Shown piece by piece: positions 1 to 64,000 of a DNA stretch of 64,000 nt. The DNA is taken from NCBI RefSeq assembly GCF_013823385.1, contig NZ_PNMA01000014.1, positions 1 to 64,000 on the forward strand, written 5' to 3'. The notes under the pieces were generated by a model, which saw only the letters and a program-made list of their open reading frames with translations, had not been told where the DNA came from and searched no databases. The number at the start of each line of letters is the position of its first letter. Within the stretch, counting starts at the first letter, position 1. A program made the translations under genes and the position numbers. The stretch is from Hyphomonas sp. GTDB taxonomy: Bacteria > Pseudomonadota > Alphaproteobacteria > Caulobacterales > Hyphomonadaceae.

Positions 1-235
1 GGCCGCTGCGCGGCCTTGGCCGGGATGACACGGGGGGTGGAGGGGGAGTCTGGGTCCCGGACATTTGCTCTAGCAAATTCCGTGATGACGTGGGGAGGGG
101 GCGCACGCGTGTTGGATAAGGTCCATGCTTATCCAATGTTGCAGGCCCTCACCTCCCATTGCTGCGCAATGGCCTGCTCCGGGCGTTTGCAGTGCAAACG
201 CTGATCCTCCGCAGCCTCTCCCAGAGGGAGAGGGG
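1..235. repeat. Hairpin-rich intergenic repeat cluster
   Basis: Six perfect inverted repeats lie end to end: 1-6/10-15, 63-69/72-78, 112-120/128-136, 156-162/166-172, 183-191/193-201 and 215-222/226-233. Two near-direct repeats (CCGGGATGAC at 20-29 and CCGTGATGAC at 80-89) flank the second hairpin. The segment at 147-173 recurs, inverted and with one mismatch, at 24897-24922 between ruvA and ruvB. This marks a dispersed REP-like intergenic family. I see no convincing gene in 1-358; the rest of the gap carries the promoter of the next gene. Confidence 0.75.
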
Positions 236-299
236 TTTAGCGTTGCGCTCCCTTCACTTTGCTGCCTGCGGGAGAGGGTTTTCGCCGCGTTTTTGGGTC

Positions 300-340
300 T
301 TGACGGAGCGAACATAAAAAAGTACTTTGAAATACAAAGT
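300..340 (+). promoter_or_regulatory. Promoter with palindromic operator
   Basis: A perfect inverted repeat ACTTTG-N5-CAAAGT (324-340) sits just before the gene starting at 359. A possible -35 box TTGACG (300-305) is 17 bp from a weak -10 TACTTT (323-328), which the palindrome overlaps. The operon encodes a winged-helix regulator, so autorepression is a reasonable inference. The palindrome is seen directly; the promoter boxes are tentative. Confidence 0.6.
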
Positions 341-358
341 TATTGAGGAGATAATGTC

Positions 359-985
359 GTGACACGTTCGCCAAGCCTTGCTGAAGATCTGAGCTACATC
401 CGTGACCTCGCCGAAGCCGGCCAGAACGCGCCGCTGCTGGGCGGGCGGTTCCTGGCGATGTGGGGCGGGCTCGTCACACTGGCCTATCTGGGGCACTTCC
501 TGATCGCCACCGGGGCCGTCGTCCAGTTGGGCGGTTTGGCCTATCTCTATCTCTGGATCGTGTTTGGCGCTCTGGGCGGGATCGGCCAGTTCCTGCTCGT
601 CTCCGGCGCGCGCGGCAAGCCGGGGCAGGCGTCCGCCAGCAACCGGGTGCAGGCTGTGCTGTGGACGACCTCCGGCATGTTTCTCTCCGTCTACTTCCTT
701 GGTCTGATTGCCCGGATGCTGCTGACCGGGGAAGGCGTGGAAGGCTTCTACTGGTCCGTGCCGATGGTGCTCGGGCTCTATGGCATCGGCCAGTATGTGA
801 CAGGAGCGATTTCCGGACAAGGCGCCCTGAAGTTTGCCGGGATCGCGGCCTTTGCCGGTGTTCTTGCCGCCGTGTTCCTGACGGGTACGGAGTATATCTG
901 GCTGGTGGGCGCGGCGTCTGCCTTCCTGGCAGTGTTTGTGCCGGGCCTCATGATGATGCGGGCCGAGCCCTCCGAGACGGTTTGA
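359..985 (+). CDS. Polytopic membrane protein, partner of winged-helix regulator
   Basis: A 208-residue protein with about six hydrophobic segments, covering most of residues 30-200 after a short charged N-terminus. The GTG start at 359 follows a GAGGAG ribosome site at 344-349. An ATG at 354 reads into a stop after two codons and is not used. The gene lies 18 bp upstream of a small winged-helix regulator, and such regulators are often paired with an integral membrane protein of unknown function. No catalytic motif is visible. It probably acts in the inner membrane, with expression controlled by the downstream regulator at the palindrome at 324-340. Confidence 0.75.
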   Translation: MTRSPSLAEDLSYIRDLAEAGQNAPLLGGRFLAMWGGLVTLAYLGHFLIATGAVVQLGGLAYLYLWIVFGALGGIGQFLLVSGARGKPGQASASNRVQAVLWTTSGMFLSVYFLGLIARMLLTGEGVEGFYWSVPMVLGLYGIGQYVTGAISGQGALKFAGIAAFAGVLAAVFLTGTEYIWLVGAASAFLAVFVPGLMMMRAEPSETV

Positions 986-1003
986 GAGAGGGAGGACGGC
1001 GCC

Positions 1004-1315
1004 ATGAGCGAGGATAATCCCTTCGACCATAATGACATTGACGATGTGATCCATGGGCGGCTGCGCCTCGGCGTGATGGCGTATCTGTCCACGGCCAGCC
1101 CGGCTGTGTTCGGGGAGCTGCGCGATAAGGTGGGGGCGACCGATGGAAACCTCTCCACGCATCTGAAGAAGCTGGAAGAGGCAGGCTATGTGCTGCAGGA
1201 GAAGCGCTTTGTCGGCAAGAAGCCGCAGACGCGGGTGTTCCTGACAGACAAGGGCCGCGCCGCCTGGCTGATCTGGATCGGCCGGATGGAAGCCATCATG
1301 AAGGCAGCCGAATGA
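1004..1315 (+). CDS. Winged-helix transcriptional regulator (HTH_34/MarR-like)
   Basis: A 103-residue single-domain DNA-binding protein. The predicted recognition helix falls in GNLSTHLKKLEEAGYV (about residues 47-62). A basic beta wing (VGKKPQTRVFLT) follows. This arrangement is typical of the small transcriptional regulators of the winged-helix HTH_34 type. A GAGGGAGGA ribosome site precedes the ATG at 1004. It forms a two-gene unit with the membrane protein upstream and probably binds the ACTTTG-N5-CAAAGT palindrome in front of the operon. No ligand domain is present, so the signal is unknown. Confidence 0.85.
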   Translation: MSEDNPFDHNDIDDVIHGRLRLGVMAYLSTASPAVFGELRDKVGATDGNLSTHLKKLEEAGYVLQEKRFVGKKPQTRVFLTDKGRAAWLIWIGRMEAIMKAAE

Positions 1316-1316
1316 G

Positions 1317-1349
1317 AAAGCCCCCTCACCTGCAAGGTGAGGGGGCTTT
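1317..1349. terminator. Bidirectional terminator hairpin
   Basis: A perfect 15-bp stem (1317-1331 with 1335-1349) with a GCA loop begins AAAG and ends CTTT. It lies between two convergent operons: the regulator ending at 1315 and the metal-protein operon ending at 1368. The short A and T tails on either side would serve both strands. Confidence 0.85.
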
Positions 1350-1367
1350 GCCGTTCCGGGAAGACCC

Positions 1368-1760
1368 TCAATAGAAAAGGGCAGCGGCGAAGAAGGCGAA
1401 GAAGGCGCCGATGACATAGAGCGCGACGCTCAGCCCCCAGACGATCCAGCTGACCTTCCGGGCACGGGCGCAGGCGGCGGCCTGGGCCTTGTCTGCCGGG
1501 CAGGGGAGGCTGCGCGCATGCCATTGCCAGGCGCCGCTGGCGAGCAGCAGCGCGCCGGCGAAGGCGAACACCAGCGCCTTGTTCTTTCCGAGCCAGGTGA
1601 TCTGGGGCACGGCCTCGATCAGGCCCGCCATGACGGCGCCGGCGCCGAGGCTGACCAGCAGCGCCGGCAGGGCGCAGCAGATCAGCGTGCCGGTCGAGGT
1701 GAACAGGGTCAGGAAGGCGGGCAAGGTGCTCTGCGGGCGGATTTCGTCTGTATCCGTCAT
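1368..1760 (-). CDS. MerT-like metal-transport membrane protein
   Basis: A 130-residue inner-membrane protein with about three transmembrane segments. The first (about residues 18-48) carries a vicinal Cys pair at 28-29 within TLICCALPALL, and a loop contains Cys87 and Cys97. This layout matches MerT, where a Cys pair in helix 1 and a second pair in the cytoplasmic loop pass Hg(II) inward. The start codon overlaps the stop of the MerP-like gene by 4 bp, so the two are translationally coupled. No merA or merR is in the window, so another soft metal such as copper is possible. The call is by motif and topology only. Confidence 0.6.
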   Translation of the reverse strand: MTDTDEIRPQSTLPAFLTLFTSTGTLICCALPALLVSLGAGAVMAGLIEAVPQITWLGKNKALVFAFAGALLLASGAWQWHARSLPCPADKAQAAACARARKVSWIVWGLSVALYVIGAFFAFFAAALFY

Positions 1761-2092
1761 TCGGCCACCTCCCGGTCAATGCCGGTGAGGGCGTAGCCGG
1801 AATTGCGGATCAGCTTTTCGATGGTGGCGTCATCCAGCGTCTGGCCGGGGTTCATGGAGATGTGAACCTCGCCCTTGCCGAGATCCACATGTATGCCTTT
1901 GACGGCGGCTTCCTTCTTGAAGACCTTCTGGAGGGCCTGGGCGCAGAAATCGCAGACGAGGCCGTTCACATGGGCGGTGACGAATTCGCCTTTGGCCTGG
2001 GCACTGGCTGCGGGGACTTCCGGGGCTGCGAGCGCTGGGGCGGCGGCCAGCGAAAGGGCAGCGGCGAGGGCGAGGATTTTCAGGGTTTTCAT
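1757..2092 (-). CDS. Periplasmic heavy-metal-associated (MerP-like) protein
   Basis: A 111-residue protein with a signal peptide (residues 1-22) followed by a single heavy-metal-associated fold. The metal site is Cys47-Asp-Phe-Cys50 in NGLVCDFCAQAL; the MTC motif typical of copper chaperones and MerP is replaced. The start is placed at 2092 because it sits about nine bases from an AAAGGAC ribosome site; an ATG at 2098 would be too close. The gene lies 13 bp after the outer-membrane protein gene and overlaps the MerT-like gene. It would bind metal in the periplasm and hand it to the MerT-like carrier. Confidence 0.75.
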   Translation of the reverse strand: MKTLKILALAAALSLAAAPALAAPEVPAASAQAKGEFVTAHVNGLVCDFCAQALQKVFKKEAAVKGIHVDLGKGEVHISMNPGQTLDDATIEKLIRNSGYALTGIDREVAE

Positions 2093-2105
2093 GAGCATAT
2101 GTCCT

Positions 2106-2738
2106 TTAGAAACGATAGATCCAGTTGAGGAGAAAGCGATCTTCTTCGAGGGTGTAGCCTGCCTCCACGAGGAGGGGGCCTTCGAAGAAGCGCAGGAGGG
2201 GCGTGACCTGGACGGGATTGTCCGCCTCGGGATGGTTTTCCACCTGGAGCATGGCCCAGGTATGAAGTTTCCCGAATTCGGCCACATAGGGGGCAACGCC
2301 GATCCGCGCGGCATGGGAGACCGACTGGTCGAAACCATAGTCGCGGGCGCGCACGTCATAGGAGACGAAGAGGCGCCGGGTTTCCCAGTCGGCCGAAAGG
2401 CCGGCAAAGCCGGCCGCTTTCTGGCCGCCCTCGAACGCATCGGCTGCGCCGGCGCCGAGCTTGATATAGAGATTGCCCTGGCTTTGCGGCGCGTTCCAGC
2501 GCCTGGCCAGACGCGTGTATTGCAGGCCGGTGAAGGTGGCGTCCATTGACCAGTTCTGCTCGGCGAGCAGGCCGATGGAGTCGGTGGCCGTGGGCGAATA
2601 GTGGACGAGCAGGGAGGAATACATCCTGTTATTGTCCTGCATCGCCGTCCAGCCGCCTGCATAGGAGACGGGCCGGGCGCTGGCAGGCGCCGCGAGGGCT
2701 GTCAGCGCGAGCGCCGCAACCATGAATTTTGATGGCAT
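2106..2738 (-). CDS. Predicted outer-membrane barrel protein of the metal operon
   Basis: A 210-residue protein with a signal peptide (about residues 1-21, ending PASA). The body has alternating polar and aromatic segments, and the final residue is Phe (WIYRF), a hallmark of beta-barrel outer-membrane proteins. No named family is recognised with certainty. It is the second gene of a four-gene minus-strand operon with MerP-like and MerT-like products, 50 bp after the His/Cys-rich gene. The context suggests an outer-membrane role in metal passage or sensing; this is inference from position. Confidence 0.6.
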   Translation of the reverse strand: MPSKFMVAALALTALAAPASARPVSYAGGWTAMQDNNRMYSSLLVHYSPTATDSIGLLAEQNWSMDATFTGLQYTRLARRWNAPQSQGNLYIKLGAGAADAFEGGQKAAGFAGLSADWETRRLFVSYDVRARDYGFDQSVSHAARIGVAPYVAEFGKLHTWAMLQVENHPEADNPVQVTPLLRFFEGPLLVEAGYTLEEDRFLLNWIYRF

Positions 2739-2788
2739 GAGCCGTTTGTCCTGTCTGTTGATTGATCCGGTGGCGGATGATCGACAGG

Positions 2789-3166
2789 TCAGGCTTTCGG
2801 GGGCGGCGGCTCGGGGATCAGCGTGCGGGAGGGCGCGCGGGCGTCCAGCGGGAAGCTGGCGGGGAGGGAGAAGGCAAGGGCCGCTGCCTGCGGCAGGGCG
2901 GGGGCTGGCAGGGCGGCGAGTACGGCCGGGCAGCAGCAGATGCTGTCGGGGGAGGGTGCCTTGTCCGGCGCGCTTTCAGAAGAGGGCTGAGGCGCGGCAT
3001 CAGCCATCATGTCGCAATGAGTGTGGGCGGGGGCTGCATCTGCTGCCTGGCTGGCGGCGGCGGGCTTCAGGCCATCCTGCATATGGCAGGGGCTCGCATG
3101 GGCGGCGAGGCCGCCGGCGATCATCAGCCAGAGGCTGAGGGCGAGAAGAAAACTGCGTGCCAGCAT
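2789..3166 (-). CDS. His/Cys-rich exported protein (DUF2946-like)
   Basis: A 125-residue protein with an N-terminal signal or anchor segment (about residues 3-24) and possible metal ligands: SPCHMQDG, THCDMMADA and a CCC run (about residues 77-79). The tail ends EPPPPKA. The pattern resembles the small DUF2946-type proteins found beside copper and heavy-metal genes. It is the first gene of the operon that continues with the barrel, MerP-like and MerT-like genes. A metal-scavenging or sensing role is likely but inferred. No strong ribosome site is seen, so the exact start is uncertain. Confidence 0.5.
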   Translation of the reverse strand: MLARSFLLALSLWLMIAGGLAAHASPCHMQDGLKPAAASQAADAAPAHTHCDMMADAAPQPSSESAPDKAPSPDSICCCPAVLAALPAPALPQAAALAFSLPASFPLDARAPSRTLIPEPPPPKA

Positions 3167-3209
3167 TGCAGGTGAAGGTGCCGTGGTCTGCCCGAAGCGT
3201 CAAATAAAC

Positions 3210-3992
3210 TTATTGTGCGGTCCAGCCGCCATCGATGGAGAGGTCTGCGCCATTGATCTGGGCGGCGGCGGGCGAGCAGAGGAAGCTGGCAAAGGCGGCA
3301 ACTTCCTCGGCGGTGACGAATTCCTTGGTCGGCTGGGCGGCGAGGAGCACATCATTCTTGACCTGCTCCTCGGTCATGCCGCGGGCCTTGGCCGTGTCGG
3401 CGATCTGGCCTTCGACCAGGGGGGTGAAGACATAGCCTGGGCAGATGGTGTTGCAGCGCACGCCGTGGGTGGCCCCTTCCAGGGCGGTGGTCTTGGTGAG
3501 GCCGGAAAGGCCATGCTTGGCGGCGACATAGGCCGATTTGAAGGGAGAGGCGACCTTGGCATGGGCCGAGCCCATATTGAGGATGCGGCCCCATTTCTTC
3601 GATTTCATGTAGGGCAGGGCAAGCCGGGTGGTGTGGAAGGCGGCCGACAGGTTCAGCGCGATGATCAGGTTCCACTTTTCCACCGGGAACTCGTCAATCG
3701 GGGCTACGAACTGTGTGCCGGCATTGTTCACGAGGATGTCGACCCCGCCGAAGGTGTCGGCTGCTTCCTGCATCATGGCCTCGATGGCTTCGGGCTTTGT
3801 CAGGTCTGCGCCAGAGAAGGCGGCTTTTACTTTATGATCCTTTTCGATGCCGGCGCGAAGTGTCTCGATCTCCTTTGCGTCACCGAAACCGTTGAGCACG
3901 ATGTTGGCTCCGTCGGCTGCAAGCTGCAGCGCGATGGCCTTGCCGATGCCGCTGGTCGAGCCTGTAATGAGGGCAGTTTTTCCGGCGAGCAT
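3210..3992 (-). CDS. bdhA: 3-hydroxybutyrate dehydrogenase
   Basis: A 260-residue short-chain dehydrogenase that interconverts (R)-3-hydroxybutyrate and acetoacetate with NAD, in cytoplasmic polyhydroxybutyrate breakdown. The N-terminal cofactor motif TGSTSGIG, the NNAG motif, the catalytic Ser in GSAHAKVASPF and the Tyr-Lys pair in SAYVAAKHG are all present. The NGFGD and ASPFKSAYVAAKHG stretches are typical of this subfamily. The start at 3992 is chosen for the AGGAGAGAGG ribosome site; longer reading of the frame upstream lacks the family pattern. It is transcribed away from the DUF350 gene across a 95-bp divergent gap. Confidence 0.92.
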   Translation of the reverse strand: MLAGKTALITGSTSGIGKAIALQLAADGANIVLNGFGDAKEIETLRAGIEKDHKVKAAFSGADLTKPEAIEAMMQEAADTFGGVDILVNNAGTQFVAPIDEFPVEKWNLIIALNLSAAFHTTRLALPYMKSKKWGRILNMGSAHAKVASPFKSAYVAAKHGLSGLTKTTALEGATHGVRCNTICPGYVFTPLVEGQIADTAKARGMTEEQVKNDVLLAAQPTKEFVTAEEVAAFASFLCSPAAAQINGADLSIDGGWTAQ

Positions 3993-4087
3993 GTTCCTCT
4001 CTCCTTGAGGCTGGGGGGCGCACTCGATAGGGTCGAACCGGTGGTTCCAGAAGCCGGGCGTAGACCCGCATGCGAGGATAAACAAGG

Positions 4088-4522
4088 GTGATACTGGGAG
4101 AATTGAGCGCTTTTGATGCAGCCTTTCCGCGCTTCCTGATGTCAACGGGCATGGCGGGGGCCATGCTGCTGATTGCGTCGACTGTCTATGTTCTGCTCAC
4201 GCCCTGGAAGGAACTGGCCCTCGTCAAGGATGGCAATGCTTCGGCCGGTGTGGCGCTGGGCGGGGCCATCGGGGGCCTGGCCATCCCGATTGCCTCGACG
4301 CTGGCGTCTTCGGTGTCACTTCCCGAACTTGTGCTCTGGGGGGCCATTGCACTGCTCATGCAACTCATTACCTACCGTATCGTGGACCTGATCCTGCGAG
4401 GCATTCCGCGCCGCATTTCGAATGATGAAATGGGCGCGGCGGTGGTGCTCGCTGCTGCAAAGCTCGGCACCGGGCTGATCTTTGCGGCAGGGCTGTGGGA
4501 TCCAGTGTTGCAGAGGATATGA
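4088..4522 (+). CDS. DUF350 family inner-membrane protein
   Basis: A 144-residue protein with four hydrophobic segments: about residues 18-38, 52-72, 80-105 and 118-138. The sequence of DUF350 (UPF0719) is recognisable: the loop SAGVALGGAIGGLAIPIAST and the conserved NDEMGAAVV stretch before the last helix. Function is unknown in the family. The start is GTG at 4088. The stop lies only 4 bp before the protease start, and pyrF overlaps the protease, so the three form one operon. Confidence 0.85.
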   Translation: MILGELSAFDAAFPRFLMSTGMAGAMLLIASTVYVLLTPWKELALVKDGNASAGVALGGAIGGLAIPIASTLASSVSLPELVLWGAIALLMQLITYRIVDLILRGIPRRISNDEMGAAVVLAAAKLGTGLIFAAGLWDPVLQRI

Positions 4523-4526
4523 AAGC

Positions 4527-5354
4527 ATGCGCGCGTTTGACTGGGTGATTTATGCCGCCGCGCTCGGCTTCATTCTCCTGGTCGTGTTCTCGCTGGTGCC
4601 GGAGGCCGAGGCGCCAGAACCGCCGCCGCCTTCGGTTATTGCCGAGGAAATCGGCCCGCTGCTGCCGGATCCCTCGCCGCTGGACGAGCTGGTCGTGGTG
4701 CAGACCGGGCCGCCGCAGAATGGCGTGGGCACGGCCTTCGCGATCAATTCGCGCGGAGACTGGCTGACGGCCCGGCATGTGGTGGATGGCTGCTCGAAGG
4801 TGAGCCTGGAAGTGGCGCCGGGCAATTATGTGCCGGTGGCGCGGGTTTCCCTTGATGACGGGCATGATCTGGCCCTCCTCTCGACCGGGCGCAGCCCCAA
4901 TCCGGTAATGCTGGATCTCACCTCGCCGATGTTCCTTGGCAGCGAGGGCTATCTGGTGGGCTTCCCCCAGGGCCAGCCCGGCGAACTTGCCAGCAAGCTG
5001 GTGGGCCGCTCGCGGCTGGTGACGCGCGGCCTGCGCGAGGCGGACATGCCGATCCTGGCCTGGGCGGAGGTCGGCCGCACGAATGGGCTGACGGGCACGC
5101 TGGGCGGTATTTCCGGCGGGCCGGTCTTCGGCAAAGACGGGGCGGTGCGCGGGGTGATCGTGGCCGAAAGCCCGCGCCGGGGCCGCGTCTACACAACGGC
5201 GCCGCAATCGGTGGATGCCTTCCTCACCACTATGGGCGTGCCGCGCGAGGCGGGCCCGTCTGACACCTTCCGCATCCGCAATTATGGCGCCGCCTCCGAC
5301 ACGGCCCGGCGGCGCTTGCAGGTGGTGAAGGTTATGTGCGAGGTGACCGCATGA
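4527..5354 (+). CDS. Membrane-anchored trypsin-like serine protease
   Basis: A 275-residue protein with one N-terminal transmembrane segment (about residues 5-23) and a periplasmic S1-type peptidase domain. The catalytic triad is visible as His84 (LTARHVVDGC), Asp114 (GHDLALL) and Ser196 (GGISGGPVF). No PDZ domain follows, so it is shorter than DegP. The ATG at 4527 starts just before the membrane segment. It overlaps pyrF by 4 bp at its 3' end. Its likely role is cleavage or sensing of misfolded periplasmic proteins; the substrate is unknown. Confidence 0.82.
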   Translation: MRAFDWVIYAAALGFILLVVFSLVPEAEAPEPPPPSVIAEEIGPLLPDPSPLDELVVVQTGPPQNGVGTAFAINSRGDWLTARHVVDGCSKVSLEVAPGNYVPVARVSLDDGHDLALLSTGRSPNPVMLDLTSPMFLGSEGYLVGFPQGQPGELASKLVGRSRLVTRGLREADMPILAWAEVGRTNGLTGTLGGISGGPVFGKDGAVRGVIVAESPRRGRVYTTAPQSVDAFLTTMGVPREAGPSDTFRIRNYGAASDTARRRLQVVKVMCEVTA

Positions 5355-6220
5355 CTGATTTTGCGACCCGGCTCCTCGAAGGCACCCGGAAATTCGGCCC
5401 GCTCTGCGTGGGGATTGATCCCCATCCGGGCATGATTCCGGAGCTTTTCGGCGGCGATACGCCCGAAGGTGTCTGGAAATGGTCGCAGGCGATCATCGAG
5501 GCGGCTGCCGGCAAGGTGGCGGTAGTGAAACCGCAGGTGAGCCTGTTCGAGCGGCATGGGCCGGAAGGCATGGCGGCGTTGCAGGCGGCAGCAAAGTCTG
5601 CGCGTGCGGCCGGGCTGATCGTGCTGATGGACGCCAAGCGCGGCGATATTGGCAGCACCGCAGAGGGCTATGCGCAGGCCTATCTGGCGCCGGGCGCGCC
5701 CTTCGAGGGCGATGCGCTGACCGTGAACCCGTATATGGGGCTCGATACGCTGGAGCCTTACGCGAAGCTCGCCAAGGCGCATGGCAAGGGCGTGATCGTA
5801 CTGGTGCGCACCTCCAATCCCGGCGCGGGCGATTTCCAGTCGCGCATCATGGGCGGGGCGCCGCTTTATGTGCGCGTGGCAGAGGCGCTGGGCCCGCTGA
5901 CGGAGCGGTTGATGAGCCCGTGTGGCTGGTCGAGCCTGATGATGGTGATCGGGGCGACGGCGCCGGAAGAGGCCCGCGCCGTGCGGGCGCTGGCGCCCAA
6001 GGCGCTGTTCCTGGTGCCCGGCTATGGCGCGCAGGGGGCCGGCGCGGCCGAGGCGTGTTCCGGCCTCGTGAACGGCGAGGGCGGGGTCGTCAGCGCGTCA
6101 CGTTCCGTCACTTTTCCCAAGGCGGCGGCCAATGCGGGGGACAGGGCAAGCTGGCGGCAGGCCGTCGAGGACGCGATCCTCGACGCGCGCGACGAGCTGC
6201 GCCTGGCTGCGGTTGCCTGA
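5351..6220 (+). CDS. pyrF: Orotidine 5'-phosphate decarboxylase (long subfamily)
   Basis: A 289-residue enzyme for the last step of UMP synthesis, decarboxylation of OMP. The catalytic motif DAKRGDIGSTA contains Lys96. The N-terminus (CVGIDPHP) and length match the long subfamily 2 of PyrF rather than the roughly 230-residue E. coli type. The ATG at 5351 overlaps the protease stop (ATGA), implying translational coupling. Housekeeping pyrimidine synthesis coupled to a protease gene is probably a chance operon arrangement. Confidence 0.93.
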   Translation: MTDFATRLLEGTRKFGPLCVGIDPHPGMIPELFGGDTPEGVWKWSQAIIEAAAGKVAVVKPQVSLFERHGPEGMAALQAAAKSARAAGLIVLMDAKRGDIGSTAEGYAQAYLAPGAPFEGDALTVNPYMGLDTLEPYAKLAKAHGKGVIVLVRTSNPGAGDFQSRIMGGAPLYVRVAEALGPLTERLMSPCGWSSLMMVIGATAPEEARAVRALAPKALFLVPGYGAQGAGAAEACSGLVNGEGGVVSASRSVTFPKAAANAGDRASWRQAVEDAILDARDELRLAAVA

Positions 6221-6344
6221 GGAGGCAGACGCCGGCAGACACTCCCGCCGCGTCACATCTCGACTTTACCGGGCGAGCAGCTAGTCTCCTGCCGAACTGA
6301 TCCTGCGCGCAAGGCGCCGCAGGACGTGGTCTGGGAGGATTATC

Positions 6345-8510
6345 GTGAGCAAAGTTGTGACGGCCCGCTGGGCCAGCCCCTTGATGGCAGCTGCCGGCGC
6401 GGCGCTTATTCTGGCCGCCTGCGGGCAGGGGCAGGTGCAGAAGGCCGAGCCCCGGGGCTTTGCGGCCGTCGATACCGCCCGCATCTCCACCGAGAGCGCC
6501 GGCAATGAGTGGCTGACCTATGGCGGCACCTATGACGAGCAGCGCCATTCAAAGTTGACCGCCATCAACAAGGAGAATGTCAGCCAGCTGGGCGTGGCCT
6601 GGACCTATGACCTGGCCACCAATCGCGGCGTGGAGTCGACCCCGATTGTCGTGGACGGAACAATGTATGTCACCTCGGCCTGGTCGGTGGTGTATGCGCT
6701 GGACGCCAAGACCGGGGCGGAGAAGTGGGTGTATGATCCGCAGGCGGATCGCGCGGTGGGCGTGAAGGCCTGCTGCGATGTCGTCAACCGGGGCGTGGCT
6801 GTCTATGACGGCAAGGTTTATGTTGGCGTGATCGATGGGCGGCTTGAAGCGCTGAACGCCGAGACCGGCGAAGTCATCTGGAGCAAGGTGACCGTTGATC
6901 AGGACAAGCCCTACACGATCACCGGCGCGCCGCGCGTCGTGAATGGCAAGGTGCTGATCGGCAATGGCGGGGCGGAGCTTGGCGTACGGGGCTATCTCTC
7001 CGCATACGACACAAGCTCGGGCGATCTCGTCTGGCGCTTCTATACCGTTCCCAACCCCACAAAGCAGCCCGATGGCGCCGCCTCGGATGATGCCTTCGTG
7101 CAGGTGGGCAACGTGACCTGGGGCGATGAAGGCGCCTGGACGACCGATGGTGGTGGCGGCACGGTCTGGGATTCGATCGTCTATGACGAGGTGAACAACC
7201 AGATCATTTTCGGCGTTGGCAATGGCTCGCCCTGGAACCGGACCTTCCGGGATCCGTCGGCCGGAGATAACCTTTTCCTTTCTTCGATCGTTGCCGTGGA
7301 CGTGGATACCGGTGCCTATAAATGGCACTTCCAGACCACGCCGGGCGACAACTGGGATTATACCGCGACGCAGACGATCATTCTGGCGGACCTGCCGCTG
7401 GGCGAGGATGGCGCGCCGCGCCGCGTGGCCCTCCAGGCGCCGAAGAACGGCTTCTTCTATGTGATCGATGCGGCGACCGGCGAATACATCTCGGGCGACG
7501 CCTATGTGCCGATGAACTGGGCGACGGGCCTGGATGAAAATGGCCGGCCGATCGAAGTGCCTGAAGCGCGCTATGCCAAACAGCCCTATGAGCAGACGCC
7601 CGGCCCGCTGGGCGGCCATAACTGGCACCCGATGGCGTTCAACCCGGATGAGGGCCTTGCCTATATTCCGGCCCAGGAAATTCCGCAGGCCTATGCAGAA
7701 GACCCGCGGTTTGCCGCGCGGCCTGTCAGCTGGAATACCGGGATCGACTTTTCGGCGGGCGTGCCGCCGATTGCGCCCCCGGAAGTGGCGAAATTCCTGC
7801 GGGCGAGCCTGAAAGGCCGCCTGATTGCCTGGGACCCGGTGGCGCGTGCCCCGCGCTGGAGCGTGGAGCATGGCAATGCCTGGAATGGCGGCGTGCTGTC
7901 GACGGCCGGCGGGCTCGTCTTCCAGGGCAAGCTGAACGGCGAGTTTGTCGCCTATGACGCGGCCACGGGCGACAAGCTGTGGAGCCATAACCTCAAATCC
8001 GGCGGCGCCTCCGGCCCCGGCACCTTCATGATCGATGGTGAGCAGTATGTGACGATCACCACCGGCTGGGGCTCTGCCTTCGCGCTGGCAGCCGGCTTTG
8101 CCTATGACGAGAAAGTGCCTTCGACGGTCGGCAAGGTGGTGACCTTCAAGCTGGGCGGTACGGGCGAGATTGCCGATTCCGGCCTGGCGCCGGTTGATGC
8201 CACCCCCAAAGGCGAAGCCTTCGGCTCGATGGCGGTGATTTCGGAAGGTACGGTGCATTATGCGCGCAATTGCGCGGTGTGCCACGGCCCGCTGGCGGTC
8301 TCCTCCGGCGTGCTGCCTGACCTGCGCTGGTCGGCCATCACGGCCAATACGGACGCCTGGAAGGGCGTGGTGCTGGAAGGCAACCTGGCCGCCAACGGCA
8401 TGGTCTCGTTTGCCGAATACATCACCCCGGACGAGGCAGAAGCGATCCGGGCCTATGTGCTGACACAGGCCCATGCAGCGGCGGCGCCCGCAGAACAGCC
8501 TGCTCCCTGA
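6345..8510 (+). CDS. PQQ-dependent alcohol dehydrogenase, quinohemoprotein type
   Basis: A 721-residue type II quinohemoprotein that oxidises alcohols in the periplasm through PQQ and a fused cytochrome c. An eight-bladed propeller (about residues 45-600) precedes a C-terminal haem domain with CAVCH at 643-647. The vicinal disulfide Cys143-Cys144 and the catalytic Asp338 in GDNWDYT are present. Thr340 occupies the position that is Asp in lanthanide enzymes, so calcium is the likely metal. The leader ends in a lipobox, LAACG, suggesting a membrane-anchored lipoprotein. The GTG start at 6345 follows GGGAGG. No PQQ synthesis genes lie nearby. Confidence 0.93.
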   Translation: MSKVVTARWASPLMAAAGAALILAACGQGQVQKAEPRGFAAVDTARISTESAGNEWLTYGGTYDEQRHSKLTAINKENVSQLGVAWTYDLATNRGVESTPIVVDGTMYVTSAWSVVYALDAKTGAEKWVYDPQADRAVGVKACCDVVNRGVAVYDGKVYVGVIDGRLEALNAETGEVIWSKVTVDQDKPYTITGAPRVVNGKVLIGNGGAELGVRGYLSAYDTSSGDLVWRFYTVPNPTKQPDGAASDDAFVQVGNVTWGDEGAWTTDGGGGTVWDSIVYDEVNNQIIFGVGNGSPWNRTFRDPSAGDNLFLSSIVAVDVDTGAYKWHFQTTPGDNWDYTATQTIILADLPLGEDGAPRRVALQAPKNGFFYVIDAATGEYISGDAYVPMNWATGLDENGRPIEVPEARYAKQPYEQTPGPLGGHNWHPMAFNPDEGLAYIPAQEIPQAYAEDPRFAARPVSWNTGIDFSAGVPPIAPPEVAKFLRASLKGRLIAWDPVARAPRWSVEHGNAWNGGVLSTAGGLVFQGKLNGEFVAYDAATGDKLWSHNLKSGGASGPGTFMIDGEQYVTITTGWGSAFALAAGFAYDEKVPSTVGKVVTFKLGGTGEIADSGLAPVDATPKGEAFGSMAVISEGTVHYARNCAVCHGPLAVSSGVLPDLRWSAITANTDAWKGVVLEGNLAANGMVSFAEYITPDEAEAIRAYVLTQAHAAAAPAEQPAP

Positions 8511-9253
8511 TGGAGCAGGAGGGCGGGCCCGAGAGTGCTCCGCCAGCGGAGCAGAGCCTTCGAAACAGGGCTGGCCCCCTCTTTGACCCGCGCAACTGGC
8601 CCTTTGACCGGCTGGTTGCGCTGGTCGCGTCTATCGGCGCGTTGGCGGCTATGGGGGCTTCCGTCCGCTCCTGCCAGATGAGCGAGCAGCAGGCCCAGAT
8701 TGCCCAGCGGAGTTTTGTGCGCGGGCAGCAGGTGATGCTGGCGGCGTCGTTTGAGCCGGGGCAGATCCGGCTGAAGGCCGTGGAGGCAAACCATCTGCTG
8801 CAGGCGGGGCAGGTGTCGCTGCCGACCGCTGTGTCTCTTACAGAATACGCCATCGGGCCGGGCGGGGCGATTTCGTATGAATACGGTCTGACGTTCGACA
8901 TCAGCCAGTATCTGCTGAAGCAGGTGGAGCTGAAAGATGGGCTGGTGGCGTCCGGCGAGGTCAGCCTGCCCGTCATGATCTTTTCCTACTACACCGTATC
9001 CGGGGAGCCTCGGGACGATCTTTCGGTCTACTGGCTGACCTTCCAGTTCCGGGCGAGCGCCGAGCGCGGTGTTTTCGAACTTGTCCCGTCCGGGATGATC
9101 TTTGCCACCCGTTTTGCAGAGAATATCGCCGTGGAAGGCGAGGAGGTGTTCGGCTTCTACCGGCAGCACCTAGATACGATTTTCGGGAATGACGGGCTGG
9201 AGCTGAAAGTCCGCTATCTTGGAGCGCCGATGGTCCAGCCTGCGCCAGAATGA
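8510..9253 (+). CDS. Single-pass membrane protein of unknown function
   Basis: A 247-residue protein with a Pro/Glu-rich N-terminal tail, one transmembrane segment (about residues 33-50, LVALVASIGALAAMGASV) and a C-terminal domain rich in beta-prone sequence. No family is recognised. Its ATG overlaps the stop of the alcohol dehydrogenase (TGATG), so translation is coupled. It could be an accessory to that enzyme or an unrelated envelope protein; only the coupling argues for the first. Confidence 0.7.
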   Translation: MEQEGGPESAPPAEQSLRNRAGPLFDPRNWPFDRLVALVASIGALAAMGASVRSCQMSEQQAQIAQRSFVRGQQVMLAASFEPGQIRLKAVEANHLLQAGQVSLPTAVSLTEYAIGPGGAISYEYGLTFDISQYLLKQVELKDGLVASGEVSLPVMIFSYYTVSGEPRDDLSVYWLTFQFRASAERGVFELVPSGMIFATRFAENIAVEGEEVFGFYRQHLDTIFGNDGLELKVRYLGAPMVQPAPE

Positions 9254-9327
9254 TCCGGCGGGCAGAGCCGCCCGCAATCTAACGGAAAAGGAAGATGGCG
9301 CGCCGGTCTCAGGCGGACTAGACTGTC

Positions 9328-9870
9328 ATGATGCACATTATCTTTGGTGTCCTTGCTATTCTGACCGCGATTGCCGTGTGGACCTGGCGTCTGCGGATGG
9401 CCCGGCGCGGCCTGGATGAGCTGGGAGAAGTGGCAAAGACCGTTGCCAATGCGCCCCGCCGCCTGGCGTTCAAATGGCGGGCCGGCAAGGGCGGCGTTGA
9501 ACTGATCGAAGATCCGCGGGAAGCCGCCGCGATCATGATGATGATGATGGCGCTGGCGCGCGGCGCGCCGCTGACCGGGCGGCAGGCCGACATGATCGAA
9601 GCCGAAATCCGCACGCATTTCAGCTTTTCCATGCAGGAAGCAGAAGAATTGGCCGCCCATGCCGCCTGGGTGGCTGGCAGCCAGCTGCCGGGCGAAGACC
9701 AGATGCGCCGCCTCAGCAGGCTGGTGGTGAATGCGCCCCAGCTTGGCCCCAAGGAAGTGGTGGACCTCGACGCGATGCTGGTGACGGTCTCGGAGGCGGA
9801 AGGGCTGCCGACGCGGGCGCAGCTGTCATTGTTGCAGATCTACCGGGATATGGCCGGTCTCAAGACATAA
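9328..9870 (+). CDS. Membrane-anchored helical protein (possibly TerB-like)
   Basis: A 180-residue protein with one N-terminal hydrophobic segment (about residues 2-20) and an all-helical soluble part. The stretch of five Met at about residues 70-74, followed by ALARGAPLTGRQADMI and QEAEELAAHAAWVAG, recalls the helix-turn pattern of TerB/DjlA-like domains. That resemblance is weak. It lies 74 bp downstream of the preceding unknown gene in the same direction. A stress-related envelope role is possible but unproven. Confidence 0.6.
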   Translation: MMHIIFGVLAILTAIAVWTWRLRMARRGLDELGEVAKTVANAPRRLAFKWRAGKGGVELIEDPREAAAIMMMMMALARGAPLTGRQADMIEAEIRTHFSFSMQEAEELAAHAAWVAGSQLPGEDQMRRLSRLVVNAPQLGPKEVVDLDAMLVTVSEAEGLPTRAQLSLLQIYRDMAGLKT

Positions 9871-9939
9871 CTGCGCAACACATTCCTGCAATGCATCAGG
9901 GTGTTGCATCGTTCCAGAAGAGACGGTTACCACCCAATC

Positions 9940-10800
9940 ATGCAGAATTGTCCGCCAAAAGCCTTCCTGACAAAGGACCGCAAAGAGCGATGGACGAACT
10001 TCTCCGTGCTGCGGCACGGCGCTTTTGACGGCTTTTTCGTCAGCTCAAAGAATTCCGGTACGCACTGGATGCTCTACATGTTTTCGGTGGCGCTGGCCGA
10101 TACTTATGGCATTCCCCGGCCGGTCTATTTCTCGGAAAATGCCACACGGCCCTATGTCGGCTTCGCAACGGATGCGCCGGTGTATGCGCAGCTGCCCCGG
10201 TTGGGTAAAAGCCATTCCATTCCGCATCAGCTGGCCGACTGGGCCTGGGCGCGCAAGGCCATGAAGCTGCCGCCCTATGTGCTGTGCGTGCGCCATCCGA
10301 TGGGGATTCTGGCTTCCCACTATGCCAAATGGCAGGACGACATTCAGGTGAGCTGGCTGGACTATCTGCGCGGCGATCCGGCCGGCAAACAGTTCCGGTG
10401 CGACCTTTACTGGATCGCCCGGTTCTGGAACCGGTGGGGCGACATTCACGCCGCCTATCCGGGGAAGGTGAGGGTGCTGCAGTATGAGGCCACCCGCATC
10501 AATCCGCGCGCCGCGCTGGAAGCCATGGCGCAGCATTGGGGCGTGGCGCTGACGCCCGAAGCCATTCAGGCCGCGCTTCAGGCGGGCACGAAAGAGGCCA
10601 TGGCCAAGCGCATCGACCCCGAGGCGGAGCCGAATGTGTTGCAGAACCGCCGGGAGACGCTGGACGAGCTGTTCACCGGCGAGGCGATGGAGATTTATGC
10701 CGAACGGGTCAGAGACCTCGTCCGGCATGACCTTGGCTATGATCTTTTCAGCCCGCCGGTTTCAGAAGTCCGGCCGAGCGCCCTTCGGGCCCATACTTGA
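9940..10800 (+). CDS. Sulfotransferase family protein
   Basis: A 286-residue predicted PAPS-dependent sulfotransferase. The N-terminal 5'-phosphosulfate loop is read in VSSKNSGTHWMLYMF, equivalent to the family's KSGTTW. The 3'-phosphate-binding region is in LCVRHPMGILASHYAKW. The acceptor is unknown. A GTG at 9901 would give a 299-residue protein, but neither start has a strong ribosome site; the ATG at 9940 sits closer to the fold. The last 53 bp overlap the convergent GST gene, an unusual tail-to-tail arrangement. Confidence 0.75.
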   Translation: MQNCPPKAFLTKDRKERWTNFSVLRHGAFDGFFVSSKNSGTHWMLYMFSVALADTYGIPRPVYFSENATRPYVGFATDAPVYAQLPRLGKSHSIPHQLADWAWARKAMKLPPYVLCVRHPMGILASHYAKWQDDIQVSWLDYLRGDPAGKQFRCDLYWIARFWNRWGDIHAAYPGKVRVLQYEATRINPRAALEAMAQHWGVALTPEAIQAALQAGTKEAMAKRIDPEAEPNVLQNRRETLDELFTGEAMEIYAERVRDLVRHDLGYDLFSPPVSEVRPSALRAHT

Positions 10801-11440
10801 TCCACCAGGGCTCGGCAGCCGCCTCCGCTTCCAGACGCCTGAAGTCCGGATCTTCCAGCACGGCGGCAGCATAGTCGGCCGCAGCGCCGGTGAGCGGCAG
10901 GCCGAAAGTGCGGAAGCGGGTGACGACGGGCATATAGAAGGCGTCTGCGGCCGACCAGGCGCCGAACAGGAAGGGGCCAGGCTCCTGCGTATTGCCGCCA
11001 TAGGTTTCGCGCAGGGTTGACCACATCGCCTGAAGACGGGCGATGTCTGCTTCGAGGGCGGGGGTCATCTCCGGCGCAGGCGTGCGGCCGCGAATGTCCA
11101 TCGAGCAGGCGCTCCGAATGGCGGCAAAGCCGGCATGCATTTCAGAGGAGACGGCGCGGGCGATGGCGCGGCGGGCAGTGTCCTTGGGCCAGATGACACC
11201 GGGGCCAGCCAGTTCGGCGACAAATTCGGTGATCGCCAGGCTTTCCCAGATCATCAGGTCATCCCAGATCAGTAGCGGCACCTTGGCCGTCGGGCTGATC
11301 TCCTTCAGCCGGGCAGTGGTCTCGGGGAAATCCAGCGGCAGGATCTCTTCTTCAATGCCGAGCCCCGCCTTGCGCACGGCCAGGAGCGGGCGGATCGACC
11401 AGCTGGAATAGTTGAGATTGCCGGAGATGAACTTTCTCAT
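10748..11440 (-). CDS. Glutathione S-transferase family protein
   Basis: A 230-residue two-domain protein. The N-terminal thioredoxin-like half opens with NLNYSSWSIRPLLAVRKAG, contains the cis-Pro in TAKVPLLIWDD and ends with the glutathione-contacting ESLAITEF. The C-terminal half is all helical and includes the WSAADAFYMPV stretch typical of GST domain 2. It probably conjugates or reduces small electrophiles in the cytosol. The start overlaps the YciI gene stop by 4 bp, making a two-gene operon. The 3' end overlaps the convergent sulfotransferase gene. Confidence 0.87.
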   Translation of the reverse strand: MRKFISGNLNYSSWSIRPLLAVRKAGLGIEEEILPLDFPETTARLKEISPTAKVPLLIWDDLMIWESLAITEFVAELAGPGVIWPKDTARRAIARAVSSEMHAGFAAIRSACSMDIRGRTPAPEMTPALEADIARLQAMWSTLRETYGGNTQEPGPFLFGAWSAADAFYMPVVTRFRTFGLPLTGAAADYAAAVLEDPDFRRLEAEAAAEPWWIKYGPEGRSAGLLKPAG

Positions 11441-11733
11441 GCGGGCTTTCCTTCGCCGATGGCCCAGCGGGTTTCGTTGATCCGGACCACTCCGAACACG
11501 CCGGCTTTCGTGTAGGGGTCTTCCGCATGCAGGGCGCGTACCGCCTCCAGGCTGTGGGCGGTGATCAGGAAGACCGAACCGATCATCTTTCCGTCATTGC
11601 TGAGCAGCGGCCCGGCCATGCGGCACGCCTCTCCGAGGCTGGCGGCCCATTCCAGATGCGCGGGACGGGCTGCGGCGCGGCGTTCGGCCCCGTCAGTTTC
11701 ATTGTCGAGGCAGTGCAGACAGAAAAGCGGCAT
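11437..11733 (-). CDS. YciI-like protein
   Basis: A 98-residue protein of the YciI family (ferredoxin-like fold). Family features include the opening MPLFCLHCLD, the RPAHLEWAASLG helix with its conserved His, the LLSNDGKMIGSVFLI strand pair and the HAEDPYTKAGVF segment with Asp-Pro-Tyr. The start is set at 11733 because GGGAG lies about nine bases upstream; an ATG at 11742 directly abuts that site. The enzymatic role of most YciI proteins is unknown. It is co-translated with the GST. Confidence 0.85.
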   Translation of the reverse strand: MPLFCLHCLDNETDGAERRAAARPAHLEWAASLGEACRMAGPLLSNDGKMIGSVFLITAHSLEAVRALHAEDPYTKAGVFGVVRINETRWAIGEGKPA

Positions 11734-11863
11734 CGTGGGCATCTCCCTTTTGACCTGCCGCCGCTATGGCACAGGCATTGGGCGGATGTCATCGCTGTTA
11801 TCGGGCGGGGGTGGAGCGAAGTGGGGGTGAGACCAAATGTCAGCCAAATGACACGCAATGTAC

Positions 11864-11889
11864 GCTGAACAATATATTGAACGTTCAGC
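11864..11889. promoter_or_regulatory. TetR operator candidate, tetR promoter
   Basis: A palindrome GCTGAAC-N12-GTTCAGC (11864-11870 with 11883-11889) lies 21 bp before the tetR start and contains a nested TGAACGTTCA (11879-11888). A possible -10 TATATT (11873-11878) lies inside it, with ATGACA (11848-11853) as a -35 at a long 19-bp spacing. Binding by the adjacent TetR protein would block this promoter. The TGAAC-N12-GTTCA core recurs at 12598-12619. Confidence 0.65.
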
Positions 11890-11910
11890 AATTTGCTGTA
11901 GAGTTGGCCA

Positions 11911-12600
11911 ATGACTCAGATGGACGACACCCGGAAGCAGATTCTCCACGCCGCCGTGGAGCGCATCCTTCATTATGGCTACTCGAAGACAACGATGGCG
12001 GAGATTGCCAAGGACTGCAACATGTCCGCCGGCAATATCTACCGGTTCTTCGCTTCCAAGCTCGACATTGCCGAGGCCATGGCCCGCAAGTTCAATGAGG
12101 AAGCCTATGAAACCTTTGCCAGGATTGCGGACAAGAAAGTGTCTGCGGCCGACCGGATGCGCGAAATCTTCCATTACGAACTGACGCGGACCTATTCGGC
12201 CATCGCGGATGAGGCGAAGATCCTGGAAGTGGCTGAAGTGCTCGCCGATGAGCGGCCGCTCTACATGAATGAGAAGCTCGCCAAGGAGCGGACCTATCTG
12301 GTTCAGATCATGAGGGACGGCATGGAGGCGGGCGAGTTCCGCCAGATCGCCAATCCTGAAGAGGTGGCCGAGATGTGGCAGTCGGCGCTGATGAAGTTCC
12401 GCTTTCCGCAGCTGTTCTCGAAGCTGACCCTGCCCAAGCTGCAGCGTGAGATCGATGGGGTGATGGACCTGCTGCTGGCAGGCATGTCGCCTGGCGCGAC
12501 GCAGCCGGCTGTCTGGGAAGGGCTGCCGGAGGCGGTCGATCCGCACTGCGTGCCCGGCGTGGAAGTCGTCATGAAAAAGCACCTGAACGCTGACGATTGA
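11911..12600 (+). CDS. TetR/AcrR family regulator
   Basis: A 229-residue regulator. The N-terminal helix-turn-helix spans roughly residues 10-55, with TTMAEIAKDCNMSAGNIYRFF as the turn and recognition helix. The C-terminal ligand domain is all helical and ends with an extension rich in Pro/Glu. The ATG at 11911 (MTQMDD) has no strong ribosome site. Palindromes with the same TGAAC-N12-GTTCA core lie on both sides of the gene, the second overlapping its stop codon. It probably represses itself and the short unit downstream. The ligand is unknown. Confidence 0.9.
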   Translation: MTQMDDTRKQILHAAVERILHYGYSKTTMAEIAKDCNMSAGNIYRFFASKLDIAEAMARKFNEEAYETFARIADKKVSAADRMREIFHYELTRTYSAIADEAKILEVAEVLADERPLYMNEKLAKERTYLVQIMRDGMEAGEFRQIANPEEVAEMWQSALMKFRFPQLFSKLTLPKLQREIDGVMDLLLAGMSPGATQPAVWEGLPEAVDPHCVPGVEVVMKKHLNADD

Positions 12601-12648
12601 ACAAAATCCAATTTGTTCATTGATTATCCCTCAATGGGGTGCTATATG
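12598..12648 (+). promoter_or_regulatory. Second TetR operator candidate and promoter
   Basis: TGAACAAA-N6-TTTGTTCA (12598-12619) is a perfect 8-bp inverted repeat and keeps the TGAAC-N12-GTTCA spacing of the site before tetR. It begins in the tetR stop codon. Right after it lie TTGATT (12620-12625) and TATATG (12643-12648), 17 bp apart, a plausible promoter for the small gene at 12701. A hairpin (12657-12665 with 12669-12677) would lie in the leader of that transcript. Confidence 0.55.
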
Positions 12649-12700
12649 ATGTGCATGGGCGGCGATGGTCGCTGCCCGGCACCGTCAGAAAGCTACTCCC

Positions 12701-12808
12701 ATGTCCTCCCAGGAAAATCGTCAGGCCGTTCTGTCTTTCCTTGCGGCCATTCCTGCCACCGCCCTTGTCATGTGGGCGACCGTGCAGCTCGCTTATTTCG
12801 TCGGCTAA
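12701..12808 (+). CDS. Small single-pass membrane protein (35 aa)
   Basis: A 35-residue frame: a short polar start (MSSQENRQ) and one transmembrane stretch (about residues 10-34) that ends with Val-Gly. It sits in an otherwise non-coding 357-bp gap between tetR and tsaD. Support is positional: a TetR-type palindrome and promoter-like boxes upstream, a leader hairpin, and a strong hairpin downstream at 12908-12932. The ribosome site is weak (AGAAAG). The same transcript could instead be a regulatory RNA. No family is recognised. Confidence 0.45.
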   Translation: MSSQENRQAVLSFLAAIPATALVMWATVQLAYFVG

Positions 12809-12907
12809 GGCCGGCACGCAGACACGTATCGCTGCGGGCGTTTCCCCTGCCACCTGCAGCTTGATGCCGGGATATTCCGGGCTTCCTCCCACCCGGATAC
12901 CGGCCAG

Positions 12908-12932
12908 ACGGGCGCCTCCTGCAGGCGCCCGT
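12908..12932. terminator. Terminator hairpin between small ORF and tsaD
   Basis: A 10-bp perfect stem (12908-12917 with 12923-12932) with a CCTGC loop lies between the 35-aa frame and the convergent tsaD end at 12958. It lacks a clear T run on either strand, so it may act with Rho or as a bidirectional stop. Confidence 0.6.
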
Positions 12933-12957
12933 ACTCATTTGAGGAAGGGGCGTGTGT

Positions 12958-14046
12958 TCAGGCCTTGGCGCCGCGCCGGCCCGCGCCGAAGACCGGGTCT
13001 GCCTTGGCCGAGGCTTCGTCCAGCGGCCAGCGCGGACGCGCGCCCGAGGCGAGGCCCTCTTGCGTGGACTGGCCGGCGGCCAGATGCTCGGCGCCAGCCA
13101 GCGCGATCATCGCGGCGTTATCGGTGCAATGGCGCAGGGGCGGGGCGATGAGGCGCGCGCCGCTGGCTTCGGCGGCCGCCTCAAGCGCGGCGCGGATGGC
13201 CTTGTTGGAAGCGACGCCCCCGGCCACGACGAAACGCTTTTCATCCGTGCCCGCATCAAACCCTGCCAACGCGCGGCGGGCCCTTTCAGACAGCACATCG
13301 CAGATTGCGGCCTGGAAGCTGGCGCAGATGTCTGCCTTCTCGCGATCGCTGCGGGCGCTTTCGGCGGCGCGGGCGACGGCAGTTTTGAGGCCCGCAAAGC
13401 TCATCTCAAGCCCGGGGCGATTGAGCAGCGGGCGGGGGAATTGATGCGCCTTCGGATCACCTGAGGCGGCCAGCCGTTCAACTGCCGGGCCGCCGGGAAA
13501 GCCGAGGCCGAGGAGCTTTGCCACCTTGTCGAAGGCTTCGCCCACGGCGTCGTCGATGGTGGAGCCGAGGCGGCGATAATTCCCCAGGCCGCGCACTTCC
13601 AGAAACTGGCAATGTCCGCCGGAGACGAGCAGCAGAAGGTAAGGGAACGGGCAGTCCGTACCCAGACGGGGGGAAAGGGCGTGGCCCTCCAGATGGTTGA
13701 CCGGGATGAAGGGCTTTCCCGCGGCCTGGGCAATCGCCTTGCCGGTCATCAGCCCGACGAGCACGCCGCCGATGAGGCCGGGGCCCGCCGTGGCGGCGAC
13801 CCCGTCAAGATCGCCGTAGGTGAGGCCCGCCGCATGCATGGCGGCGGCGACGGTGAGGTCAGCCAGCTCAGCATGGGCGCGGGCGGCAATCTCCGGCACG
13901 ACGCCCAGATAGGGCGCGTGTTCGGCAAGCTGCGTGCGGATCACATCCGACAGAAGCGTCGCGCGGCCATCCTCATAGCGCAGCACGGCGGCGGCCGTCT
14001 CGTCGCAGCTGGTCTCTATGCCGAGGATCGTCAGGGGCTGGGTCAT
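12958..14046 (-). CDS. tsaD: tRNA N6-adenosine threonylcarbamoyltransferase
   Basis: A 362-residue member of the Kae1/TsaD ASKHA family, which transfers the threonylcarbamoyl group to A37 of ANN-decoding tRNAs with TsaB and TsaE. Seen are the N-terminal GIETSCDET loop, the metal-binding NHLEGH motif, the SGGHCQF phosphate loop and the C-terminal CTDNAAMIA motif. The start at 14046 gives [11 protein letters not shown]; an ATG three codons upstream is an alternative. The yceI gene lies 39 bp upstream on the same strand. Confidence 0.95.
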
Positions 14047-14085
14047 CGCCCGCATATAGCGGGGCAGGGGGCCGGATAGAAGCGG

Positions 14086-14799
14086 TTAAGTGGGCACGGC
14101 CTCAGCGGGCGGGCCGGTGAACTCGGCATCGATCCAGAATTTCACCGTATCGCCGACGCCCATGGTGGAACCCTCTGGCGGCAGGCCATAGGTCATGCCG
14201 AAGGCCGAGCGGCTGAGGCTGCCGGCAGCGTGGAAGCCGGCGCGGGCGTTGGGGTCATAGGGCGGATATCCCGGATAGGCGCCGTTGAAGCGGGCCTGGA
14301 AGCTGACCGGGACCGTGGCGCCGAGGAAGGTGAGATTGCCGGTCACTTCGGCGTCTGCGGGGCCGGTCTGGCGGATCTGCGTGGAGGTGAAGGTGATTTC
14401 GGGGAAGGCGGAAGTGTTCAGCCAGTCCGGGCCGAGCAGGGTTTCGAGGAAGCCGTCGGGCGGTGTGGGGATGGTCAGCGAGGTGGGGTCCACCGTGGCG
14501 GTGAGCGTGGCGGCCTCGGGCGCGGCGGGGTCGATCGTCAGGGTCGCGTCAAAGCGCGTGAACTGGCCGACATAGTTGGAAAAGCCGAGATGGTCGGCAG
14601 CGAAGACGAGGCTCGCATGATGCTTGTCCAGCCGGTAGACGCCGGCGCCTGCGCCATTGGCGAGGCTGGGGTCGGGAATGACCGGGGCAAGGGCGGCATC
14701 GGCGGGGCTGGCTTCCGGCGGCGGGGCCACCAGCGCGCTGGCGCAGGCGCCAAAGGTGAGGGCTGACAGCAGGAGCGCGGAAAGCGGGCGGGGGCGCAT
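14086..14799 (-). CDS. YceI family lipoprotein
   Basis: A 237-residue lipoprotein: a leader ending in FGAC (Cys19) followed by a YceI lipocalin-like domain (about residues 53-230). Family features include YRLDKHHASLVFAADHLGFSNYVGQFTRFDATL at the start of the barrel (only its pattern of strands matters here), FPEITFTSTQI and the closing GDTVKFWIDAEF. YceI proteins bind isoprenoid-type lipids in the periplasm. The N-terminal linker is Pro/Ala-rich. It is probably co-transcribed with tsaD, 39 bp downstream. Confidence 0.87.
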   Translation of the reverse strand: MRPRPLSALLLSALTFGACASALVAPPPEASPADAALAPVIPDPSLANGAGAGVYRLDKHHASLVFAADHLGFSNYVGQFTRFDATLTIDPAAPEAATLTATVDPTSLTIPTPPDGFLETLLGPDWLNTSAFPEITFTSTQIRQTGPADAEVTGNLTFLGATVPVSFQARFNGAYPGYPPYDPNARAGFHAAGSLSRSAFGMTYGLPPEGSTMGVGDTVKFWIDAEFTGPPAEAVPT

Positions 14800-14984
14800 G
14801 GGAATCGTCCTTTCGCAGTCTGGCCGGCTTTTGTGCCCCTTTCCGGGCGCGGCGGCTAGCCGGGAAATTGAATTTTGCGGGCTGGCAGACGCGGTGAGAT
14901 CGGTGAAATTTCAAAGGAAGAAACAACCCCGCTTCAGGCCTTTGCAGGCAGGTTCCCCAGCTCAGACTGCGGGAGGACGCCAGA

Positions 14985-15191
14985 ATGGCGCGGAAAAACA
15001 CTGCGCTGGAGTTCCGGCGGCCGAAGCGAAAGTTTGTGGCCGTAAGGCGCCGTCAGAGCAAGTTCCGGCCCGGAGGGCTGTCCTCCAGGGCATATGGTCC
15101 CCACTCTGTGCCGCCGATGCTGCGCTACTGGATGGCCATCACGATGCTTGTGCCGTTGCTGGCGTGGCTGGGCGTGACGATTTTCCGGTAG
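14985..15191 (+). CDS. Small basic membrane protein
   Basis: A 68-residue protein with a very basic N-terminal half (RRPKRKF, VRRRQSKFR) and one C-terminal transmembrane segment (about residues 46-67). The ATG at 14985 follows a good GGGAGGA ribosome site. No family is recognised. The arrangement suggests a cytoplasmic nucleic-acid- or phospholipid-binding tail anchored in the inner membrane. It is flanked by genes on the opposite strand and by the terminator at 15323. Confidence 0.55.
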   Translation: MARKNTALEFRRPKRKFVAVRRRQSKFRPGGLSSRAYGPHSVPPMLRYWMAITMLVPLLAWLGVTIFR

Positions 15192-15322
15192 GGATTGTAA
15201 GAAGCCCGGCGCGTGCGAGGTGGCGCTGGTATCTGATGCCGTTCGTGCCCGGAATGATCGTGTTCCTGTCAGCGGTGAGCTTTGCGCCGGACAATCCGGC
15301 GCCGCTGGAAGAGGCCTGATTC

Positions 15323-15354
15323 AAGCCGCCTCTCCCTAGAGGGAGAAGCGGCTT
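15323..15354. terminator. Bidirectional terminator hairpin
   Basis: A 14-bp stem with one mismatch (15323-15336 with 15341-15354) and a TAGA loop stands just past the end of lepA at 15361. Its core, CCTCTCCC-loop-GGGAGA, resembles the hairpins at 215-233 and 24867-24889, so it may derive from the same repeat family. It would end transcripts from both sides. Confidence 0.75.
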
Positions 15355-15360
15355 TACGGA

Positions 15361-17175
15361 TCAATCCCCATCCATCCGCAGCGCGGCCACGAAGGCTTCC
15401 TGCGGGATTTCGACCTTGCCGAACTGGCGCATGCGGGCTTTGCCGGCCTTCTGCTTGTCGAGGAGTTTGCGTTTGCGCGTGGCGTCGCCGCCATAGCATT
15501 TGGCGGTGACGTCTTTCCTCATGGCACTGATGGTTTCGCGCGCCACGACCCGCCCGCCGATGGCGGCCTGGATCGGGATCTTGAACATCTGGCGCGGGAT
15601 CAGCTCCTTGAGGCGTTCGCACATCTGGCGGCCCCGGCTTTCGGCGCGGTCGCGGTGGACGAGCATGGCGAGCGCATCGACGGGTTCTTCGTTGACGAGG
15701 ATCTGCAGCTTGACCAGGTTTTCGGCGCGGTGGCCGATGAGGGTATAGTCAAAGCTTGCATAGCCGCGCGAGATGGATTTCAGGCGGTCGTAAAAGTCGA
15801 ACACCACCTCGTTGAGGGGCAGTTCGTATTTCACGCAGGCCCGTCCGCCTACGTAGGAGAGTTCCGTCTGGATGCCGCGGCGGTCCTGGCAGAGTTTCAG
15901 GATCGAGCCGAGATATTCGTCCGGTGTATAGATGGTGGCGGAAATCCACGGCTCGCGGATTTCGGCGATGCGCACCACGTCCGGCATGTCGGCGGGGTTG
16001 TGCAGTTCGATCTCGGTTCCGTCCGTCATCGTCATTTCATAGACGACGCTCGGCGCGGTCGCGATCAGGTCGAGGTCGAACTCGCGGGAGAGGCGTTCCT
16101 GGATGATCTCAAGGTGGAGGAGGCCGAGGAAGCCGCAGCGGAAGCCCATGCCGAGCGCGGCGGAGGTTTCCATCTCCCAGGTGAAGGACGCATCATTGAG
16201 GCGCAGCTTGCCCATCGCGGCGCGCAGATCGTCAAAGTCGCCGGCATCCATCGGGAAGAGGCCGCAGAAGACGACCGGCTGCACGTCCTTATAGCCGGGC
16301 AGGGCCTTGTCTGTCGGGCGTTTGTCTTCGGTGATCGTGTCACCGATCGAGCAGTCGCCGACTTCCTTGATCGAGGCGACGAAATAGCCGACCTCGCCGG
16401 GGCCGAGGGCCTCGACTTCGGTGAGCTTGGGATTGAAGGTGCCGACCTTGTCGATCTCGTAGACGCCGCCGGTGCGCATCATCCGGATCGCCTGCTTCTT
16501 CTTCAGCACGCCGTCATGCACGCGGACGATGACGACCACGCCGAGATAGGGGTCGTAATAGGCGTCAACCAGGGCAGCTTTCAGCGGCGCAGCCTGGTCG
16601 CCGGATTTCGGCGGGGGCAGGCGGGTGACGATGGCTTCGAGGACGTCGGGAATGCCAAGGCCGGTCTTGGCCGAGATTTGCACCGCGTCAGAGGCATCAA
16701 GCCCGATGATCTCCTCGATCTGTTCCTTCACCCGGTCCACATCGGCGGCGGGCAGGTCGATCTTGTTGAGAACGGGCACGATTTCGTGGTTCTGATCGAT
16801 GGCCTGGTAGACGTTGGCGAGCGTCTGGGCCTCGACGCCCTGCGAGGCATCGACCACCAGCAGCGAGCCTTCGCAGGCGGCCAGGCAGCGGGAGACTTCA
16901 TAGGCAAAGTCGACGTGTCCGGGCGTGTCCATCAGGTTGAGGGTATAGGTCTCGCCATCCTGCGCGGTGTAGGCGAGGCGCACGGTCTGCGCCTTGATGG
17001 TGATGCCGCGCTCTTTCTCGATATCCATCGAGTCGAGCACCTGTTCGCTCATTTCCCGGTCGGTCAGCCCGCCGCAGGCTTGAATCAGGCGGTCGGCAAG
17101 GGTCGACTTCCCATGGTCGATATGGGCGATGATGGAAAAGTTACGGATTTTGTCGCGTGGGGTCATGGGCGGCAT
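15361..17175 (-). CDS. lepA: Elongation factor 4 (LepA GTPase)
   Basis: A 604-residue translational GTPase that acts on the ribosome in back-translocation and initiation quality control. G motifs are clear: HIDHGKST (G1), GITIKAQT (G2), DTPGH (G3) and NKID (G4). The C-terminal LepA-specific domain ends with [17 protein letters not shown]. The ATG at 17175 (MPPMTPRDK) is chosen over 17187 and 17166 since GGAA lies about seven bases upstream. It lies 48 bp after the polytopic membrane protein gene and may share its transcript. Confidence 0.96.
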
Positions 17176-17223
17176 ATAGCGTTCCATTCGCGCGCCTGAA
17201 AGCGGTTTCAGGCGGCTCGGTGC

Positions 17224-18555
17224 CTATCGCCAGCCCAGAAGCCCGGCATAGGGCGCAGCGACCTGCCGGGGAAGCCAGCTGACCGCCGAATTTATCTGCA
17301 CAATCAAGGCCTGGAACCGGGTGGCGAGCCAGTTGCCGCGCGCTGTCTGCAGCCAGTTGAAGGCATAGCTCTGCAGGCAGACCAGGAAGAACAGGGCGAA
17401 GGTGTAGATCCAGCTGCCCGTCAGGCTGAGGGTCAGCGCCGGGGCAAGGTAAAGCAGGGCATTGCCAAAGGAGAAGGTGAAGAGGCTCGTCTTGCCGGCG
17501 AAGGTCAGCGACAGGCCGAACTTCACCCGGAACACGTCATAGAGGATGAGGCAGACGAACACTGCCAGCAGCGTGCCGAAAAGCCCGAAAGCGAAATAGA
17601 TCGGATGGTTGATATTCCGGTAGGTGAGGTTGCTGAGGTCTCGAACGGTGTTGAAGGGGGCGTCGAAGTTCCAGAAGGCCAGCAGCACAGCGCCGGAAAC
17701 CAGCAGCAGCGCGCCCATGCTGCAGGCTGCCTGCATGATTTCCCGCCGGCTGGAAGACGCGCGGGTGAGGACGATCACGGCGCGGCCGATCATCATGCCC
17801 CAGATAACGAATGTCATGCCATGCAGAAAGGAGGGGCCCCCCGTCACAATCTCGCCGCCGCCGATCAGGAAGCCTATGACGGGGCTCAGATATGCGTCTG
17901 CAGCAGATGTTTCGGGCACCGCCAGACGCGTGATCAGCGGATGCAGCAGGTGGATGACTATCGAGACGGCCCCCAGGGTGACGAAACCGCCCCTGTCCCG
18001 AAGCCAGATGAGCGCCGGGGCGAAGGCCAGAGCAAGGGTGTAGAATTTCAGGATGTCGCCATAGGGCGTGGCGCCGAAGAACAGCGCGCAGCGCAGCATG
18101 TATGCCGGTGAACCGAGACCTGCCGCCAGCATCGCCAGAAGGGTGACGAGATAAAGCAGATAGCATTGAGCCGCGCGGGTCAGCAGGCGAGCCGTGGTCT
18201 GAAGCTTTTGTCCCGCCTCGATCCGCGGGCGGTAGACGATTTCCAGCACCGAACCGAACAGGATGATGAAGATCGGCGGGCTGAGTTGAAGGAAATAGCG
18301 CAACCAGATCAGGCCCGCATGGTCGAGCGCGTAATAGGGTTGGGCGCCGCCTGCAAAAAGCGCATGGCTGAACATGGTCGCCAGGATCGCGACAGACCGG
18401 CATATATCCAGCCCGATGATACGTATCTGAGCTTCCCGTGAAGATGTTGTGATGGTTTCAGCGTGTAATTCGCGCGTCAGGGGAAAAGAATCTTGCGGCA
18501 AATCAGCCGGTCCAGCCGCCGTGTATTTGGTTAATTCTGTCCCATTGCCCTGCAT
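17224..18555 (-). CDS. Polytopic membrane protein, OpgC/acyltransferase-like
   Basis: A 443-residue integral membrane protein with about ten transmembrane segments and a long polar N-terminus (about 40 residues). The first membrane region (GLDICRSVAILATMFSHALF) has the Asp/Arg...His pattern seen at the start of OpgC-type and acyltransferase-3-like proteins, where the His is thought to act in acyl transfer. Overall similarity is not certain. OpgC proteins succinylate osmoregulated periplasmic glucans. It precedes lepA in the same direction; the intergenic region upstream (18556-18805) shows no other feature. Confidence 0.55.
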   Translation of the reverse strand: MQGNGTELTKYTAAGPADLPQDSFPLTRELHAETITTSSREAQIRIIGLDICRSVAILATMFSHALFAGGAQPYYALDHAGLIWLRYFLQLSPPIFIILFGSVLEIVYRPRIEAGQKLQTTARLLTRAAQCYLLYLVTLLAMLAAGLGSPAYMLRCALFFGATPYGDILKFYTLALAFAPALIWLRDRGGFVTLGAVSIVIHLLHPLITRLAVPETSAADAYLSPVIGFLIGGGEIVTGGPSFLHGMTFVIWGMMIGRAVIVLTRASSSRREIMQAACSMGALLLVSGAVLLAFWNFDAPFNTVRDLSNLTYRNINHPIYFAFGLFGTLLAVFVCLILYDVFRVKFGLSLTFAGKTSLFTFSFGNALLYLAPALTLSLTGSWIYTFALFFLVCLQSYAFNWLQTARGNWLATRFQALIVQINSAVSWLPRQVAAPYAGLLGWR

Positions 18556-18805
18556 TCACATGCTCACGCGGAAAAATACTTGTTCCGCATACCATCTTTC
18601 TGTGACAGCTTCACCAAGTATTTGAATTGTCATGATTAATGGCCTTCTGGCTGGACCCCTGGCGGACATTTTGCCGGAAATGAAGGTGGCCGGGCGCGCT
18701 GTCGCTGCGTTCCTTCAAAGGTTAACTGCAGCGTCTGTGCGGGCGCCTTGCGAGGCGGGGGAAGCTCAGTTAAGATTTTTAAACTGACCTTTGGAGGATC
18801 AGCCC

Positions 18806-19657
18806 ATGGCGGAAACCCCGGATCGGACCCCGTCCGCCCTGCGCGTGATAGGGAACTACACGACGGTAGATCGCGCCGCGGCCCGCAGCGCCAAGATCGA
18901 GCGCCTGCACGACCTCCACGCCGGCCACATGAATGCGATCGAGACCAAGTATGGCGGCCGCATCGCTGACGCTCAGGACACGCTCGATACCATCAATGCC
19001 AAATGGGACACGATCCAGGCCGAGGTGGACCGCCAGCCGCGCTATGCGCGCAGCTTCTTCTACTGGCCTTTCATGCTGGCGCTGATGCTGTTCGAAATCC
19101 CGGTGAACCGGCTGAGCTTTGAACTGTTCTTCCGTGAAAGCCCGACCGTGTCGCTCGGCGTGGCCTTCCTTGTGGGCGTCATTCTTGTCACCCTGGCTCA
19201 CAGGCTTGGCCTCGTGCTCTGCCGGTTTGGCTATCATGTGAAGAAGTCCGGCTGGGCCGGGCAGCTGCTGCAGGTGGTGCTGATCACGGCGATCATTCTG
19301 TCGCTGATCTATGGCGTCTCCGTTCTGCGCCAGGGGTATATCGACTTTGCAACCCAGCCCCAGGCGAGTTTTTCGGACATGCTGGCGGGGACGGGCGCGG
19401 CCCAGATGGCCGGGGACATGTTCAAGGCGGGCCTTGGCATTTCCGGCTGGATCTTCTTTGCCATCAATCTCGGCATTGTGGCGGTTGGCCTGACGGCGGC
19501 CTATTTCTCGCATGATCCTCATCCGGATTTTCAGTCTGCCGACATCCAGCGCAAGAAGGCCGAGAAAAAACTGGCGACTATCAAGGGTCAGCGTGCTGAC
19601 GCCGAATCCGTCGAACAGCGCCGCCATGCCAACCAGATCAACAGGGCCAGCGCCTGA
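18806..19657 (+). CDS. Coiled-coil membrane protein, partner of VWA-like lipoprotein
   Basis: A 283-residue protein with an N-terminal helical, coiled-coil-prone region (about residues 25-75), then about four transmembrane segments (about 85-105, 113-133, 153-173 and 205-227) and a second charged helix at the C-terminus (about 240-283). The ATG at 18806 follows GGAGGA. No enzyme motif or known family is seen. Its stop lies 4 bp before the next gene, a lipoprotein with a VWA-like fold, so the two are probably one functional unit spanning both faces of the inner membrane. Confidence 0.65.
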   Translation: MAETPDRTPSALRVIGNYTTVDRAAARSAKIERLHDLHAGHMNAIETKYGGRIADAQDTLDTINAKWDTIQAEVDRQPRYARSFFYWPFMLALMLFEIPVNRLSFELFFRESPTVSLGVAFLVGVILVTLAHRLGLVLCRFGYHVKKSGWAGQLLQVVLITAIILSLIYGVSVLRQGYIDFATQPQASFSDMLAGTGAAQMAGDMFKAGLGISGWIFFAINLGIVAVGLTAAYFSHDPHPDFQSADIQRKKAEKKLATIKGQRADAESVEQRRHANQINRASA

Positions 19658-19661
19658 CCAG

Positions 19662-20456
19662 ATGACCATGTTTCCGGGATGCCGGCTCGCCCTGCCGGTT
19701 CTTGCGCTCTCATTGCTGCTGTCAGCCTGTTCGGGGCCGGCGGGATCGGGCTTCGTCAATCGCACGCCCGACGATTATTGCGCGCTCAGCGACCGCTCCA
19801 CCCTGTTCCTCATCGACCGCACGACAACCTTTGACGCGGCCGACCAGACGCTGTTGATGGAAAGTCTCGGCGGCGTGGTAGACAGGTTGCAGACTGGCGA
19901 CCGCATCATCATCGCCACGATTTCCGACCACTATTCCAAGACCCGCCGTCTGGCGAATGCCTGCAAGCCGGGCTGTCCGGAAGCAGGCGGAGTGGTGGAC
20001 GAGATCGTGGGCTCGTGCAGCACGATGAAGGCCAAGCAGGACCAGCAGCAGTTCATGGGCACCCTGGCCGCCTCGCTGCGCGAGATCATCAACACGGCCG
20101 AAGACGCTTCGGGCTCCGACATCATCCGCACCATCGGCCACTGGACCGGGTCGGCCTCGGCAGAGCCCTATACCAACCTCATCATCTATTCGGACATGCT
20201 GGAAAACAGCGACATGCTCACCTGGCGCAAGTTTTCCTCGCTGCCGGAAGACGAACTGATGGGCATCGTGGCCGAACATGGCGCGCTGGCACGCACGCCG
20301 GGAACGACCGTCCGCGTCATCGGCTATGGCCGTCTGCACGACAAGGCGCGCTCGCCCCTGCCGGCGGCGCTGGACGCGAAACTGCGCGGCTTCTGGACCC
20401 GGTATTTCTTCGAAGGTGGCGGCCAGGTCGAGTTTTCCGCCCGCACGGACGGCTGA
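19662..20456 (+). CDS. Lipoprotein with VWA-like domain
   Basis: A 264-residue predicted lipoprotein (lipobox LLSAC) with a von Willebrand A-like fold. FLIDRTTTFD near residue 50 gives the Asp-x-Thr-x-Thr pattern of a MIDAS metal site, and NLIIYSDMLENS (about residue 178) supplies the second acidic strand. Four Cys in the middle (ANACKPGCPEAG, GSCSTM) could form disulfides. Assignment is by pattern, not by close similarity. It follows the coiled-coil membrane gene by 4 bp. It could bind a partner at the outer face of the inner membrane or be exported. Confidence 0.6.
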   Translation: MTMFPGCRLALPVLALSLLLSACSGPAGSGFVNRTPDDYCALSDRSTLFLIDRTTTFDAADQTLLMESLGGVVDRLQTGDRIIIATISDHYSKTRRLANACKPGCPEAGGVVDEIVGSCSTMKAKQDQQQFMGTLAASLREIINTAEDASGSDIIRTIGHWTGSASAEPYTNLIIYSDMLENSDMLTWRKFSSLPEDELMGIVAEHGALARTPGTTVRVIGYGRLHDKARSPLPAALDAKLRGFWTRYFFEGGGQVEFSARTDG

Positions 20457-20543
20457 AGCCTGGGGCAACCCCTGCATTCTTACGCAGTTGCTTTCGCGTC
20501 GCGGCGAACTTAGCGATACTGCGGAGAGCAACAGGAGTTTCTC

Positions 20544-21086
20544 ATGCGATACCCGATTGGAATGATGCTGGCCGGAGCGATGGCGCTGGGCGTTGCGGCC
20601 TGCGCGCCCGCTGAGACGCCGGTGGACACCGGCAATGTGGAGCCGCCGGCTGTCGATGGGGAAGAGATGATGATGGGCGAAATGCCAGGTGAAGACGCTC
20701 AGACGGCCGCTGCCGAGGCCGCCCAGGCCGAGGCCGAAACGGGCGTTGTCTATGCCGGCGAAGACAAGAAGGGCGGGGAAGTTTCCGTTCCGGTGGGCGA
20801 AACCCTCCGGATCGAGCTCGAGACCGTGCCCACCGCCGGCTATGTCTGGCAGATCGCCGAAATGCCAGGTTTCCTGGAGCTGACCGCGGAGAACACCCGC
20901 CCCACCAATCCGGCGCTGCAGAGCCAGCCGGGCTTTACCGGTGGCAATCACTATATGAGTTTTGATCTCAAAGCCTCTGCCCCCGGCACCGGCGTCATCA
21001 AGCTCACCGAGGGCCGCCCCTGGGAAAGTGAAGAGGCCCCGTCCGATACATTTGAAGTGACCGTCACGGTCACCCCCGCAGAGTAG
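20544..21086 (+). CDS. Chagasin/ICP-type cysteine peptidase inhibitor lipoprotein
   Basis: A 180-residue lipoprotein (lipobox VAAC, Cys20), an acidic Glu/Ala-rich linker (about residues 25-72) and a C-terminal I42 inhibitor domain. The three family loops are visible: VPTAGYVW (NPTTGYxW-like), GGNHYMSF and EGRPWE. Such inhibitors block papain-family peptidases. No papain-like gene is nearby, so the target may be a foreign or predator enzyme. The ATG at 20544 follows CAGGAG. Confidence 0.78.
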   Translation: MRYPIGMMLAGAMALGVAACAPAETPVDTGNVEPPAVDGEEMMMGEMPGEDAQTAAAEAAQAEAETGVVYAGEDKKGGEVSVPVGETLRIELETVPTAGYVWQIAEMPGFLELTAENTRPTNPALQSQPGFTGGNHYMSFDLKASAPGTGVIKLTEGRPWESEEAPSDTFEVTVTVTPAE

Positions 21087-21094
21087 GCCGCCCT

Positions 21095-22192
21095 TTGCCA
21101 GACACCCAGCACACCCCGCCGAAAACCGGCATCACGGCCGACGGCTTCCTGACCGACAGCTGGTATCTGGCGGCGGCGTCCGCGGAGCTGAAGGCGGGCA
21201 GGCAGCAGCGGATCATGATGCTGGGGGAACCGGTCGTGGTGGGGCGCACCCCGGCAGGGGAGGCGTTCGCCCTGCGCGACATCTGCCCCCACCGGCTGGT
21301 GCCACTGTCAGCGGGCCAGCAGGTGGAAACCCACGGTCAGTGGACGTTGCAATGCCCCTATCATGGCTGGCGCTTTGGCACCGATGGCGGCTGCAAGCTG
21401 ATGCCGAGCCTTACCGAAGGCAGCCCCTATGATCCTGCAAAGGTGAAGGTGCGCCGCTATCCGGTGCATGAGGCGAACGGGGCGGTCTATATCTATGTGG
21501 CGCACGACCCGCGCTCTGCCGCGCCGCCGGCTGTTGCGCCGCCGGATTTCGGGCCGCTTCCGGACAAGCCGGGCTTTGTCATCCATGACATCTTCAATGC
21601 CCATATGGATGATGCGGTGGTCGGCCTGATGGACCCGGCGCATGTGCCCTTCGTGCATAACCAGTGGTGGTGGCGTCCGCCGTCTTCCGGGCTGAAGCTC
21701 AAGGAAAAGCCGTTCGTGCCGACCCTGCGGGGCTGGGCGATTGACCGGCATGCGCCGTCTTCCAACTCCAAGCTTTATCGCTGGGTGTTCGGCGGCGATG
21801 TGATGACCGAGATCCGCTTCCAGCTGCCGGGCTACCGGTGGGAGATCATCTCCAACAATACCGCGCGCCTGCTGACGCTGACCTGCCTGACGCCTGAAGC
21901 GCCCAAACGTACACGGATTACCCAGTTCACCTGGTGGACCGGCGCGCCGCTGCTGAACCTCGCCATCCCGATGGCAAAGCGCATGGGCAAGACCTTCCTG
22001 GCCCAGGATGGGCGCATGGTCGACCTGCAGAATGAAGGCATGGCCTATCAGAAGGCGATGCTCTGGATCGATGATATCGATGTGCAGGCCAAATGGTATC
22101 AGATGCTGAAACGCGAATGGACCGCCGCCCGCAGCGAGGGCAGGGACTTCGCCAACCCGATCGAGCCGCGCGTGCTCAGATGGATGAGTTGA
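21095..22192 (+). CDS. Rieske [2Fe-2S] oxygenase, alpha-subunit type
   Basis: A 365-residue non-haem iron oxygenase. The Rieske cluster ligands are Cys64-Pro-His66 and Cys87-Pro-Tyr-His90. The catalytic half carries a candidate mononuclear-iron site near residues 170-187, in HMDDAVVGLMDPAHVPFVH. The family demethylates or hydroxylates aromatic or lipid-like substrates, but the one used here is not evident and no reductase is adjacent. The apparent start is TTG at 21095, 8 bp after the inhibitor gene, with no good ribosome site; the exact start is uncertain. Confidence 0.82.
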   Translation: MPDTQHTPPKTGITADGFLTDSWYLAAASAELKAGRQQRIMMLGEPVVVGRTPAGEAFALRDICPHRLVPLSAGQQVETHGQWTLQCPYHGWRFGTDGGCKLMPSLTEGSPYDPAKVKVRRYPVHEANGAVYIYVAHDPRSAAPPAVAPPDFGPLPDKPGFVIHDIFNAHMDDAVVGLMDPAHVPFVHNQWWWRPPSSGLKLKEKPFVPTLRGWAIDRHAPSSNSKLYRWVFGGDVMTEIRFQLPGYRWEIISNNTARLLTLTCLTPEAPKRTRITQFTWWTGAPLLNLAIPMAKRMGKTFLAQDGRMVDLQNEGMAYQKAMLWIDDIDVQAKWYQMLKREWTAARSEGRDFANPIEPRVLRWMS

Positions 22193-22329
22193 GGCAGGCT
22201 GCCTCCGTCCTGCCCTGAAAAAGCCCCGGACAAGTGAAAGAGTGCGCGCTGGCCGAGGCGCGTGATCGCCCCATCTAATGGCCCGCGCCCTCCATTCCCC
22301 GTACGGCGCGCCACAAAAGGACCTGTCTG

Positions 22330-22899
22330 ATGAAAATGTTTCTCTTTGCCGCTGCGAGCGTGTTTGCCCTCGCGGCCTGTTCGCCGGCTGTGGAAGAAGG
22401 TGCGCCGACAGTTGTTCCGCCACCTTTGGAAACCTCTGAAATCCCGGCAGAGGCCCCGCCGGTCGAAGATGTCACGCTTGTTGATGTCGTCGCCACCAAT
22501 CCGGATTTTTCAACCTTGCTTGCCGCCGTGGACGCGGCTGGTCTGAGCGAAACACTGGCGGGCCCTGGCCCCTACACAGTGTTCGCGCCGACCAATGAAG
22601 CCTTTGCCGCGCTGGCGCCGGGCGAACTCGACACGCTGCTGCTGCCGGAAAACAAGGACAAGCTGACCCGGATCGTCAGCTATCACGTCATTCCGGGCAA
22701 GGTGCTTGCTGCGGATGTGCCTGCAGAAGACGCCAACGTGGCCACCGCCAGCATCAACAATCTGGCGCTCGCTGTCCGCCGCCTGGCCGATGGCACGGTG
22801 ATGGTGAACCAATACAAGGTCACCGCCTCTGACATCCAGGCCTCCAACGGCGTGGTGCATGTGATTGACGGGGTGCTCATCCCGCGCATGGAAGAATAG
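22330..22899 (+). CDS. Fasciclin-domain lipoprotein
   Basis: A 189-residue lipoprotein (lipobox LAAC, Cys17), a Pro/Glu-rich linker (about residues 20-48) and one FAS1 domain. The two FAS1 signature segments are seen: YTVFAPTNEAFAAL and the C-terminal NGVVHVIDGVLIP. FAS1 proteins mediate adhesion or matrix contacts; in bacteria they are usually on the cell surface or in the periplasm. The ATG follows AAAAGGA. It stands alone between a Rieske oxygenase and a convergent methyltransferase. Confidence 0.87.
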   Translation: MKMFLFAAASVFALAACSPAVEEGAPTVVPPPLETSEIPAEAPPVEDVTLVDVVATNPDFSTLLAAVDAAGLSETLAGPGPYTVFAPTNEAFAALAPGELDTLLLPENKDKLTRIVSYHVIPGKVLAADVPAEDANVATASINNLALAVRRLADGTVMVNQYKVTASDIQASNGVVHVIDGVLIPRMEE

Positions 22900-22911
22900 C
22901 GTATTATTATC

Positions 22912-22945
22912 GGGGCAGCGCCCGGTCTTTCCGGCGCGCTGCCCC
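22912..22945. terminator. Bidirectional hairpin between convergent genes
   Basis: A 10-bp outer stem (22912-22921 with 22936-22945) continues into a CCGG-TCTTT-CCGG inner stem with a one-base bulge. It fills the gap between the fasciclin gene (ends 22899) and the methyltransferase gene (ends 22948). There is no T run, but place and strength argue for a terminator. Confidence 0.65.
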
Positions 22946-22947
22946 GC

Positions 22948-23586
22948 TTACCGTTTGCGGGCGGCGATGAAGGCGCGCACATCCTTGCCGCGCGTGCCAT
23001 GGCGTTCGCTGGCAACGATCTCAAACCCGGCCTGCGTGATCTCGCCGGTGAGGGTGGCTTCGGAAAAGAAATCCACATGCGGCGCCTTGCCGATGGCCTG
23101 GGCCAGGGGCAGGGCGAGGCGGAGCCCAAAGCCCATTTCCGTGAGGCAGGGTGTCTTGGAGATGAAGAGGCCGCCGGGTTTCAGCAGGCTGTGAACCGCC
23201 TCCAGCGCGGGCTGGCGTTCCTCCAGCAGGTGGAGGATGTTGAAGCCGAGGACCAGGTCGAACGCCTTGTGGCGCCAGCGATCATCATTGATCACCCCCA
23301 CCTCGAAGGTGACATTACCCACGCTTGCGGCGGCAGCCTTCTCGCGGGCGATGGCGATCATCTCCGCCGAAATATCCGTTGCCAGAAGATGAGCGCAATG
23401 GGGCGCCAGTTTCAGCGCCGTGGTGCCCGTGCCGCAGCCGAATTCGAACACTTCGCTGGAAGCCTGCAGGAACTCGGCCGTCCGCGCCACAGACCGTTCA
23501 TACCCGGCCTCGTCGGCAATCGGATCGGCCGCATATTTGCGCGCCGTCCGGTCCCAGAAGCGGGTATTTTTGGAAACATGGGTCAT
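22948..23586 (-). CDS. Class I SAM-dependent methyltransferase
   Basis: A 212-residue methyltransferase. Motif I is FEFGCGTGTTAL (about residues 46-57), the SAM-ribose acidic residue lies in LLATDISAEMI, and DLVLGFNILHLL and LLKPGGLFISKTP mark motifs IV to VI. The substrate is not shown by the sequence. It could be a quinone, lipid or small-molecule methylase. It is divergent from ruvC across a 130-bp gap. Confidence 0.85.
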   Translation of the reverse strand: MTHVSKNTRFWDRTARKYAADPIADEAGYERSVARTAEFLQASSEVFEFGCGTGTTALKLAPHCAHLLATDISAEMIAIAREKAAAASVGNVTFEVGVINDDRWRHKAFDLVLGFNILHLLEERQPALEAVHSLLKPGGLFISKTPCLTEMGFGLRLALPLAQAIGKAPHVDFFSEATLTGEITQAGFEIVASERHGTRGKDVRAFIAARKR

Positions 23587-23716
23587 TTTGGCTCCCCCTT
23601 CTTCTCCGTTTAGCAGGCTTGAGTGACCTGGATATGGCAGTCAGATGCCAGAACGCGCGAACAAAGAGTGAAAACTCAAGCTGTCTTTAACCATCCTCGC
23701 TGCTAGGGTGGCGGGA

Positions 23717-24223
23717 ATGAGCACCCCGATTCGCATCCTCGGCATCGACCCTGGCCTCCGCCATACCGGCTGGGGCATCATCGAGCAGACGGGCGCCCGT
23801 CTCGTGCATATCGCGCATGGCGTGATCGAAGCGCCGACAGACCTGTCGATGGCAGAGCGCCTGGGCCATATCTTCGAGGCGGTGGGGGAGCTTGCCCGCC
23901 ACCATGAGCCCCATGCTGCCGGGGTTGAGGAAACCATCGTCAACGCCAATCCCCGCTCGGCGCTGAAGCTCGGCCAGGCGCGCGGCGCCGCGATGGCGGC
24001 CCTCGCCATGGCGGGGGTGCCGGTCGCCGAATTTGCGCCCCGCCAGATCAAGCTCTCGGTCGTCGGCACCGGCACGGCGGACAAGGACCAGGTGAAATTC
24101 ATGGTCCAGCGCCTCCTGCCCCGGGCAGGGGACATGAAGCTCGACGCCGCCGATGCCCTTGCCTGCGCCATTTGCGCGGCGCACCATCTGCCGATGCAGA
24201 GGATCAAGAAGGGGGCGGCATGA
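23717..24223 (+). CDS. ruvC: Crossover junction endodeoxyribonuclease
   Basis: A 168-residue Holliday-junction resolvase that cuts crossed strands symmetrically with RuvAB. Acidic catalytic residues appear as Asp11 (GIDPGL), the Glu in EETIVN and the Asp pair in LDAADALACAI. The ATG at 23717 is preferred; a GTG three codons upstream is possible. It overlaps ruvA by 4 bp, the usual ruvC-ruvA coupling in alphaproteobacteria. Confidence 0.95.
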   Translation: MSTPIRILGIDPGLRHTGWGIIEQTGARLVHIAHGVIEAPTDLSMAERLGHIFEAVGELARHHEPHAAGVEETIVNANPRSALKLGQARGAAMAALAMAGVPVAEFAPRQIKLSVVGTGTADKDQVKFMVQRLLPRAGDMKLDAADALACAICAAHHLPMQRIKKGAA

Positions 24224-24843
24224 TTATCGGGCGTCTGAGGGGTGAGGTCGCCGCCGTCGGGCTCGACCATGTGCTGATCGATGTGAATGGCGTTGGATAT
24301 GTCGCCCTCGCCGGCACGCGCCTGCTGGCAAGGCTGCAGACCGGCGACAAGATCACCGCCCATATCGAAACGCGCGTCACCGAAAGCTCGATTACGCTCT
24401 TTGCCTTTGCCACCGATGAAGAACGCGCCTGGTTCGTGCGCCTTCAGGATGTGCCGGGCGTGGCCGGAAAATCCGCCCTCGCCATTCTCGACGGGCTTTC
24501 TCCGGCAGAAATCATGGATGCCATCGCGCTGGGCGATGCAGGCGCCTTCACCCGCGCCAAGGGTATCGGCAAGAAACTCGGTGAACGGATCGTGACGGAG
24601 CTTTCCGGCAAGGCGCCCCCGCTCGGCCGGTTCGGAAAGTTTGAAGTGGCCGCCGTTGCCGGGCTCGCCTCCGCGCAGCCTGCATCTGCCGCCACCGGCG
24701 CGCGCGGCGAGGCCGTCAGCGCGCTGGTCAATCTCGGCTACACCCAGGGCGAAGCGGCCAAGGCCGTGGCGATCGCCGCCAAAGATGGCGCTGAAGATGT
24801 CGGCGTGCTGGTCAAGGGCGCGCTGAAGGAGCTGGCACGGTGA
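24220..24843 (+). CDS. ruvA: Holliday junction branch migration protein
   Basis: A 207-residue junction-binding protein. It opens with MIIGRLRG and the OB-fold domain (about 1-63). The helix-hairpin-helix motifs follow (DVPGVAGKSALAIL and AKGIGKKLGERI), then a flexible Ala-rich linker and the RuvB-contacting domain III (about 160-207, ALVNLGYTQGEAAKAV). The start overlaps the ruvC stop (ATGA). Unlike the tight ruvA-ruvB spacing common elsewhere, a 187-bp gap containing a repeat mosaic follows. Confidence 0.95.
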   Translation: MIIGRLRGEVAAVGLDHVLIDVNGVGYVALAGTRLLARLQTGDKITAHIETRVTESSITLFAFATDEERAWFVRLQDVPGVAGKSALAILDGLSPAEIMDAIALGDAGAFTRAKGIGKKLGERIVTELSGKAPPLGRFGKFEVAAVAGLASAQPASAATGARGEAVSALVNLGYTQGEAAKAVAIAAKDGAEDVGVLVKGALKELAR

Positions 24844-24860
24844 GCCGCGCGAAACGACCC

Positions 24861-25006
24861 CTTGCCCCTCTCCCACGCAATGGGAGAGGAGGGGCCCATT
24901 GCGAAGCAATGGGAGGTGAGGGTCTTGAAACATTCGTGAGCGCAGAAGGCCCTCACCTCCCACGCCTCCGGCGCGGGTCCCCCCTCTCCCGCAAGCGGGA
25001 GAGGGG
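24861..25006. repeat. REP-like hairpin mosaic inside the ruv operon
   Basis: Three perfect hairpins lie between ruvA and ruvB: 24867-24875/24881-24889, 24895-24902/24906-24913 and 24981-24992/24995-25006. The 12-mer GGGAGGTGAGGG at 24911-24922 is also repeated in inverted form at 24950-24961. Reverse-complemented, 24897-24922 matches 148-173 at the left edge with one mismatch. This looks like a mobile or dispersed intergenic element that has entered the operon, and it may alter ruvB transcript stability. Confidence 0.8.
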
Positions 25007-25030
25007 TACGGCTGCGCCGGGAGGCAAGGC

Positions 25031-26059
25031 ATGACCCGCAAAGATTCTCTCGCCGATCCCAACGCGCAAGGCGGCGACGCGCTCGACCGCGCCCTCCGTC
25101 CACAGACGTTTGAGGATTATGTCGGTCAGCGCAAGGCGAAGGCCAATCTCAAGGTCTATGTCGAGGCCGCGCGCGGGCGCAAGGAAGCGCTCGACCATGT
25201 GCTCCTCTTCGGCCCGCCCGGCCTTGGCAAGACGACGCTGGCGCAGATCCTCGCCCGCGAAATGGGCGTCGGTTTCCGCGCGACCTCCGGGCCTGTGATT
25301 GCCAAGGCGGGCGACCTGGCCGCCATCCTTACCAATCTTGAACCCAATGATGTGCTGTTCATTGATGAGATCCACCGCCTGCCCGCCATCGTGGAGGAAA
25401 TCCTCTATCCGGCGATGGAGGATTATGCCCTCGACATCGTGATCGGGGAGGGGCCGGCGGCGCGTTCGGTGCGGCTCGATCTTGCGCCCTTCACGCTGGT
25501 GGGCGCCACGACGCGCGCCGGCCTTCTGGCGACGCCGCTGCGCGACCGGTTCGGCATTCCGGTTCGGCTCGAATTTTACGAGGCCGAGGAGCTTGGCCGC
25601 ATCGTCATGGCGGCCGGCCGCAAGCTTGGTGCTCAGATCACGGAAGATGGCGCGGTGGAGATCGCCGCCCGCGCCCGCGGCACGCCGCGGATCGCCCTGC
25701 GCCTCCTGCGCCGGGTGCGCGACTTTGCCGAGGCAGACGGGGCAGGCATCAACCGCGTCTCAGCCGCCAAGGCGCTCAAACGTCTGGAGATCGACGAAGA
25801 CGGCCTCGACGCGCTCGACCGACGCTATCTGCACGCCCTGGTCAAAACCTATGCCGGTGGTCCGGTCGGGGCCGATACGCTGGCCGCTGCCCTGTCAGAA
25901 GCGCGCGACGCGGTGGAAGACGTGATCGAGCCTTATCTGATGCAGAAAGGCTATGTGGCACGCACACCGCGCGGGCGGGTGGCTGCCCCGCTGGCCTATG
26001 AGCGCCTGGGCCTGAAAGCGCCGGGGGGGCAGCAATCAGCGCTTTTTGATGAGGAGTGA
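25031..26059 (+). CDS. ruvB: Holliday junction ATP-dependent DNA helicase
   Basis: A 342-residue hexameric AAA+ motor that drives branch migration with RuvA. Walker A ([10 protein letters not shown]), Walker B (FIDEIHRL), sensor 1 in GATTRAG, the arginine finger region (LRDRFGIP) and the C-terminal winged helix (about 260-335, with [11 protein letters not shown]) are complete. The ATG at 25031 follows GGGAGG. The upstream repeat mosaic separates it from ruvA, so it may rely partly on its own promoter. Confidence 0.96.
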
Positions 26060-26062
26060 GAT

Positions 26063-26470
26063 ATGTTGGAAGGAAGCTGCTTTTGCGGCGCGGTGGCTTA
26101 TCGAGCAGAAAGTATAGGACCGATTGGGCATTGCCATTGCCGGACCTGCCAGAAGACCCATTCAGCAGCTTTTGCGACGACGGCGCGGGCACCCCGCTCC
26201 GGATTTGCCTGGACGAAAGGCGCAAATATCGTTGCCAACATTGAGTCCACTCCGGGCAAGTTGCGCCATTTCTGTCCCAGATGCGGATCGCACCTTGTTG
26301 CCGAATGGAAGGATCAGGACGCCGTTATTCTGCGGGTCGCCAGTCTCGACACGCCCCTCCCTTCGAAGCCTGTCATCCATATCTGGACGAGCCATCAGGC
26401 GGCCCTTTTCGACTTTGACGATGGCCTGCCGCGTTTGCCTGAAGGTGTTCCGAGGCCAGCTGGAAGTTAG
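26063..26470 (+). CDS. GFA/CENP-V-type zinc protein
   Basis: A 135-residue member of the glutathione-dependent formaldehyde-activating (GFA) family. Zinc sites are formed by SCFCGAVAY near the N-terminus, HCHCRTCQK in the middle and FCPRCGSH. It is the size of the single-domain members, many of which have no proven activity on formaldehyde. It lies 3 bp past the ruvB stop, so it is probably co-transcribed with it, and its last 4 bp overlap the convergent DUF983 gene. Confidence 0.88.
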   Translation: MLEGSCFCGAVAYRAESIGPIGHCHCRTCQKTHSAAFATTARAPRSGFAWTKGANIVANIESTPGKLRHFCPRCGSHLVAEWKDQDAVILRVASLDTPLPSKPVIHIWTSHQAALFDFDDGLPRLPEGVPRPAGS

Positions 26471-26832
26471 CGGTCCTGATCCATCGCCCATAAGAGGCCG
26501 ATGATCGCGCCCTTGATCCGGGGAAGGAGCATCAGAACGGCGAGGATCGCAAACGCGCCCAGCGTCGGCAGCTTGATCCAGATGGGCCAATTTTCCTGCC
26601 GCGCGCTGATGAAAGTCAGCCCCGCCAGGAATGGCCCGAGGATCAGCACGGTCAGCCAGGGCGGGCCGTCCTCGGCGCGGATGCGCCCGATCGGCGCGCC
26701 GCACACGCTGCACTCGGAAACCTGCTTCAGATACCGCGCATAGAGTTTCCCGCGCCCGCAATTCGGGCAGCGATGGCCAAGCCCCCGCAGCACGGGCAGC
26801 ATGGGGGAAGGGGGCGGCGCGGTCTCTGGCAT
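26467..26832 (-). CDS. DUF983 zinc-ribbon membrane protein
   Basis: A 121-residue protein: a cytoplasmic zinc ribbon (CPNCGRGKLYARYLK followed by CSVCGAPIG) and two transmembrane segments (about 58-78 and 86-106). This matches DUF983. In many alphaproteobacteria such genes lie next to haem-copper oxidase or formation genes, but not here. The function is unknown. Its 3' end overlaps the GFA gene by 4 bp in convergent orientation. Confidence 0.87.
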   Translation of the reverse strand: MPETAPPPSPMLPVLRGLGHRCPNCGRGKLYARYLKQVSECSVCGAPIGRIRAEDGPPWLTVLILGPFLAGLTFISARQENWPIWIKLPTLGAFAILAVLMLLPRIKGAIIGLLWAMDQDR

Positions 26833-26908
26833 CCCTCCGCTTACACCCGGAAAGCGCTCCCCTGTTATGAGGGATGACGCCGCATGGCGGTCCTGCTAGC
26901 ATTTTGCC

Positions 26909-28051
26909 ATGGGGATGGGCTGGGACGAGATTGAGAAAATTGACGGCTTTGCCGGGCTGCGGGCGCATGCCGAAACCAATGTGCTGCCCCTTCTGGAAAA
27001 TGCCGGGCTGACAGCCAGTGACGGCGCCCGCCTCAAGCGCCGGCTCAGCCGGGCCGTCTCTGGCGGCTTCATTGCCTTCGTTCTCAGCTTCCTGCTGGTG
27101 CAGGCGCTCCTGCCGGATAGCTGGTGGGGGGAGACCCTGGTATTCATCCTGTTTCCGCTGCTTTTCCTGGGCTGCCTCCTCGGGTCTCTGCTCCTCTACT
27201 GGCGCAGCTTCCTTCGTCTGGTGCTGGATGCCAAGACGCGCTTTCTAGTCCGGGCGCGGGCCTTGTCTGCTTTGGGAGAGCCGCTTGGTCTTTCCTATGT
27301 GGCCATGCCGGGCGGCATGCCTCCCGCGCTCAAATGGCTGGCCGGGCAATCCTGGGCCCCGGCCGAGCTCAAGGATGCTGCTGGCGCGCTGGAGCAGGCC
27401 GGCGGCATGGAGGAGGCGGTGGCCGCCGCGCGCGACGCCGGCCTGATGATCGAGTCGAATGTCTATGTCATTGGCTCGGCTGAGCAGAAGGCGCAGTATC
27501 AGGAGACTGCAGCCCGGCACGCGCAGGTCGAGGACGGCTTCCACGGCCGGCGCGGCGGGATCGATTTCGAGCTGTTTGAATGGGTTGAGCGTGTGGAGAA
27601 AGCCCCCTCGATCCACCATCTGGTGATCGTGCTGGAGGCGCCGCTGACCCTCCACGGCGTCACCCAGCTGCGCGCCCGCAAGACGGGCTGGCCACAGGAC
27701 ACGGCCGCCGGGTTTACCGAGGTCGATCTTGGCCCACGCGCCTTCGGCGAGCTTTACCGGCTGCGCTCCACCGATCAGGTGGAGGCGCGGGCCATCTTCA
27801 ATCCGGCGGTGATTGAGCGGGTGATCGCGCTGGCCGAAGGCGGCGCCTTCCGGGCCGTCGGGAAGGGCAGCCGGCTGGTATTCGATTTTCCGGGGGCAGA
27901 CCGGTTTGCGCTGATTGACTTGGTCACCGGTGCCTGGAGCCCGGAAACGCTGGAGCGCACGGCGAGCGATCTGGCCGCTGCGCTCGCCCTGGTCGATACC
28001 CTGGCCCATGCCTTCATGCTGGCGAGAAAGTCTGATACGGGCGGGACATGA
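26909..28051 (+). CDS. DUF3137-like membrane protein
   Basis: A 380-residue protein with a soluble N-terminal region, two adjacent transmembrane segments (about residues 52-70 and 75-95) and a large cytoplasmic C-terminal part. The segment HAQVEDGFHGRRGGIDFELFEWVER resembles the DUF3137 domain. No enzyme residues are evident. The start is 26909; a second ATG two codons in is equally possible. It overlaps ybgC by 4 bp, so the two are translated together. Confidence 0.7.
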   Translation: MGMGWDEIEKIDGFAGLRAHAETNVLPLLENAGLTASDGARLKRRLSRAVSGGFIAFVLSFLLVQALLPDSWWGETLVFILFPLLFLGCLLGSLLLYWRSFLRLVLDAKTRFLVRARALSALGEPLGLSYVAMPGGMPPALKWLAGQSWAPAELKDAAGALEQAGGMEEAVAAARDAGLMIESNVYVIGSAEQKAQYQETAARHAQVEDGFHGRRGGIDFELFEWVERVEKAPSIHHLVIVLEAPLTLHGVTQLRARKTGWPQDTAAGFTEVDLGPRAFGELYRLRSTDQVEARAIFNPAVIERVIALAEGGAFRAVGKGSRLVFDFPGADRFALIDLVTGAWSPETLERTASDLAAALALVDTLAHAFMLARKSDTGGT

Positions 28052-28500
28052 CCCTTCCTGTTCTCGACGCCCAGAATTTCGATGCCGCGCGCCAGCACTG
28101 GATTGCCGTCCGCGTCTATTACGAAGACACAGATTTCACCGGCATGGTCTATCACGCCAACTATCTGCGCTTCTTTGAGCGGGGCCGGTCAGACCATCTG
28201 CGCGATGCAGGCATCTCGCACCAGTCGCTGCTGGCGCGGGAAGACCCGGCCGCCTTTACCCTCACCAATGTAAACGTCACCTATCGCAAGCCTGCCAAGG
28301 TGGACGATCTGCTGCATATCCGCACCCGCTATCTCGGCATGGATGGCCCCCGCATCCGCTTCTCCCAGACCTGCCTGCGCGGCGATGAAGTGCTGGCCGA
28401 AGCGGAGATCACGGCGGTGATGATCCATGCCGATGGCCGCTTGCGCCGCCCGATCCGGGAAATTTCCGAACATCTCGAAGCCTATCGCTGGCGCGGCTAG
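28048..28500 (+). CDS. ybgC: Tol-Pal-associated acyl-CoA thioesterase
   Basis: A 150-residue hot-dog thioesterase of the YbgC/4-hydroxybenzoyl-CoA thioesterase group, which hydrolyses short-chain or acyl-ACP thioesters at the inner membrane. The active-site segment is YYEDTDFTGMVYHANYLRFF, with the catalytic Asp in DFTGMV. It normally stands directly before tolQ. Here a PadR repressor gene and its operator intervene (28574-29256). Its ATG overlaps the DUF3137 stop. Confidence 0.92.
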   Translation: MTLPVLDAQNFDAARQHWIAVRVYYEDTDFTGMVYHANYLRFFERGRSDHLRDAGISHQSLLAREDPAAFTLTNVNVTYRKPAKVDDLLHIRTRYLGMDGPRIRFSQTCLRGDEVLAEAEITAVMIHADGRLRRPIREISEHLEAYRWRG

Positions 28501-28568
28501 CCCCGCGCGGCTGGCCCGGTCTGAAGCGGCGAGCAGCCTGGCTGCGAGGAAATTTCCGTGCCGGAGAC

Positions 28569-28615
28569 TTGCATTTAGATATATCGAAATTATCTTCAAT
28601 TTCGATATATCTAAA
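28569..28615 (+). promoter_or_regulatory. YqjI-type operator and promoter
   Basis: A perfect 18-bp inverted repeat (28574-28591 with 28598-28615) has a 6-bp ATCTTC centre and contains GATATATCGAAATT. A possible -35 TTGCAT (28569-28574) is 16 bp from a -10-like TATCTT (28591-28596) at the centre. E. coli YqjI is known to bind TCGAAATTTCGATATAT-like palindromes, and a YqjI-like gene follows at 28702. Its own repressor is therefore the likely ligand. Confidence 0.75.
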
Positions 28616-28701
28616 AGGTGTATCAATGAGCCAATACTCTGATCAAACCCCTCAAGAAAAACGCTTCAGGCTGCCAGAGGCGCCGAGGCAAAGGAGACTT
28701 C

Positions 28702-29256
28702 ATGTATATGCATCACAGAGGCTGCCGGCATGAGCGCTGGCATATGAAAATGCACCGGATGGGCGGGCATCGCCGGGGGCCAGGTGGCCGCCGGGGCGGG
28801 CGCGCGCTGGGCCATGGAGACCTGCGTCTCCTGATCCTCAGCCTGATCGCCGAAACGCCGCGCCATGGCTATGACCTCATCCAGGAAATCGAGACCCGGA
28901 CCGGGGGCACCTACAAGCCGAGCCCCGGTGTCATGTATCCGGCGCTGGAAATCATTCAGGACCTCGGCTGGGCCGAAGTGCGCACCGAGGAGGGCAAGAA
29001 AACCTTCCACATCACCGATGCCGGGCAGGCAGAGCTTGAGCGGGAAGCGGAGGTCGTTGACGCCATCCACGCCCGTCTGGCCGATCTTCTGGAGGCGGAC
29101 GAAGCGGCAGACCCCGCAGATGTCCGCAGCGCCATGCACCGGCTGCGCCATGCGGTGATTTCGGCGGTGCGGGAGCGTGAGGCCGATGAGGCCCGCAAGC
29201 GCCGCATTGCGGAGATCCTCACTGCGGCCAGGGACGAAATCGCCAAGCTCGGCTGA
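28702..29256 (+). CDS. His-rich PadR repressor, YqjI-like
   Basis: A 184-residue PadR regulator with a His/Arg-rich N-terminal extension (about residues 1-35: six or more His including MHHRGCRHERWH) that may bind Ni or Fe. The winged helix (about 36-105) includes GHGDLRLLILSLI, RHGYDLIQEIE and KPSPGVMYPAL, close to E. coli YqjI. The C-terminal helix dimerises PadR proteins. YqjI represses a ferric reductase gene (yqjH) and itself; no yqjH gene is adjacent here. The ATG follows AAGGAG. Confidence 0.85.
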   Translation: MYMHHRGCRHERWHMKMHRMGGHRRGPGGRRGGRALGHGDLRLLILSLIAETPRHGYDLIQEIETRTGGTYKPSPGVMYPALEIIQDLGWAEVRTEEGKKTFHITDAGQAELEREAEVVDAIHARLADLLEADEAADPADVRSAMHRLRHAVISAVREREADEARKRRIAEILTAARDEIAKLG

Positions 29257-29565
29257 GCAGGCGGTATCTCAAAGGGAAGCGGGGCGCCGGAAGGCGTCCC
29301 GCTTTTTCGCTTCTGAAGGGGCGTCGCGGCCGCCTTCGGCCCGGCGGAAGATTAAGAATCTGCCATAATGGCTTAACCATCATGCAGTAAGGCTCATATC
29401 GACTGAGCAAAGCCTGCAACACGCCGTGTTTCTGCCGGATTTGCACTAGATTACAGTGCGGAAATAACCAGTGCCTGCAGTTGAACCCACCCGCGTTTCT
29501 GCTACCGCAGAAGCGGTTCGGGGCAGGGTGATTTGCCCCGGCGGGCCAAGGAGATGACAAGACCC
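29257..29565. other. Intergenic region before tolQ
   Basis: This 309-bp gap holds the terminator at 29277-29307 and then AT-richer DNA. A tentative promoter is TTGCAC (29441-29446), 16 bp from AATAAC (29463-29468), and an AAGGAG ribosome site lies at 29548-29553. No gene or other repeat is apparent. It is the likely start of the tol operon transcript. Confidence 0.45.
29277..29307 (+). terminator. Rho-independent terminator of the padR unit
   Basis: A 12-bp stem with one G-T wobble (29277-29288 with 29293-29304) and a GGAA loop ends in TTTTT (29303-29307). It stands 21 bp past the padR stop and separates padR from the tol operon. Confidence 0.88.
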
Positions 29566-30276
29566 ATGGAAACGGAAGCAATCGGCACGGTTGCCAGCCA
29601 TTCGGATTTTTCCCTGATCAGCCTGCTGATGGCTGCTGATCCGGTCGTGAAACTGGTGCTGCTTGCGCTATTTCTTGCTTCGGTATGGTCGTGGATCGTG
29701 ATCGGCGAGAAATTCTTCAAACTGGGCGGCCTGAAGAAGTCTTCACGCGAATTTGAAGACGCCTTCTGGAGCGGCCGGGCCGGCGAGATCGACATGCGCC
29801 CCGGCCAGGGCGGCAAGGACCCTGCCAGCCGGGTATTCATCTCGGCGGCGCGGGAATGGTCGGATGCCGGCAAGGGCCCGGCCCCGGCAGAAGCCTCTGC
29901 CATCGTCAGCCGGGCCGAACGCTCGATGCGCGCCGCAGTAGACCGGGAGCTTGGCCGGGCAGGCAGCGGGCTTTCCATCCTCGCCACGATTGGCTCGGCC
30001 TCGCCCTTCATCGGCCTCTTCGGCACAGTCTGGGGCATCATGAACGCCTTCCTCAACATTGCCGAGCAGCAGGATACCAGCCTCGGCACCGTGGCTGGCC
30101 CGATCGCCGAAGCGCTCTTCGCCACTGGCCTTGGCCTCATCGCCGCCATCCCGGCGGTCATCTTCTACAACAAGTTCACCAGCGACCTGACCAAGCTCGC
30201 CGACCAGCTCGACACCTTTTCCCAGGATGTCCTCGTGCGCCTGTCGCGGCGCGCGTCGGATACGGCGCGGGACTGA
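29566..30276 (+). CDS. tolQ: Tol-Pal system proton channel subunit TolQ
   Basis: A 236-residue inner-membrane protein of the ExbB/TolQ/MotA family. Transmembrane segments lie near residues 25-45, 138-158 and 170-190. The conserved ATIGSASPFIGLFGTVWGIM segment and the pore-facing APIAEALFATGLGLIAAIPA are present. With TolR it carries protons to energise TolA. The start at 29566 is set 12 bp after AAGGAG; an ATG at 29554 abuts that site and is unlikely. It heads the tol operon. Confidence 0.94.
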   Translation: METEAIGTVASHSDFSLISLLMAADPVVKLVLLALFLASVWSWIVIGEKFFKLGGLKKSSREFEDAFWSGRAGEIDMRPGQGGKDPASRVFISAAREWSDAGKGPAPAEASAIVSRAERSMRAAVDRELGRAGSGLSILATIGSASPFIGLFGTVWGIMNAFLNIAEQQDTSLGTVAGPIAEALFATGLGLIAAIPAVIFYNKFTSDLTKLADQLDTFSQDVLVRLSRRASDTARD

Positions 30277-30285
30277 GGAGCACCC

Positions 30286-30735
30286 ATGGGCCTGATCCTC
30301 GGTTCTGGTGGCAAGGGCGGGCGGCGCGGACGCCGGTCCCTGAATGCCGAAATCAACGTGACCCCGTTCGTGGACGTCATGCTGGTGCTGCTCATCGTGT
30401 TCATGGTGACGGCGCCGATGCTGGTGCGCGGCGAACAGCTGAACCTGCCGCGAACAACATCCGCCCCGCTCAAATCCGATCCCAACGACGCGCCGCTGAC
30501 CGTCTGGGTCAAGGCCGATGGCACGGTCCTGATCCAGCAGACCGAAGTGCCCGTAGAGGCCCTCGGCGCCCAGCTGCAGGCGATTGTGGGGGAGGGGTAC
30601 GACAAGGACGTGTTCCTCTATGCCGATGAAAGCGTGCCCTATGGCATTGTCATGGACGTGACCGCCGAAGTCCGCGGCGCCGGCTTCACCCGCATGTCCT
30701 TCATCACCGAACAGAAGACCAACACCCCCCGCTGA
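30286..30735 (+). CDS. tolR: Tol-Pal system protein TolR
   Basis: A 149-residue ExbD/TolR protein. The membrane segment (about residues 30-47) holds the proton-relay Asp in VTPFVDVMLVLLIVFM, after an unusually basic N-terminus (GGKGGRRGRRS). The periplasmic domain ends KTNTPR. The gene follows tolQ by 9 bp and TolA follows at 23 bp. It shares one operon and one complex with TolQ. Confidence 0.94.
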   Translation: MGLILGSGGKGGRRGRRSLNAEINVTPFVDVMLVLLIVFMVTAPMLVRGEQLNLPRTTSAPLKSDPNDAPLTVWVKADGTVLIQQTEVPVEALGAQLQAIVGEGYDKDVFLYADESVPYGIVMDVTAEVRGAGFTRMSFITEQKTNTPR

Positions 30736-30758
30736 CCCCTGAGGAGCCAGCTTAACGA

Positions 30759-31682
30759 ATGCTTCGTGGCCTGACAGTTTCCGCTCTTGTGCATGCCAGC
30801 GTGCTGGCCATGGCGGTTATGTCATGGCCGCACAAGAAGGATGAGTGCCAGGAGCAGATCGACCGCATCCGCCGTGAGCAGCCCGGCATCAGCTCGGTCG
30901 AGATCCTGATGCAGCTGCCCCAGTGCGCCTCTTCGGCCGACCTGCCCATCGACTTCCTCGAGATCGGCCGCATTTCCGACGTCGCCGAGCTGCGCAAATC
31001 CGATACGCCCCAGCCCGAGGCCCAGCCGGAAGCCGCGCCCCAGCCGGTGGAAGAACAGCCGCCCCCGCCCGAGCCCGAACCTGCCCCGGAGCCTGAGCCC
31101 GAGGTGGCCGTCCCCGATCCGCGCAAGCCCGAGCCGGAGCCACCGAAAAAGCCCGAGCCCAAGCCTGAGCCGAAGAAGGAAGAACCCAAGCCGAAGCCCA
31201 AGCCGGTGGAGAAACCCCCGGCCAAGCCGAAGGATGACCTCTCCTTCCTGGACGATTTCGAAAGCGCGCTGCAATCCAAGCGCACCTCCGAGCAGCGCCC
31301 CGATGCCCAGCAGACGGACCGTCCCGTGCTGGCCAATTCAGACCGCGACCAGGCCGGGGCGGGCGCGCGCACCGGCGCGACCGCGTCGCTGCAGGCGGCC
31401 CTGCGCCGCCAGATCATGGAATGCTGGGCCACGGTCGACGACCTGCCGCCCGAGCATCAGATCGATGTTACCGTAAATATGAAGCTGGCCCGCGATGGCT
31501 CTGTGATAAGCACAAGCCTGCTCACCCCCCGCTCGCGCCCTGTCGGCCGGTCGGGCATTGCGGTTGACCGCGCGTTGCTGGCAGTCCGTAAATGCGGTGA
31601 GATCGGGAATTATCGCCTGCCGGCGGATGATTACGAGCTTTGGAAAGATATCGACGTGACGCTTGGCCCGAAGCAGGGTTGA
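30759..31682 (+). CDS. tolA: Tol-Pal system protein TolA
   Basis: A 307-residue envelope-spanning protein. One N-terminal membrane segment (about 8-24) is followed by a periplasmic stalk (about 85-165) built from Pro/Glu/Lys repeats rather than the Ala/Lys coiled coil of E. coli. The C-terminal TolA domain III (about 200-300) has two Cys (MECWATVDD and VRKCGEIG), likely a disulfide. It connects TolQR to TolB and Pal at the outer membrane. Assigned from order, topology and the domain III pattern. Confidence 0.88.
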   Translation: MLRGLTVSALVHASVLAMAVMSWPHKKDECQEQIDRIRREQPGISSVEILMQLPQCASSADLPIDFLEIGRISDVAELRKSDTPQPEAQPEAAPQPVEEQPPPPEPEPAPEPEPEVAVPDPRKPEPEPPKKPEPKPEPKKEEPKPKPKPVEKPPAKPKDDLSFLDDFESALQSKRTSEQRPDAQQTDRPVLANSDRDQAGAGARTGATASLQAALRRQIMECWATVDDLPPEHQIDVTVNMKLARDGSVISTSLLTPRSRPVGRSGIAVDRALLAVRKCGEIGNYRLPADDYELWKDIDVTLGPKQG

Positions 31683-31722
31683 GACAGATACGCCGCAAGA
31701 ATTCGATGAGGAGTCCGAACTG

Positions 31723-33078
31723 ATGCTGAAAAGACTGATGCCGCTTCTGGCAGTCATCATGTTGGCCCTTGGGCTGGCCGCGCCTGCCAGTGCCCAGCTG
31801 CAGGTCCGCGTGGATGAAGGAAACTTCAAGCCGACGCCAATCGCCATACCGGACTTCCAGGTGACGGGGACCAACACCCAGCTCGCCCGGCAGATTGCCG
31901 ATGTGGTACGCGCGGACCTTGCCTCCACCGGCCTGTTCGACATGCAGAACCCGGCCTCCTTCATCCAGCGCGATCTTTCGATCAATGCCGAGCCGCGCTT
32001 TGCCGACTGGAAGATCATCCGTACCGATGCGCTGGTCGTCGGCGCTTTCGAGGAGCTTCCCGATGGCAAGCTCGCCGTCTCCTTCCGCCTGTGGGACGTC
32101 TATGGCGGGGAGCTGATGCGCATCAATGGTGAGCCGGGCCGCCGGCTGACTACCACGCCGGAAAACTGGCGCCGCATCGCCCACAAGATCGCCGACTCGA
32201 TCTACACCCGCCTGACCGGTGAAGACCCGTATTTCGACACCCGCATCGTCTACATCGCCGAAACCGGGCCGAAGACCGAGCGCGTGAAGCGTCTGGCCAT
32301 CATGGACAGCGACGGCGCCAACCAGCAATATCTCACCTCCGGCCGCTCGACCGTGCTGACGCCCCGCTTCAGCCCTTCGGCGCAGGAAATCACCTATATG
32401 TCGTATGAAGGGGGCCGCCCGCGCGTCTACCTCTTCAATATCGAGACCGGCCGTCAGGAACTGCTGGGCAACTTCCCCGGCATGACCTTCGCCCCCCGCT
32501 TCGGCACCGACGGACAGAGCGTGCTGCTCTCCCAGGCCCAGCGCGGCAATACCGACATCTACATCATGAACCTGCGCACGCGCGAAAGCCGCCGCCTGAC
32601 CGACCACCCGGCGATCGACACCTCGCCCTCGATGTCGCCCGATGGCCAGTCGATCGTGTTCAACTCCGACCGGGGCGGCACGCCGCAGCTCTATATCATG
32701 AACACCGATGGCAGCCCGCGCGCCTGTCCGTCGGGGGGCCGGGATACCGCCTGCCGCATCACCTTCGGCCGGGGCCGCTATTCCACGCCGGTCTGGTCCC
32801 CGCGCGGAGACCTGATTGCGTTTACCAAGCAGGAAGGCGGCAAATTCTATATCGGCGTCATCGGAATCGATGGCAAAGGCGAGCGCCTGCTGTCAGAATC
32901 CTATCTGGATGAAGGTCCGGACTGGTCGCCGAATGGCCGGGTCATCGTGTTCTTCCGCGAAAACCGTCCCGGCGCCGGTCCCCAGCTCTGGTCGGTCGAT
33001 CTTTCGGGCCGGAACGAGCGCCGGGTGATGACCCAGACCGATGCCTCGGACCCGGCCTGGTCGCCGGTTCTGCAATAG
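31723..33078 (+). CDS. tolB: Tol-Pal system periplasmic protein TolB
   Basis: A 451-residue periplasmic protein. A signal peptide (about 1-25, ending ASA) precedes the N-terminal alpha/beta domain (about 26-175) and a six-bladed propeller. The TolB repeat FSPDGQ-like units recur, e.g. TPRFSPSAQEI, PSMSPDGQSIVF and PDWSPNGRVIVF. It binds Pal and TolA. The start at 31723 gives the signal peptide and sits after GAGGAG; the longer frame to 31663 overlaps tolA. Gap to pal is 220 bp. Confidence 0.95.
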   Translation: MLKRLMPLLAVIMLALGLAAPASAQLQVRVDEGNFKPTPIAIPDFQVTGTNTQLARQIADVVRADLASTGLFDMQNPASFIQRDLSINAEPRFADWKIIRTDALVVGAFEELPDGKLAVSFRLWDVYGGELMRINGEPGRRLTTTPENWRRIAHKIADSIYTRLTGEDPYFDTRIVYIAETGPKTERVKRLAIMDSDGANQQYLTSGRSTVLTPRFSPSAQEITYMSYEGGRPRVYLFNIETGRQELLGNFPGMTFAPRFGTDGQSVLLSQAQRGNTDIYIMNLRTRESRRLTDHPAIDTSPSMSPDGQSIVFNSDRGGTPQLYIMNTDGSPRACPSGGRDTACRITFGRGRYSTPVWSPRGDLIAFTKQEGGKFYIGVIGIDGKGERLLSESYLDEGPDWSPNGRVIVFFRENRPGAGPQLWSVDLSGRNERRVMTQTDASDPAWSPVLQ

Positions 33079-33081
33079 AGT

Positions 33082-33100
33082 CTGCCCCATCCTGGGGCAG
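33082..33100. terminator. Hairpin in the tolB-pal gap
   Basis: A perfect 8-bp stem (33082-33089 with 33093-33100) with a TCC loop lies 4 bp after the tolB stop. It lacks a T run, so it may be a transcript-processing or attenuation site rather than a full terminator. The gap beyond it (33101-33298) is AT-rich and may carry a separate promoter for pal. Confidence 0.45.
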
Positions 33101-33298
33101 GCGCCCCGGGACCGTGTCCAAATAAGGCCATTTTGTGGCAAAAACAGCACAATTGGCCGAAAATTCAACGGAATACCGATTGTCGCGATAAAATAGTCAG
33201 AATAAGGAAATAAAAGGCCCGATAAGACGGCCGCCGACACACAGAAACCGCGAAGCGGTCCGTAAGTGCCAACTGAACTAACCTTGGAGCCCCGACAC

Positions 33299-33844
33299 AT
33301 GCATACTTTCCTGAAAGCTTCTGCCGCCGCCGCTCTGCTGGCCGCGACCGCTGCTTGCGCCTCTCGCCCCCCGCCGGCAAACGACACGCCGGTCACCCCT
33401 CCGCCGGTCCAGGACACCGTGACGGAGACTGAAACCGTGCGCACCGAGCCGGTTCAGCAATCCTCGATCAAACCGGGCTCGCTGGAAGACTTCCGCGTGA
33501 ACGTTGGCGAGCGCGTCTATTTCGACCTCGACCAGTACCGCCTCGACTCCGACGATCAGGAAATCCTGAAGCGTCAGGCCGCCTGGCTGAACGCCTACCC
33601 GAACGTTCGCGTTCTCGTTGCCGGCAACGCTGACGAGCGCGGCACGCGTGAGTACAACCTCGCCCTCGGCGAGCGCCGCGCTTCGGCTGCGAAAGACTAC
33701 CTTGTCAGCCTCGGCGTCAGCGCTTCGCGCATCGACACCGTCTCCTACGGCAAAGAGCGTCCGATCGCTGCTGGCTCGAACGAAGAGTCCTGGGCAATGA
33801 ACCGGAACGCATGGACCCAGATCATTTCTGGCGCCACCAGCTAA
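33299..33844 (+). CDS. pal: Peptidoglycan-associated lipoprotein Pal
   Basis: A 181-residue outer-membrane lipoprotein with an OmpA-type peptidoglycan-binding domain (about residues 70-175). Key stretches are YFDLDQYRLDSDD, GNADERGTREYNLALGERRA and VSYGKERP. The usual His before DERGTREYN is replaced by Asn-Ala. The leader ends in TAACAS, with Thr rather than Leu at -3 of the lipobox. The ATG at 33299 follows TTGGAG. It anchors the outer membrane to the wall and binds TolB. Confidence 0.94.
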   Translation: MHTFLKASAAAALLAATAACASRPPPANDTPVTPPPVQDTVTETETVRTEPVQQSSIKPGSLEDFRVNVGERVYFDLDQYRLDSDDQEILKRQAAWLNAYPNVRVLVAGNADERGTREYNLALGERRASAAKDYLVSLGVSASRIDTVSYGKERPIAAGSNEESWAMNRNAWTQIISGATS

Positions 33845-33871
33845 GCTGACTGCGTTTACGTGATGAAAAGG

Positions 33872-33910
33872 ACAGCCGGGTGCCATAATTTGGCCCCGGC
33901 TGTTTCTTTT
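33872..33910 (+). terminator. Rho-independent terminator after pal
   Basis: The stem (33872-33880 with 33895-33903) has an extra inner GCC/GGC pair and is followed by TTTCTTTT. It stands between pal and cpoB (start 33956), so cpoB may depend on read-through or on its own promoter. Confidence 0.8.
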
Positions 33911-33955
33911 ATTCCACCGGGCTGAAGTCTGCCCCCGCACCCGGAGATACCCGTC

Positions 33956-34909
33956 ATGCTGAAAGCCTCCCTTACTGGTCTTGCTGCCCTTGGACTTCTC
34001 GCAACGCCTGCCTCTGCGCAGACGCGCGGCGCCCCGATCGTGAAGGGGGTCACCACCGGAGACCTCTCCCAGCAGGTCGATCAGACCCGTCAGCAGACGG
34101 CGGATCTGATGCTCGAAATCAATCGCAATGCCGAACGGATCAACCAGCTCAATGGCCGGATTGAAACGCTCGAATTCGAACTCTCGCGCACCCGCGATGG
34201 CGCCCAGCAGCAGATGCTGGATAATGAAGCCCTCGCGCAGGAGAATGCAGAGCTTCGCCAGCAGCTTCAGGCCCAGGCCCGCGCGATCACCGCGCTGCAG
34301 ATGGTGGTTGGGGTTGAGGCAACCGAAATGCTCGATACCGGCTCAGGCCCGGCCGCTGCCGGCCCGCTGCCGTCCGCTTCGGCGCAGCTTCCCGTTGGCC
34401 CGGCGCCCAGCGCGCAGGCGGGTTCCGGGGGCGGCCCCTCCGTGCTGACCCCGGCGCGCAACGCGCAGGGCGGCCTGCCGGAAGGCTCGCTCGGCACGAT
34501 CTCGGCCAGCCAGCTTCCGGGCGAAGCCGGCCCGCTCTTCGCCGTCGCCCGCCAGCGCCTTCTGGCGCTCGACTATGCCGGCGCGCAGGAAGCCTTCCAG
34601 GAATTCGTCACCAAGTTCGGAAATGACCCGCAGGCCGGTGAAGCCTATTTCTGGCTTGGCGAAACGCTGCACCAGCAGAACGCCTATGCCGAAAGCGGCC
34701 AGGCCTACACCACCATGATCCGCTCCTTCCCGGATGATCAGCGCGCGCCCGATGCGCTGGCCCGTCTTGCCCGCTCGATGCGTCTCATCGGGGATACGGA
34801 GAAGGCCTGTCAGGCTCTCGACACCCTGCCCAAGCGCTATCCCAACGCGTCCAAGGTTGTGCGCGATCTGGCGGCCGTTGAGCGCACCCGTTCCGGATGC
34901 AAGGGCTAG
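33956..34909 (+). CDS. cpoB: Cell division coordinator CpoB (YbgF)
   Basis: A 317-residue periplasmic protein. A signal peptide (about 1-22) precedes an N-terminal coiled coil (about 38-108, rich in Gln/Glu), a Pro/Ser/Gly linker (about 120-180) and a C-terminal TPR region (about 190-310, with AGEAYFWLGETLHQQ and APDALARLARSMRLI). CpoB couples Tol-Pal to peptidoglycan synthesis at division. It overlaps tilS by 13 bp. Confidence 0.9.
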   Translation: MLKASLTGLAALGLLATPASAQTRGAPIVKGVTTGDLSQQVDQTRQQTADLMLEINRNAERINQLNGRIETLEFELSRTRDGAQQQMLDNEALAQENAELRQQLQAQARAITALQMVVGVEATEMLDTGSGPAAAGPLPSASAQLPVGPAPSAQAGSGGGPSVLTPARNAQGGLPEGSLGTISASQLPGEAGPLFAVARQRLLALDYAGAQEAFQEFVTKFGNDPQAGEAYFWLGETLHQQNAYAESGQAYTTMIRSFPDDQRAPDALARLARSMRLIGDTEKACQALDTLPKRYPNASKVVRDLAAVERTRSGCKG

Positions 34910-35997
34910 GGCCACAGCCGGCGTTTGAGGCAGCGCTCGCCGCGCTGCCAGCCTGCCTGCTGGACGCGCCGATTGGCGTCGCCGTCTCCGGCGGCGGAGA
35001 TTCCCTGGCGCTTCTGATCCTCGCCCAGCGCTGGGCTGCCCGCCAGGGGCGAACGCTTTATGGCCTCACCGTCGATCATGGTCTGCGCCCGGAAGCGCGG
35101 GCCGAGGCCGAGGCCGTTGCCGCGCTCTGCGGGAAGCTCGGCCTCGCGCATGAAACGCTGCGCCTTGAAGGCGCCGCCCCCCGCCAGGCATCGCTCCGGC
35201 GGGGCCGTCACGCCGCGCTCGCGCGGGCAGCCCGCCAGAGAGGCAGCCGTCTCCTGCTGACGGGCCATACGGCTGACGATCAGGCAGAAACCTTCCTGAT
35301 GCGCGCCCGGCAGGGGTCGGGCTGGTATGGGCTCGCCGGCATGCGGCCGCTCTCCCTCTCTCCGGTCTGGCCGGAGGGGCAGGGGGTGTTTATCGCCAGG
35401 CCTCTGCTCGGCGCCCGCCGGGAAGGGCTTCGCGCGTTCCTGCAGGCCGAAGGGGTCAGCTGGGCGGACGACCCGTCGAACGAGAATCCGGCCTACGAGC
35501 GGGTGCGCATGCGCCGCCTGCTTTGTCCAAAAGTGTCCGGATTTGTCCAACTTCTGTCCGTGATTGACCGGTTTCAGACATTAAGAATGATTGAGGATGC
35601 CGCTCTCTGGCGCTGGATGGCAACAAATTGCAGCGTGCGTGAGGGGGGTATCGAGGTGGTCTCCCTTGCCGGTCTGCCACCCGAAAGGGCTGCCCGCGCG
35701 ATGGGGCTCCTGGTCCAGATCGCGGCCGGCAGGGAGGCCTCCCCACGGGGTGAAGGCCTCGCCCGGCTGGTTGAGCGCATTGTTTCGGATGAAGATTTTC
35801 GCGGCGCCACCTTGGGCGGCTGCCATATCCGCCGCCACCGGGACCGCCTGCAGCTTCTCCCCGAAGCTGGCCAGCCCCGCCCCGGAATGGCAAATCGCCT
35901 CGCCGCCCACCAGGCCATCCTCTCCGGCCACACGAATGAAATTGCCGCAGCAGCAGGAAAGGAGTCGTTTTTAGAGGATTTGGTGCCTATCTTCTAA
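34897..35997 (+). CDS. tilS: tRNA(Ile)-lysidine synthetase
   Basis: A 366-residue enzyme that converts C34 of the AUA-reading tRNA(Ile) to lysidine. The P-loop motif AVSGGGDSLALL is near residue 30, and the tRNA-contacting segment is GHTADDQAETFLMR. The gene overlaps the cpoB 3' end and precedes ftsH by 47 bp. The region around residues 207-225 (35515-35565) is coded by unusual DNA with four GTCC repeats, spaced 10-11 bases apart. It remains in frame. Confidence 0.9.
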   Translation: MQGLGPQPAFEAALAALPACLLDAPIGVAVSGGGDSLALLILAQRWAARQGRTLYGLTVDHGLRPEARAEAEAVAALCGKLGLAHETLRLEGAAPRQASLRRGRHAALARAARQRGSRLLLTGHTADDQAETFLMRARQGSGWYGLAGMRPLSLSPVWPEGQGVFIARPLLGARREGLRAFLQAEGVSWADDPSNENPAYERVRMRRLLCPKVSGFVQLLSVIDRFQTLRMIEDAALWRWMATNCSVREGGIEVVSLAGLPPERAARAMGLLVQIAAGREASPRGEGLARLVERIVSDEDFRGATLGGCHIRRHRDRLQLLPEAGQPRPGMANRLAAHQAILSGHTNEIAAAAGKESFLEDLVPIF

Positions 35998-36044
35998 ATT
36001 CAATCCCGTATGGTGGATCGAATAGTCTCTGACGGAACCTTGCT

Positions 36045-37964
36045 ATGAACGTCCGTAATTTGGCGATATGGGGCGCGCTCGCCCTGCTCGTAATCGGTAT
36101 GGCTGTAATGATGGGCGGCAACCCTGAGGTTGCCCGTGCCCAGCCTACAAAGCTGTCCGAGATCTATCAGCTCGCAGAACAGGGCAAGATTGCCGATGCG
36201 ACGCTGGGAGATACCACCATCATCGCCAAGACGACGGATGGGCGGACGCTGAAAAGCGAGCTGCGTGCCCTCGACATGAAAACCGAGGACGTTCTCACCC
36301 AGAACAATGTTCCTTTTTCGGTGAAGCCCGATACCGGCCGCAACAATGTGGCCTCGGTCCTTCTGTCGCTTCTGCCGATCCTGCTGATCGTCGGCTTTGT
36401 CTTCTTCATGATGCGCCAGATGCAGGGCGGGGGCACCCGCGGCGCGATGAGCTTCGGCAAGTCTCGCGCCCGCCTCCTCACGGAGAAGCAGGGCCGCGTC
36501 ACCTTTGATGACGTTGCCGGCGTTGATGAAGCCAAGGAAGAGCTGCAGGAGATCGTCGAATTCCTGCAGGACCCTTCAAAATTCCAGCGCCTCGGCGGCA
36601 AAATCCCGAAAGGCGCGCTGCTGGTTGGCCCGCCGGGTACGGGTAAGACGCTGCTCGCCCGCGCTGTGGCCGGGGAAGCCGGCGTGCCCTTCTTCACAAT
36701 TTCGGGCTCGGACTTCGTTGAAATGTTCGTCGGTGTCGGCGCCAGCCGCGTCCGCGACATGTTTGAGCAGGCCAAACGCTCGGCACCCTGCATCATCTTC
36801 ATTGACGAGATCGACGCTGTCGGCCGCTCGCGCGGCGCCGGCCTCGGCGGCGGCAATGACGAGCGCGAGCAGACGCTGAACCAGCTGCTGGTCGAGATGG
36901 ACGGCTTCGAAGCCAATGAAGGCATCATCATCATGGCGGCGACCAACCGTCCTGACGTGCTTGACCCGGCGCTGCTGCGTCCGGGCCGCTTTGACCGCCA
37001 GGTGACCGTCGGCAATCCCGACATTATCGGCCGCGAGAAGATCCTGCGCGTTCACATGCGCAATGTGCCCCTCGCCAAGGATGTCGATTCCAAGACGATT
37101 GCGCGCGGCACACCCGGTTTCTCCGGCGCTGACCTGGCCAACCTCGTTAATGAGGCCGCCCTTCTCGCTGCCCGCCGTGGCAAGCGGGTGGTCGCCATGG
37201 CAGAGTTTGAAGATGCCAAGGATAAGGTTCTGATGGGGCCCGAGCGCCGATCGATGGTCATGTCGGAGAAGGAAAAGATCCTCACCGCCTGGCACGAAGC
37301 CGGCCACGCTGTCGTGGCGATGAAAGTGCCCGCCGCTGACCCTGTCCACAAGGCAACGATCATTCCGCGCGGCCGCGCGCTGGGCATGGTCATGCAGCTG
37401 CCCGAAGACGACAAGCTCTCCATGTCCAAGGTCGAGATGACCTCGCGCCTTGCCATCATCATGGGCGGGCGCGTGGCCGAGGAGCTGAAATTCGGCGATG
37501 ACAATGTCACGGCCGGCGCAGCGTCCGACATCCAGCAAGCAACCCGTCTTGCCCGCGCCATGGTCACCCGCTGGGGCTATTCGGACATCATCGGACCGGT
37601 CGATTACGGCTCGGACCAAGGAGACGTGTTCCTTGGCCAGCAACTGATGCAGTCGAGCCATATTTCGGAAGAAACCTCGCGCAAGATTGAGGAAGAAGTC
37701 CGTAAGCTGATCGAAAAGGGCAAGGAAGACGCCCGCGAGATCATGACGAAATACCGCAATGAGTGGGAAGCGATTGCCACCGGTCTGCTTGAGTTTGAAA
37801 CGCTGTCGGGCGAAGAGATTGCCAACCTTCTGAAGGGCACTCCGCCGAGCCGTCCGGATATTTCGGATGATGATGCCGGGCCCGCCTCCGCTGTGCCCGT
37901 GATCGGCAAGCGCAAGAAGCCCAAGGATGATGGCATCGGTGACGTTGAGCCCAATCCGGCCTGA
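36045..37964 (+). CDS. ftsH: ATP-dependent zinc metalloprotease FtsH
   Basis: A 639-residue hexameric inner-membrane AAA+ protease that degrades short-lived and damaged membrane proteins. Two membrane segments (about 5-23 and 105-125) flank a small periplasmic domain. Walker A GPPGTGKT, Walker B IIFIDEID, the second region of homology ([20 protein letters not shown]) and the zinc motif HEAGH (417-421) are intact. In related genomes glmM commonly follows; here it lies about 15 kb away on the other strand. Confidence 0.97.
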
Positions 37965-37986
37965 TATTTCTGTTGCAACATTTTAG

Positions 37987-38018
37987 AAAACCCTTCCGGG
38001 CTCCCGGGAGGGTTTTTT
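37987..38018 (+). terminator. Rho-independent terminator after ftsH
   Basis: A 14-bp stem with one wobble pair (37987-38000 with 38003-38016), a CT loop and a T run of six ending in CTTTTT. It closes the tol-ftsH block. Confidence 0.9.
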
Positions 38019-38092
38019 CTTTTTATGGGCGCATTTTGGTCTGAATTTCCGGTAATCTGTCTTCTGACAAACCGGCAAGTAGGAGCGAGGGG

Positions 38093-38896
38093 ATGTGGTT
38101 CAATCTGGTGACAGCGGGTTTGGCCCTTCTGATGGCAACCGCCTGCGCAACGCATGTGCAAACAACGTCGGGTGCGGATTATCTGGCGCGGTATGATGGC
38201 AGTTACACCCCGGCGGCTGGCGCAGTGGCTTCGGAGGTGGACGTTCAGGTTCGCCAGATCGCGGCTGTGGAGCCCGATATCAGGTTTCCTGCGCGCATCG
38301 GGCTCGCCCGGATCGAGCGGGGTCATCTGGCGGCGATCCCGGAGCGGGAAGGGGAGGCGTGGGCCGCGCTGGCCCAGCAGCTTGATGGTCTTTATGGTGA
38401 GTTCGTGCCCGTCAGCCCCCTGATTGCCGCGATGGTGGCGCCGGAGAATGACAAGCCGCGCTATTCCTACACGGCCGCCGATACGATCGCTGAAATCCGC
38501 CGCGGCGCAGCGCGCCAGCATCTCGATTATGTGCTTGCCTATGAGGTTTCCACGAGCAATCGGAGCAAAGGCAGTGCGCTTTCCTTTGCCGACCTCACCG
38601 TGATAGGCATGTTTGTGCTGCCTGGGCGCAATGTTGAGGCAGAGGCAGCGGCAAGCGGCATTCTGATCGATGTGCGCAATGGTTATCCCTATGCGACGCT
38701 GACGGCGTTTGCCGACAAGAAGGGCCTGTCCCGCACAATCAACTCCTGGCAGGTGCGTCAGGAGATGATGAAGGATGCTTCTGCCAAGGCAGTGCTGGAG
38801 CTGGCGGGGGAGTTGCGCAGCGCTCTGGAGCAGCTTGCCGTGAAGGCCCACAGCATCAAGCCCGTATCTGCAGAGAATGCGGCCGCAGGCAGTTGA
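38093..38896 (+). CDS. Lipoprotein of unknown function
   Basis: A 267-residue predicted lipoprotein: a short leader ending in ATAC (Cys18). The body has a conserved-looking mix of strand and helix and no recognised family. The ATG at 38093 follows GGAGCGAGGGG. It is the first of three consecutive small genes in the same direction; the next starts 43 bp later. A role in the envelope is all that can be said. Confidence 0.65.
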   Translation: MWFNLVTAGLALLMATACATHVQTTSGADYLARYDGSYTPAAGAVASEVDVQVRQIAAVEPDIRFPARIGLARIERGHLAAIPEREGEAWAALAQQLDGLYGEFVPVSPLIAAMVAPENDKPRYSYTAADTIAEIRRGAARQHLDYVLAYEVSTSNRSKGSALSFADLTVIGMFVLPGRNVEAEAAASGILIDVRNGYPYATLTAFADKKGLSRTINSWQVRQEMMKDASAKAVLELAGELRSALEQLAVKAHSIKPVSAENAAAGS

Positions 38897-38939
38897 GCGA
38901 AGGCTTGCCTTTCCGGGGGTGGCCGGTAGGTTGCCTGTC

Positions 38940-39545
38940 ATGATGCTGAGATTGGCAGTTGCCCCCGCCTTCGCCCTTCTTCTGGCCGCCTGCGCGACGG
39001 CGCCTGCCGGGCCGCCTGACCTTCCGTTTGCGGAAGGACTTTCGGCCGTCTGCGGCAAGGCGTTTGAAGGCCGGGTGGTGAGCCATGACGCGGTGGATGA
39101 CGAGTGGCGCGAGAACCGCCTTGTCGTGCATGTGCGCGATTGCGAGTCGGGCGTGTTCCGTCTGCCGCTGAGTGTGGGCGAAGATCGCTCGCGCACCTGG
39201 GTGCTGACGGCGACGGGACCGGGGGGCGGCTGGGAGCTGCGTCACGTCCATCGCCATGAGGACGGCAGCCTTGACGCGCTGACCAGCTATGGCGGCTACT
39301 CGGTTTCCGATCCTTCCGCCGCGCGTCAGGAGTTCCCGGCTGATCAGTCCACAAAGGATCTGTTCGACCGTGAAGGCATTCCGGTATCGAAGGCTAATGT
39401 GTGGGCGGTGGAAGTGCGCTCAGGCCAGCAGATGTTTGCCTACGAACTGAAACGGCCGGAGCGCTTCTTCCGCGTCGAAGTGGATCTCTCCAGGCCGGTG
39501 GACATCCCGCCGCCGCACTGGGCGCCCCCTGCGCCTCCGATGTGA
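38940..39545 (+). CDS. Lipoprotein of unknown function
   Basis: A 201-residue predicted lipoprotein with a clear lipobox (LLAAC, about Cys19). The body contains a Trp/His-rich stretch (GPGGGWELRHVHRHEDG), EFPADQSTKDLF, and a C-terminal Pro-rich tail (PPPHWAPPAPPM). The sequence gives no family. The start at 38940 (or one codon later) is chosen for the AGG before it and the leader. It lies between two other unknown genes in the same direction and may share a transcript with them. Confidence 0.65.
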   Translation: MMLRLAVAPAFALLLAACATAPAGPPDLPFAEGLSAVCGKAFEGRVVSHDAVDDEWRENRLVVHVRDCESGVFRLPLSVGEDRSRTWVLTATGPGGGWELRHVHRHEDGSLDALTSYGGYSVSDPSAARQEFPADQSTKDLFDREGIPVSKANVWAVEVRSGQQMFAYELKRPERFFRVEVDLSRPVDIPPPHWAPPAPPM

Positions 39546-39561
39546 GTATCGCGGGCAACCG

Positions 39562-39912
39562 GTGCGAACGCCGGTCAGCCCCTACGTCCACCGGCCGGTG
39601 GACGGCGCGTTTCATGCTGCGGCACAGTTTGAGCCGCCTTTCCCTCAACCGGAGGCGGGGAAGGGCTGGCCGGTCTGGATACTCGAACACCGGGGCCATG
39701 AACTCCATTTTGCCAGCCCTCAGGAGATGGCCCATGTCGCCAGTGTTCTGGGGCAGAAGATCCTCCCGGACCCCCGCGTGCTGGGGGCCGAATTCAGCGC
39801 GGTCAATTCGCATTGGCTCTCTCGCATGGATAAAGCCTGGCTGAGCTGGAAGGTGCGGCAGGAGATTGTTCGAAGGTTGGCGGCCGCTCTGGCCCAGCTC
39901 GGCCATCTGTAA
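39562..39912 (+). CDS. Small conserved-looking protein, unknown function
   Basis: A 116-residue soluble protein with no signal peptide. Its central stretch (WPVWILEHRGHELHFASPQEMAHVASVLGQK; note strand then helix) is followed by a Trp/Arg-rich helix (LSWKVRQEIVRRL). The GTG start at 39562 lacks a strong ribosome site; earlier in-frame reading overlaps the gene before. No family is recognised with confidence. The name is left blank because only size and pattern are visible. Confidence 0.55.
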   Translation: MRTPVSPYVHRPVDGAFHAAAQFEPPFPQPEAGKGWPVWILEHRGHELHFASPQEMAHVASVLGQKILPDPRVLGAEFSAVNSHWLSRMDKAWLSWKVRQEIVRRLAAALAQLGHL

Positions 39913-39980
39913 GCCCTTGCCACGCCCATGATCCGTGGCAGGGTGCCATTCGGGGTTGCAAGAGATCGGGGATGCATATC

Positions 39981-40670
39981 ATGGCAGATATTGCTGGGGC
40001 TTCAGGCCAGACGGAGTTGACACGTCCGCTGATGGGCCGGTTCAAGCCGATGCGGGTGGCGCTTTTTGTCTATATGGCGGGGGAGGCTGGCCTCGCACTG
40101 GCGAGCCTTGTCGAATACTATTTCCTGACCGCGCGGGAGCTCGACCCGTATTTGGATCTGGGGGCGATGTCGTCGGCTTTTTCCCTGGCCGTTCTCGGCG
40201 TCAGCCTCGCCCAGATCGGCGGACTGGTCGCTTCGGTCATCCTTGTCTCGATGTGGACCTACAGGGCCATGAAGAACCTTCACATTGTCGGGGCTGTGGC
40301 GGCCACTATGTCACCGGGCTGGGCGGTTGGGTGGTATTTCATTCCAATCGCCAACATCTGGAAGCCGTTTGAAGGCATGCTGCAGATATGGCGCGAGTCT
40401 CACCGTCTCGCGGGGAGACCTGAGAAGGTTGCGGCCTATGTCGGCTGGTGGTGGGCAACGTGGATCGGCTCGAACATCCTTGCCAACATATCCCTGCGCC
40501 TGACAGGCTTCACCGATCCGCTACCGACTTATGATGCCGGCATTATCGTGGGCGCGGTTGGCAGCGCGCTTTCGGTCGTGTGCGGGATCCTGTTGTTGCG
40601 GACGACGAAGCAGGTAACGCAGGTTCAGACCGAGATGCGGTCCGGCGGCCTGGCCGATACGTTTGGCTGA
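39981..40670 (+). CDS. DUF4328 membrane protein
   Basis: A 229-residue inner-membrane protein with about four transmembrane segments. The conserved DUF4328 pattern is seen: SPGWAVGWYFIPIANIWKP and the following Trp/Arg-rich segment, then GWWWATWIGSNILANI. The family has no known activity. An ATG three codons earlier (39972) is an alternative start. It sits between an unknown gene and yebC. Confidence 0.83.
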   Translation: MADIAGASGQTELTRPLMGRFKPMRVALFVYMAGEAGLALASLVEYYFLTARELDPYLDLGAMSSAFSLAVLGVSLAQIGGLVASVILVSMWTYRAMKNLHIVGAVAATMSPGWAVGWYFIPIANIWKPFEGMLQIWRESHRLAGRPEKVAAYVGWWWATWIGSNILANISLRLTGFTDPLPTYDAGIIVGAVGSALSVVCGILLLRTTKQVTQVQTEMRSGGLADTFG

Positions 40671-40759
40671 TCGCACCGGCGCGGCTTCCCAAGTACGTTT
40701 TGGCGCGATAGACACCGCCCCACACAGCCAGAAACCAGACAGTATCGAGGGGTTTTCCC

Positions 40760-41518
40760 ATGGCCGGGCACAGTAAATGGGCCAACATTCAGCACCGTAA
40801 GGGCAAGCAGGACAAGAAGCGCGCCGTGCTTTTCGCGCGCCTGTCCAAAGAGATCACCGTGGCATCGAAGATGGGTGGGCCGGACCCGGCCATGAACCCG
40901 CGCCTTCGGCTGGCGATTGCCAACGCCAAGGGTGTTTCGGTGCCCAAGGACAATATCCAGCGGGCGATCGACAAGGGCCAGTCCGGCGGCGGCGCAGACT
41001 ATGCCGATATCCGCTATGAGGGCGTTGGCCCTGGCGGCGTCGGCATCATCATCGAAGCGTCCACGGACAACAAGAACCGTGCCGCCACCGACATACGCAC
41101 CGCCTTTTCAAAGAATGGCGGCGCGCTGGGTACGACCGGCTCTGTGTCGTTCAATTTCGACCAGCTTGGCGAGATCGAATATCCTGCAAGCGCCGGAACG
41201 GCCGACGAGGTGATGGATGCGGCCATCATGGCCGGCGCACAGGACGTGGAATCCGATGAGGATGGCCACTGGATCTACACGGCGCGGGAAGATTTCGCCG
41301 CCGTTTCCACTGCGCTGGCCGAGACATTTGGCAACAAGGTGGAGCCCACCTCGGCGAAGATCATCTGGAAGCCTAAGGTCACGACGCCGGTTTCCGGCGA
41401 TGCCGCCGACCAGCTGATGAAGCTGCTCGACGTGCTTGATGAGCTTGATGACGTCCAGAACGTCTATGACAATTCCGAGCTCTCGGAAGAAGAGATGGCG
41501 CGCCTGGCTGGGGGCTGA
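40760..41518 (+). CDS. yebC: YebC/PmpR family DNA-binding regulator
   Basis: A 252-residue YebC-family protein. The opening MAGHSKWANIQHRKGKQD and the stretch KDNIQRAIDKGQ are diagnostic. The three-domain fold is complete. Family members regulate quorum sensing, ruvC or other genes, and recent work also links YebC to translation of hard peptides. The ATG at 40760 follows GAGGGG. It converges with the CoA transferase gene, whose stop abuts its own. Confidence 0.94.
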   Translation: MAGHSKWANIQHRKGKQDKKRAVLFARLSKEITVASKMGGPDPAMNPRLRLAIANAKGVSVPKDNIQRAIDKGQSGGGADYADIRYEGVGPGGVGIIIEASTDNKNRAATDIRTAFSKNGGALGTTGSVSFNFDQLGEIEYPASAGTADEVMDAAIMAGAQDVESDEDGHWIYTAREDFAAVSTALAETFGNKVEPTSAKIIWKPKVTTPVSGDAADQLMKLLDVLDELDDVQNVYDNSELSEEEMARLAGG

Positions 41519-42694
41519 TCAGCCTTCAGCGCCGAGGCCGAGGCTCTCTAGAATGCTTTCGGTATCGGCGCCTGGGCGCGGCGGCGGAAGCCGCAGGCTG
41601 GCGGGGGTTTCCGAGAAGTGTACCGGATGGCGCATGGTGCGGTATTTTCCGGCCTCGGGATGCTCCGCTTCGGTGAAGAAGCCGGTCGAGACGAGGTGGG
41701 GATCGCTCAGCACTTCGGCCATGGTATTGTAGCGCATGGCGGGAATGTCTGCCTTGTCCATCAGTTCCAGCCACTCATGGGTGGTCTTGGTGGCGCTGAC
41801 CTGTTCGATCAGGGCATAGAGCGCGCCAACATTTTCGGTGCGGGCCTGATAGGTTGAGAAGCGTGGGTCTTTAAAGATCTCGGGCATGCCGCCGATGGCG
41901 AAGAACTTCTCCCATTGCTCATCCGAGTACGGAACGAGCCCGATATAGCCGTCCTTTGTGGGGTAGGGGCGGCGGTTCGGGTTGATGGAGCGGGTGTAGG
42001 CGAGCTTGCCGTTGCCCGGCAGGAATGTCTCTCCATAGAGATTTTCGACCATGTTGAAGAAGGTGAAGCTCTCCAGCATCGGCACCTGTACGAACTGGCC
42101 CTTGCCGGTGCGGGCGCGGTGGAAAAGCGCCGCCAGGGTGGCGTAGGTGGCGAAGAGGCCCGCCGTCTTGTCCGCTACCAGGGACGGGGCATATTCCGGC
42201 CGGCCGCCAGAACGCAGGGCGTTGAGATCGGCAAAGCCAGACGCGCCCTGAATGAGATCGTCATAAGCCTGGCGGCGCTCATAGGCGCCCCCTTTGCCGA
42301 AGCCGGCGCAGTGAACATAGACGATGTCTTCTTTAAGGGCCTTGACCTGCTCATAGCCAAAGCCGAGCCGTTCCATGCCGGCGAGGCGCACATTGTGGAA
42401 GAACACATCGGCGGTTTTCAGCAGCTCTGTCAGGGCGGTTTTGCCCTCAGGCGTCTTGGCGTCCAGCGTCATCGCCTTCTTGTTGCGATTGAGCGCCATG
42501 TAGATCGGGCCGAGGTCGCCCGTGGGGGAGGCGCCGGCATACCGCATGGTGTCGCCTTTTTTCGGGGGCTCGATCTTGATGACCTCCGCTCCGAGATCGG
42601 CAAGGATCAGCGTCGCAAACGGCCCGAGCACAACCGAGCTCATATCTACGATGCGGATTCCGGAAAGCGGGCCAGGGCGGGACTTATCGGTCAT
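41519..42694 (-). CDS. CaiB/BaiF family CoA transferase
   Basis: A 391-residue Class III CoA transferase. The opening LSGIRIVDMSSVVLGPFATLILADLGAEVIKIE is the family's N-terminal fold. The catalytic Asp lies in YDDLIQGASGF (the Asp after Tyr, about residue 158). Members move CoA between acids or racemise acyl-CoAs, and the substrate is not evident. The start at 42694 follows GGAGG; the longer frame upstream is not supported. Confidence 0.86.
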   Translation of the reverse strand: MTDKSRPGPLSGIRIVDMSSVVLGPFATLILADLGAEVIKIEPPKKGDTMRYAGASPTGDLGPIYMALNRNKKAMTLDAKTPEGKTALTELLKTADVFFHNVRLAGMERLGFGYEQVKALKEDIVYVHCAGFGKGGAYERRQAYDDLIQGASGFADLNALRSGGRPEYAPSLVADKTAGLFATYATLAALFHRARTGKGQFVQVPMLESFTFFNMVENLYGETFLPGNGKLAYTRSINPNRRPYPTKDGYIGLVPYSDEQWEKFFAIGGMPEIFKDPRFSTYQARTENVGALYALIEQVSATKTTHEWLELMDKADIPAMRYNTMAEVLSDPHLVSTGFFTEAEHPEAGKYRTMRHPVHFSETPASLRLPPPRPGADTESILESLGLGAEG

Positions 42695-42761
42695 TAAGGG
42701 CCTCCATATTTTTTGGCTAAGTGCCTGCAGGCGCCCCGGAAGATCAAGGTGTTCCCTTGGG

Positions 42762-44189
42762 TTAAAGCGCCAGAGCGAGACGCGCCTCTTCGATGTGATC
42801 CGTCTTCGCGTGGAACAGGGACCAGTCATCGGCGTCGGCAATCGGCGCCCAGAGCGCTTCAACTTCCTCCACCACCAGGCTGACGGGGGATGCATTCTGG
42901 AAATAAGCGTTACCAAGCCGTTCCGGGCGGAGAGGTGCGCGCTCCATCAGCGCGGCGCGGACAGGGGCAAACTGAGCAGTATCGTAAAGGCTGGCCTGGG
43001 GTGAGGCTGCTGCCCGCGCTTCGCTGGCGCTGCCTCCAAACCAGTCGAAGAAGGTCTGGGGCCAGATCGCCCCGCTTTCTGTCATCCAGGCATAAAACGC
43101 TTGTAGAAACGAAATGTCAGTACCCGTGTCATTTTTTGGCTCAAGCCCCAACAGGCGGTGGGTGTGGGCGATGAAGCTGTCCCGATAGACCGTCTCATAA
43201 GGCACGAGCGCGTTGGCAAGGCCGTCTGCTTCAGCGAGTAGCAACATGGCAGACGCGAGCTGCTGCAGCGCCCAGCCGCCCTGCACCGGCTGGCGGCCAA
43301 AGCGGTAAAGCCCCTGGCTGTCGAAATAGGCTGCGGTGAAATTCGGATCCGATACCGGCAGGAAGCGCCAGGGGCCGAAATCGAAAGTCTCGCCGGTGAT
43401 ATTGAAATTGTCCGTGTTCATCACGCCGTGGACAAAGCCGGCCGCCATCCACTGGCCAATCATCCGGCCTGTAGCGATTGCAACACATTCGAGGAGATTT
43501 GCTGTCCGGAGCGCAATCTCTGGTGCATCGGCTGCCGGGTAGAATTCGGCGATGCAGTAATCGACGAGCCGCGCCATGCTCTCCCGGTCCTCATGCCAGG
43601 CGCAGCGCTGGAAGGTGCCGAAGCGGACATGGCTATGAGAGAGGCGCACCAGTACCGAGGAGCGCGTGGGGGAGGGCTCGTCATTCCGGCTCAGCGCCTC
43701 GCCCGTTTCGACAAGGCTGAAGGCCTTGGATGTGTTTACCCCGAGGGCTTCCAGATAGCTGGCTGCCAGGATCTCCCTCACGCCGCCCTTGAGTGTCAAC
43801 CGGCCATCCCCCTGCCGGGAATAGGGTGTCTGGCCTGACCCCTTGGTTCCAAGATCAAGCAGACGCCCGGCCTTGTCGCGCAGCTGGGCGAAGAGGAAGC
43901 CGCGCCCATCTCCGAGTTGAGGATTATAGGTGCCGAACTGATGGCCGTGATACCGCATGGCCAGCGGCTCAGGGAGGTTTCCGGGGAGGGCCTCAAAGCG
44001 GGCAAAGTGCCTGATCCAGGCTTCCTCCGAAAGATCGCCGAGCCCGGTTTCGGCCGCCCAGCGCTGGTTGCGCCAGCGCAAAAGCGCGGATGGAAAATCT
44101 GCCGGCGCCACTGGATCCGCGAAAGAATCCGCTATCCGAAGGAATGGCGCGGCGGCCGAAGAGGGCTGTTCGGGAGGATTGGTCTGCAT
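42762..44189 (-). CDS. SelO family protein adenylyltransferase
   Basis: A 475-residue pseudokinase that transfers AMP to proteins, often in response to oxidative stress. The ATP-site Lys is in LDLGTKGSGQTPYSR, the paired Glu in GGVREIL, and the metal-binding residues are in VMNTDNFNI (Asn) and FDFGPW (Asp). The typical C-terminal tail with a Cys or Sec near the end is absent: the protein ends in LALAL. Activity could persist since the catalytic core is complete, but redox gating may not. The gene faces away from the receptor at 44378. Confidence 0.88.
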   Translation of the reverse strand: MQTNPPEQPSSAAAPFLRIADSFADPVAPADFPSALLRWRNQRWAAETGLGDLSEEAWIRHFARFEALPGNLPEPLAMRYHGHQFGTYNPQLGDGRGFLFAQLRDKAGRLLDLGTKGSGQTPYSRQGDGRLTLKGGVREILAASYLEALGVNTSKAFSLVETGEALSRNDEPSPTRSSVLVRLSHSHVRFGTFQRCAWHEDRESMARLVDYCIAEFYPAADAPEIALRTANLLECVAIATGRMIGQWMAAGFVHGVMNTDNFNITGETFDFGPWRFLPVSDPNFTAAYFDSQGLYRFGRQPVQGGWALQQLASAMLLLAEADGLANALVPYETVYRDSFIAHTHRLLGLEPKNDTGTDISFLQAFYAWMTESGAIWPQTFFDWFGGSASEARAAASPQASLYDTAQFAPVRAALMERAPLRPERLGNAYFQNASPVSLVVEEVEALWAPIADADDWSLFHAKTDHIEEARLALAL

Positions 44190-44377
44190 GAATTAAACCA
44201 GCTTGTGGGTAGGCGGACTAAATTGGATGGGGCCCAAAGGTTCCTTTTTTGTATGCAGCGCTGCAGCACAAGTCACCCCTTTCCGGGACGTCAATACCGC
44301 ATAAGAGTGAGACTGAGTCCAATTAATGACAAGCGGCAAAAGCTTGCGCTTGGACCTCATAAAACGGGAGGAAACGA

Positions 44378-47266
44378 ATGAAGTATTTCAAAGGAGCGCT
44401 TCTTTGCGCCTCAGCAATTGCGCTGAGCGGTGCAATGACGGCCAACGCTCAACAGGACGATGGCGAGCGCAAACTCAGCACGGTGACGGTCACGGGTTCC
44501 TATATCCAGGGTAGCCCGGAGGATGCTGCATTGCCGGTGGATGTTCTGACAGCGGCAGACCTTGTTCTCGAAGGTAGGCCGTCGGTCACCGAGCTTATCA
44601 GGAACCTCGGCGTTTCCTCGGGCGTGGACGGGCAGACGAACCAGTTTGCCTCGAACGGTCTGGAGGGTACTTCGAACGTTAACCTGCGGGGGCTGGGGCC
44701 CGCGCGGACGCTGGTATTGATCAATGGCCGCCGCCATACATTTCATCCTTACTCGATCGGTGAGCAGGCCCAGCTTTTTGTCGACACTAACAGCATCCCC
44801 TCGATCGCGATCGGCCGGATTGAAGTGCTGAAGGACGGCGCTGCAGCGCTTTATGGTTCGGATGCGATTGCCGGCGTGGTCAACTTCATTACACGAGATG
44901 ATCTCGACGGTTTTGAAATTGGTGGTTCCTATCAGACCTTCGAGGGCACCGATGGCGAATATGATATCTCTGCCGCGTACGGCTTGCAGGGCTCGAATTT
45001 CAGCTGGGTCACGTCGGTCGGATATCAGTTCCGCAGTGAGGTGGCCGTGAACGAGAAGGATTGGGGTGTTCAGCCCTATGCCAACAATCCTGTAGGTGGC
45101 TGGTCTGCGATTTCAAATCCGGGCCGGTTTGTACCGCTCGGGATTGGCGCAACTGGCCTAACGCCGCTGGCGGCCAATGTGAATGATGTCGGATGCGAGG
45201 CTCTCGGCGGAACTCTGGCGCCCACATGCGTCTTTAACTTCACGCAGTTTGATAACCTTGTGGAGGAAGAGGAGCGTTTTCAGTTCCTGACCGAATATAA
45301 CAGACAGCTCGGTAACGGCGCTGAACTGCATCTTGAGCTCATGTATGCGCAGACGGATGTGCCGACCTGGAAAACCTCGCCTTCCTATCCGCCACAGGTG
45401 CTGACGAACCAGGTCGTGCTTGCAAGCCACCCGGCGTTTCAACGATACATTGCTGACAATCCAGGAGCCTTTCCGGCGGGGACCGTTGCTGCACTATTCA
45501 TCGGCCGCTCCTTCGGCCTGGGTGGCTTCCCAGGCACAGGCGGTGCGCAGGAAGGCAGCCGCGACTACAACACCTGGCGGGGATCCGGATCGCTCACGGG
45601 AAGTTTTGACAATGACGTCAATTATGATGTCGGGCTGTCCTACTCCACGACCGAAGGATACCGGCTCACCAATGACACCTATATCACGGGTCTGACGTCC
45701 GCCTTGCGGGGCTTCGGTATCTGTACTGATCCCAATACGGGCTTTGATCCTGCAACCGGCACTGTTCCTTATGCTGCAGGTTATACCGGATCCCTTGTGG
45801 CCGGGCAGGGGACTTGCCAGTATTACAACCCGTTCTCGAATGGAATTGCCGCGAACGCCGTGACCGGCCAGGCAAACCCCGGCTATGTCCCGGGGCTTGA
45901 GAACTCGGTCGAGCTTGCCGAATGGATGACAGATGGCAGCGAGACAACAGCGAAAACCGACCTTCTGGTTTTTGATGCGGTGCTTTCCGGCCTCAGCAAT
46001 GTGCAGGCTTCTGGCGGCGCCATTGGCTGGGCAGCCGGGGTTCAGGTTCGCCGCGAGAGCTATAAACTCTCGATGTCTGACCTCACGAACCTAAACGTCA
46101 CGCCTGGGCCAGGCGGCACGGGGCCGTATTCCTTCCTTGCCGGGACTGTGCCAGCAGACAGGGACCAGACGATTTACGCCGTGTTCGGTGAGCTCCAAGT
46201 GCCTCTCTTTGACAACCTGGATATGCAGGTTGCTGTCCGGTACGAGGATTATGGCGGTGCAACGGGATCTACCTTCGACCCGAAGGTCGCTGCCAAATGG
46301 CAGGTGAGCGACAGTTTTGCGCTGCGTGGCTCCGCCCAGACGTCATTCCGGGGCCCCACGCTCAACCAGCTTGATGGCGTGGGGACAACCTTGCAGTTTG
46401 TTTCTGCGGCCTCGGCGTTTAAGGCGATCGATCAGTTTGGAAATCCTGATCTGAAACCGGAGTCCGCCTTCAGCTTCAACTTTGGTGGTCTGTTCCAGAA
46501 AGGCGGCTTCAACGCCTCGCTCGACTATTACAATTTCGACTTTGACGATCCGATTATCGTTGAAGAACAGTCGAATATTGTGGCAGCTGCTGTCGCCGCG
46601 TTGCGGGCGGGGGATCTCTCTGCACCGATCCTAAACCGGATTACCTTCAATGATCCCAACAATATCATTACCGGCACCGGAACCCCGGCCGCAGGATCAG
46701 ATATTGCGCGTGTGCGGACGGGAATTGTCAACGGTCCGAATATCAAGACTTCGGGGATTGACCTCCGCCTCAATAACACATGGGCGGATGGCCCAATGGG
46801 CGGGGAGGTTTCGGTTGGCCTCGATGCGACATATATCGTTGAGTACAAGGTAGCCCCCTATTTTGTCGAAGGCGTTTCAATCGGCGGCGGTGATTATGTC
46901 GGTCAGTTCAACCGGTCGAACTTCACGCGCTCTATGCCGCAGTGGAAGGCTAACGTGTTTGCCAACTATGCCCTGGGAGACCACAACTTCCGGGCTGTGA
47001 TGCGCCACATTGACAGCTACAAGGACGAGCGGGCCCCCGCCGCGCGGGGGGGTGTCGGTGCGGAGATCGATTCGCAAACGACTTTTGACCTGTTCTACAA
47101 CTGGAAGGCCCCGTTCGAATTCGACATTGGGCTCAGTGTGGTCAACGTCACCGACGAAGATCCACCGTTTGCTGCGTTTGATCTGAATTACGATCCTTAC
47201 ACGCACAATCCCTTCGGCAGGACCTACAAGATCAGCCTGACCAAGAGATTTGGCGGCGGGAGCTAA
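44378..47266 (+). CDS. TonB-dependent outer-membrane receptor
   Basis: A 962-residue receptor. A signal peptide (about 1-24, ending NAQ) and a plug domain (about 35-180; GLGPARTLVLINGRR and the LKDGAAALYGSDAIAGVVN segment) precede a 22-strand barrel with a closing segment ending in TYKISLTKRFG. No TonB box is obvious beyond the VTVTG stretch near residue 37. The ATG follows GGGAGGAAACG. The cargo is unknown; such receptors carry iron complexes, vitamin B12 or sugars. It ends head-on against the second receptor. Confidence 0.94.
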   Translation: MKYFKGALLCASAIALSGAMTANAQQDDGERKLSTVTVTGSYIQGSPEDAALPVDVLTAADLVLEGRPSVTELIRNLGVSSGVDGQTNQFASNGLEGTSNVNLRGLGPARTLVLINGRRHTFHPYSIGEQAQLFVDTNSIPSIAIGRIEVLKDGAAALYGSDAIAGVVNFITRDDLDGFEIGGSYQTFEGTDGEYDISAAYGLQGSNFSWVTSVGYQFRSEVAVNEKDWGVQPYANNPVGGWSAISNPGRFVPLGIGATGLTPLAANVNDVGCEALGGTLAPTCVFNFTQFDNLVEEEERFQFLTEYNRQLGNGAELHLELMYAQTDVPTWKTSPSYPPQVLTNQVVLASHPAFQRYIADNPGAFPAGTVAALFIGRSFGLGGFPGTGGAQEGSRDYNTWRGSGSLTGSFDNDVNYDVGLSYSTTEGYRLTNDTYITGLTSALRGFGICTDPNTGFDPATGTVPYAAGYTGSLVAGQGTCQYYNPFSNGIAANAVTGQANPGYVPGLENSVELAEWMTDGSETTAKTDLLVFDAVLSGLSNVQASGGAIGWAAGVQVRRESYKLSMSDLTNLNVTPGPGGTGPYSFLAGTVPADRDQTIYAVFGELQVPLFDNLDMQVAVRYEDYGGATGSTFDPKVAAKWQVSDSFALRGSAQTSFRGPTLNQLDGVGTTLQFVSAASAFKAIDQFGNPDLKPESAFSFNFGGLFQKGGFNASLDYYNFDFDDPIIVEEQSNIVAAAVAALRAGDLSAPILNRITFNDPNNIITGTGTPAAGSDIARVRTGIVNGPNIKTSGIDLRLNNTWADGPMGGEVSVGLDATYIVEYKVAPYFVEGVSIGGGDYVGQFNRSNFTRSMPQWKANVFANYALGDHNFRAVMRHIDSYKDERAPAARGGVGAEIDSQTTFDLFYNWKAPFEFDIGLSVVNVTDEDPPFAAFDLNYDPYTHNPFGRTYKISLTKRFGGGS

Positions 47267-47271
47267 GTAGG

Positions 47272-47305
47272 AGAACGGCCCTCGATACCGGGGGCCGTTC
47301 TTTTT
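47272..47305 (+). terminator. Terminator of the first receptor gene
   Basis: A 10-bp perfect stem (47272-47281 with 47292-47301) is followed by a T run to 47305. It starts 6 bp past the receptor stop. Confidence 0.9.
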
Positions 47306-47318
47306 GCGTCACCATCAA

Positions 47319-47348
47319 AGAAAAAGGGCGGCCTGCGGGCCGCCCTTT
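47319..47348 (-). terminator. Terminator of the second receptor gene
   Basis: A perfect 11-bp stem (47323-47333 with 47338-47348) and, on the minus strand, a T-rich tail (complement of 47319-47327). It serves the minus-strand receptor that ends at 47382, 33 bp before it. Confidence 0.88.
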
Positions 47349-47381
47349 GAGTTTGGATCCTTGGCCCGATGGCCACTGATC

Positions 47382-49727
47382 TTAGTAGACGTAGGTCAGT
47401 TCCAGGCCGAGCAGGCGGCCTTTCTTCATCGGCGAGAAGGTGCCGCCAGCCGGAAGCGCCGGATAAGAATAGTTCAGACCCGTCGAGTTCGGACCAGGGA
47501 AGGGCAGTTGGGTGTCGTTGCCGAGCTGCACTTCGTCGAGGAGGTTCTTGCCATAGAAGGAGGCAGAGAGGCCATCAACCGGCGTTTCCCAGGTGATGTT
47601 CATGTCGACCATATTTGCATCCTGGATCCAGCCGAAGTTGCTGTCCGTGTACGCAATACGGTCGCGATATTGATAGTTTGCGCGGGCAACGATAGCGCCT
47701 GAGGTGCCCAGATCAAACTCCTTCATGAGGCCGAACCCATAGGTGATCGGCGGCACGCGGGGGAGGTCGAGGTTGAGGTCTGCATCGTTGATAACGCCAT
47801 CACCATTCAGGTCGAAGAACACCTTATCATAGCCAGCATCCATGAAGCCGACATTGAACGAGGCCAGAAGCGTATCTGTCACAGCGACGCGGCCGTCAAA
47901 CTCAAGACCGTAGATCGTAGCGTCAGCTGTGTTGATGATGTTCTGAACAACGCCGGACGCACCGGCCGTGTTCACTTCGCGCTGCATGTCGCCGACTTCG
48001 GTCATGAAGGCCGCGCCGTTGACCTGAATGCGGCCATCTGCGCTCTGCGCCTTGAAGCCGACTTCGTAGGAATCAACTTCTTCCTCATCGAAGCCGAGGC
48101 TACCGGTTTGCGCGACAAACTGGTTGAAGATCGGGATATCGGTGATGCGGAAGTTGTAACCGCCCGAGCGGAAGCCCTTGGTGTAGTGACCATAGGTCTG
48201 GAGGTTGTCGCTCCAGAAATATTGCAGGCCAACTTTCGGGGTCCAGTTCTTCCACTCATTGGAATCGCGGAAGCCATTGGGTTCTTGCGCCAATCCGCCG
48301 GAGATGAGGCTGATCAGGGCGTTGGTGCCGTCAGGCGAGCATGTGCCCGCGATCACGGAGCAAGGATTGCGAGGACGGATGTAGATTACGTCGCCCGCCT
48401 TTTCCTCCACCGAGTAGCGTACGCCGGCGGTGGCGATCAGCTTGTCAGTGATGGAATAGTCGATGTTGGCGAAGGCGCCCCAAACGGTGTGATCGAGCTT
48501 GCCGCCGCCGTAGAAGCCCCACGGAATGGAAGCCGGGAGCGTGGCCGGGCGGGTGCTCGGCAGGTTGCGGATCTCTGTATAATCCAGGGTTTGCTCGAAG
48601 TAGTAGACGCCCGTCGTCAGGTCCAGCTTGTCGAACGTGCCGGCATAGCGCAGCTCGTTGGAGTACTGTTCCTGATTGAACTCGGCATTTGAGTGGAACA
48701 GTGTGAAGGGCGTCGCGTCGATGTCGGAGGAGGAAGTCGACTCATACTTGCGATAGCCGAAGATGTTGGTGATCACACCATTGCCAAAGCCAACATCCAG
48801 ATCGGTGCGCAGCGATCCCTGGATGGTTTCGTTTTCGCCGAAGCCCGGATTGTTGATCGAGAAATCGAAATTGTCGCGGTCATAATAGGCGTGGTTTTTG
48901 CCCGAAGGACCATCGGAGCGCGAGTCGGTGTATTCCAGCTTGCCGAGGAAGGTCAGCGAGTCAGTCGGCATGAATTCCAGCGCGCCGCGATAGGTCAGGG
49001 AACGGAGCTGTCCGTGGTTCTCGCCATTGTAGAGGTTCTTGAAGTAGCCGTCGTCATAGTTGTAGGAGACGCCGAGCTTGCCATTCAGGACGTTTTCGAT
49101 CAGCGGGCCCGAAACGATAGCCTGAAGATTGCTGTTGGGGCCGCCGCGGCCGCTGTCGATGGGGCTTTCGATGCTGCTGCGCAGCTTCAGCGAGAATTCG
49201 TCGGTCGGGTTTGCCGTGTTGACGACGATCGCGCCGCCCGTGGTGTTGCGGCCGAAGAGCAGGCCTTGCGGGCCGCGCAGGACTTCGATGCTGTCGAGAT
49301 CGAACATGTCGACGACAACGCCGTTGTTGACGCCGAGATAGACGCCATCAATGAAAACGCCGACAGCCGGGTCGATCGACGGAATGGAGGAGTTCACGCC
49401 GAGGCCGCGGATTGCGAAGTTGGCCGTGCCGCGCGCGGTGCCCACATCGTCGAGCGAGACGTTGGGCGCCGAATAGCTCAGGCTCTCGAGGGTTGTGACG
49501 TTAAGGGCGTCCAGCGTGTCTGCGTTGTAGGCCGTCATGGCAACAGCGACTGTCTGCACGTCTTCGACGTTTGCTTTTTTGGTGGCGGTCACGGTGACCG
49601 TGCCGAGCACGCGATCAATTGCGGATTCGCGCGCGGCCGTTTCTTCGGGGGTTTCCTGCGCATAGGCGGGGGCGAAGAGGATGAGGGCTGCGGAAGCAGA
49701 CGTCATCAGCATTTTATTGAGCGTCAT
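47382..49727 (-). CDS. TonB-dependent outer-membrane receptor
   Basis: A 781-residue receptor. A signal peptide (about 1-23) precedes the TonB-box region (TVTVTATKK), the plug (RGLGVNSSIPSIDPAVG, VEVLRGPQGLLFGRN-like stretch) and the barrel, which ends LELTYVY. A Ca-loop-like DLNGDGVINDAD lies near the C-terminus (about 47770-47820). This set resembles the FyuA-like and sugar/xenobiotic TonB receptors abundant in alphaproteobacteria. It precedes, on the same strand, an esterase and an aryl-CoA ligase in a possible uptake route. The sequence does not tell the cargo. Confidence 0.94.
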   Translation of the reverse strand: MTLNKMLMTSASAALILFAPAYAQETPEETAARESAIDRVLGTVTVTATKKANVEDVQTVAVAMTAYNADTLDALNVTTLESLSYSAPNVSLDDVGTARGTANFAIRGLGVNSSIPSIDPAVGVFIDGVYLGVNNGVVVDMFDLDSIEVLRGPQGLLFGRNTTGGAIVVNTANPTDEFSLKLRSSIESPIDSGRGGPNSNLQAIVSGPLIENVLNGKLGVSYNYDDGYFKNLYNGENHGQLRSLTYRGALEFMPTDSLTFLGKLEYTDSRSDGPSGKNHAYYDRDNFDFSINNPGFGENETIQGSLRTDLDVGFGNGVITNIFGYRKYESTSSSDIDATPFTLFHSNAEFNQEQYSNELRYAGTFDKLDLTTGVYYFEQTLDYTEIRNLPSTRPATLPASIPWGFYGGGKLDHTVWGAFANIDYSITDKLIATAGVRYSVEEKAGDVIYIRPRNPCSVIAGTCSPDGTNALISLISGGLAQEPNGFRDSNEWKNWTPKVGLQYFWSDNLQTYGHYTKGFRSGGYNFRITDIPIFNQFVAQTGSLGFDEEEVDSYEVGFKAQSADGRIQVNGAAFMTEVGDMQREVNTAGASGVVQNIINTADATIYGLEFDGRVAVTDTLLASFNVGFMDAGYDKVFFDLNGDGVINDADLNLDLPRVPPITYGFGLMKEFDLGTSGAIVARANYQYRDRIAYTDSNFGWIQDANMVDMNITWETPVDGLSASFYGKNLLDEVQLGNDTQLPFPGPNSTGLNYSYPALPAGGTFSPMKKGRLLGLELTYVY

Positions 49728-49901
49728 TTCTGGGAGTTTCCTCTAGTACTTATCGGTGCCAGCGGTGTCTGGCCCTTGCGAACTAAATAGACAGTTATCA
49801 AGCATTTGAAATATTTGCTGCGGCGCAACAAATAGCTTTAAATCCCAAGTGTTGCCCTTGGGTCACGAAATAGCGTCCCTTTTTGGAACTAAAGGGGGTT
49901 T

Positions 49902-50858
49902 TTAGATCGCACCCAGAGCCTCTCCGGTCACCTTTCCCACTTCCCGAGCTGCTATTCGTGCGGTTGCAGAGATATGAGTAAGGTTCAGAAATCCGTGTAC
50001 CATCGAAGGATATTCCTTCTCGCTCACCTGGATTCCCATGGCGCGGAGCTTTGCGGCATAGGCCAGCCCTTCATCACGTAAGGGGTCCCATCCGCATACG
50101 ATGATGTGAGCGGGCGGGAGATTGCGGAGTTCTTCGGGGGACGCAAAAAGCGGCGATATGCGCGGATCCATAAAGGTTTCAGGGTCGGGCAGATAATGTC
50201 CCCGGAAGAATTCGAAAAGGCCAACGGAAATGAAGAAGCCGCTTTCCTGAGGCGACATCTTCTTGCTGCGAATGTCCGCAAACTGCAGAAGTGGATAGAG
50301 CAGCAGCTGGAATGCCGGCATGGAGCCGCCCTCACGGTTCATCTGCTGACAGATGAAGGCGGCAAGGTTCCCGCCGGCGCTATCGCCGGCAACGGCAATC
50401 CTGCGGCGGTCAATGCCGATCTCTTCTGCGTTATTGCTGATCCAGTGCCAGGCGGCGAGCGCGTCGTCGTGCGCGCAGGGAAAGCAGGTTTCCGGCGCAA
50501 GCCGGTAATCAATGGCCAGCACCCGGCACCGCGAGCCTTCAGCCATGCGCCGGCAAATCATGTCATGGCTTTCAAGATCGCCCAGCACAAAGCCGCCGCC
50601 ATGGAAGAACAGGATGCCCGGGCCCGGTGGAATGCCCGCGCCCAGGGGCACATAGAGGCGCGCCTTGAGGGGGCCTGAGGGGCCGGGAACGGTCAGCAGC
50701 TTTACTTCGGCAAGCTCCGGCGCGTCGGGCTCCCCGGAATAATCCATTCGGAAGAATTGTTGGCGAAGGCGTTCAATCGGCAGGCGCAGATCAGGGGGCT
50801 GCATCTCCGGAAGATGCAGCTTTTCCCTGAAACTGCGGAAGGCATCGTCAAATGTCAT
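49902..50858 (-). CDS. Alpha/beta hydrolase, HSL-type esterase
   Basis: A 318-residue esterase of the hormone-sensitive-lipase group. The oxyanion motif is HGGG (FFHGGGFVLGD, about residue 85). The nucleophile is the Ser in GDSAGG. The Asp is likely in WDPLRDEGLAYA and the His in MVHGFLNL. It hydrolyses small acyl or aryl esters. It lies between the second receptor and the aryl-CoA ligase, all on the minus strand. This setting suggests cleavage of an imported ester before its activation. Confidence 0.9.
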   Translation of the reverse strand: MTFDDAFRSFREKLHLPEMQPPDLRLPIERLRQQFFRMDYSGEPDAPELAEVKLLTVPGPSGPLKARLYVPLGAGIPPGPGILFFHGGGFVLGDLESHDMICRRMAEGSRCRVLAIDYRLAPETCFPCAHDDALAAWHWISNNAEEIGIDRRRIAVAGDSAGGNLAAFICQQMNREGGSMPAFQLLLYPLLQFADIRSKKMSPQESGFFISVGLFEFFRGHYLPDPETFMDPRISPLFASPEELRNLPPAHIIVCGWDPLRDEGLAYAAKLRAMGIQVSEKEYPSMVHGFLNLTHISATARIAAREVGKVTGEALGAI

Positions 50859-50938
50859 ACGCCATACACCTGCTGGGCAATTCCGGCGATGTGAGGGCGC
50901 GTGCGTGATGAAACAAGGGGGAGGTGCGCCCTTGGCTC

Positions 50939-52792
50939 CTACAGTTGGATCACGCCAGGCCCGGGCGGCTCTGAATAGAGCGCCTGAACAAGAGCTGCCC
51001 GGCGGGAGATCACGAGGCGCTGGTTCACATATCCCTTGTCGGTGATCTCGCCGGCATCAATGCTTGGCGGGTCGGTCATGACAAGAACCCGCTTGATGCG
51101 GCGCGATGAGCCCGGTTCGCCAGCGTTGAAGGCCGCTGCCTTGCGGGCAAGATCTGCCATCAGCGCGGCAAAGCCCTTGGCGGGATCGCCCGCAGCTTTG
51201 GCATATTGCTCTGCCGTTACCGGCGAGGGCCAGACGAGCGCAGTGGCAAAGTCCTTGTCCTGGCCGCAGATCACGGCGTCGAAGATAAGGGGCGAACAGG
51301 CGGCCACGAAATCCGGCCGCAGCGTGCCCACAGAAACCCATGTTCCGGACGAGAGTTTGAAGTCCTCGCCGACGCGGCCATCGAAGATGAGCCCCTGATT
51401 GGGATCACTCTCATCAACAAATTTCACCGCATCGCCGAGGCAATAAAAGCCCTCCTCATCGAAGACCTCGGCGTTTTTCTTCGGATCATTGTGATAGCCG
51501 GGCATGACGCTCGGCCCTTTGACGCGCACTTCGAGCTTTTCGCCGTTGGGAACCAATTTGAGGGTTGTGCCGGGAAGCGGGAGGCCAACCAGGCCGACCC
51601 GCTCGGCCTCCCAGTGAACCACCGTGATGCCCTGTGTTTCGGTGGCGCCGTACATTGTGATGATCGGAATCCGGCGGCCGGTCGCCCTGATCGAAAGGGC
51701 CTGAAGGCGGTCGTAGAGGTCATCCGACAGGGTGGCGCCGCCATAACCGATCGAACGCATGTTCTTGAAGAAGGCCTTCAGAAGGCTTTCGTCCTGCTCC
51801 ATGGCTTCAGCGAGCATGGCCAGGGCAATTGGCGCTGTGCCGAAGGTAGAGGGGCTGCATTCGTGAATGTTGCGGAGGGTTTCATGGAAAAGCGCAGGGG
51901 TGGGCTTGCCGCCATCGATCCAGAAGGTGGCCCCATTCCAGAGCGCGCCATTAAAGTTCACATTCGAGCCGGAAATGTGGTTCCAGGGGAGCCAGTCGAG
52001 CACGTTGGCGACCTTGCCTGGATCGTAGTCGGGATCGCGCGCATCATCGCGCAGACCTTCCTGACCGGCAATCATGGCACACATGGAGCCCTGCGTTTGT
52101 GGAACAGGTTTTGGCATGCCGGTGGAGCCCGATGTGAACAGATATTTCGCGACGCTATCATCCGTCAGAGTTGCCATTGCTGCGGCCACGGCGGGTGTAG
52201 GCTCGGTTCCGACAAGATCATCGTACCGCCGTACGGAATTGTCTCCGCCGGGATCGGCGCTGACGATGGTGCAGTTCTGCGCGCCGAGGGCGGCAATGCC
52301 TTTCTGGAACGGGGCGAGTTGCTCGGCAAAGATGATGGCTGGCTTCACTGTGTTGTAGCAATGCTTCAGCTTGTCGAAATCGTTCGACATGGTGGAATAG
52401 GGAACCGAGATCGGGGCAGCGGGCGCGCCGATCTTCTGGGCTGCCAGGATGATCAGGGCCGCGCGAATGGAGTTGCCGGAAAGGATCATGACCGGCGCAT
52501 TCGGCCCCGCGCCCAGATCGAGAAAGGCCTGCGCAAGAGAATCCGTCAGCCGCTTTGCCTCGCCATAAGTGACCTCCACCCATTGATCCGTCTTCGGATC
52601 ACGCTCCTTGATGAAAACCCTGTCAGGATGCAGGGCCGCGCGTTCGTCAAGCGCGTGGGGAATCGTCCTGGGGCGCGCGCCCGGTGCCTGGCGTGACTTG
52701 ATGTAGATTGCATCGCCCTTGCGGATCATTTCCACATCAGGGGTCTTCTGCGGCAGGGGGCGAAACGGGGGAAGGGATTGACCTTCGGCCAT
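50939..52792 (-). CDS. Feruloyl-CoA synthase-like AMP-dependent ligase
   Basis: A 617-residue acyl-adenylate-forming enzyme. The AMP-binding motif is YLFTSGSTGMPKPV, followed by YGATETQG and the GRVGEDFKLSSGTWVSVG hinge. This combination and the extended length resemble feruloyl-CoA synthetases, which activate ferulate or coumarate. The start at 52792 gives MAEGQSLP after GGAGGA; the longer frame is not supported. It stands 80 bp upstream of the esterase gene. Substrate assignment is inferred. Confidence 0.8.
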   Translation of the reverse strand: MAEGQSLPPFRPLPQKTPDVEMIRKGDAIYIKSRQAPGARPRTIPHALDERAALHPDRVFIKERDPKTDQWVEVTYGEAKRLTDSLAQAFLDLGAGPNAPVMILSGNSIRAALIILAAQKIGAPAAPISVPYSTMSNDFDKLKHCYNTVKPAIIFAEQLAPFQKGIAALGAQNCTIVSADPGGDNSVRRYDDLVGTEPTPAVAAAMATLTDDSVAKYLFTSGSTGMPKPVPQTQGSMCAMIAGQEGLRDDARDPDYDPGKVANVLDWLPWNHISGSNVNFNGALWNGATFWIDGGKPTPALFHETLRNIHECSPSTFGTAPIALAMLAEAMEQDESLLKAFFKNMRSIGYGGATLSDDLYDRLQALSIRATGRRIPIITMYGATETQGITVVHWEAERVGLVGLPLPGTTLKLVPNGEKLEVRVKGPSVMPGYHNDPKKNAEVFDEEGFYCLGDAVKFVDESDPNQGLIFDGRVGEDFKLSSGTWVSVGTLRPDFVAACSPLIFDAVICGQDKDFATALVWPSPVTAEQYAKAAGDPAKGFAALMADLARKAAAFNAGEPGSSRRIKRVLVMTDPPSIDAGEITDKGYVNQRLVISRRAALVQALYSEPPGPGVIQL

Positions 52793-52880
52793 TGGAAGTT
52801 CCTCCGGGAATATTGAGTATCTCTCCAGAGGATAACTGCCCGGTGGGCGCGCGCAACAGGTGACGCCACGCAAACAGTGC

Positions 52881-54230
52881 TCAGCTCGCGCCTTCTTCTG
52901 CATTTACGGCTTTTACCGCGTGCTCCAGTGCTTTCAGCATCAGGGCTTCATCAAGAGCCTCAGCCATCACGCGAATGAGCGGTTCGGTGCCCGATTTGCG
53001 AACAACCATCCGTCCACGGTCGGCAAGCATGTCATCTGCCTCTGCAAGCGCGGTCTTGACCCTATCACTTTCGAGAGGGTTCGCGCCGGAATAGCGTATG
53101 TTAACGAGCTTCTGAGGCGCGGGCGTAAAGACGCGCAGCATGTCTGATGCCTTGCCGCCACGCGCGGCGAGCACTGACAGGACCTGAAGTCCTGCCAGAA
53201 GGCCATCGCCCGTTGTGGACACATCCGACAATATGATGTGTCCGGATTGTTCACCGCCGAGATTAAATCCGTGTGCGCGCATATGCTCACCAACGTACCG
53301 ATCGCCGACCTTTGTCCGCGCGAGCGTCAGCCCTTCGGCTTTCAGGTATTCCGACAATCCCATGTTTGACATGACCGTCGCTACCATACCGCCGCCCTTG
53401 AGCCGGCCCGTGCGGTACATTTCTCCGGCAATGAGACCCATGACCTGGTCTCCGTCGGCCTCGGCGCCTGTCTCGTCTATCACGATCAGCCGGTCTGCAT
53501 CACCGTCCAGCGCGATGCCGATATCCGCGCCGGTTTCTAGAACAGCCGCTTTGAGGGCGCCGGTCGCCGTCGACCCGACGCCGGCATTGATATTCACTCC
53601 ATCGGGCGCATCGCCGATGACCGTAAGCTGCGCGCCAAGCTCTCTCAGCGCGACTGGTGCGGTTTCAAAGCCCGCCCCATGCGCGCAATCAACCACGATC
53701 TTCAGTTTAGAAAAGTCCCTGGTGCCCGTCAGTGTGTCGAGGCAGCGCCGGACGTATCGGGTTGAAGCGCCAGCCAGTTCGCGGGGGAGGGCGATGTCTG
53801 CGGGGGCGGCGTATTCTCCCTCAAACGCGGCGCCCATGCTGGCCTCAAGTGCCTCCTCAACAGCATCGTCAAACTTCACCCCATCGGGACTGAAGAGCTT
53901 GAGGCCATTATCCTCGAATTTGTTATGGCTCGCCGAGACCATGACGCCGAGGGCGGCGCCGGTTTCCCGCGCCATCAGAGCCACTGCAGGTGTTGGTACG
54001 ACACCCAGACGCACAGGCGTTATTCCCATGGATGTGAAGCCCGCGACCAGCGCGGCTTCGATCATCTCGCCGGACAGGCGCGTATCACGTCCGATCACAA
54101 CTTCACGCCCGCCTTGAGGCGCAAAGGTTCGCGCAGCTGCTATGGACAGTCGCAGCGCCGTTTCGGCGGTCATCGGCCTCCTGTTTATCCGGCCGCGAAT
54201 ACCGTCCGTTCCAAAATACTGACGTGCCAT
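52881..54230 (-). CDS. glmM: Phosphoglucosamine mutase
   Basis: A 449-residue enzyme that converts glucosamine-6-phosphate to glucosamine-1-phosphate on the route to UDP-GlcNAc. The start MARQYFGTDGIRG, the catalytic phosphoserine in MVSASHNKFEDNG, the metal loop DGDADR and the sugar-binding VRKSGTEPLIRV are complete. The gene is last of three on this strand, with cysQ 22 bp upstream. Elsewhere glmM commonly follows ftsH; here it does not. Confidence 0.96.
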   Translation of the reverse strand: MARQYFGTDGIRGRINRRPMTAETALRLSIAAARTFAPQGGREVVIGRDTRLSGEMIEAALVAGFTSMGITPVRLGVVPTPAVALMARETGAALGVMVSASHNKFEDNGLKLFSPDGVKFDDAVEEALEASMGAAFEGEYAAPADIALPRELAGASTRYVRRCLDTLTGTRDFSKLKIVVDCAHGAGFETAPVALRELGAQLTVIGDAPDGVNINAGVGSTATGALKAAVLETGADIGIALDGDADRLIVIDETGAEADGDQVMGLIAGEMYRTGRLKGGGMVATVMSNMGLSEYLKAEGLTLARTKVGDRYVGEHMRAHGFNLGGEQSGHIILSDVSTTGDGLLAGLQVLSVLAARGGKASDMLRVFTPAPQKLVNIRYSGANPLESDRVKTALAEADDMLADRGRMVVRKSGTEPLIRVMAEALDEALMLKALEHAVKAVNAEEGAS

Positions 54231-54252
54231 GCTTTCCTCCGAGGACGGCCGT

Positions 54253-55041
54253 TCAGCGCGGCGTCACATCTCCAAAGACGACAAAACTGGGATTATCGTA
54301 TCCGCGTTCTCTTTTGCCATAAAGGAGCGGCTCGCCCGTAATGGTCAGCACGCGCCCGCCGGCAGCTTCTACGACGGCCTGGCCAGCGGCAGTATCCCAT
54401 TCCATCGTGCGGCCAAGGCGCGGATACACGTCCGCCTCTCCGGCCGCCACGAGGCAGAATTTCAGAGCAGATCCGGCCCCCTTGATTTCGGCGATCGGAT
54501 ACCGCGAAAGCCATTCATCTGTATCGGGACTACGATGGGATTTCGAGGCAACAGCGGTCAGGCCCGCAGCTGGGGCAGGGCGGATTTTGAGCGGCGCGCG
54601 TTTGGTGGGTACCGGGCCGTCCGGTGCGGCTTTTGCCTGCCAGGCATGCGTTGGGCTTTCTGCCACGAACAGGCGATGCTGCGCGGGAACATAGACAACG
54701 CCCATCACCGGGCGGCCGTGCTCGATAATGGCGATGTTCACAGTGAACTCCCCATTCTTCGCGACGAATTCCTTTGTGCCGTCCAGCGGGTCCACGAGCG
54801 CAAAGCGGGACCCATGTTCCGGCATGTGGCCGCTGGCGACGGCCTCTTCGGCAATCACCTGCAGGCCGGGGTCGGCCTCCGCAAGACCCTTCAGGATGAT
54901 CGCTTCAGCGAGGCCATCGGCTTCTGTCAGGACCGAATGGTCATCCTTGTGGCTGACGCTGAAATCCGTGCGGTAGACCCGCATGATCTCTTTTCCGGCG
55001 GCCAGAGCGATAGCGGCGAGCGTCGTTGCGTTGAGAGACAT
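54253..55041 (-). CDS. cysQ: 3'(2'),5'-bisphosphate nucleotidase (CysQ-type)
   Basis: A 262-residue metal-dependent phosphatase of the inositol monophosphatase fold. It removes 3'-phosphate from PAP in sulfur metabolism. The metal motifs are EEAVASG (loop 1), DPLDGTKEF (loop 2) and WDTAAGQAVVEAAGG (loop 3). The start is 55041, 17 bp past the FKBP gene, so fkpA-like, cysQ and glmM form one transcript. The PAP made by a sulfotransferase would be a substrate; one is encoded far upstream (9940-10800). Confidence 0.93.
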   Translation of the reverse strand: MSLNATTLAAIALAAGKEIMRVYRTDFSVSHKDDHSVLTEADGLAEAIILKGLAEADPGLQVIAEEAVASGHMPEHGSRFALVDPLDGTKEFVAKNGEFTVNIAIIEHGRPVMGVVYVPAQHRLFVAESPTHAWQAKAAPDGPVPTKRAPLKIRPAPAAGLTAVASKSHRSPDTDEWLSRYPIAEIKGAGSALKFCLVAAGEADVYPRLGRTMEWDTAAGQAVVEAAGGRVLTITGEPLLYGKRERGYDNPSFVVFGDVTPR

Positions 55042-55058
55042 CTGTGAACTGATGGCCT

Positions 55059-55949
55059 TCAGCGCATCACATCAAGCAGCTCGACTTCGAACTGCAGGGC
55101 CGTGTTTGGGGGGATCGGGCCGCCGGGCGTGCCCTGTTCGCCATAGCCAAGTTCAGACGGGATATAGAGCATCCAGTGATCGCCGGGCTTCATCATGGCC
55201 AGCGCCTCGACCCAGCCGCTGATAAGCTGATTGGAGGGGAACACTTCCGGATCGCCGCGCTGATAGGAGGAGTCGAATAGCTCGCCGGTATCTCCGAGGC
55301 GGCCTTCATAATGCACGACCACGAGCTGCCCGCCGACCGGCGGCTGGCCAGCGGCATCCCCGCTTTTCAGAATGATGTACTGCAGTCCCCTATCGGTCTT
55401 TTGGACTTCGGGAAGCTCCGGGTTCCAGGGATAGTATTTTGCCCAGGCGGCGGCGTCTGATTTCTTGGGTTCCACGATGCCGAGAAGCGACACATAGAAG
55501 ACGAGATCGTCTCCCGCCTTGATGACATTCCCGCGAGCCTGTTGGCCGTAAGCAAGCCGGTTGGGGATGTAGAAGACAAACTCGTCGCCTTCGCTCATCT
55601 CCTGGAGGCCGATAGTCCAGCCGGGGATGACCTGATCCAGGCGGAACTCGGCGGGCGAACCCCGATCCAGCGAAGAATCAAATTTTTCCCCGGTCGGTAG
55701 ACGGCCATCATAGTGCACGCTGACCCGGTCCGACGACACTGGCTTCTTGCCGCCCTTGGGGCCTTCTTTCACGACAATATATTGCACGCCGCTTTCCGTC
55801 GTCACGATCCCTTTGGCGTCAGGGTTCCAGGGAAGGTATTTGTCGACGGGAGACGTCATGGTGGATTCCTCGGCGGCGCCTTTGGATTGCGGGGCGCAGG
55901 CGGTCAGCGAAAGGCTGAGGGCTGCGGCGATGAATAAGGCGCGGAACAT
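55059..55949 (-). CDS. Tandem FKBP-type peptidyl-prolyl isomerase lipoprotein
   Basis: A 296-residue lipoprotein (lipobox LTAC, about Cys17) carrying two FKBP domains. Each is preceded by a matching PWNP element (KYLPWNPDAKG and KYYPWNPELPE) and has the VHYDGRL or VHYEGRL and FDSS motifs. The duplication is internal. Peptidyl-prolyl isomerases of this type fold outer-membrane or secreted proteins. The start at 55949 follows AGGAGG and gives the leader; the longer frame lacks support. Confidence 0.88.
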   Translation of the reverse strand: MFRALFIAAALSLSLTACAPQSKGAAEESTMTSPVDKYLPWNPDAKGIVTTESGVQYIVVKEGPKGGKKPVSSDRVSVHYDGRLPTGEKFDSSLDRGSPAEFRLDQVIPGWTIGLQEMSEGDEFVFYIPNRLAYGQQARGNVIKAGDDLVFYVSLLGIVEPKKSDAAAWAKYYPWNPELPEVQKTDRGLQYIILKSGDAAGQPPVGGQLVVVHYEGRLGDTGELFDSSYQRGDPEVFPSNQLISGWVEALAMMKPGDHWMLYIPSELGYGEQGTPGGPIPPNTALQFEVELLDVMR

Positions 55950-56032
55950 GGCGCGAGCCTCCTGAAAGGGCAAAAAGGTCGGTTGCTCTCTAGGCTGGTT
56001 TCGCGGGTTAGTCACCTGCCCTGAAGGGCACC

Positions 56033-57259
56033 CTAAATGGCGCGAGGCGGGTATCCGGCCTGGGCCAAGGCGTCGATGACCTCCTGCGTATGCTGGCTGT
56101 CCCGCGTTTCCATGAGAATGTCGAACTCGGCGCCTTTGGCCGGCACATCCAGCGCAATCCGGTTATGGGCCACTTCCATGATGTTGGCGCCCTGATCCCC
56201 AATAATCTTGGACACCAGCGCCAGAAGACCCGGCCGGTCATCGCCAACGATACGGATGCGGGCAAGCCGGTTCTCACGGACGAGCGCGCGCGTCAGGACC
56301 GAGGCGAGAAGGCGCGTGTCGATATTGCCGCCGCACAGCACCAGCCCGACCTTACGCCCATAGAAGCGCGAGGGGTGGGCGAGCAGGGCTGCCAGACCTG
56401 CGGCGCCTGCGCCTTCGGCGATGGTTTTCTCAACTTCAACGAACAGGGTAATCGCCCGCTCCAGATGCTCCTCCTCCACAAGAACGATGTCATCGACCAG
56501 TTCCTGGGCGATCAGGCGCGTCAGCTGTCCCACTTCCTTGACCGCGATGCCTTCAGCAATCGTGGCGCCGCCCATTTTGGGCGACTTGCCGCGCAGCGCC
56601 GCGTGCATGCAGGGATACATCGCCGCTTCCACGCCGATGATCTTGATGTCGGGCTTGAGGGCTTTGGCGGCGATGGCGATACCGCTGATCAGCCCGCCCC
56701 CGCCGATCGGAACCACAAGCGTGTCGAGATCCGGATTGTCCGCCAGCATTTCCAGCGCAATTGTCCCCTGGCCCGCAATAATGTCTGCGTCATCGAAGGG
56801 GTGGATGAAGGTCAGGCCTTCTTTCTCACCAAGTGTCAGAGCGTATTCTTTGGCCTCGTCAAAGATCATGCCTTCCAGCACCACACGGGCGCCGTGATCG
56901 CGGGTATGTTCCACCTTGTTGAAGGGTGTGGTCTCGGCCATCACGATAGTGGCCGGAATGCCGAGGCGGCGGGCATGATAGGCCACGCCCTGGGCATGGT
57001 TGCCGGCTGAAGCGGCGATGACGCCAGCCTTCTTCTCCTTGTCGGAGAGCTTCACCAGCTTGTTCAGGGCGCCGCGTTCCTTGAAGGCGGCGGTGAACTG
57101 GCGGTTTTCCAGTTTGACCCAGACCTGCGCGCCGGTGATCGCCGAGAGCGTTTTCGAATGCGCGAGCTCTGTCCGCTCAATCTGCCCTTCGAGCACTTTG
57201 GCGGCGGCCTGTATGTCGGCGAGGGTAACGGGCAGGGAAGAGGTCAGGGTATCGGGCAT
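56033..57259 (-). CDS. ilvA: Threonine ammonia-lyase with ACT domain
   Basis: A 408-residue PLP enzyme that deaminates threonine to 2-oxobutanoate for isoleucine synthesis. The PLP Lys is in FTAAFKERGALN and the glycine loop is PIGGGGL. A single C-terminal ACT domain (about residues 320-405) suggests feedback control; catabolic TdcB lacks it. The ATG at 57259 is preferred to a TTG at 57277. The ABC ATPase gene lies 45 bp upstream on the same strand. Confidence 0.92.
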   Translation of the reverse strand: MPDTLTSSLPVTLADIQAAAKVLEGQIERTELAHSKTLSAITGAQVWVKLENRQFTAAFKERGALNKLVKLSDKEKKAGVIAASAGNHAQGVAYHARRLGIPATIVMAETTPFNKVEHTRDHGARVVLEGMIFDEAKEYALTLGEKEGLTFIHPFDDADIIAGQGTIALEMLADNPDLDTLVVPIGGGGLISGIAIAAKALKPDIKIIGVEAAMYPCMHAALRGKSPKMGGATIAEGIAVKEVGQLTRLIAQELVDDIVLVEEEHLERAITLFVEVEKTIAEGAGAAGLAALLAHPSRFYGRKVGLVLCGGNIDTRLLASVLTRALVRENRLARIRIVGDDRPGLLALVSKIIGDQGANIMEVAHNRIALDVPAKGAEFDILMETRDSQHTQEVIDALAQAGYPPRAI

Positions 57260-57304
57260 GATCAAGGGTTCCGGCAAAGCGGCCGCACCCTATTCGGGCA
57301 GGCG

Positions 57305-59140
57305 TTAATTTACAAGCAATCCTGCTGCGCCGGGGGCAGGGTCGTGCTCAGCCACCCAATGGTTCCGGGCCACCTGGACCAGTTGAGGCTGATAATGATC
57401 CACATTCGGATCATCCACCAGCTTCGACTTGAGGAAGCGCAAGGCGGCCCGGCTGTCGAGGGGGCTCGGCAAATCACCTGTCAGTTTCACCCGTTCACGC
57501 GCGCGTTCGCCGCGCGGATCGGCGTTCGGCACCGCTGCAATAAGGCCCTGCGTATAGGGGTGGCGCGCGTCTTCATAGATGGCGTTCCTGTCCGCAAGCT
57601 CGACGATCCGTCCAAGATAAAGCACCATGACCCGGTGGCTGATCTGGCGGACGACGGCAAGGTCATGGCTGATGAAGATCATGGAGAGGCCAAACTCCTT
57701 TTGAAGTTCGATCAGCAGGTCGACCACCTGCGCCTGCACCGACACATCCAGCGCGGAGACCGCTTCGTCACAGATAACGAGCTTCGGCTTCAGGATCATT
57801 GCGCGAGCAATGCCGACACGCTGGTTCTGGCCGCCGGAGAGTTCGTGCGGATATCGGTTGATGAGGCCTGGATCGAGCCCGACACGCGGCAGGATTTCGC
57901 GTACACGTGCCTCGCGTTCGGCGCGGGAGAGGCCCGGCTCATGCACCAGCAGGGGCTCGGCCACGGAGGCCCCGATAGTCATTCGGGGGTCAAGGCTGGC
58001 AAGGGGATCCTGGAAAACGATTTGAAGCTCGTCGCGCAGGCCATCCATTTCGCTGCGACTGGCCTTGGCAATGTCTTTGCCAAGCCACGCGACCGTGCCG
58101 GCGGTCGGCGGAATGAGGCGCAGGACACCCCGGGCGAGCGTTGATTTTCCGCATCCGGATTCTCCGACCACGCCCAATGTTTCACCCGGCCGGAGATCAA
58201 AGCTCACACCATTGACGGCCTTGAGCGGCTTGCGCTTCCCGAACAGGCCTCCCTTGATCTGGATCGGGAAGTGAACCTTCATATCGTCGACCCGCAGAAT
58301 TGGCTCTGCCTCTGCAGGCGGCGCGGCTGAAAGCGGGGGGCGGCCCGGCGGGTCGGGCATATCCAGGCGCGGTACAGCCGCCAGAAGCATTTTTGTATAG
58401 TCGTGTTGGGGCGAATAGAAGATTTCGTCTGTGGTGCCCTGCTCGACGATTTCGCCATAGCGCATCACGATCACCCGGTCACACATGCGGGCAACGACGC
58501 CCATATTGTGCGTGATCAGAACAATTCCGGTCCCGGTCTCGCGCTTGAGCTCGTCCATAAGCTCCAGAACCTGGGCCTGGACGGTCACGTCCAGCGCTGT
58601 GGTGGGCTCGTCGGCGATCAGAACTTTCGGCCCGCAGAGCATTGCGATGGCGATCATCACGCGCTGCCGCATACCGCCCGACAGCTCATGCGGAAACTGT
58701 TCCATGCGCCGCGCCGCTTCCGGGATGCGCACATGTTCCAGCCATTCGATACAGCGGTCGTTGGCTTCTGCGCCCTTCAAGCCTTTATGCAGGGCAAGGA
58801 TTTCGCGCATCTGCGCGCCGACGGTCATATGGGGGGTGAGGCTGGTGAGGGGATCCTGAAAGATCATCGACATTTCAGCGCCGCGAATGTTGCGCAACTG
58901 GGCTGCCGAAGCTGTCAGCATTTCGGTGTCGCCGAACCGGATGCTGCCCTCTGCCTTGCCATTCCCGGCAAGCAGGCCCATGGCGGCAAGGGCGGACTGG
59001 CTCTTTCCAGAACCGCTTTCGCCCACGATGCCAACGCACTCACCAGGCGAAACGCCGAAGGAAATTCCCTTCACGGCGTTCACAGTGCCATCGGGCGTCT
59101 CGAAATCGACCTTCAGGCCGGTCACAGTCAAAAGTGTCAT
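57305..59140 (-). CDS. Fused peptide ABC transporter ATP-binding protein
   Basis: A 611-residue double ATPase (DppD-DppF type) in one chain. Each half has Walker A (GESGSGKSQSA, then GESGCGKSTLA), a signature (LSGGMRQRV, then LSGGQNQRV) and Walker B (LIADEPT, then VICDEAV). An oligopeptide-type C-terminal extension follows each. It would power an inner-membrane dipeptide or nickel permease, but no permease or binding protein is in the window. The first Walker A has Gln in place of Thr after the Ser, an acceptable variant. It may be co-transcribed with ilvA. Confidence 0.9.
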   Translation of the reverse strand: MTLLTVTGLKVDFETPDGTVNAVKGISFGVSPGECVGIVGESGSGKSQSALAAMGLLAGNGKAEGSIRFGDTEMLTASAAQLRNIRGAEMSMIFQDPLTSLTPHMTVGAQMREILALHKGLKGAEANDRCIEWLEHVRIPEAARRMEQFPHELSGGMRQRVMIAIAMLCGPKVLIADEPTTALDVTVQAQVLELMDELKRETGTGIVLITHNMGVVARMCDRVIVMRYGEIVEQGTTDEIFYSPQHDYTKMLLAAVPRLDMPDPPGRPPLSAAPPAEAEPILRVDDMKVHFPIQIKGGLFGKRKPLKAVNGVSFDLRPGETLGVVGESGCGKSTLARGVLRLIPPTAGTVAWLGKDIAKASRSEMDGLRDELQIVFQDPLASLDPRMTIGASVAEPLLVHEPGLSRAEREARVREILPRVGLDPGLINRYPHELSGGQNQRVGIARAMILKPKLVICDEAVSALDVSVQAQVVDLLIELQKEFGLSMIFISHDLAVVRQISHRVMVLYLGRIVELADRNAIYEDARHPYTQGLIAAVPNADPRGERARERVKLTGDLPSPLDSRAALRFLKSKLVDDPNVDHYQPQLVQVARNHWVAEHDPAPGAAGLLVN

Positions 59141-59202
59141 GACCATGACGAGTAACGGGCTAGGGCCGGGGCGCAAGAGGCAGCAGCAGATTCAAGGCGC
59201 AG

Positions 59203-59240
59203 AAAAAACGCCGCGCCAGCTGGACAGCGGGCGCGGCGTT
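59203..59240 (-). terminator. Terminator of ompW
   Basis: A perfect 11-bp stem (59207-59217 with 59230-59240) and a run of T on the minus strand (complement of 59203-59208). It lies 71 bp past the ompW stop. A second inverted repeat (59251-59259 with 59280-59288) sits between them. Confidence 0.85.
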
Positions 59241-59310
59241 CTCGTTTAAGCAATACCAGTCTAGGGTTGGGATGGGAGGCTGGTATTGCCCCAATCTGAT
59301 TGTGGCCAGA

Positions 59311-59991
59311 TCAGAACTTGTAGCCGAGGCCGACCCCCACGATCAGCGGGTTGATGTCCACATCCGCGTTCACCTTGGCGCCGAGAGCGGTGGTGAAGTC
59401 GACCGTGACATCCGTGTTGATCCAGACCTTCTTGACGTCGACGTTGAGTGCCCAGCCGCCTTCCTTGCCATCGAGATCATAGTCGAACCCAGCCTGAAGT
59501 GCGGGGCCGAAGCTCGGATCATAATCGATCCCGTCAGCCACAGGGCCAGCATCTTCGTTGAAGAAGAAAGTCGCGTTGACCCCGGCGCCCACATACGGCT
59601 TGAAGCGTGTGCCGTTTTGGAAGTGGTATTGCAGCGTCAGGGTAGGGGGCAGAAGCCAGACATCGCCCAGATCAACATTGGCATTGGCAAGGGCGCCCGG
59701 CACCGTCACGCTGGTTGCTTTCACATCATGGGGGGTTACCCCCAGGATCAGCTCTGCTGCGATATTCTTGGTGAAGAAGTAGGTGATGTCGAGTTCCGGC
59801 ACATATCGGTCGCTGATGTCCACGCCGCCTTGCAGGCGGGTGCTACCCACGGACAGGGCGCCGGACTCGTCGGGCAGAACGCCGATGACGCGTGCGCGCA
59901 CCATCCAGGGGTTGTCTTCGGCCGAAGCCGTGCCGGCAAATCCCATCAGGGCTGTGCCTGCCATCAAGGTGGCTGCGAGGAGCTTTTTCAT
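59311..59991 (-). CDS. ompW: OmpW family outer-membrane protein
   Basis: A 226-residue eight-stranded barrel. A signal peptide (about 1-24, ending ASA) precedes the barrel, whose landmarks are PWMVRARVIGVLPDES at the start, DITYFFTKNIAAEL, LPPTLTLQYHF, YVGAGVNATFFF and the C-terminal GVGLGYKF, ending in Phe. OmpW proteins form narrow hydrophobic channels and respond to osmotic or oxidative stress. The start at 59991 is chosen because MKKLLAATL makes the signal peptide. A 10-bp inverted repeat lies 76 bp upstream. Confidence 0.92.
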   Translation of the reverse strand: MKKLLAATLMAGTALMGFAGTASAEDNPWMVRARVIGVLPDESGALSVGSTRLQGGVDISDRYVPELDITYFFTKNIAAELILGVTPHDVKATSVTVPGALANANVDLGDVWLLPPTLTLQYHFQNGTRFKPYVGAGVNATFFFNEDAGPVADGIDYDPSFGPALQAGFDYDLDGKEGGWALNVDVKKVWINTDVTVDFTTALGAKVNADVDINPLIVGVGLGYKF

Positions 59992-60066
59992 TGTCGAAAC
60001 CCGCTGTTTCTGTGAGTGATGAGCATCAGGTAACGCTCTGGAATTAAAGGTGAAATTGCCCAGTTT

Positions 60067-60091
60067 GCCGCGCGGCTCCGGGCCGCGCGGC
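60067..60091. repeat. Hairpin in the ompW-adh divergent gap
   Basis: A perfect 10-bp inverted repeat GCCGCGCGGC (60067-60076 with 60082-60091) with a TCCGG loop, between divergent ompW and the alcohol dehydrogenase gene. It could lie in the ompW leader or bind a regulator. The remainder of the gap (59992-60275) shows no other feature. Confidence 0.6.
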
Positions 60092-60275
60092 ACATGCGCT
60101 CATTTAGGTACTCGTCCGTATTGAGATAAAAATCAGGGGCGGCGATGCTGGCCTTTAACTGTGTCCTGCTATCGGGAGGTGCGGCGCTGTGAGCAGCGCG
60201 CTGCCCTAGGGAAAGGCTTGCCTTGGCGCAGCGCACTTGGGAACATGGCATGTTTCCCGCCTTCTGGAGTTTCCC

Positions 60276-61409
60276 ATGCCGGTTATGAACTTTCTCACGC
60301 AGTGCGTCTTCGATTCTGGCGCGCTCAAGCAGCTTTCCAAACTGACAAAGGCACGGGGCATCACGCGCCCCTTCATCGTAACTGATGCGGGGATCAAGGC
60401 ATCGGGCATTCTTGCAAAGGTCGAAGACGCGCTGGACGTGGCGCCGGCCGGTGTCTTTGCTGAAACTGTGCCCAACCCCACCGAGGCGCAGACCAAGATC
60501 GCAGCCGCCCTCTACAAGGAGTCCGGCGCCGACGGGATCATTGCGGTGGGCGGTGGTTCTTCCATGGACCATGCCAAGGCGATTGGCCTGATGGCGAGCC
60601 ATGAGGGCCCGCTGGAAAATTTCGCGGCCATCGTCGGCGGCTCCAAGCTGGTTGGCAAAATTCCGCCGCTGATCGCCATCCCCACGACGGCGGGAACAGG
60701 CTCCGAAGTCTCTATCGGCATGGTCATCATCATGGAGAATGGCCGCAAGGAAACCTTTGCCTCGCCCAATCTCATTCCGCTCGTCGCCCTTTGCGATCCT
60801 GACCTGACGATTGGTCTTCCGGCCGGGCTCACGGCAGCAACCGGCATGGACGCGCTGACGCATTGCATCGAGGCAGTTCTGACGCCGGCAATCAATCCGC
60901 CTGCGGAAGCTATCGGCTATGACGGCGCGCACCGCGCCTTCGCTATGGGCATGCTGAAGCGCGCCGTGAAGGATGGTTCGGATGAAGAAGCCCGCTGGCA
61001 TATGATGATGGCGAGCTATGAAGGAGCGCTTGCCTTCGTGAAGGGTCTTGGCGGCGTTCATGCGCTCAGCCACGCGGCGGGGCGTCTGCATGAAAAGAAG
61101 CTTCACCACGGCACCCTGAACGCCGTCTTCCTTCCGCACATCCTGCGCTTCCATAACGGAGCAGCAGATGAGAAATATGCCCGCCTGCGCCAGGCAATGG
61201 GCCTCAAGGCCGGCGCCGACCTGGCCGATGCCATTCAGGATCTCAACAATGCCATCGGCATTCCGCCTACGCTGAGCGCCATGGGGCTGACGGCATCGGA
61301 TGGGCCGGGGATCGTTGAGTATGCGCTGGTCGACCTTGCGCATGCGGGCAACCCGCGCCCGATGAGTGCGGACGATTACGCAGCCGTCTACGAGATCGCG
61401 CTGGGCTGA
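60276..61409 (+). CDS. Iron-containing alcohol dehydrogenase
   Basis: A 377-residue group III alcohol dehydrogenase. The NAD-binding loop is GGGSSMDHAK. The substrate-domain stretches are TTAGTGSEVSIGMV and MDALTHCIEAV, and the metal ligands include the Asp in VALCDPDLT and two or more His (GGVHALSHAAGR). Members act on 4-hydroxybutyrate, lactaldehyde or medium-chain alcohols. The ATG at 60276 follows TGGAG. Its partner downstream is 11 bp away in the same direction. Confidence 0.9.
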   Translation: MPVMNFLTQCVFDSGALKQLSKLTKARGITRPFIVTDAGIKASGILAKVEDALDVAPAGVFAETVPNPTEAQTKIAAALYKESGADGIIAVGGGSSMDHAKAIGLMASHEGPLENFAAIVGGSKLVGKIPPLIAIPTTAGTGSEVSIGMVIIMENGRKETFASPNLIPLVALCDPDLTIGLPAGLTAATGMDALTHCIEAVLTPAINPPAEAIGYDGAHRAFAMGMLKRAVKDGSDEEARWHMMMASYEGALAFVKGLGGVHALSHAAGRLHEKKLHHGTLNAVFLPHILRFHNGAADEKYARLRQAMGLKAGADLADAIQDLNNAIGIPPTLSAMGLTASDGPGIVEYALVDLAHAGNPRPMSADDYAAVYEIALG

Positions 61410-61419
61410 GGACACTTCC

Positions 61420-62094
61420 ATGCAGCGCCGCTTTGATCCCATACTGAAGATGGCTGGTAGCCATCATGGGGGAGAGCAGGCGGCGCTTGAGAAGTCGCGC
61501 AACGCGCATGCCGTTACGCATCTGGAGAAAGTGCCGGCCGACCGGTTTCTCTCGGTGATGACGCGCTGCGTGTTCAACGCCGGGTTCAACTGGAAGGTCA
61601 TTGAAGCAAAGTGGCCGGGCTTCGAGGCGGCCTTTGAGGGTTTCGATCCGGGCAAGCTCGCATTCTTTGGCGAGGAGATGATGGACCGTCTGATGACGGA
61701 CGAACGAATCGTGCGCAATGGGCAGAAGATCCGGGCAACGCTTGAGAATGCAGGCTTCGTTGCCGATGTCGACCACAAGGAGGGAGGTTTTGGCCGCTTT
61801 CTCGCAGGTTGGCCGGGAGCGGATCAGCTTGGGCTGCTCACGCTTCTGAGCCAGCGCGGTTCACGCCTTGGTGGGGCGACGGGTCAGTATTTCCTGCGTT
61901 TCGCCGGATGGGATGCGTGGATTGCGTCGCGCGATGTCTGCGCGGCTCTGGTGCGTGAGGGCGTGCTGGACCGCCCGGCAGCCACCAGCAAGCGCGATCT
62001 CGCCGCTCTTCAGGACGCGATCAATGCATACCATTCCGACAGCGGTTTACCGCGGGCCCAGATCAGCCGGCTACTCGCAATGAGTATCGGCTGA
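61420..62094 (+). CDS. DNA-3-methyladenine glycosylase I-like protein
   Basis: A 224-residue helical protein that resembles Tag glycosylases in its core: VMTRCVFNAGFNWKVIEAKWPGF, FDPGKLAFFGEEMM, and LMTDERIVRNGQKIRATLENA, followed by a Trp-rich segment. Classic Tag has four zinc ligands (Cys and His); these are not obvious here, and the C-terminal part differs. A base-excision role is likely but not certain. The ATG at 61420 follows GAGG. Confidence 0.7.
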   Translation: MQRRFDPILKMAGSHHGGEQAALEKSRNAHAVTHLEKVPADRFLSVMTRCVFNAGFNWKVIEAKWPGFEAAFEGFDPGKLAFFGEEMMDRLMTDERIVRNGQKIRATLENAGFVADVDHKEGGFGRFLAGWPGADQLGLLTLLSQRGSRLGGATGQYFLRFAGWDAWIASRDVCAALVREGVLDRPAATSKRDLAALQDAINAYHSDSGLPRAQISRLLAMSIG

Positions 62095-62107
62095 CGCCGC
62101 ACAAGGC

Positions 62108-63166
62108 TTACTCGGCAGCAAGCTCCGGCAGGCCGAGAGCAGCTTCTACATCTGCCCAATTTACGACCTTGAAATTCTGGTTCTCTCCAGACCTGGGGTT
62201 TCCGTCATCCTGCACGATCAGAACCCCGCGAGGGAAGCCGGGCAGGGCGCCGGAATAGACATCCAGACCGTCCGTATGGGTCACTTCATCTATGCCCAGC
62301 GCTTCGTTGGCGATGATCGAAAAACTGCCGCGCGGATTATGCGGAGCTTGCCGCTCATAGACGACGAAGCGATTGGCCGCCTGAGCGGAGACAACTACCC
62401 AGCCCGCGCCGTTTGCGCCTCTCCAGATGGATACCCCTTCCACATCGGCGACCAGGCCGGCCGCGCCGCCAACCGTATCGACGAGAACGGGCTGAGGCGC
62501 TTCTTCGCGATAAGCGACCGTCCACAGCCCTCGGTCTTCCTCTCCGACGAAGATAAGGCCGTTCGTCTCGTCAAAGACGCAGCCTTCAAGTTGGGTTTCG
62601 AGTTTGACCGATTTCAGCAGGTCTCCGCTGAGTTCAGCCTGGTCCACCGAAAGTGACCAGATCTGCAGCGTCCCGTCCTTGTACGTCACGCCGGCAAGAT
62701 CCCGGCCCTCTTCTCGAGCCTGGCAAATGCCGTAGGGCTCAATCGTATTAGTTGGAATATCGCCGCGATGGCTGACCTCTCCGGTCATCCGGTCGATGAG
62801 GAAGACCGAGATGGCGTTGACCTGATCATTGCTGGCAACGGCAATATCGAAGGGTCGATCTGTGGACTGACGAACATCCACATTGTTGATGAGGCCGATA
62901 GGCAGGCGCTGAACTTCCGCACCATCGAGCCCGAAGACGACCAGGCCTTCCTTCTTGTTGGTGCCAAGGATCAGGGATTTCGCCGGATCAGCAGGGTGTT
63001 GCCACAGGGCCGGATCATCCGCCGCATCCCCTTTGGCGCCGGCAGGCGCCGTTTCAACGCTGGCCATAACGAATTTCTGGCCCTCGATCACAGGGGCGGG
63101 TGCAGACGCGCAGGCGCCCGCTGTCAGGGCAAGAGAGAGGACAAGGGCGGACCGGAAGAACGGCAT
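62108..63166 (-). CDS. Beta-propeller phytase-type lipoprotein
   Basis: A 352-residue lipoprotein (lipobox TAGAC, Cys19) with a six-bladed propeller. DDPALWQHPADP and LILGTNKKEGLVVF are the calcium/phosphate-site stretches of beta-propeller phytases, and GEENQNFKVV-like and IVQDDGNPR blocks close the ring. It releases phosphate from phytate. The ATG follows AGGAG. Surface or periplasmic location is expected from the lipobox. It lies tail to tail with the Tag-like gene. Confidence 0.88.
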   Translation of the reverse strand: MPFFRSALVLSLALTAGACASAPAPVIEGQKFVMASVETAPAGAKGDAADDPALWQHPADPAKSLILGTNKKEGLVVFGLDGAEVQRLPIGLINNVDVRQSTDRPFDIAVASNDQVNAISVFLIDRMTGEVSHRGDIPTNTIEPYGICQAREEGRDLAGVTYKDGTLQIWSLSVDQAELSGDLLKSVKLETQLEGCVFDETNGLIFVGEEDRGLWTVAYREEAPQPVLVDTVGGAAGLVADVEGVSIWRGANGAGWVVVSAQAANRFVVYERQAPHNPRGSFSIIANEALGIDEVTHTDGLDVYSGALPGFPRGVLIVQDDGNPRSGENQNFKVVNWADVEAALGLPELAAE

Positions 63167-63248
63167 GGGGACTCCTGAGAAGCAGGCGAGTGGCGATTCG
63201 CAGCCTCCTTTATCTATGCTGCGTGACAGTATCGCGACGAAGCCTTGT

Positions 63249-64000
63249 TCAGGTCCCGCTGGCCTCCCAATAAGCGGCCCATCTGGCGGTAAGCGCTGCC
63301 GGTTTCTCAGCGGCGAGCAGGCGCGAGATGCGCTCGGCCTTCTTCAGAAGCCTTTTCTGATCCCGTGCGGTAGCGCGCAGAAGGGTTTTCAGAGTGCCCT
63401 TGTCCAGCCGGTCTTCAGGCAAAGCTTTGAGCGCGGCCACAAGCAGTTCGCTGTCGCGCCAGTCCCCCAGGCTTTCGGAGAGCCGGTTTGCCATGCGGGC
63501 GTGGCCGTCCATGGCATCCGGGCAGATACGTCCCAGCAGAAGGGTATGGTGCCAATGGCTCTTGGCGCTTTTCCGCCAATCATGGATCGCTTCTTCCTCG
63601 CCCGTGCGGATCGCCTCTGAGAAGTTTCGCCTCAGCTTCCGGTAGCTGCGCTTGAGGCCGGGCTGCAGCGCGTCGAAGCCTTCCGCACGAATATCCCAGC
63701 CGGCGGCCCGTTTGGCCGCGCTTCGCATATCGCGTCCGAAGGTTTTCAGGAGTTTGGAGGTTGCCACGGCGCCGCTGGGCGCGCCGGTATTACCGGCGAG
63801 GGCGGCTTCAGCATCGGCGAGCGTCTCTGGCGGCAGTTTCAGGCTCCGCAGGCTATCCAGGATGGCGCCAGAGTCCCGCGCTTCAGAGAGATTGCGGGCT
63901 GCGTCTCTCAGGGCAGCATTCTCAATTGACGCCTCATCAAATACCGGTCCGATGAGGCGGATCAGGGAGCGTAGCCGCTTGGTGCATTTGCGCACCTCGT
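63249..64000 (-). CDS. CHAD-domain protein (N-terminus beyond window)
   Basis: The visible 250 codons encode a helical protein with CHAD features: EVRKCTKRLRSLIRLI at the start of the visible part and a second DWRKSAKSHWHHTLLL later. CHAD domains bind polyphosphate through conserved Lys/Arg/His. The reading frame stays open to the last complete codon, and the first visible residues match the family's helix-1 core. The true start is therefore outside the window. No partner gene is seen. Confidence 0.83.
   Translation of the reverse strand, partial: EVRKCTKRLRSLIRLIGPVFDEASIENAALRDAARNLSEARDSGAILDSLRSLKLPPETLADAEAALAGNTGAPSGAVATSKLLKTFGRDMRSAAKRAAGWDIRAEGFDALQPGLKRSYRKLRRNFSEAIRTGEEEAIHDWRKSAKSHWHHTLLLGRICPDAMDGHARMANRLSESLGDWRDSELLVAALKALPEDRLDKGTLKTLLRATARDQKRLLKKAERISRLLAAEKPAALTARWAAYWEASGT

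Follow-up and report, generated by a model that had tools for sequence, protein, structure and literature searches.

What does the 357-nt gap between a tetR gene and a convergent tsaD gene encode, and what controls it? In the 64,000-nucleotide Hyphomonas stretch analysed here (the window), tetR (11911..12600, + strand) encodes a TetR-family regulator of 229 aa, and tsaD lies at 12958-14055 on the - strand. GST and YCII genes (10748-11742, minus strand) are divergent from tetR and are retained in most of the genus loci examined. Genes as small as the one considered here are usually omitted from annotation. A sequence-only reading had proposed that the gap holds either a TetR-controlled 35-residue membrane protein or a small RNA, and the palindrome, promoter-like boxes, leader hairpin, 35-codon frame and 3' hairpin on which it was built are all present at the positions given below.

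Coding evidence and RNA structure in the gap

The 35-codon frame at 12701..12808 on the + strand (MSSQENRQAVLSFLAAIPATALVMWATVQLAYFVG) is very probably a gene, judging from its conservation in relatives. A first plain tblastn-type search returned 39/61 relatives at E<=1, chance matches included. A profile of the small protein matched 40/42 genus genomes, and both genomes without a match were also without tetR. In the inspected genus loci, the frame sits between tetR and tsaD. Frame-breaking changes, which would favour an RNA, were looked for and none was found; the frame was intact in 34/34 aligned syntenic genus loci, with a TTG start in one. In the comparison of synonymous and non-synonymous change that the sequence-only reading had suggested, with pS partly saturated, pN/pS was lowest in clade C (0.14, 3 sequences) and the window's clade (0.16, 5 sequences), followed by clade D (0.33, 21 sequences), and the signal of selection was weak in clade B (0.55, 5 sequences). 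Four positions (S, Q, A and P) were invariant in a 25-sequence alignment of the small protein.

The gene product is a predicted single-span membrane protein. Its AlphaFold model is a single helix covering residues 3-34 (pLDDT 94.5), and over 19 residues its hydropathy reaches a maximum of 1.97. An upstream in-frame ATG at 12665 (47 aa) was rejected as the start, as it is absent from three relatives (L003-L005) that begin at the equivalent of 12701. Non-syntenic weak matches to the 35-mer (L024, L025, L026, L037, L039 and L040) were set aside as chance; they had no TetR match and fell within other reading frames or antisense to them, except for L026, whose neighbours are unrelated genes. In four loci (L006, L011, L012 and L013), the conserved small ORF is separated from tetR by a second, different small membrane-type ORF (about 38 aa; for example, MKTPFFNSRLEQVLTYTTAFSIAIYTLAMGYALTPFAL).

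The 5' leader of the expected transcript contains a 9-bp hairpin (12657..12677, + strand) within a structure of -24 kcal/mol (z -2.55, 3/200 shuffles as good), and this hairpin covaries across relatives. Of 39 operator-bearing genus leaders, 35 are distinct; across these, the nine pairs are maintained in 83.8% of cells compared to 72.1% in shuffles, with 40 double-changed cells versus 14.3. The covariation score was 0.438, as against 0.247 when shuffled and at most 0.254 when slid. In a named-structure count, for which the structure came from the window's own fold, three of five measures exceeded the shuffles (0 of 500 each) and two failed to do so (149 of 500 and 219 of 500). RNAalifold alone predicted just the outer five pairs (energy -3.27, covariation term -0.4).

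A GC-rich hairpin at 12908..12932 (z -2.80, 2/200 shuffles as good) lies between the convergent small gene and tsaD. No T run follows it in the window, and a terminator scan returned none. In L003 and L005 the equivalent hairpin continues into TTTTTTT, forming an intrinsic terminator, and hairpins with T-rich tails are present in clades B and C; the T run appears to have been lost in the window. The 21 loci of clade D leave no room for the hairpin (10-27 nt up to the tsaD stop) and do not have it, so it falls outside the conserved core.

The covarying leader and the 3' hairpin of the unit would both suit an untranslated small RNA in which the 35-codon frame is accidental. Against this, the frame is unbroken in the 34 aligned genus loci with a pN/pS of 0.14-0.55 by clade, the length and hydrophobicity of the ORF recur behind the operator in 121/127 loci (see below), clade D lacks the 3' hairpin and an Rfam search of the whole window matched no family. 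We consider this explanation very improbable. A small RNA as the sole product is unsupported, though the leader hairpin is conserved as RNA, and our preferred reading remains a translated gene.

The regulator, its operators and the promoter

The protein encoded by tetR matches the TetR_N helix-turn-helix domain (PF00440, 47.6 bits, cut-off 24) and PF17935 (34.6 bits, cut-off 26.1), and its AlphaFold model has a pLDDT of 87.1. The TetR of the closest named contig, from Hyphomonas polymorpha PS728, is 92% identical. The closest folds to the model included KstR2 and FadR (acyl-CoA-binding) and, at similar scores, the drug-binding QacR, so the ligand class could also be drug-like. Identity to the listed fold matches is about 16-23%, and the protein scores 38.8 bits against the NCBIfam equivalog for FadR of the Bacillus type, below the cut-off of 200.

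Two palindromes with identical arms and spacing (TGAAC-N12-GTTCA) flank tetR. Operator 1 (11866..11887) precedes the gene, contains a TTGAAC -35-like box and is a putative autoregulation site; a palindromic operator at the regulator's own promoter, as expected of the family, is thus present as far as the sequence alone can tell. Operator 2 (12598..12619, 22 bp) overlaps the tetR stop codon. The 64-kb window has no further TGAAY-N12-RTTCA site, and the 4.18-Mb genome has no further site of the form with A/T-flanked arms (control pattern, 0); the exact TGAAC-N12-GTTCA arms occur 7 times in the genome. When the 150 nt ahead of tetR were scanned for the best site in each of 140 loci, 129/140 had <=1 arm mismatch (mismatches to TGAAY/RTTCA: 0 in 67, 1 in 62, 2 in 8 and >=3 in 3). 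As a control, 3/68 locus-end pieces contained a perfect-arm site, and all three were the tetR operators of L006, L012 and L013.

Direct reading of the sequence places promoter-like boxes immediately behind operator 2 (12620..12648, + strand), with TTGATT at 12620-12625, 17 nt, and TATATG at 12643-12648. The layout is common to most relatives, in which the operator abuts the -35 box: TTGATT or a close variant directly follows RTTCA and is followed after ~17 nt by TATAT. A generic sigma-70 scan found 0 promoters versus 0.2 expected from shuffles; it misses TTGATT-17-TATATG because it demands T as the last -10 base. The transcript would start near 12655, just 5' of the leader hairpin. Because operator 2 ends directly at the -35 box, a repressor bound there would touch the box.

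TetR control, the headline claim of the earlier proposal, is something we infer from sequence only, namely from the common operator and its overlap with the promoter. The protein half of that proposal is supported by the conserved frame, which is under purifying selection in the window's clade, the conserved operator and promoter and the single-helix model. Predicted coding and control are both well supported by sequence, and we regard it as very likely that the gap contains a gene which this TetR controls and which is translated into a membrane microprotein.

The same operator probably serves further genes. In 29/29 genus loci with a placeable start (42 loci found, 30 fetched, 29 starts placed), an acyl-CoA dehydrogenase gene is preceded at 125-176 nt by a perfect-arm site, compared to 8 of 5800 shuffles. 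Among other genera, 22/30 genomes searched have the dehydrogenase gene, and of 21 loci with placed starts 13 carry a perfect operator, 2 have one mismatch and 6 have none. The dehydrogenase-site operator is shared with a divergent UrcA-like gene in several genus genomes, and the window's genome has a separate UrcA-family gene (54.4 bits, cut-off 25) with an operator site. The UrcA-family site was present with 0 mismatches in 4/12 loci examined and missing in 8/12, making UrcA a patchy putative target only. As the motif is shared and this TetR is the only close copy in the window's genome, the same protein would be expected to bind the dehydrogenase and UrcA sites. Three other candidate sites of a wider regulon in the window's genome (C27, C31 and C54) have GC-rich cores and were treated as chance. 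Elsewhere, an operator-like site precedes a flavodoxin-like oxidoreductase frame (named by eye) in L111, with resembling sites on the pattern list in G018, G026, G036 and G099; another precedes a 331-aa frame in L124 (G014) and one lies at a related place in L137 (G033).

Recurrence of the unit beyond the genus

Outside the genus, the small-protein profile had matches in 26 genomes (E<=0.05), some of them weak, and 20/20 of the matches that were fetched have a TetR gene just upstream. Within the family, tetR was found in 97/105 genomes. One of the 8 genomes without it (G127) has a contig-edge piece with the small ORF (L088), and the other seven are also without a small-protein match. When the profile was searched across the order, no match from outside the family was convincing, the best of them (E 0.0019) falling within a 545-aa frame, and the order-wide comparison was therefore made via TetR. 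This regulator was present in 140/299 order genomes, all within three of the families.

We read 141 tetR loci, 138 from the genome search together with L279, L287 and L288. A downstream operator, defined by <=1 arm mismatch and >=280 nt behind it, was found in 127 of them (126 related alphaproteobacterial loci and one from Nitrospira). An ATG ORF of 26-50 aa with a hydropathy peak >=1.8 lay within 320 nt of this operator in 121/127 loci, compared to 51 of 5080 dinucleotide shuffles (1.0%), these and the other locus counts being non-independent because the loci come from related species. Among the six without a scored ORF, L012 and L229 start with TTG and GTG, respectively, L308 and L319 have the ORF just beyond 320 nt, L288 carries an MMPL gene, and in L318 the operator is present and no ORF was found. 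The 14 tetR loci outside the count include L220, L231 and L238 (contig edges), L070 and L324 (two-mismatch operator and a small ORF), L237 and L298 (too short after the operator, ORF visible) and L287 (MMPL gene). They also include L222, L303, L307, L310 and L327, which are without a downstream operator in the usual place and without a small ORF, as is L300, where an operator occurs only 1272 nt on.

Between families, the small proteins are unlike each other by simple comparison, and their homology is not demonstrable by sequence. Several seem to end in an A-x-R type motif in a by-eye reading of the alignment. Selection was weaker in g15 (pN/pS 0.57), g22 (0.71) and the Parvularculaceae-type f5 (0.64). 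In family f3, the value was 0.89 for the first ORF and 0.53 for the second, with 0.32 in genus g3. Loci of this family (L289-L299, L322-L326) mostly have two tandem small membrane-type ORFs, 100-350 nt apart, with the operator before the first only. In Marinicaulis and Parvularcula (L279, L284), the neighbourhood of the tetR-small gene unit is gpsA ... Rrf2-tsaD, as checked with Pfam in L279, and its closeness to tsaD may therefore be old. In several families of one order, regulator, operator and gene stay together even though the small protein has diverged too far to be recognised by its sequence. Architecture therefore finds what sequence search cannot.

That a single TetR is accompanied throughout the order by a single small membrane-type ORF of drifting sequence would also be expected if the small protein were a feedback partner that binds a membrane sensor or TetR itself and reports membrane state, as MgrB does to PhoQ. 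MgrB is a precedent, described as a 47-aa membrane protein that inhibits the kinase of its own regulon (PMC8404706). However, no sensor gene common to all neighbourhoods was found, and adjacency to tsaD is lost in most other genera. We judge such a role to be quite unlikely, and favour a microprotein that acts in the membrane as the output of the TetR switch.

Two distant loci show what else can stand behind this type of regulator. In L287 (Desulfobulbaceae) and L288 (Nitrospira), TetR proteins 29-31% identical to that of the window have the same upstream operator arms, and an MMPL permease and a LolA-like gene lie directly behind tetR (L287:2983-6582 and L288:2980-6608). In L288, a second operator is located 75 nt before the MMPL start.

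Proposed mechanism and comparison with known systems

Repression, ligand class, membrane location and function are all matters that we infer, and the following sequence of events would account for the locus. The TetR repressor would bind the 22-bp operator before its own gene and the second operator that ends at the next -35 box, keeping both its own gene and the small gene low. A ligand, most likely lipid-like such as an acyl-CoA, would loosen the repressor. RNA polymerase would then make a short mRNA starting just ahead of the stable leader hairpin, and its translation would give a 35-residue protein with one helix through the inner membrane. There, the microprotein would act, probably by modulating either a membrane complex or the state of the lipids. 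The lipid-like ligand and membrane response are suggested by the MMPL and LolA-like neighbours of the distant regulators, the KstR2, FadR and QacR folds and the operator before the dehydrogenase gene. Taken as a whole, a TetR autorepressor, probably lipid-sensing, that releases a single-span membrane microprotein is the best reading, and one that we hold with moderate confidence; a lipid-linked function of the microprotein itself is put forward tentatively. More doubtful is a broader evolutionary extension, namely an order-wide switch in which a single-copy TetR has a fast-drifting microprotein as its constant target, and in which the microprotein may have replaced the MMPL lipid exporter as the answer to the same lipid-like signal.

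Searches of known families gave the window's 35-mer no Pfam or NCBIfam match at cut-off, CydX, KdpF, AcrZ, TisB and others included. Among 25 relatives, Pfam returned weak matches to YbgE in 2 (best E 0.018), DUF7525 in 2 and T3SS_needle_E in 1, and among 8 more distant small ORFs one match to MscS_TM (14.6 bits vs 28). A PDB sequence search with the small protein found no meaningful match (best E 6).

The size, the single helix, the promoter under a dedicated repressor and the stable leader hairpin would likewise fit a TisB/DinQ-like stress peptide active in the membrane, which depolarises or slows the cell once derepressed, with the leader as a second translation lock. DinQ is described as a single transmembrane peptide that is toxic and regulated by the SOS response (PMC3567139). 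Yet the small gene is retained at one site in 40/42 genus genomes and has no Pfam match to a toxin family, and we see this role as unlikely. As for an antisense RNA, a consensus scan of both strands from 12000 to 13500 returned no promoter-like site; the same scan also misses the proposed promoter. The repressor-released membrane microprotein remains our preferred reading.

Several regulatory systems resemble the one proposed here in part. FarR of Staphylococcus aureus is also a TetR-family regulator, linked to antimicrobial fatty acid resistance (PMC10019231). FarR/FarE, which we liken by description alone, involves RND-type efflux, unlike the microprotein of this locus (PMC10019231). The TetR-MMPL-LolA-like operons of L287 and L288 are alike in their TetR, upstream operator arms and a target directly behind tetR, whereas that target is a large exporter with a LolA-like protein instead of a protein of 35-45 residues. 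The TetR-family acyl-CoA sensors (FadR of Bacillus and Thermus, KstR2) share the TetR fold, the helix-turn-helix and a mostly alignable ligand domain, and the acyl-CoA dehydrogenase gene with the same operator adds to the likeness; the low identity and a microprotein gene as core target set the present system apart.

With two operators, one repressor, one microprotein and one metabolic co-target, the locus offers a handle on TetR-controlled membrane microproteins in bacteria that are growable and open to gene deletion in the laboratory. A search of the open-access literature, with most subscription journals outside its reach, found no paper on the tetR-small gene pair. TisB, DinQ, MgrB, CydX and AcrZ are regulated single-span small membrane proteins, and they are alike in size, in having one membrane helix and, for some, in control by a transcription factor. 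The protein described here differs from them in matching no Pfam or NCBIfam family and in having its own dedicated TetR next door. Regulated membrane microproteins are already known; within the reach of these searches, what is new is a dedicated TetR that has such a gene as its constant neighbour throughout an order.
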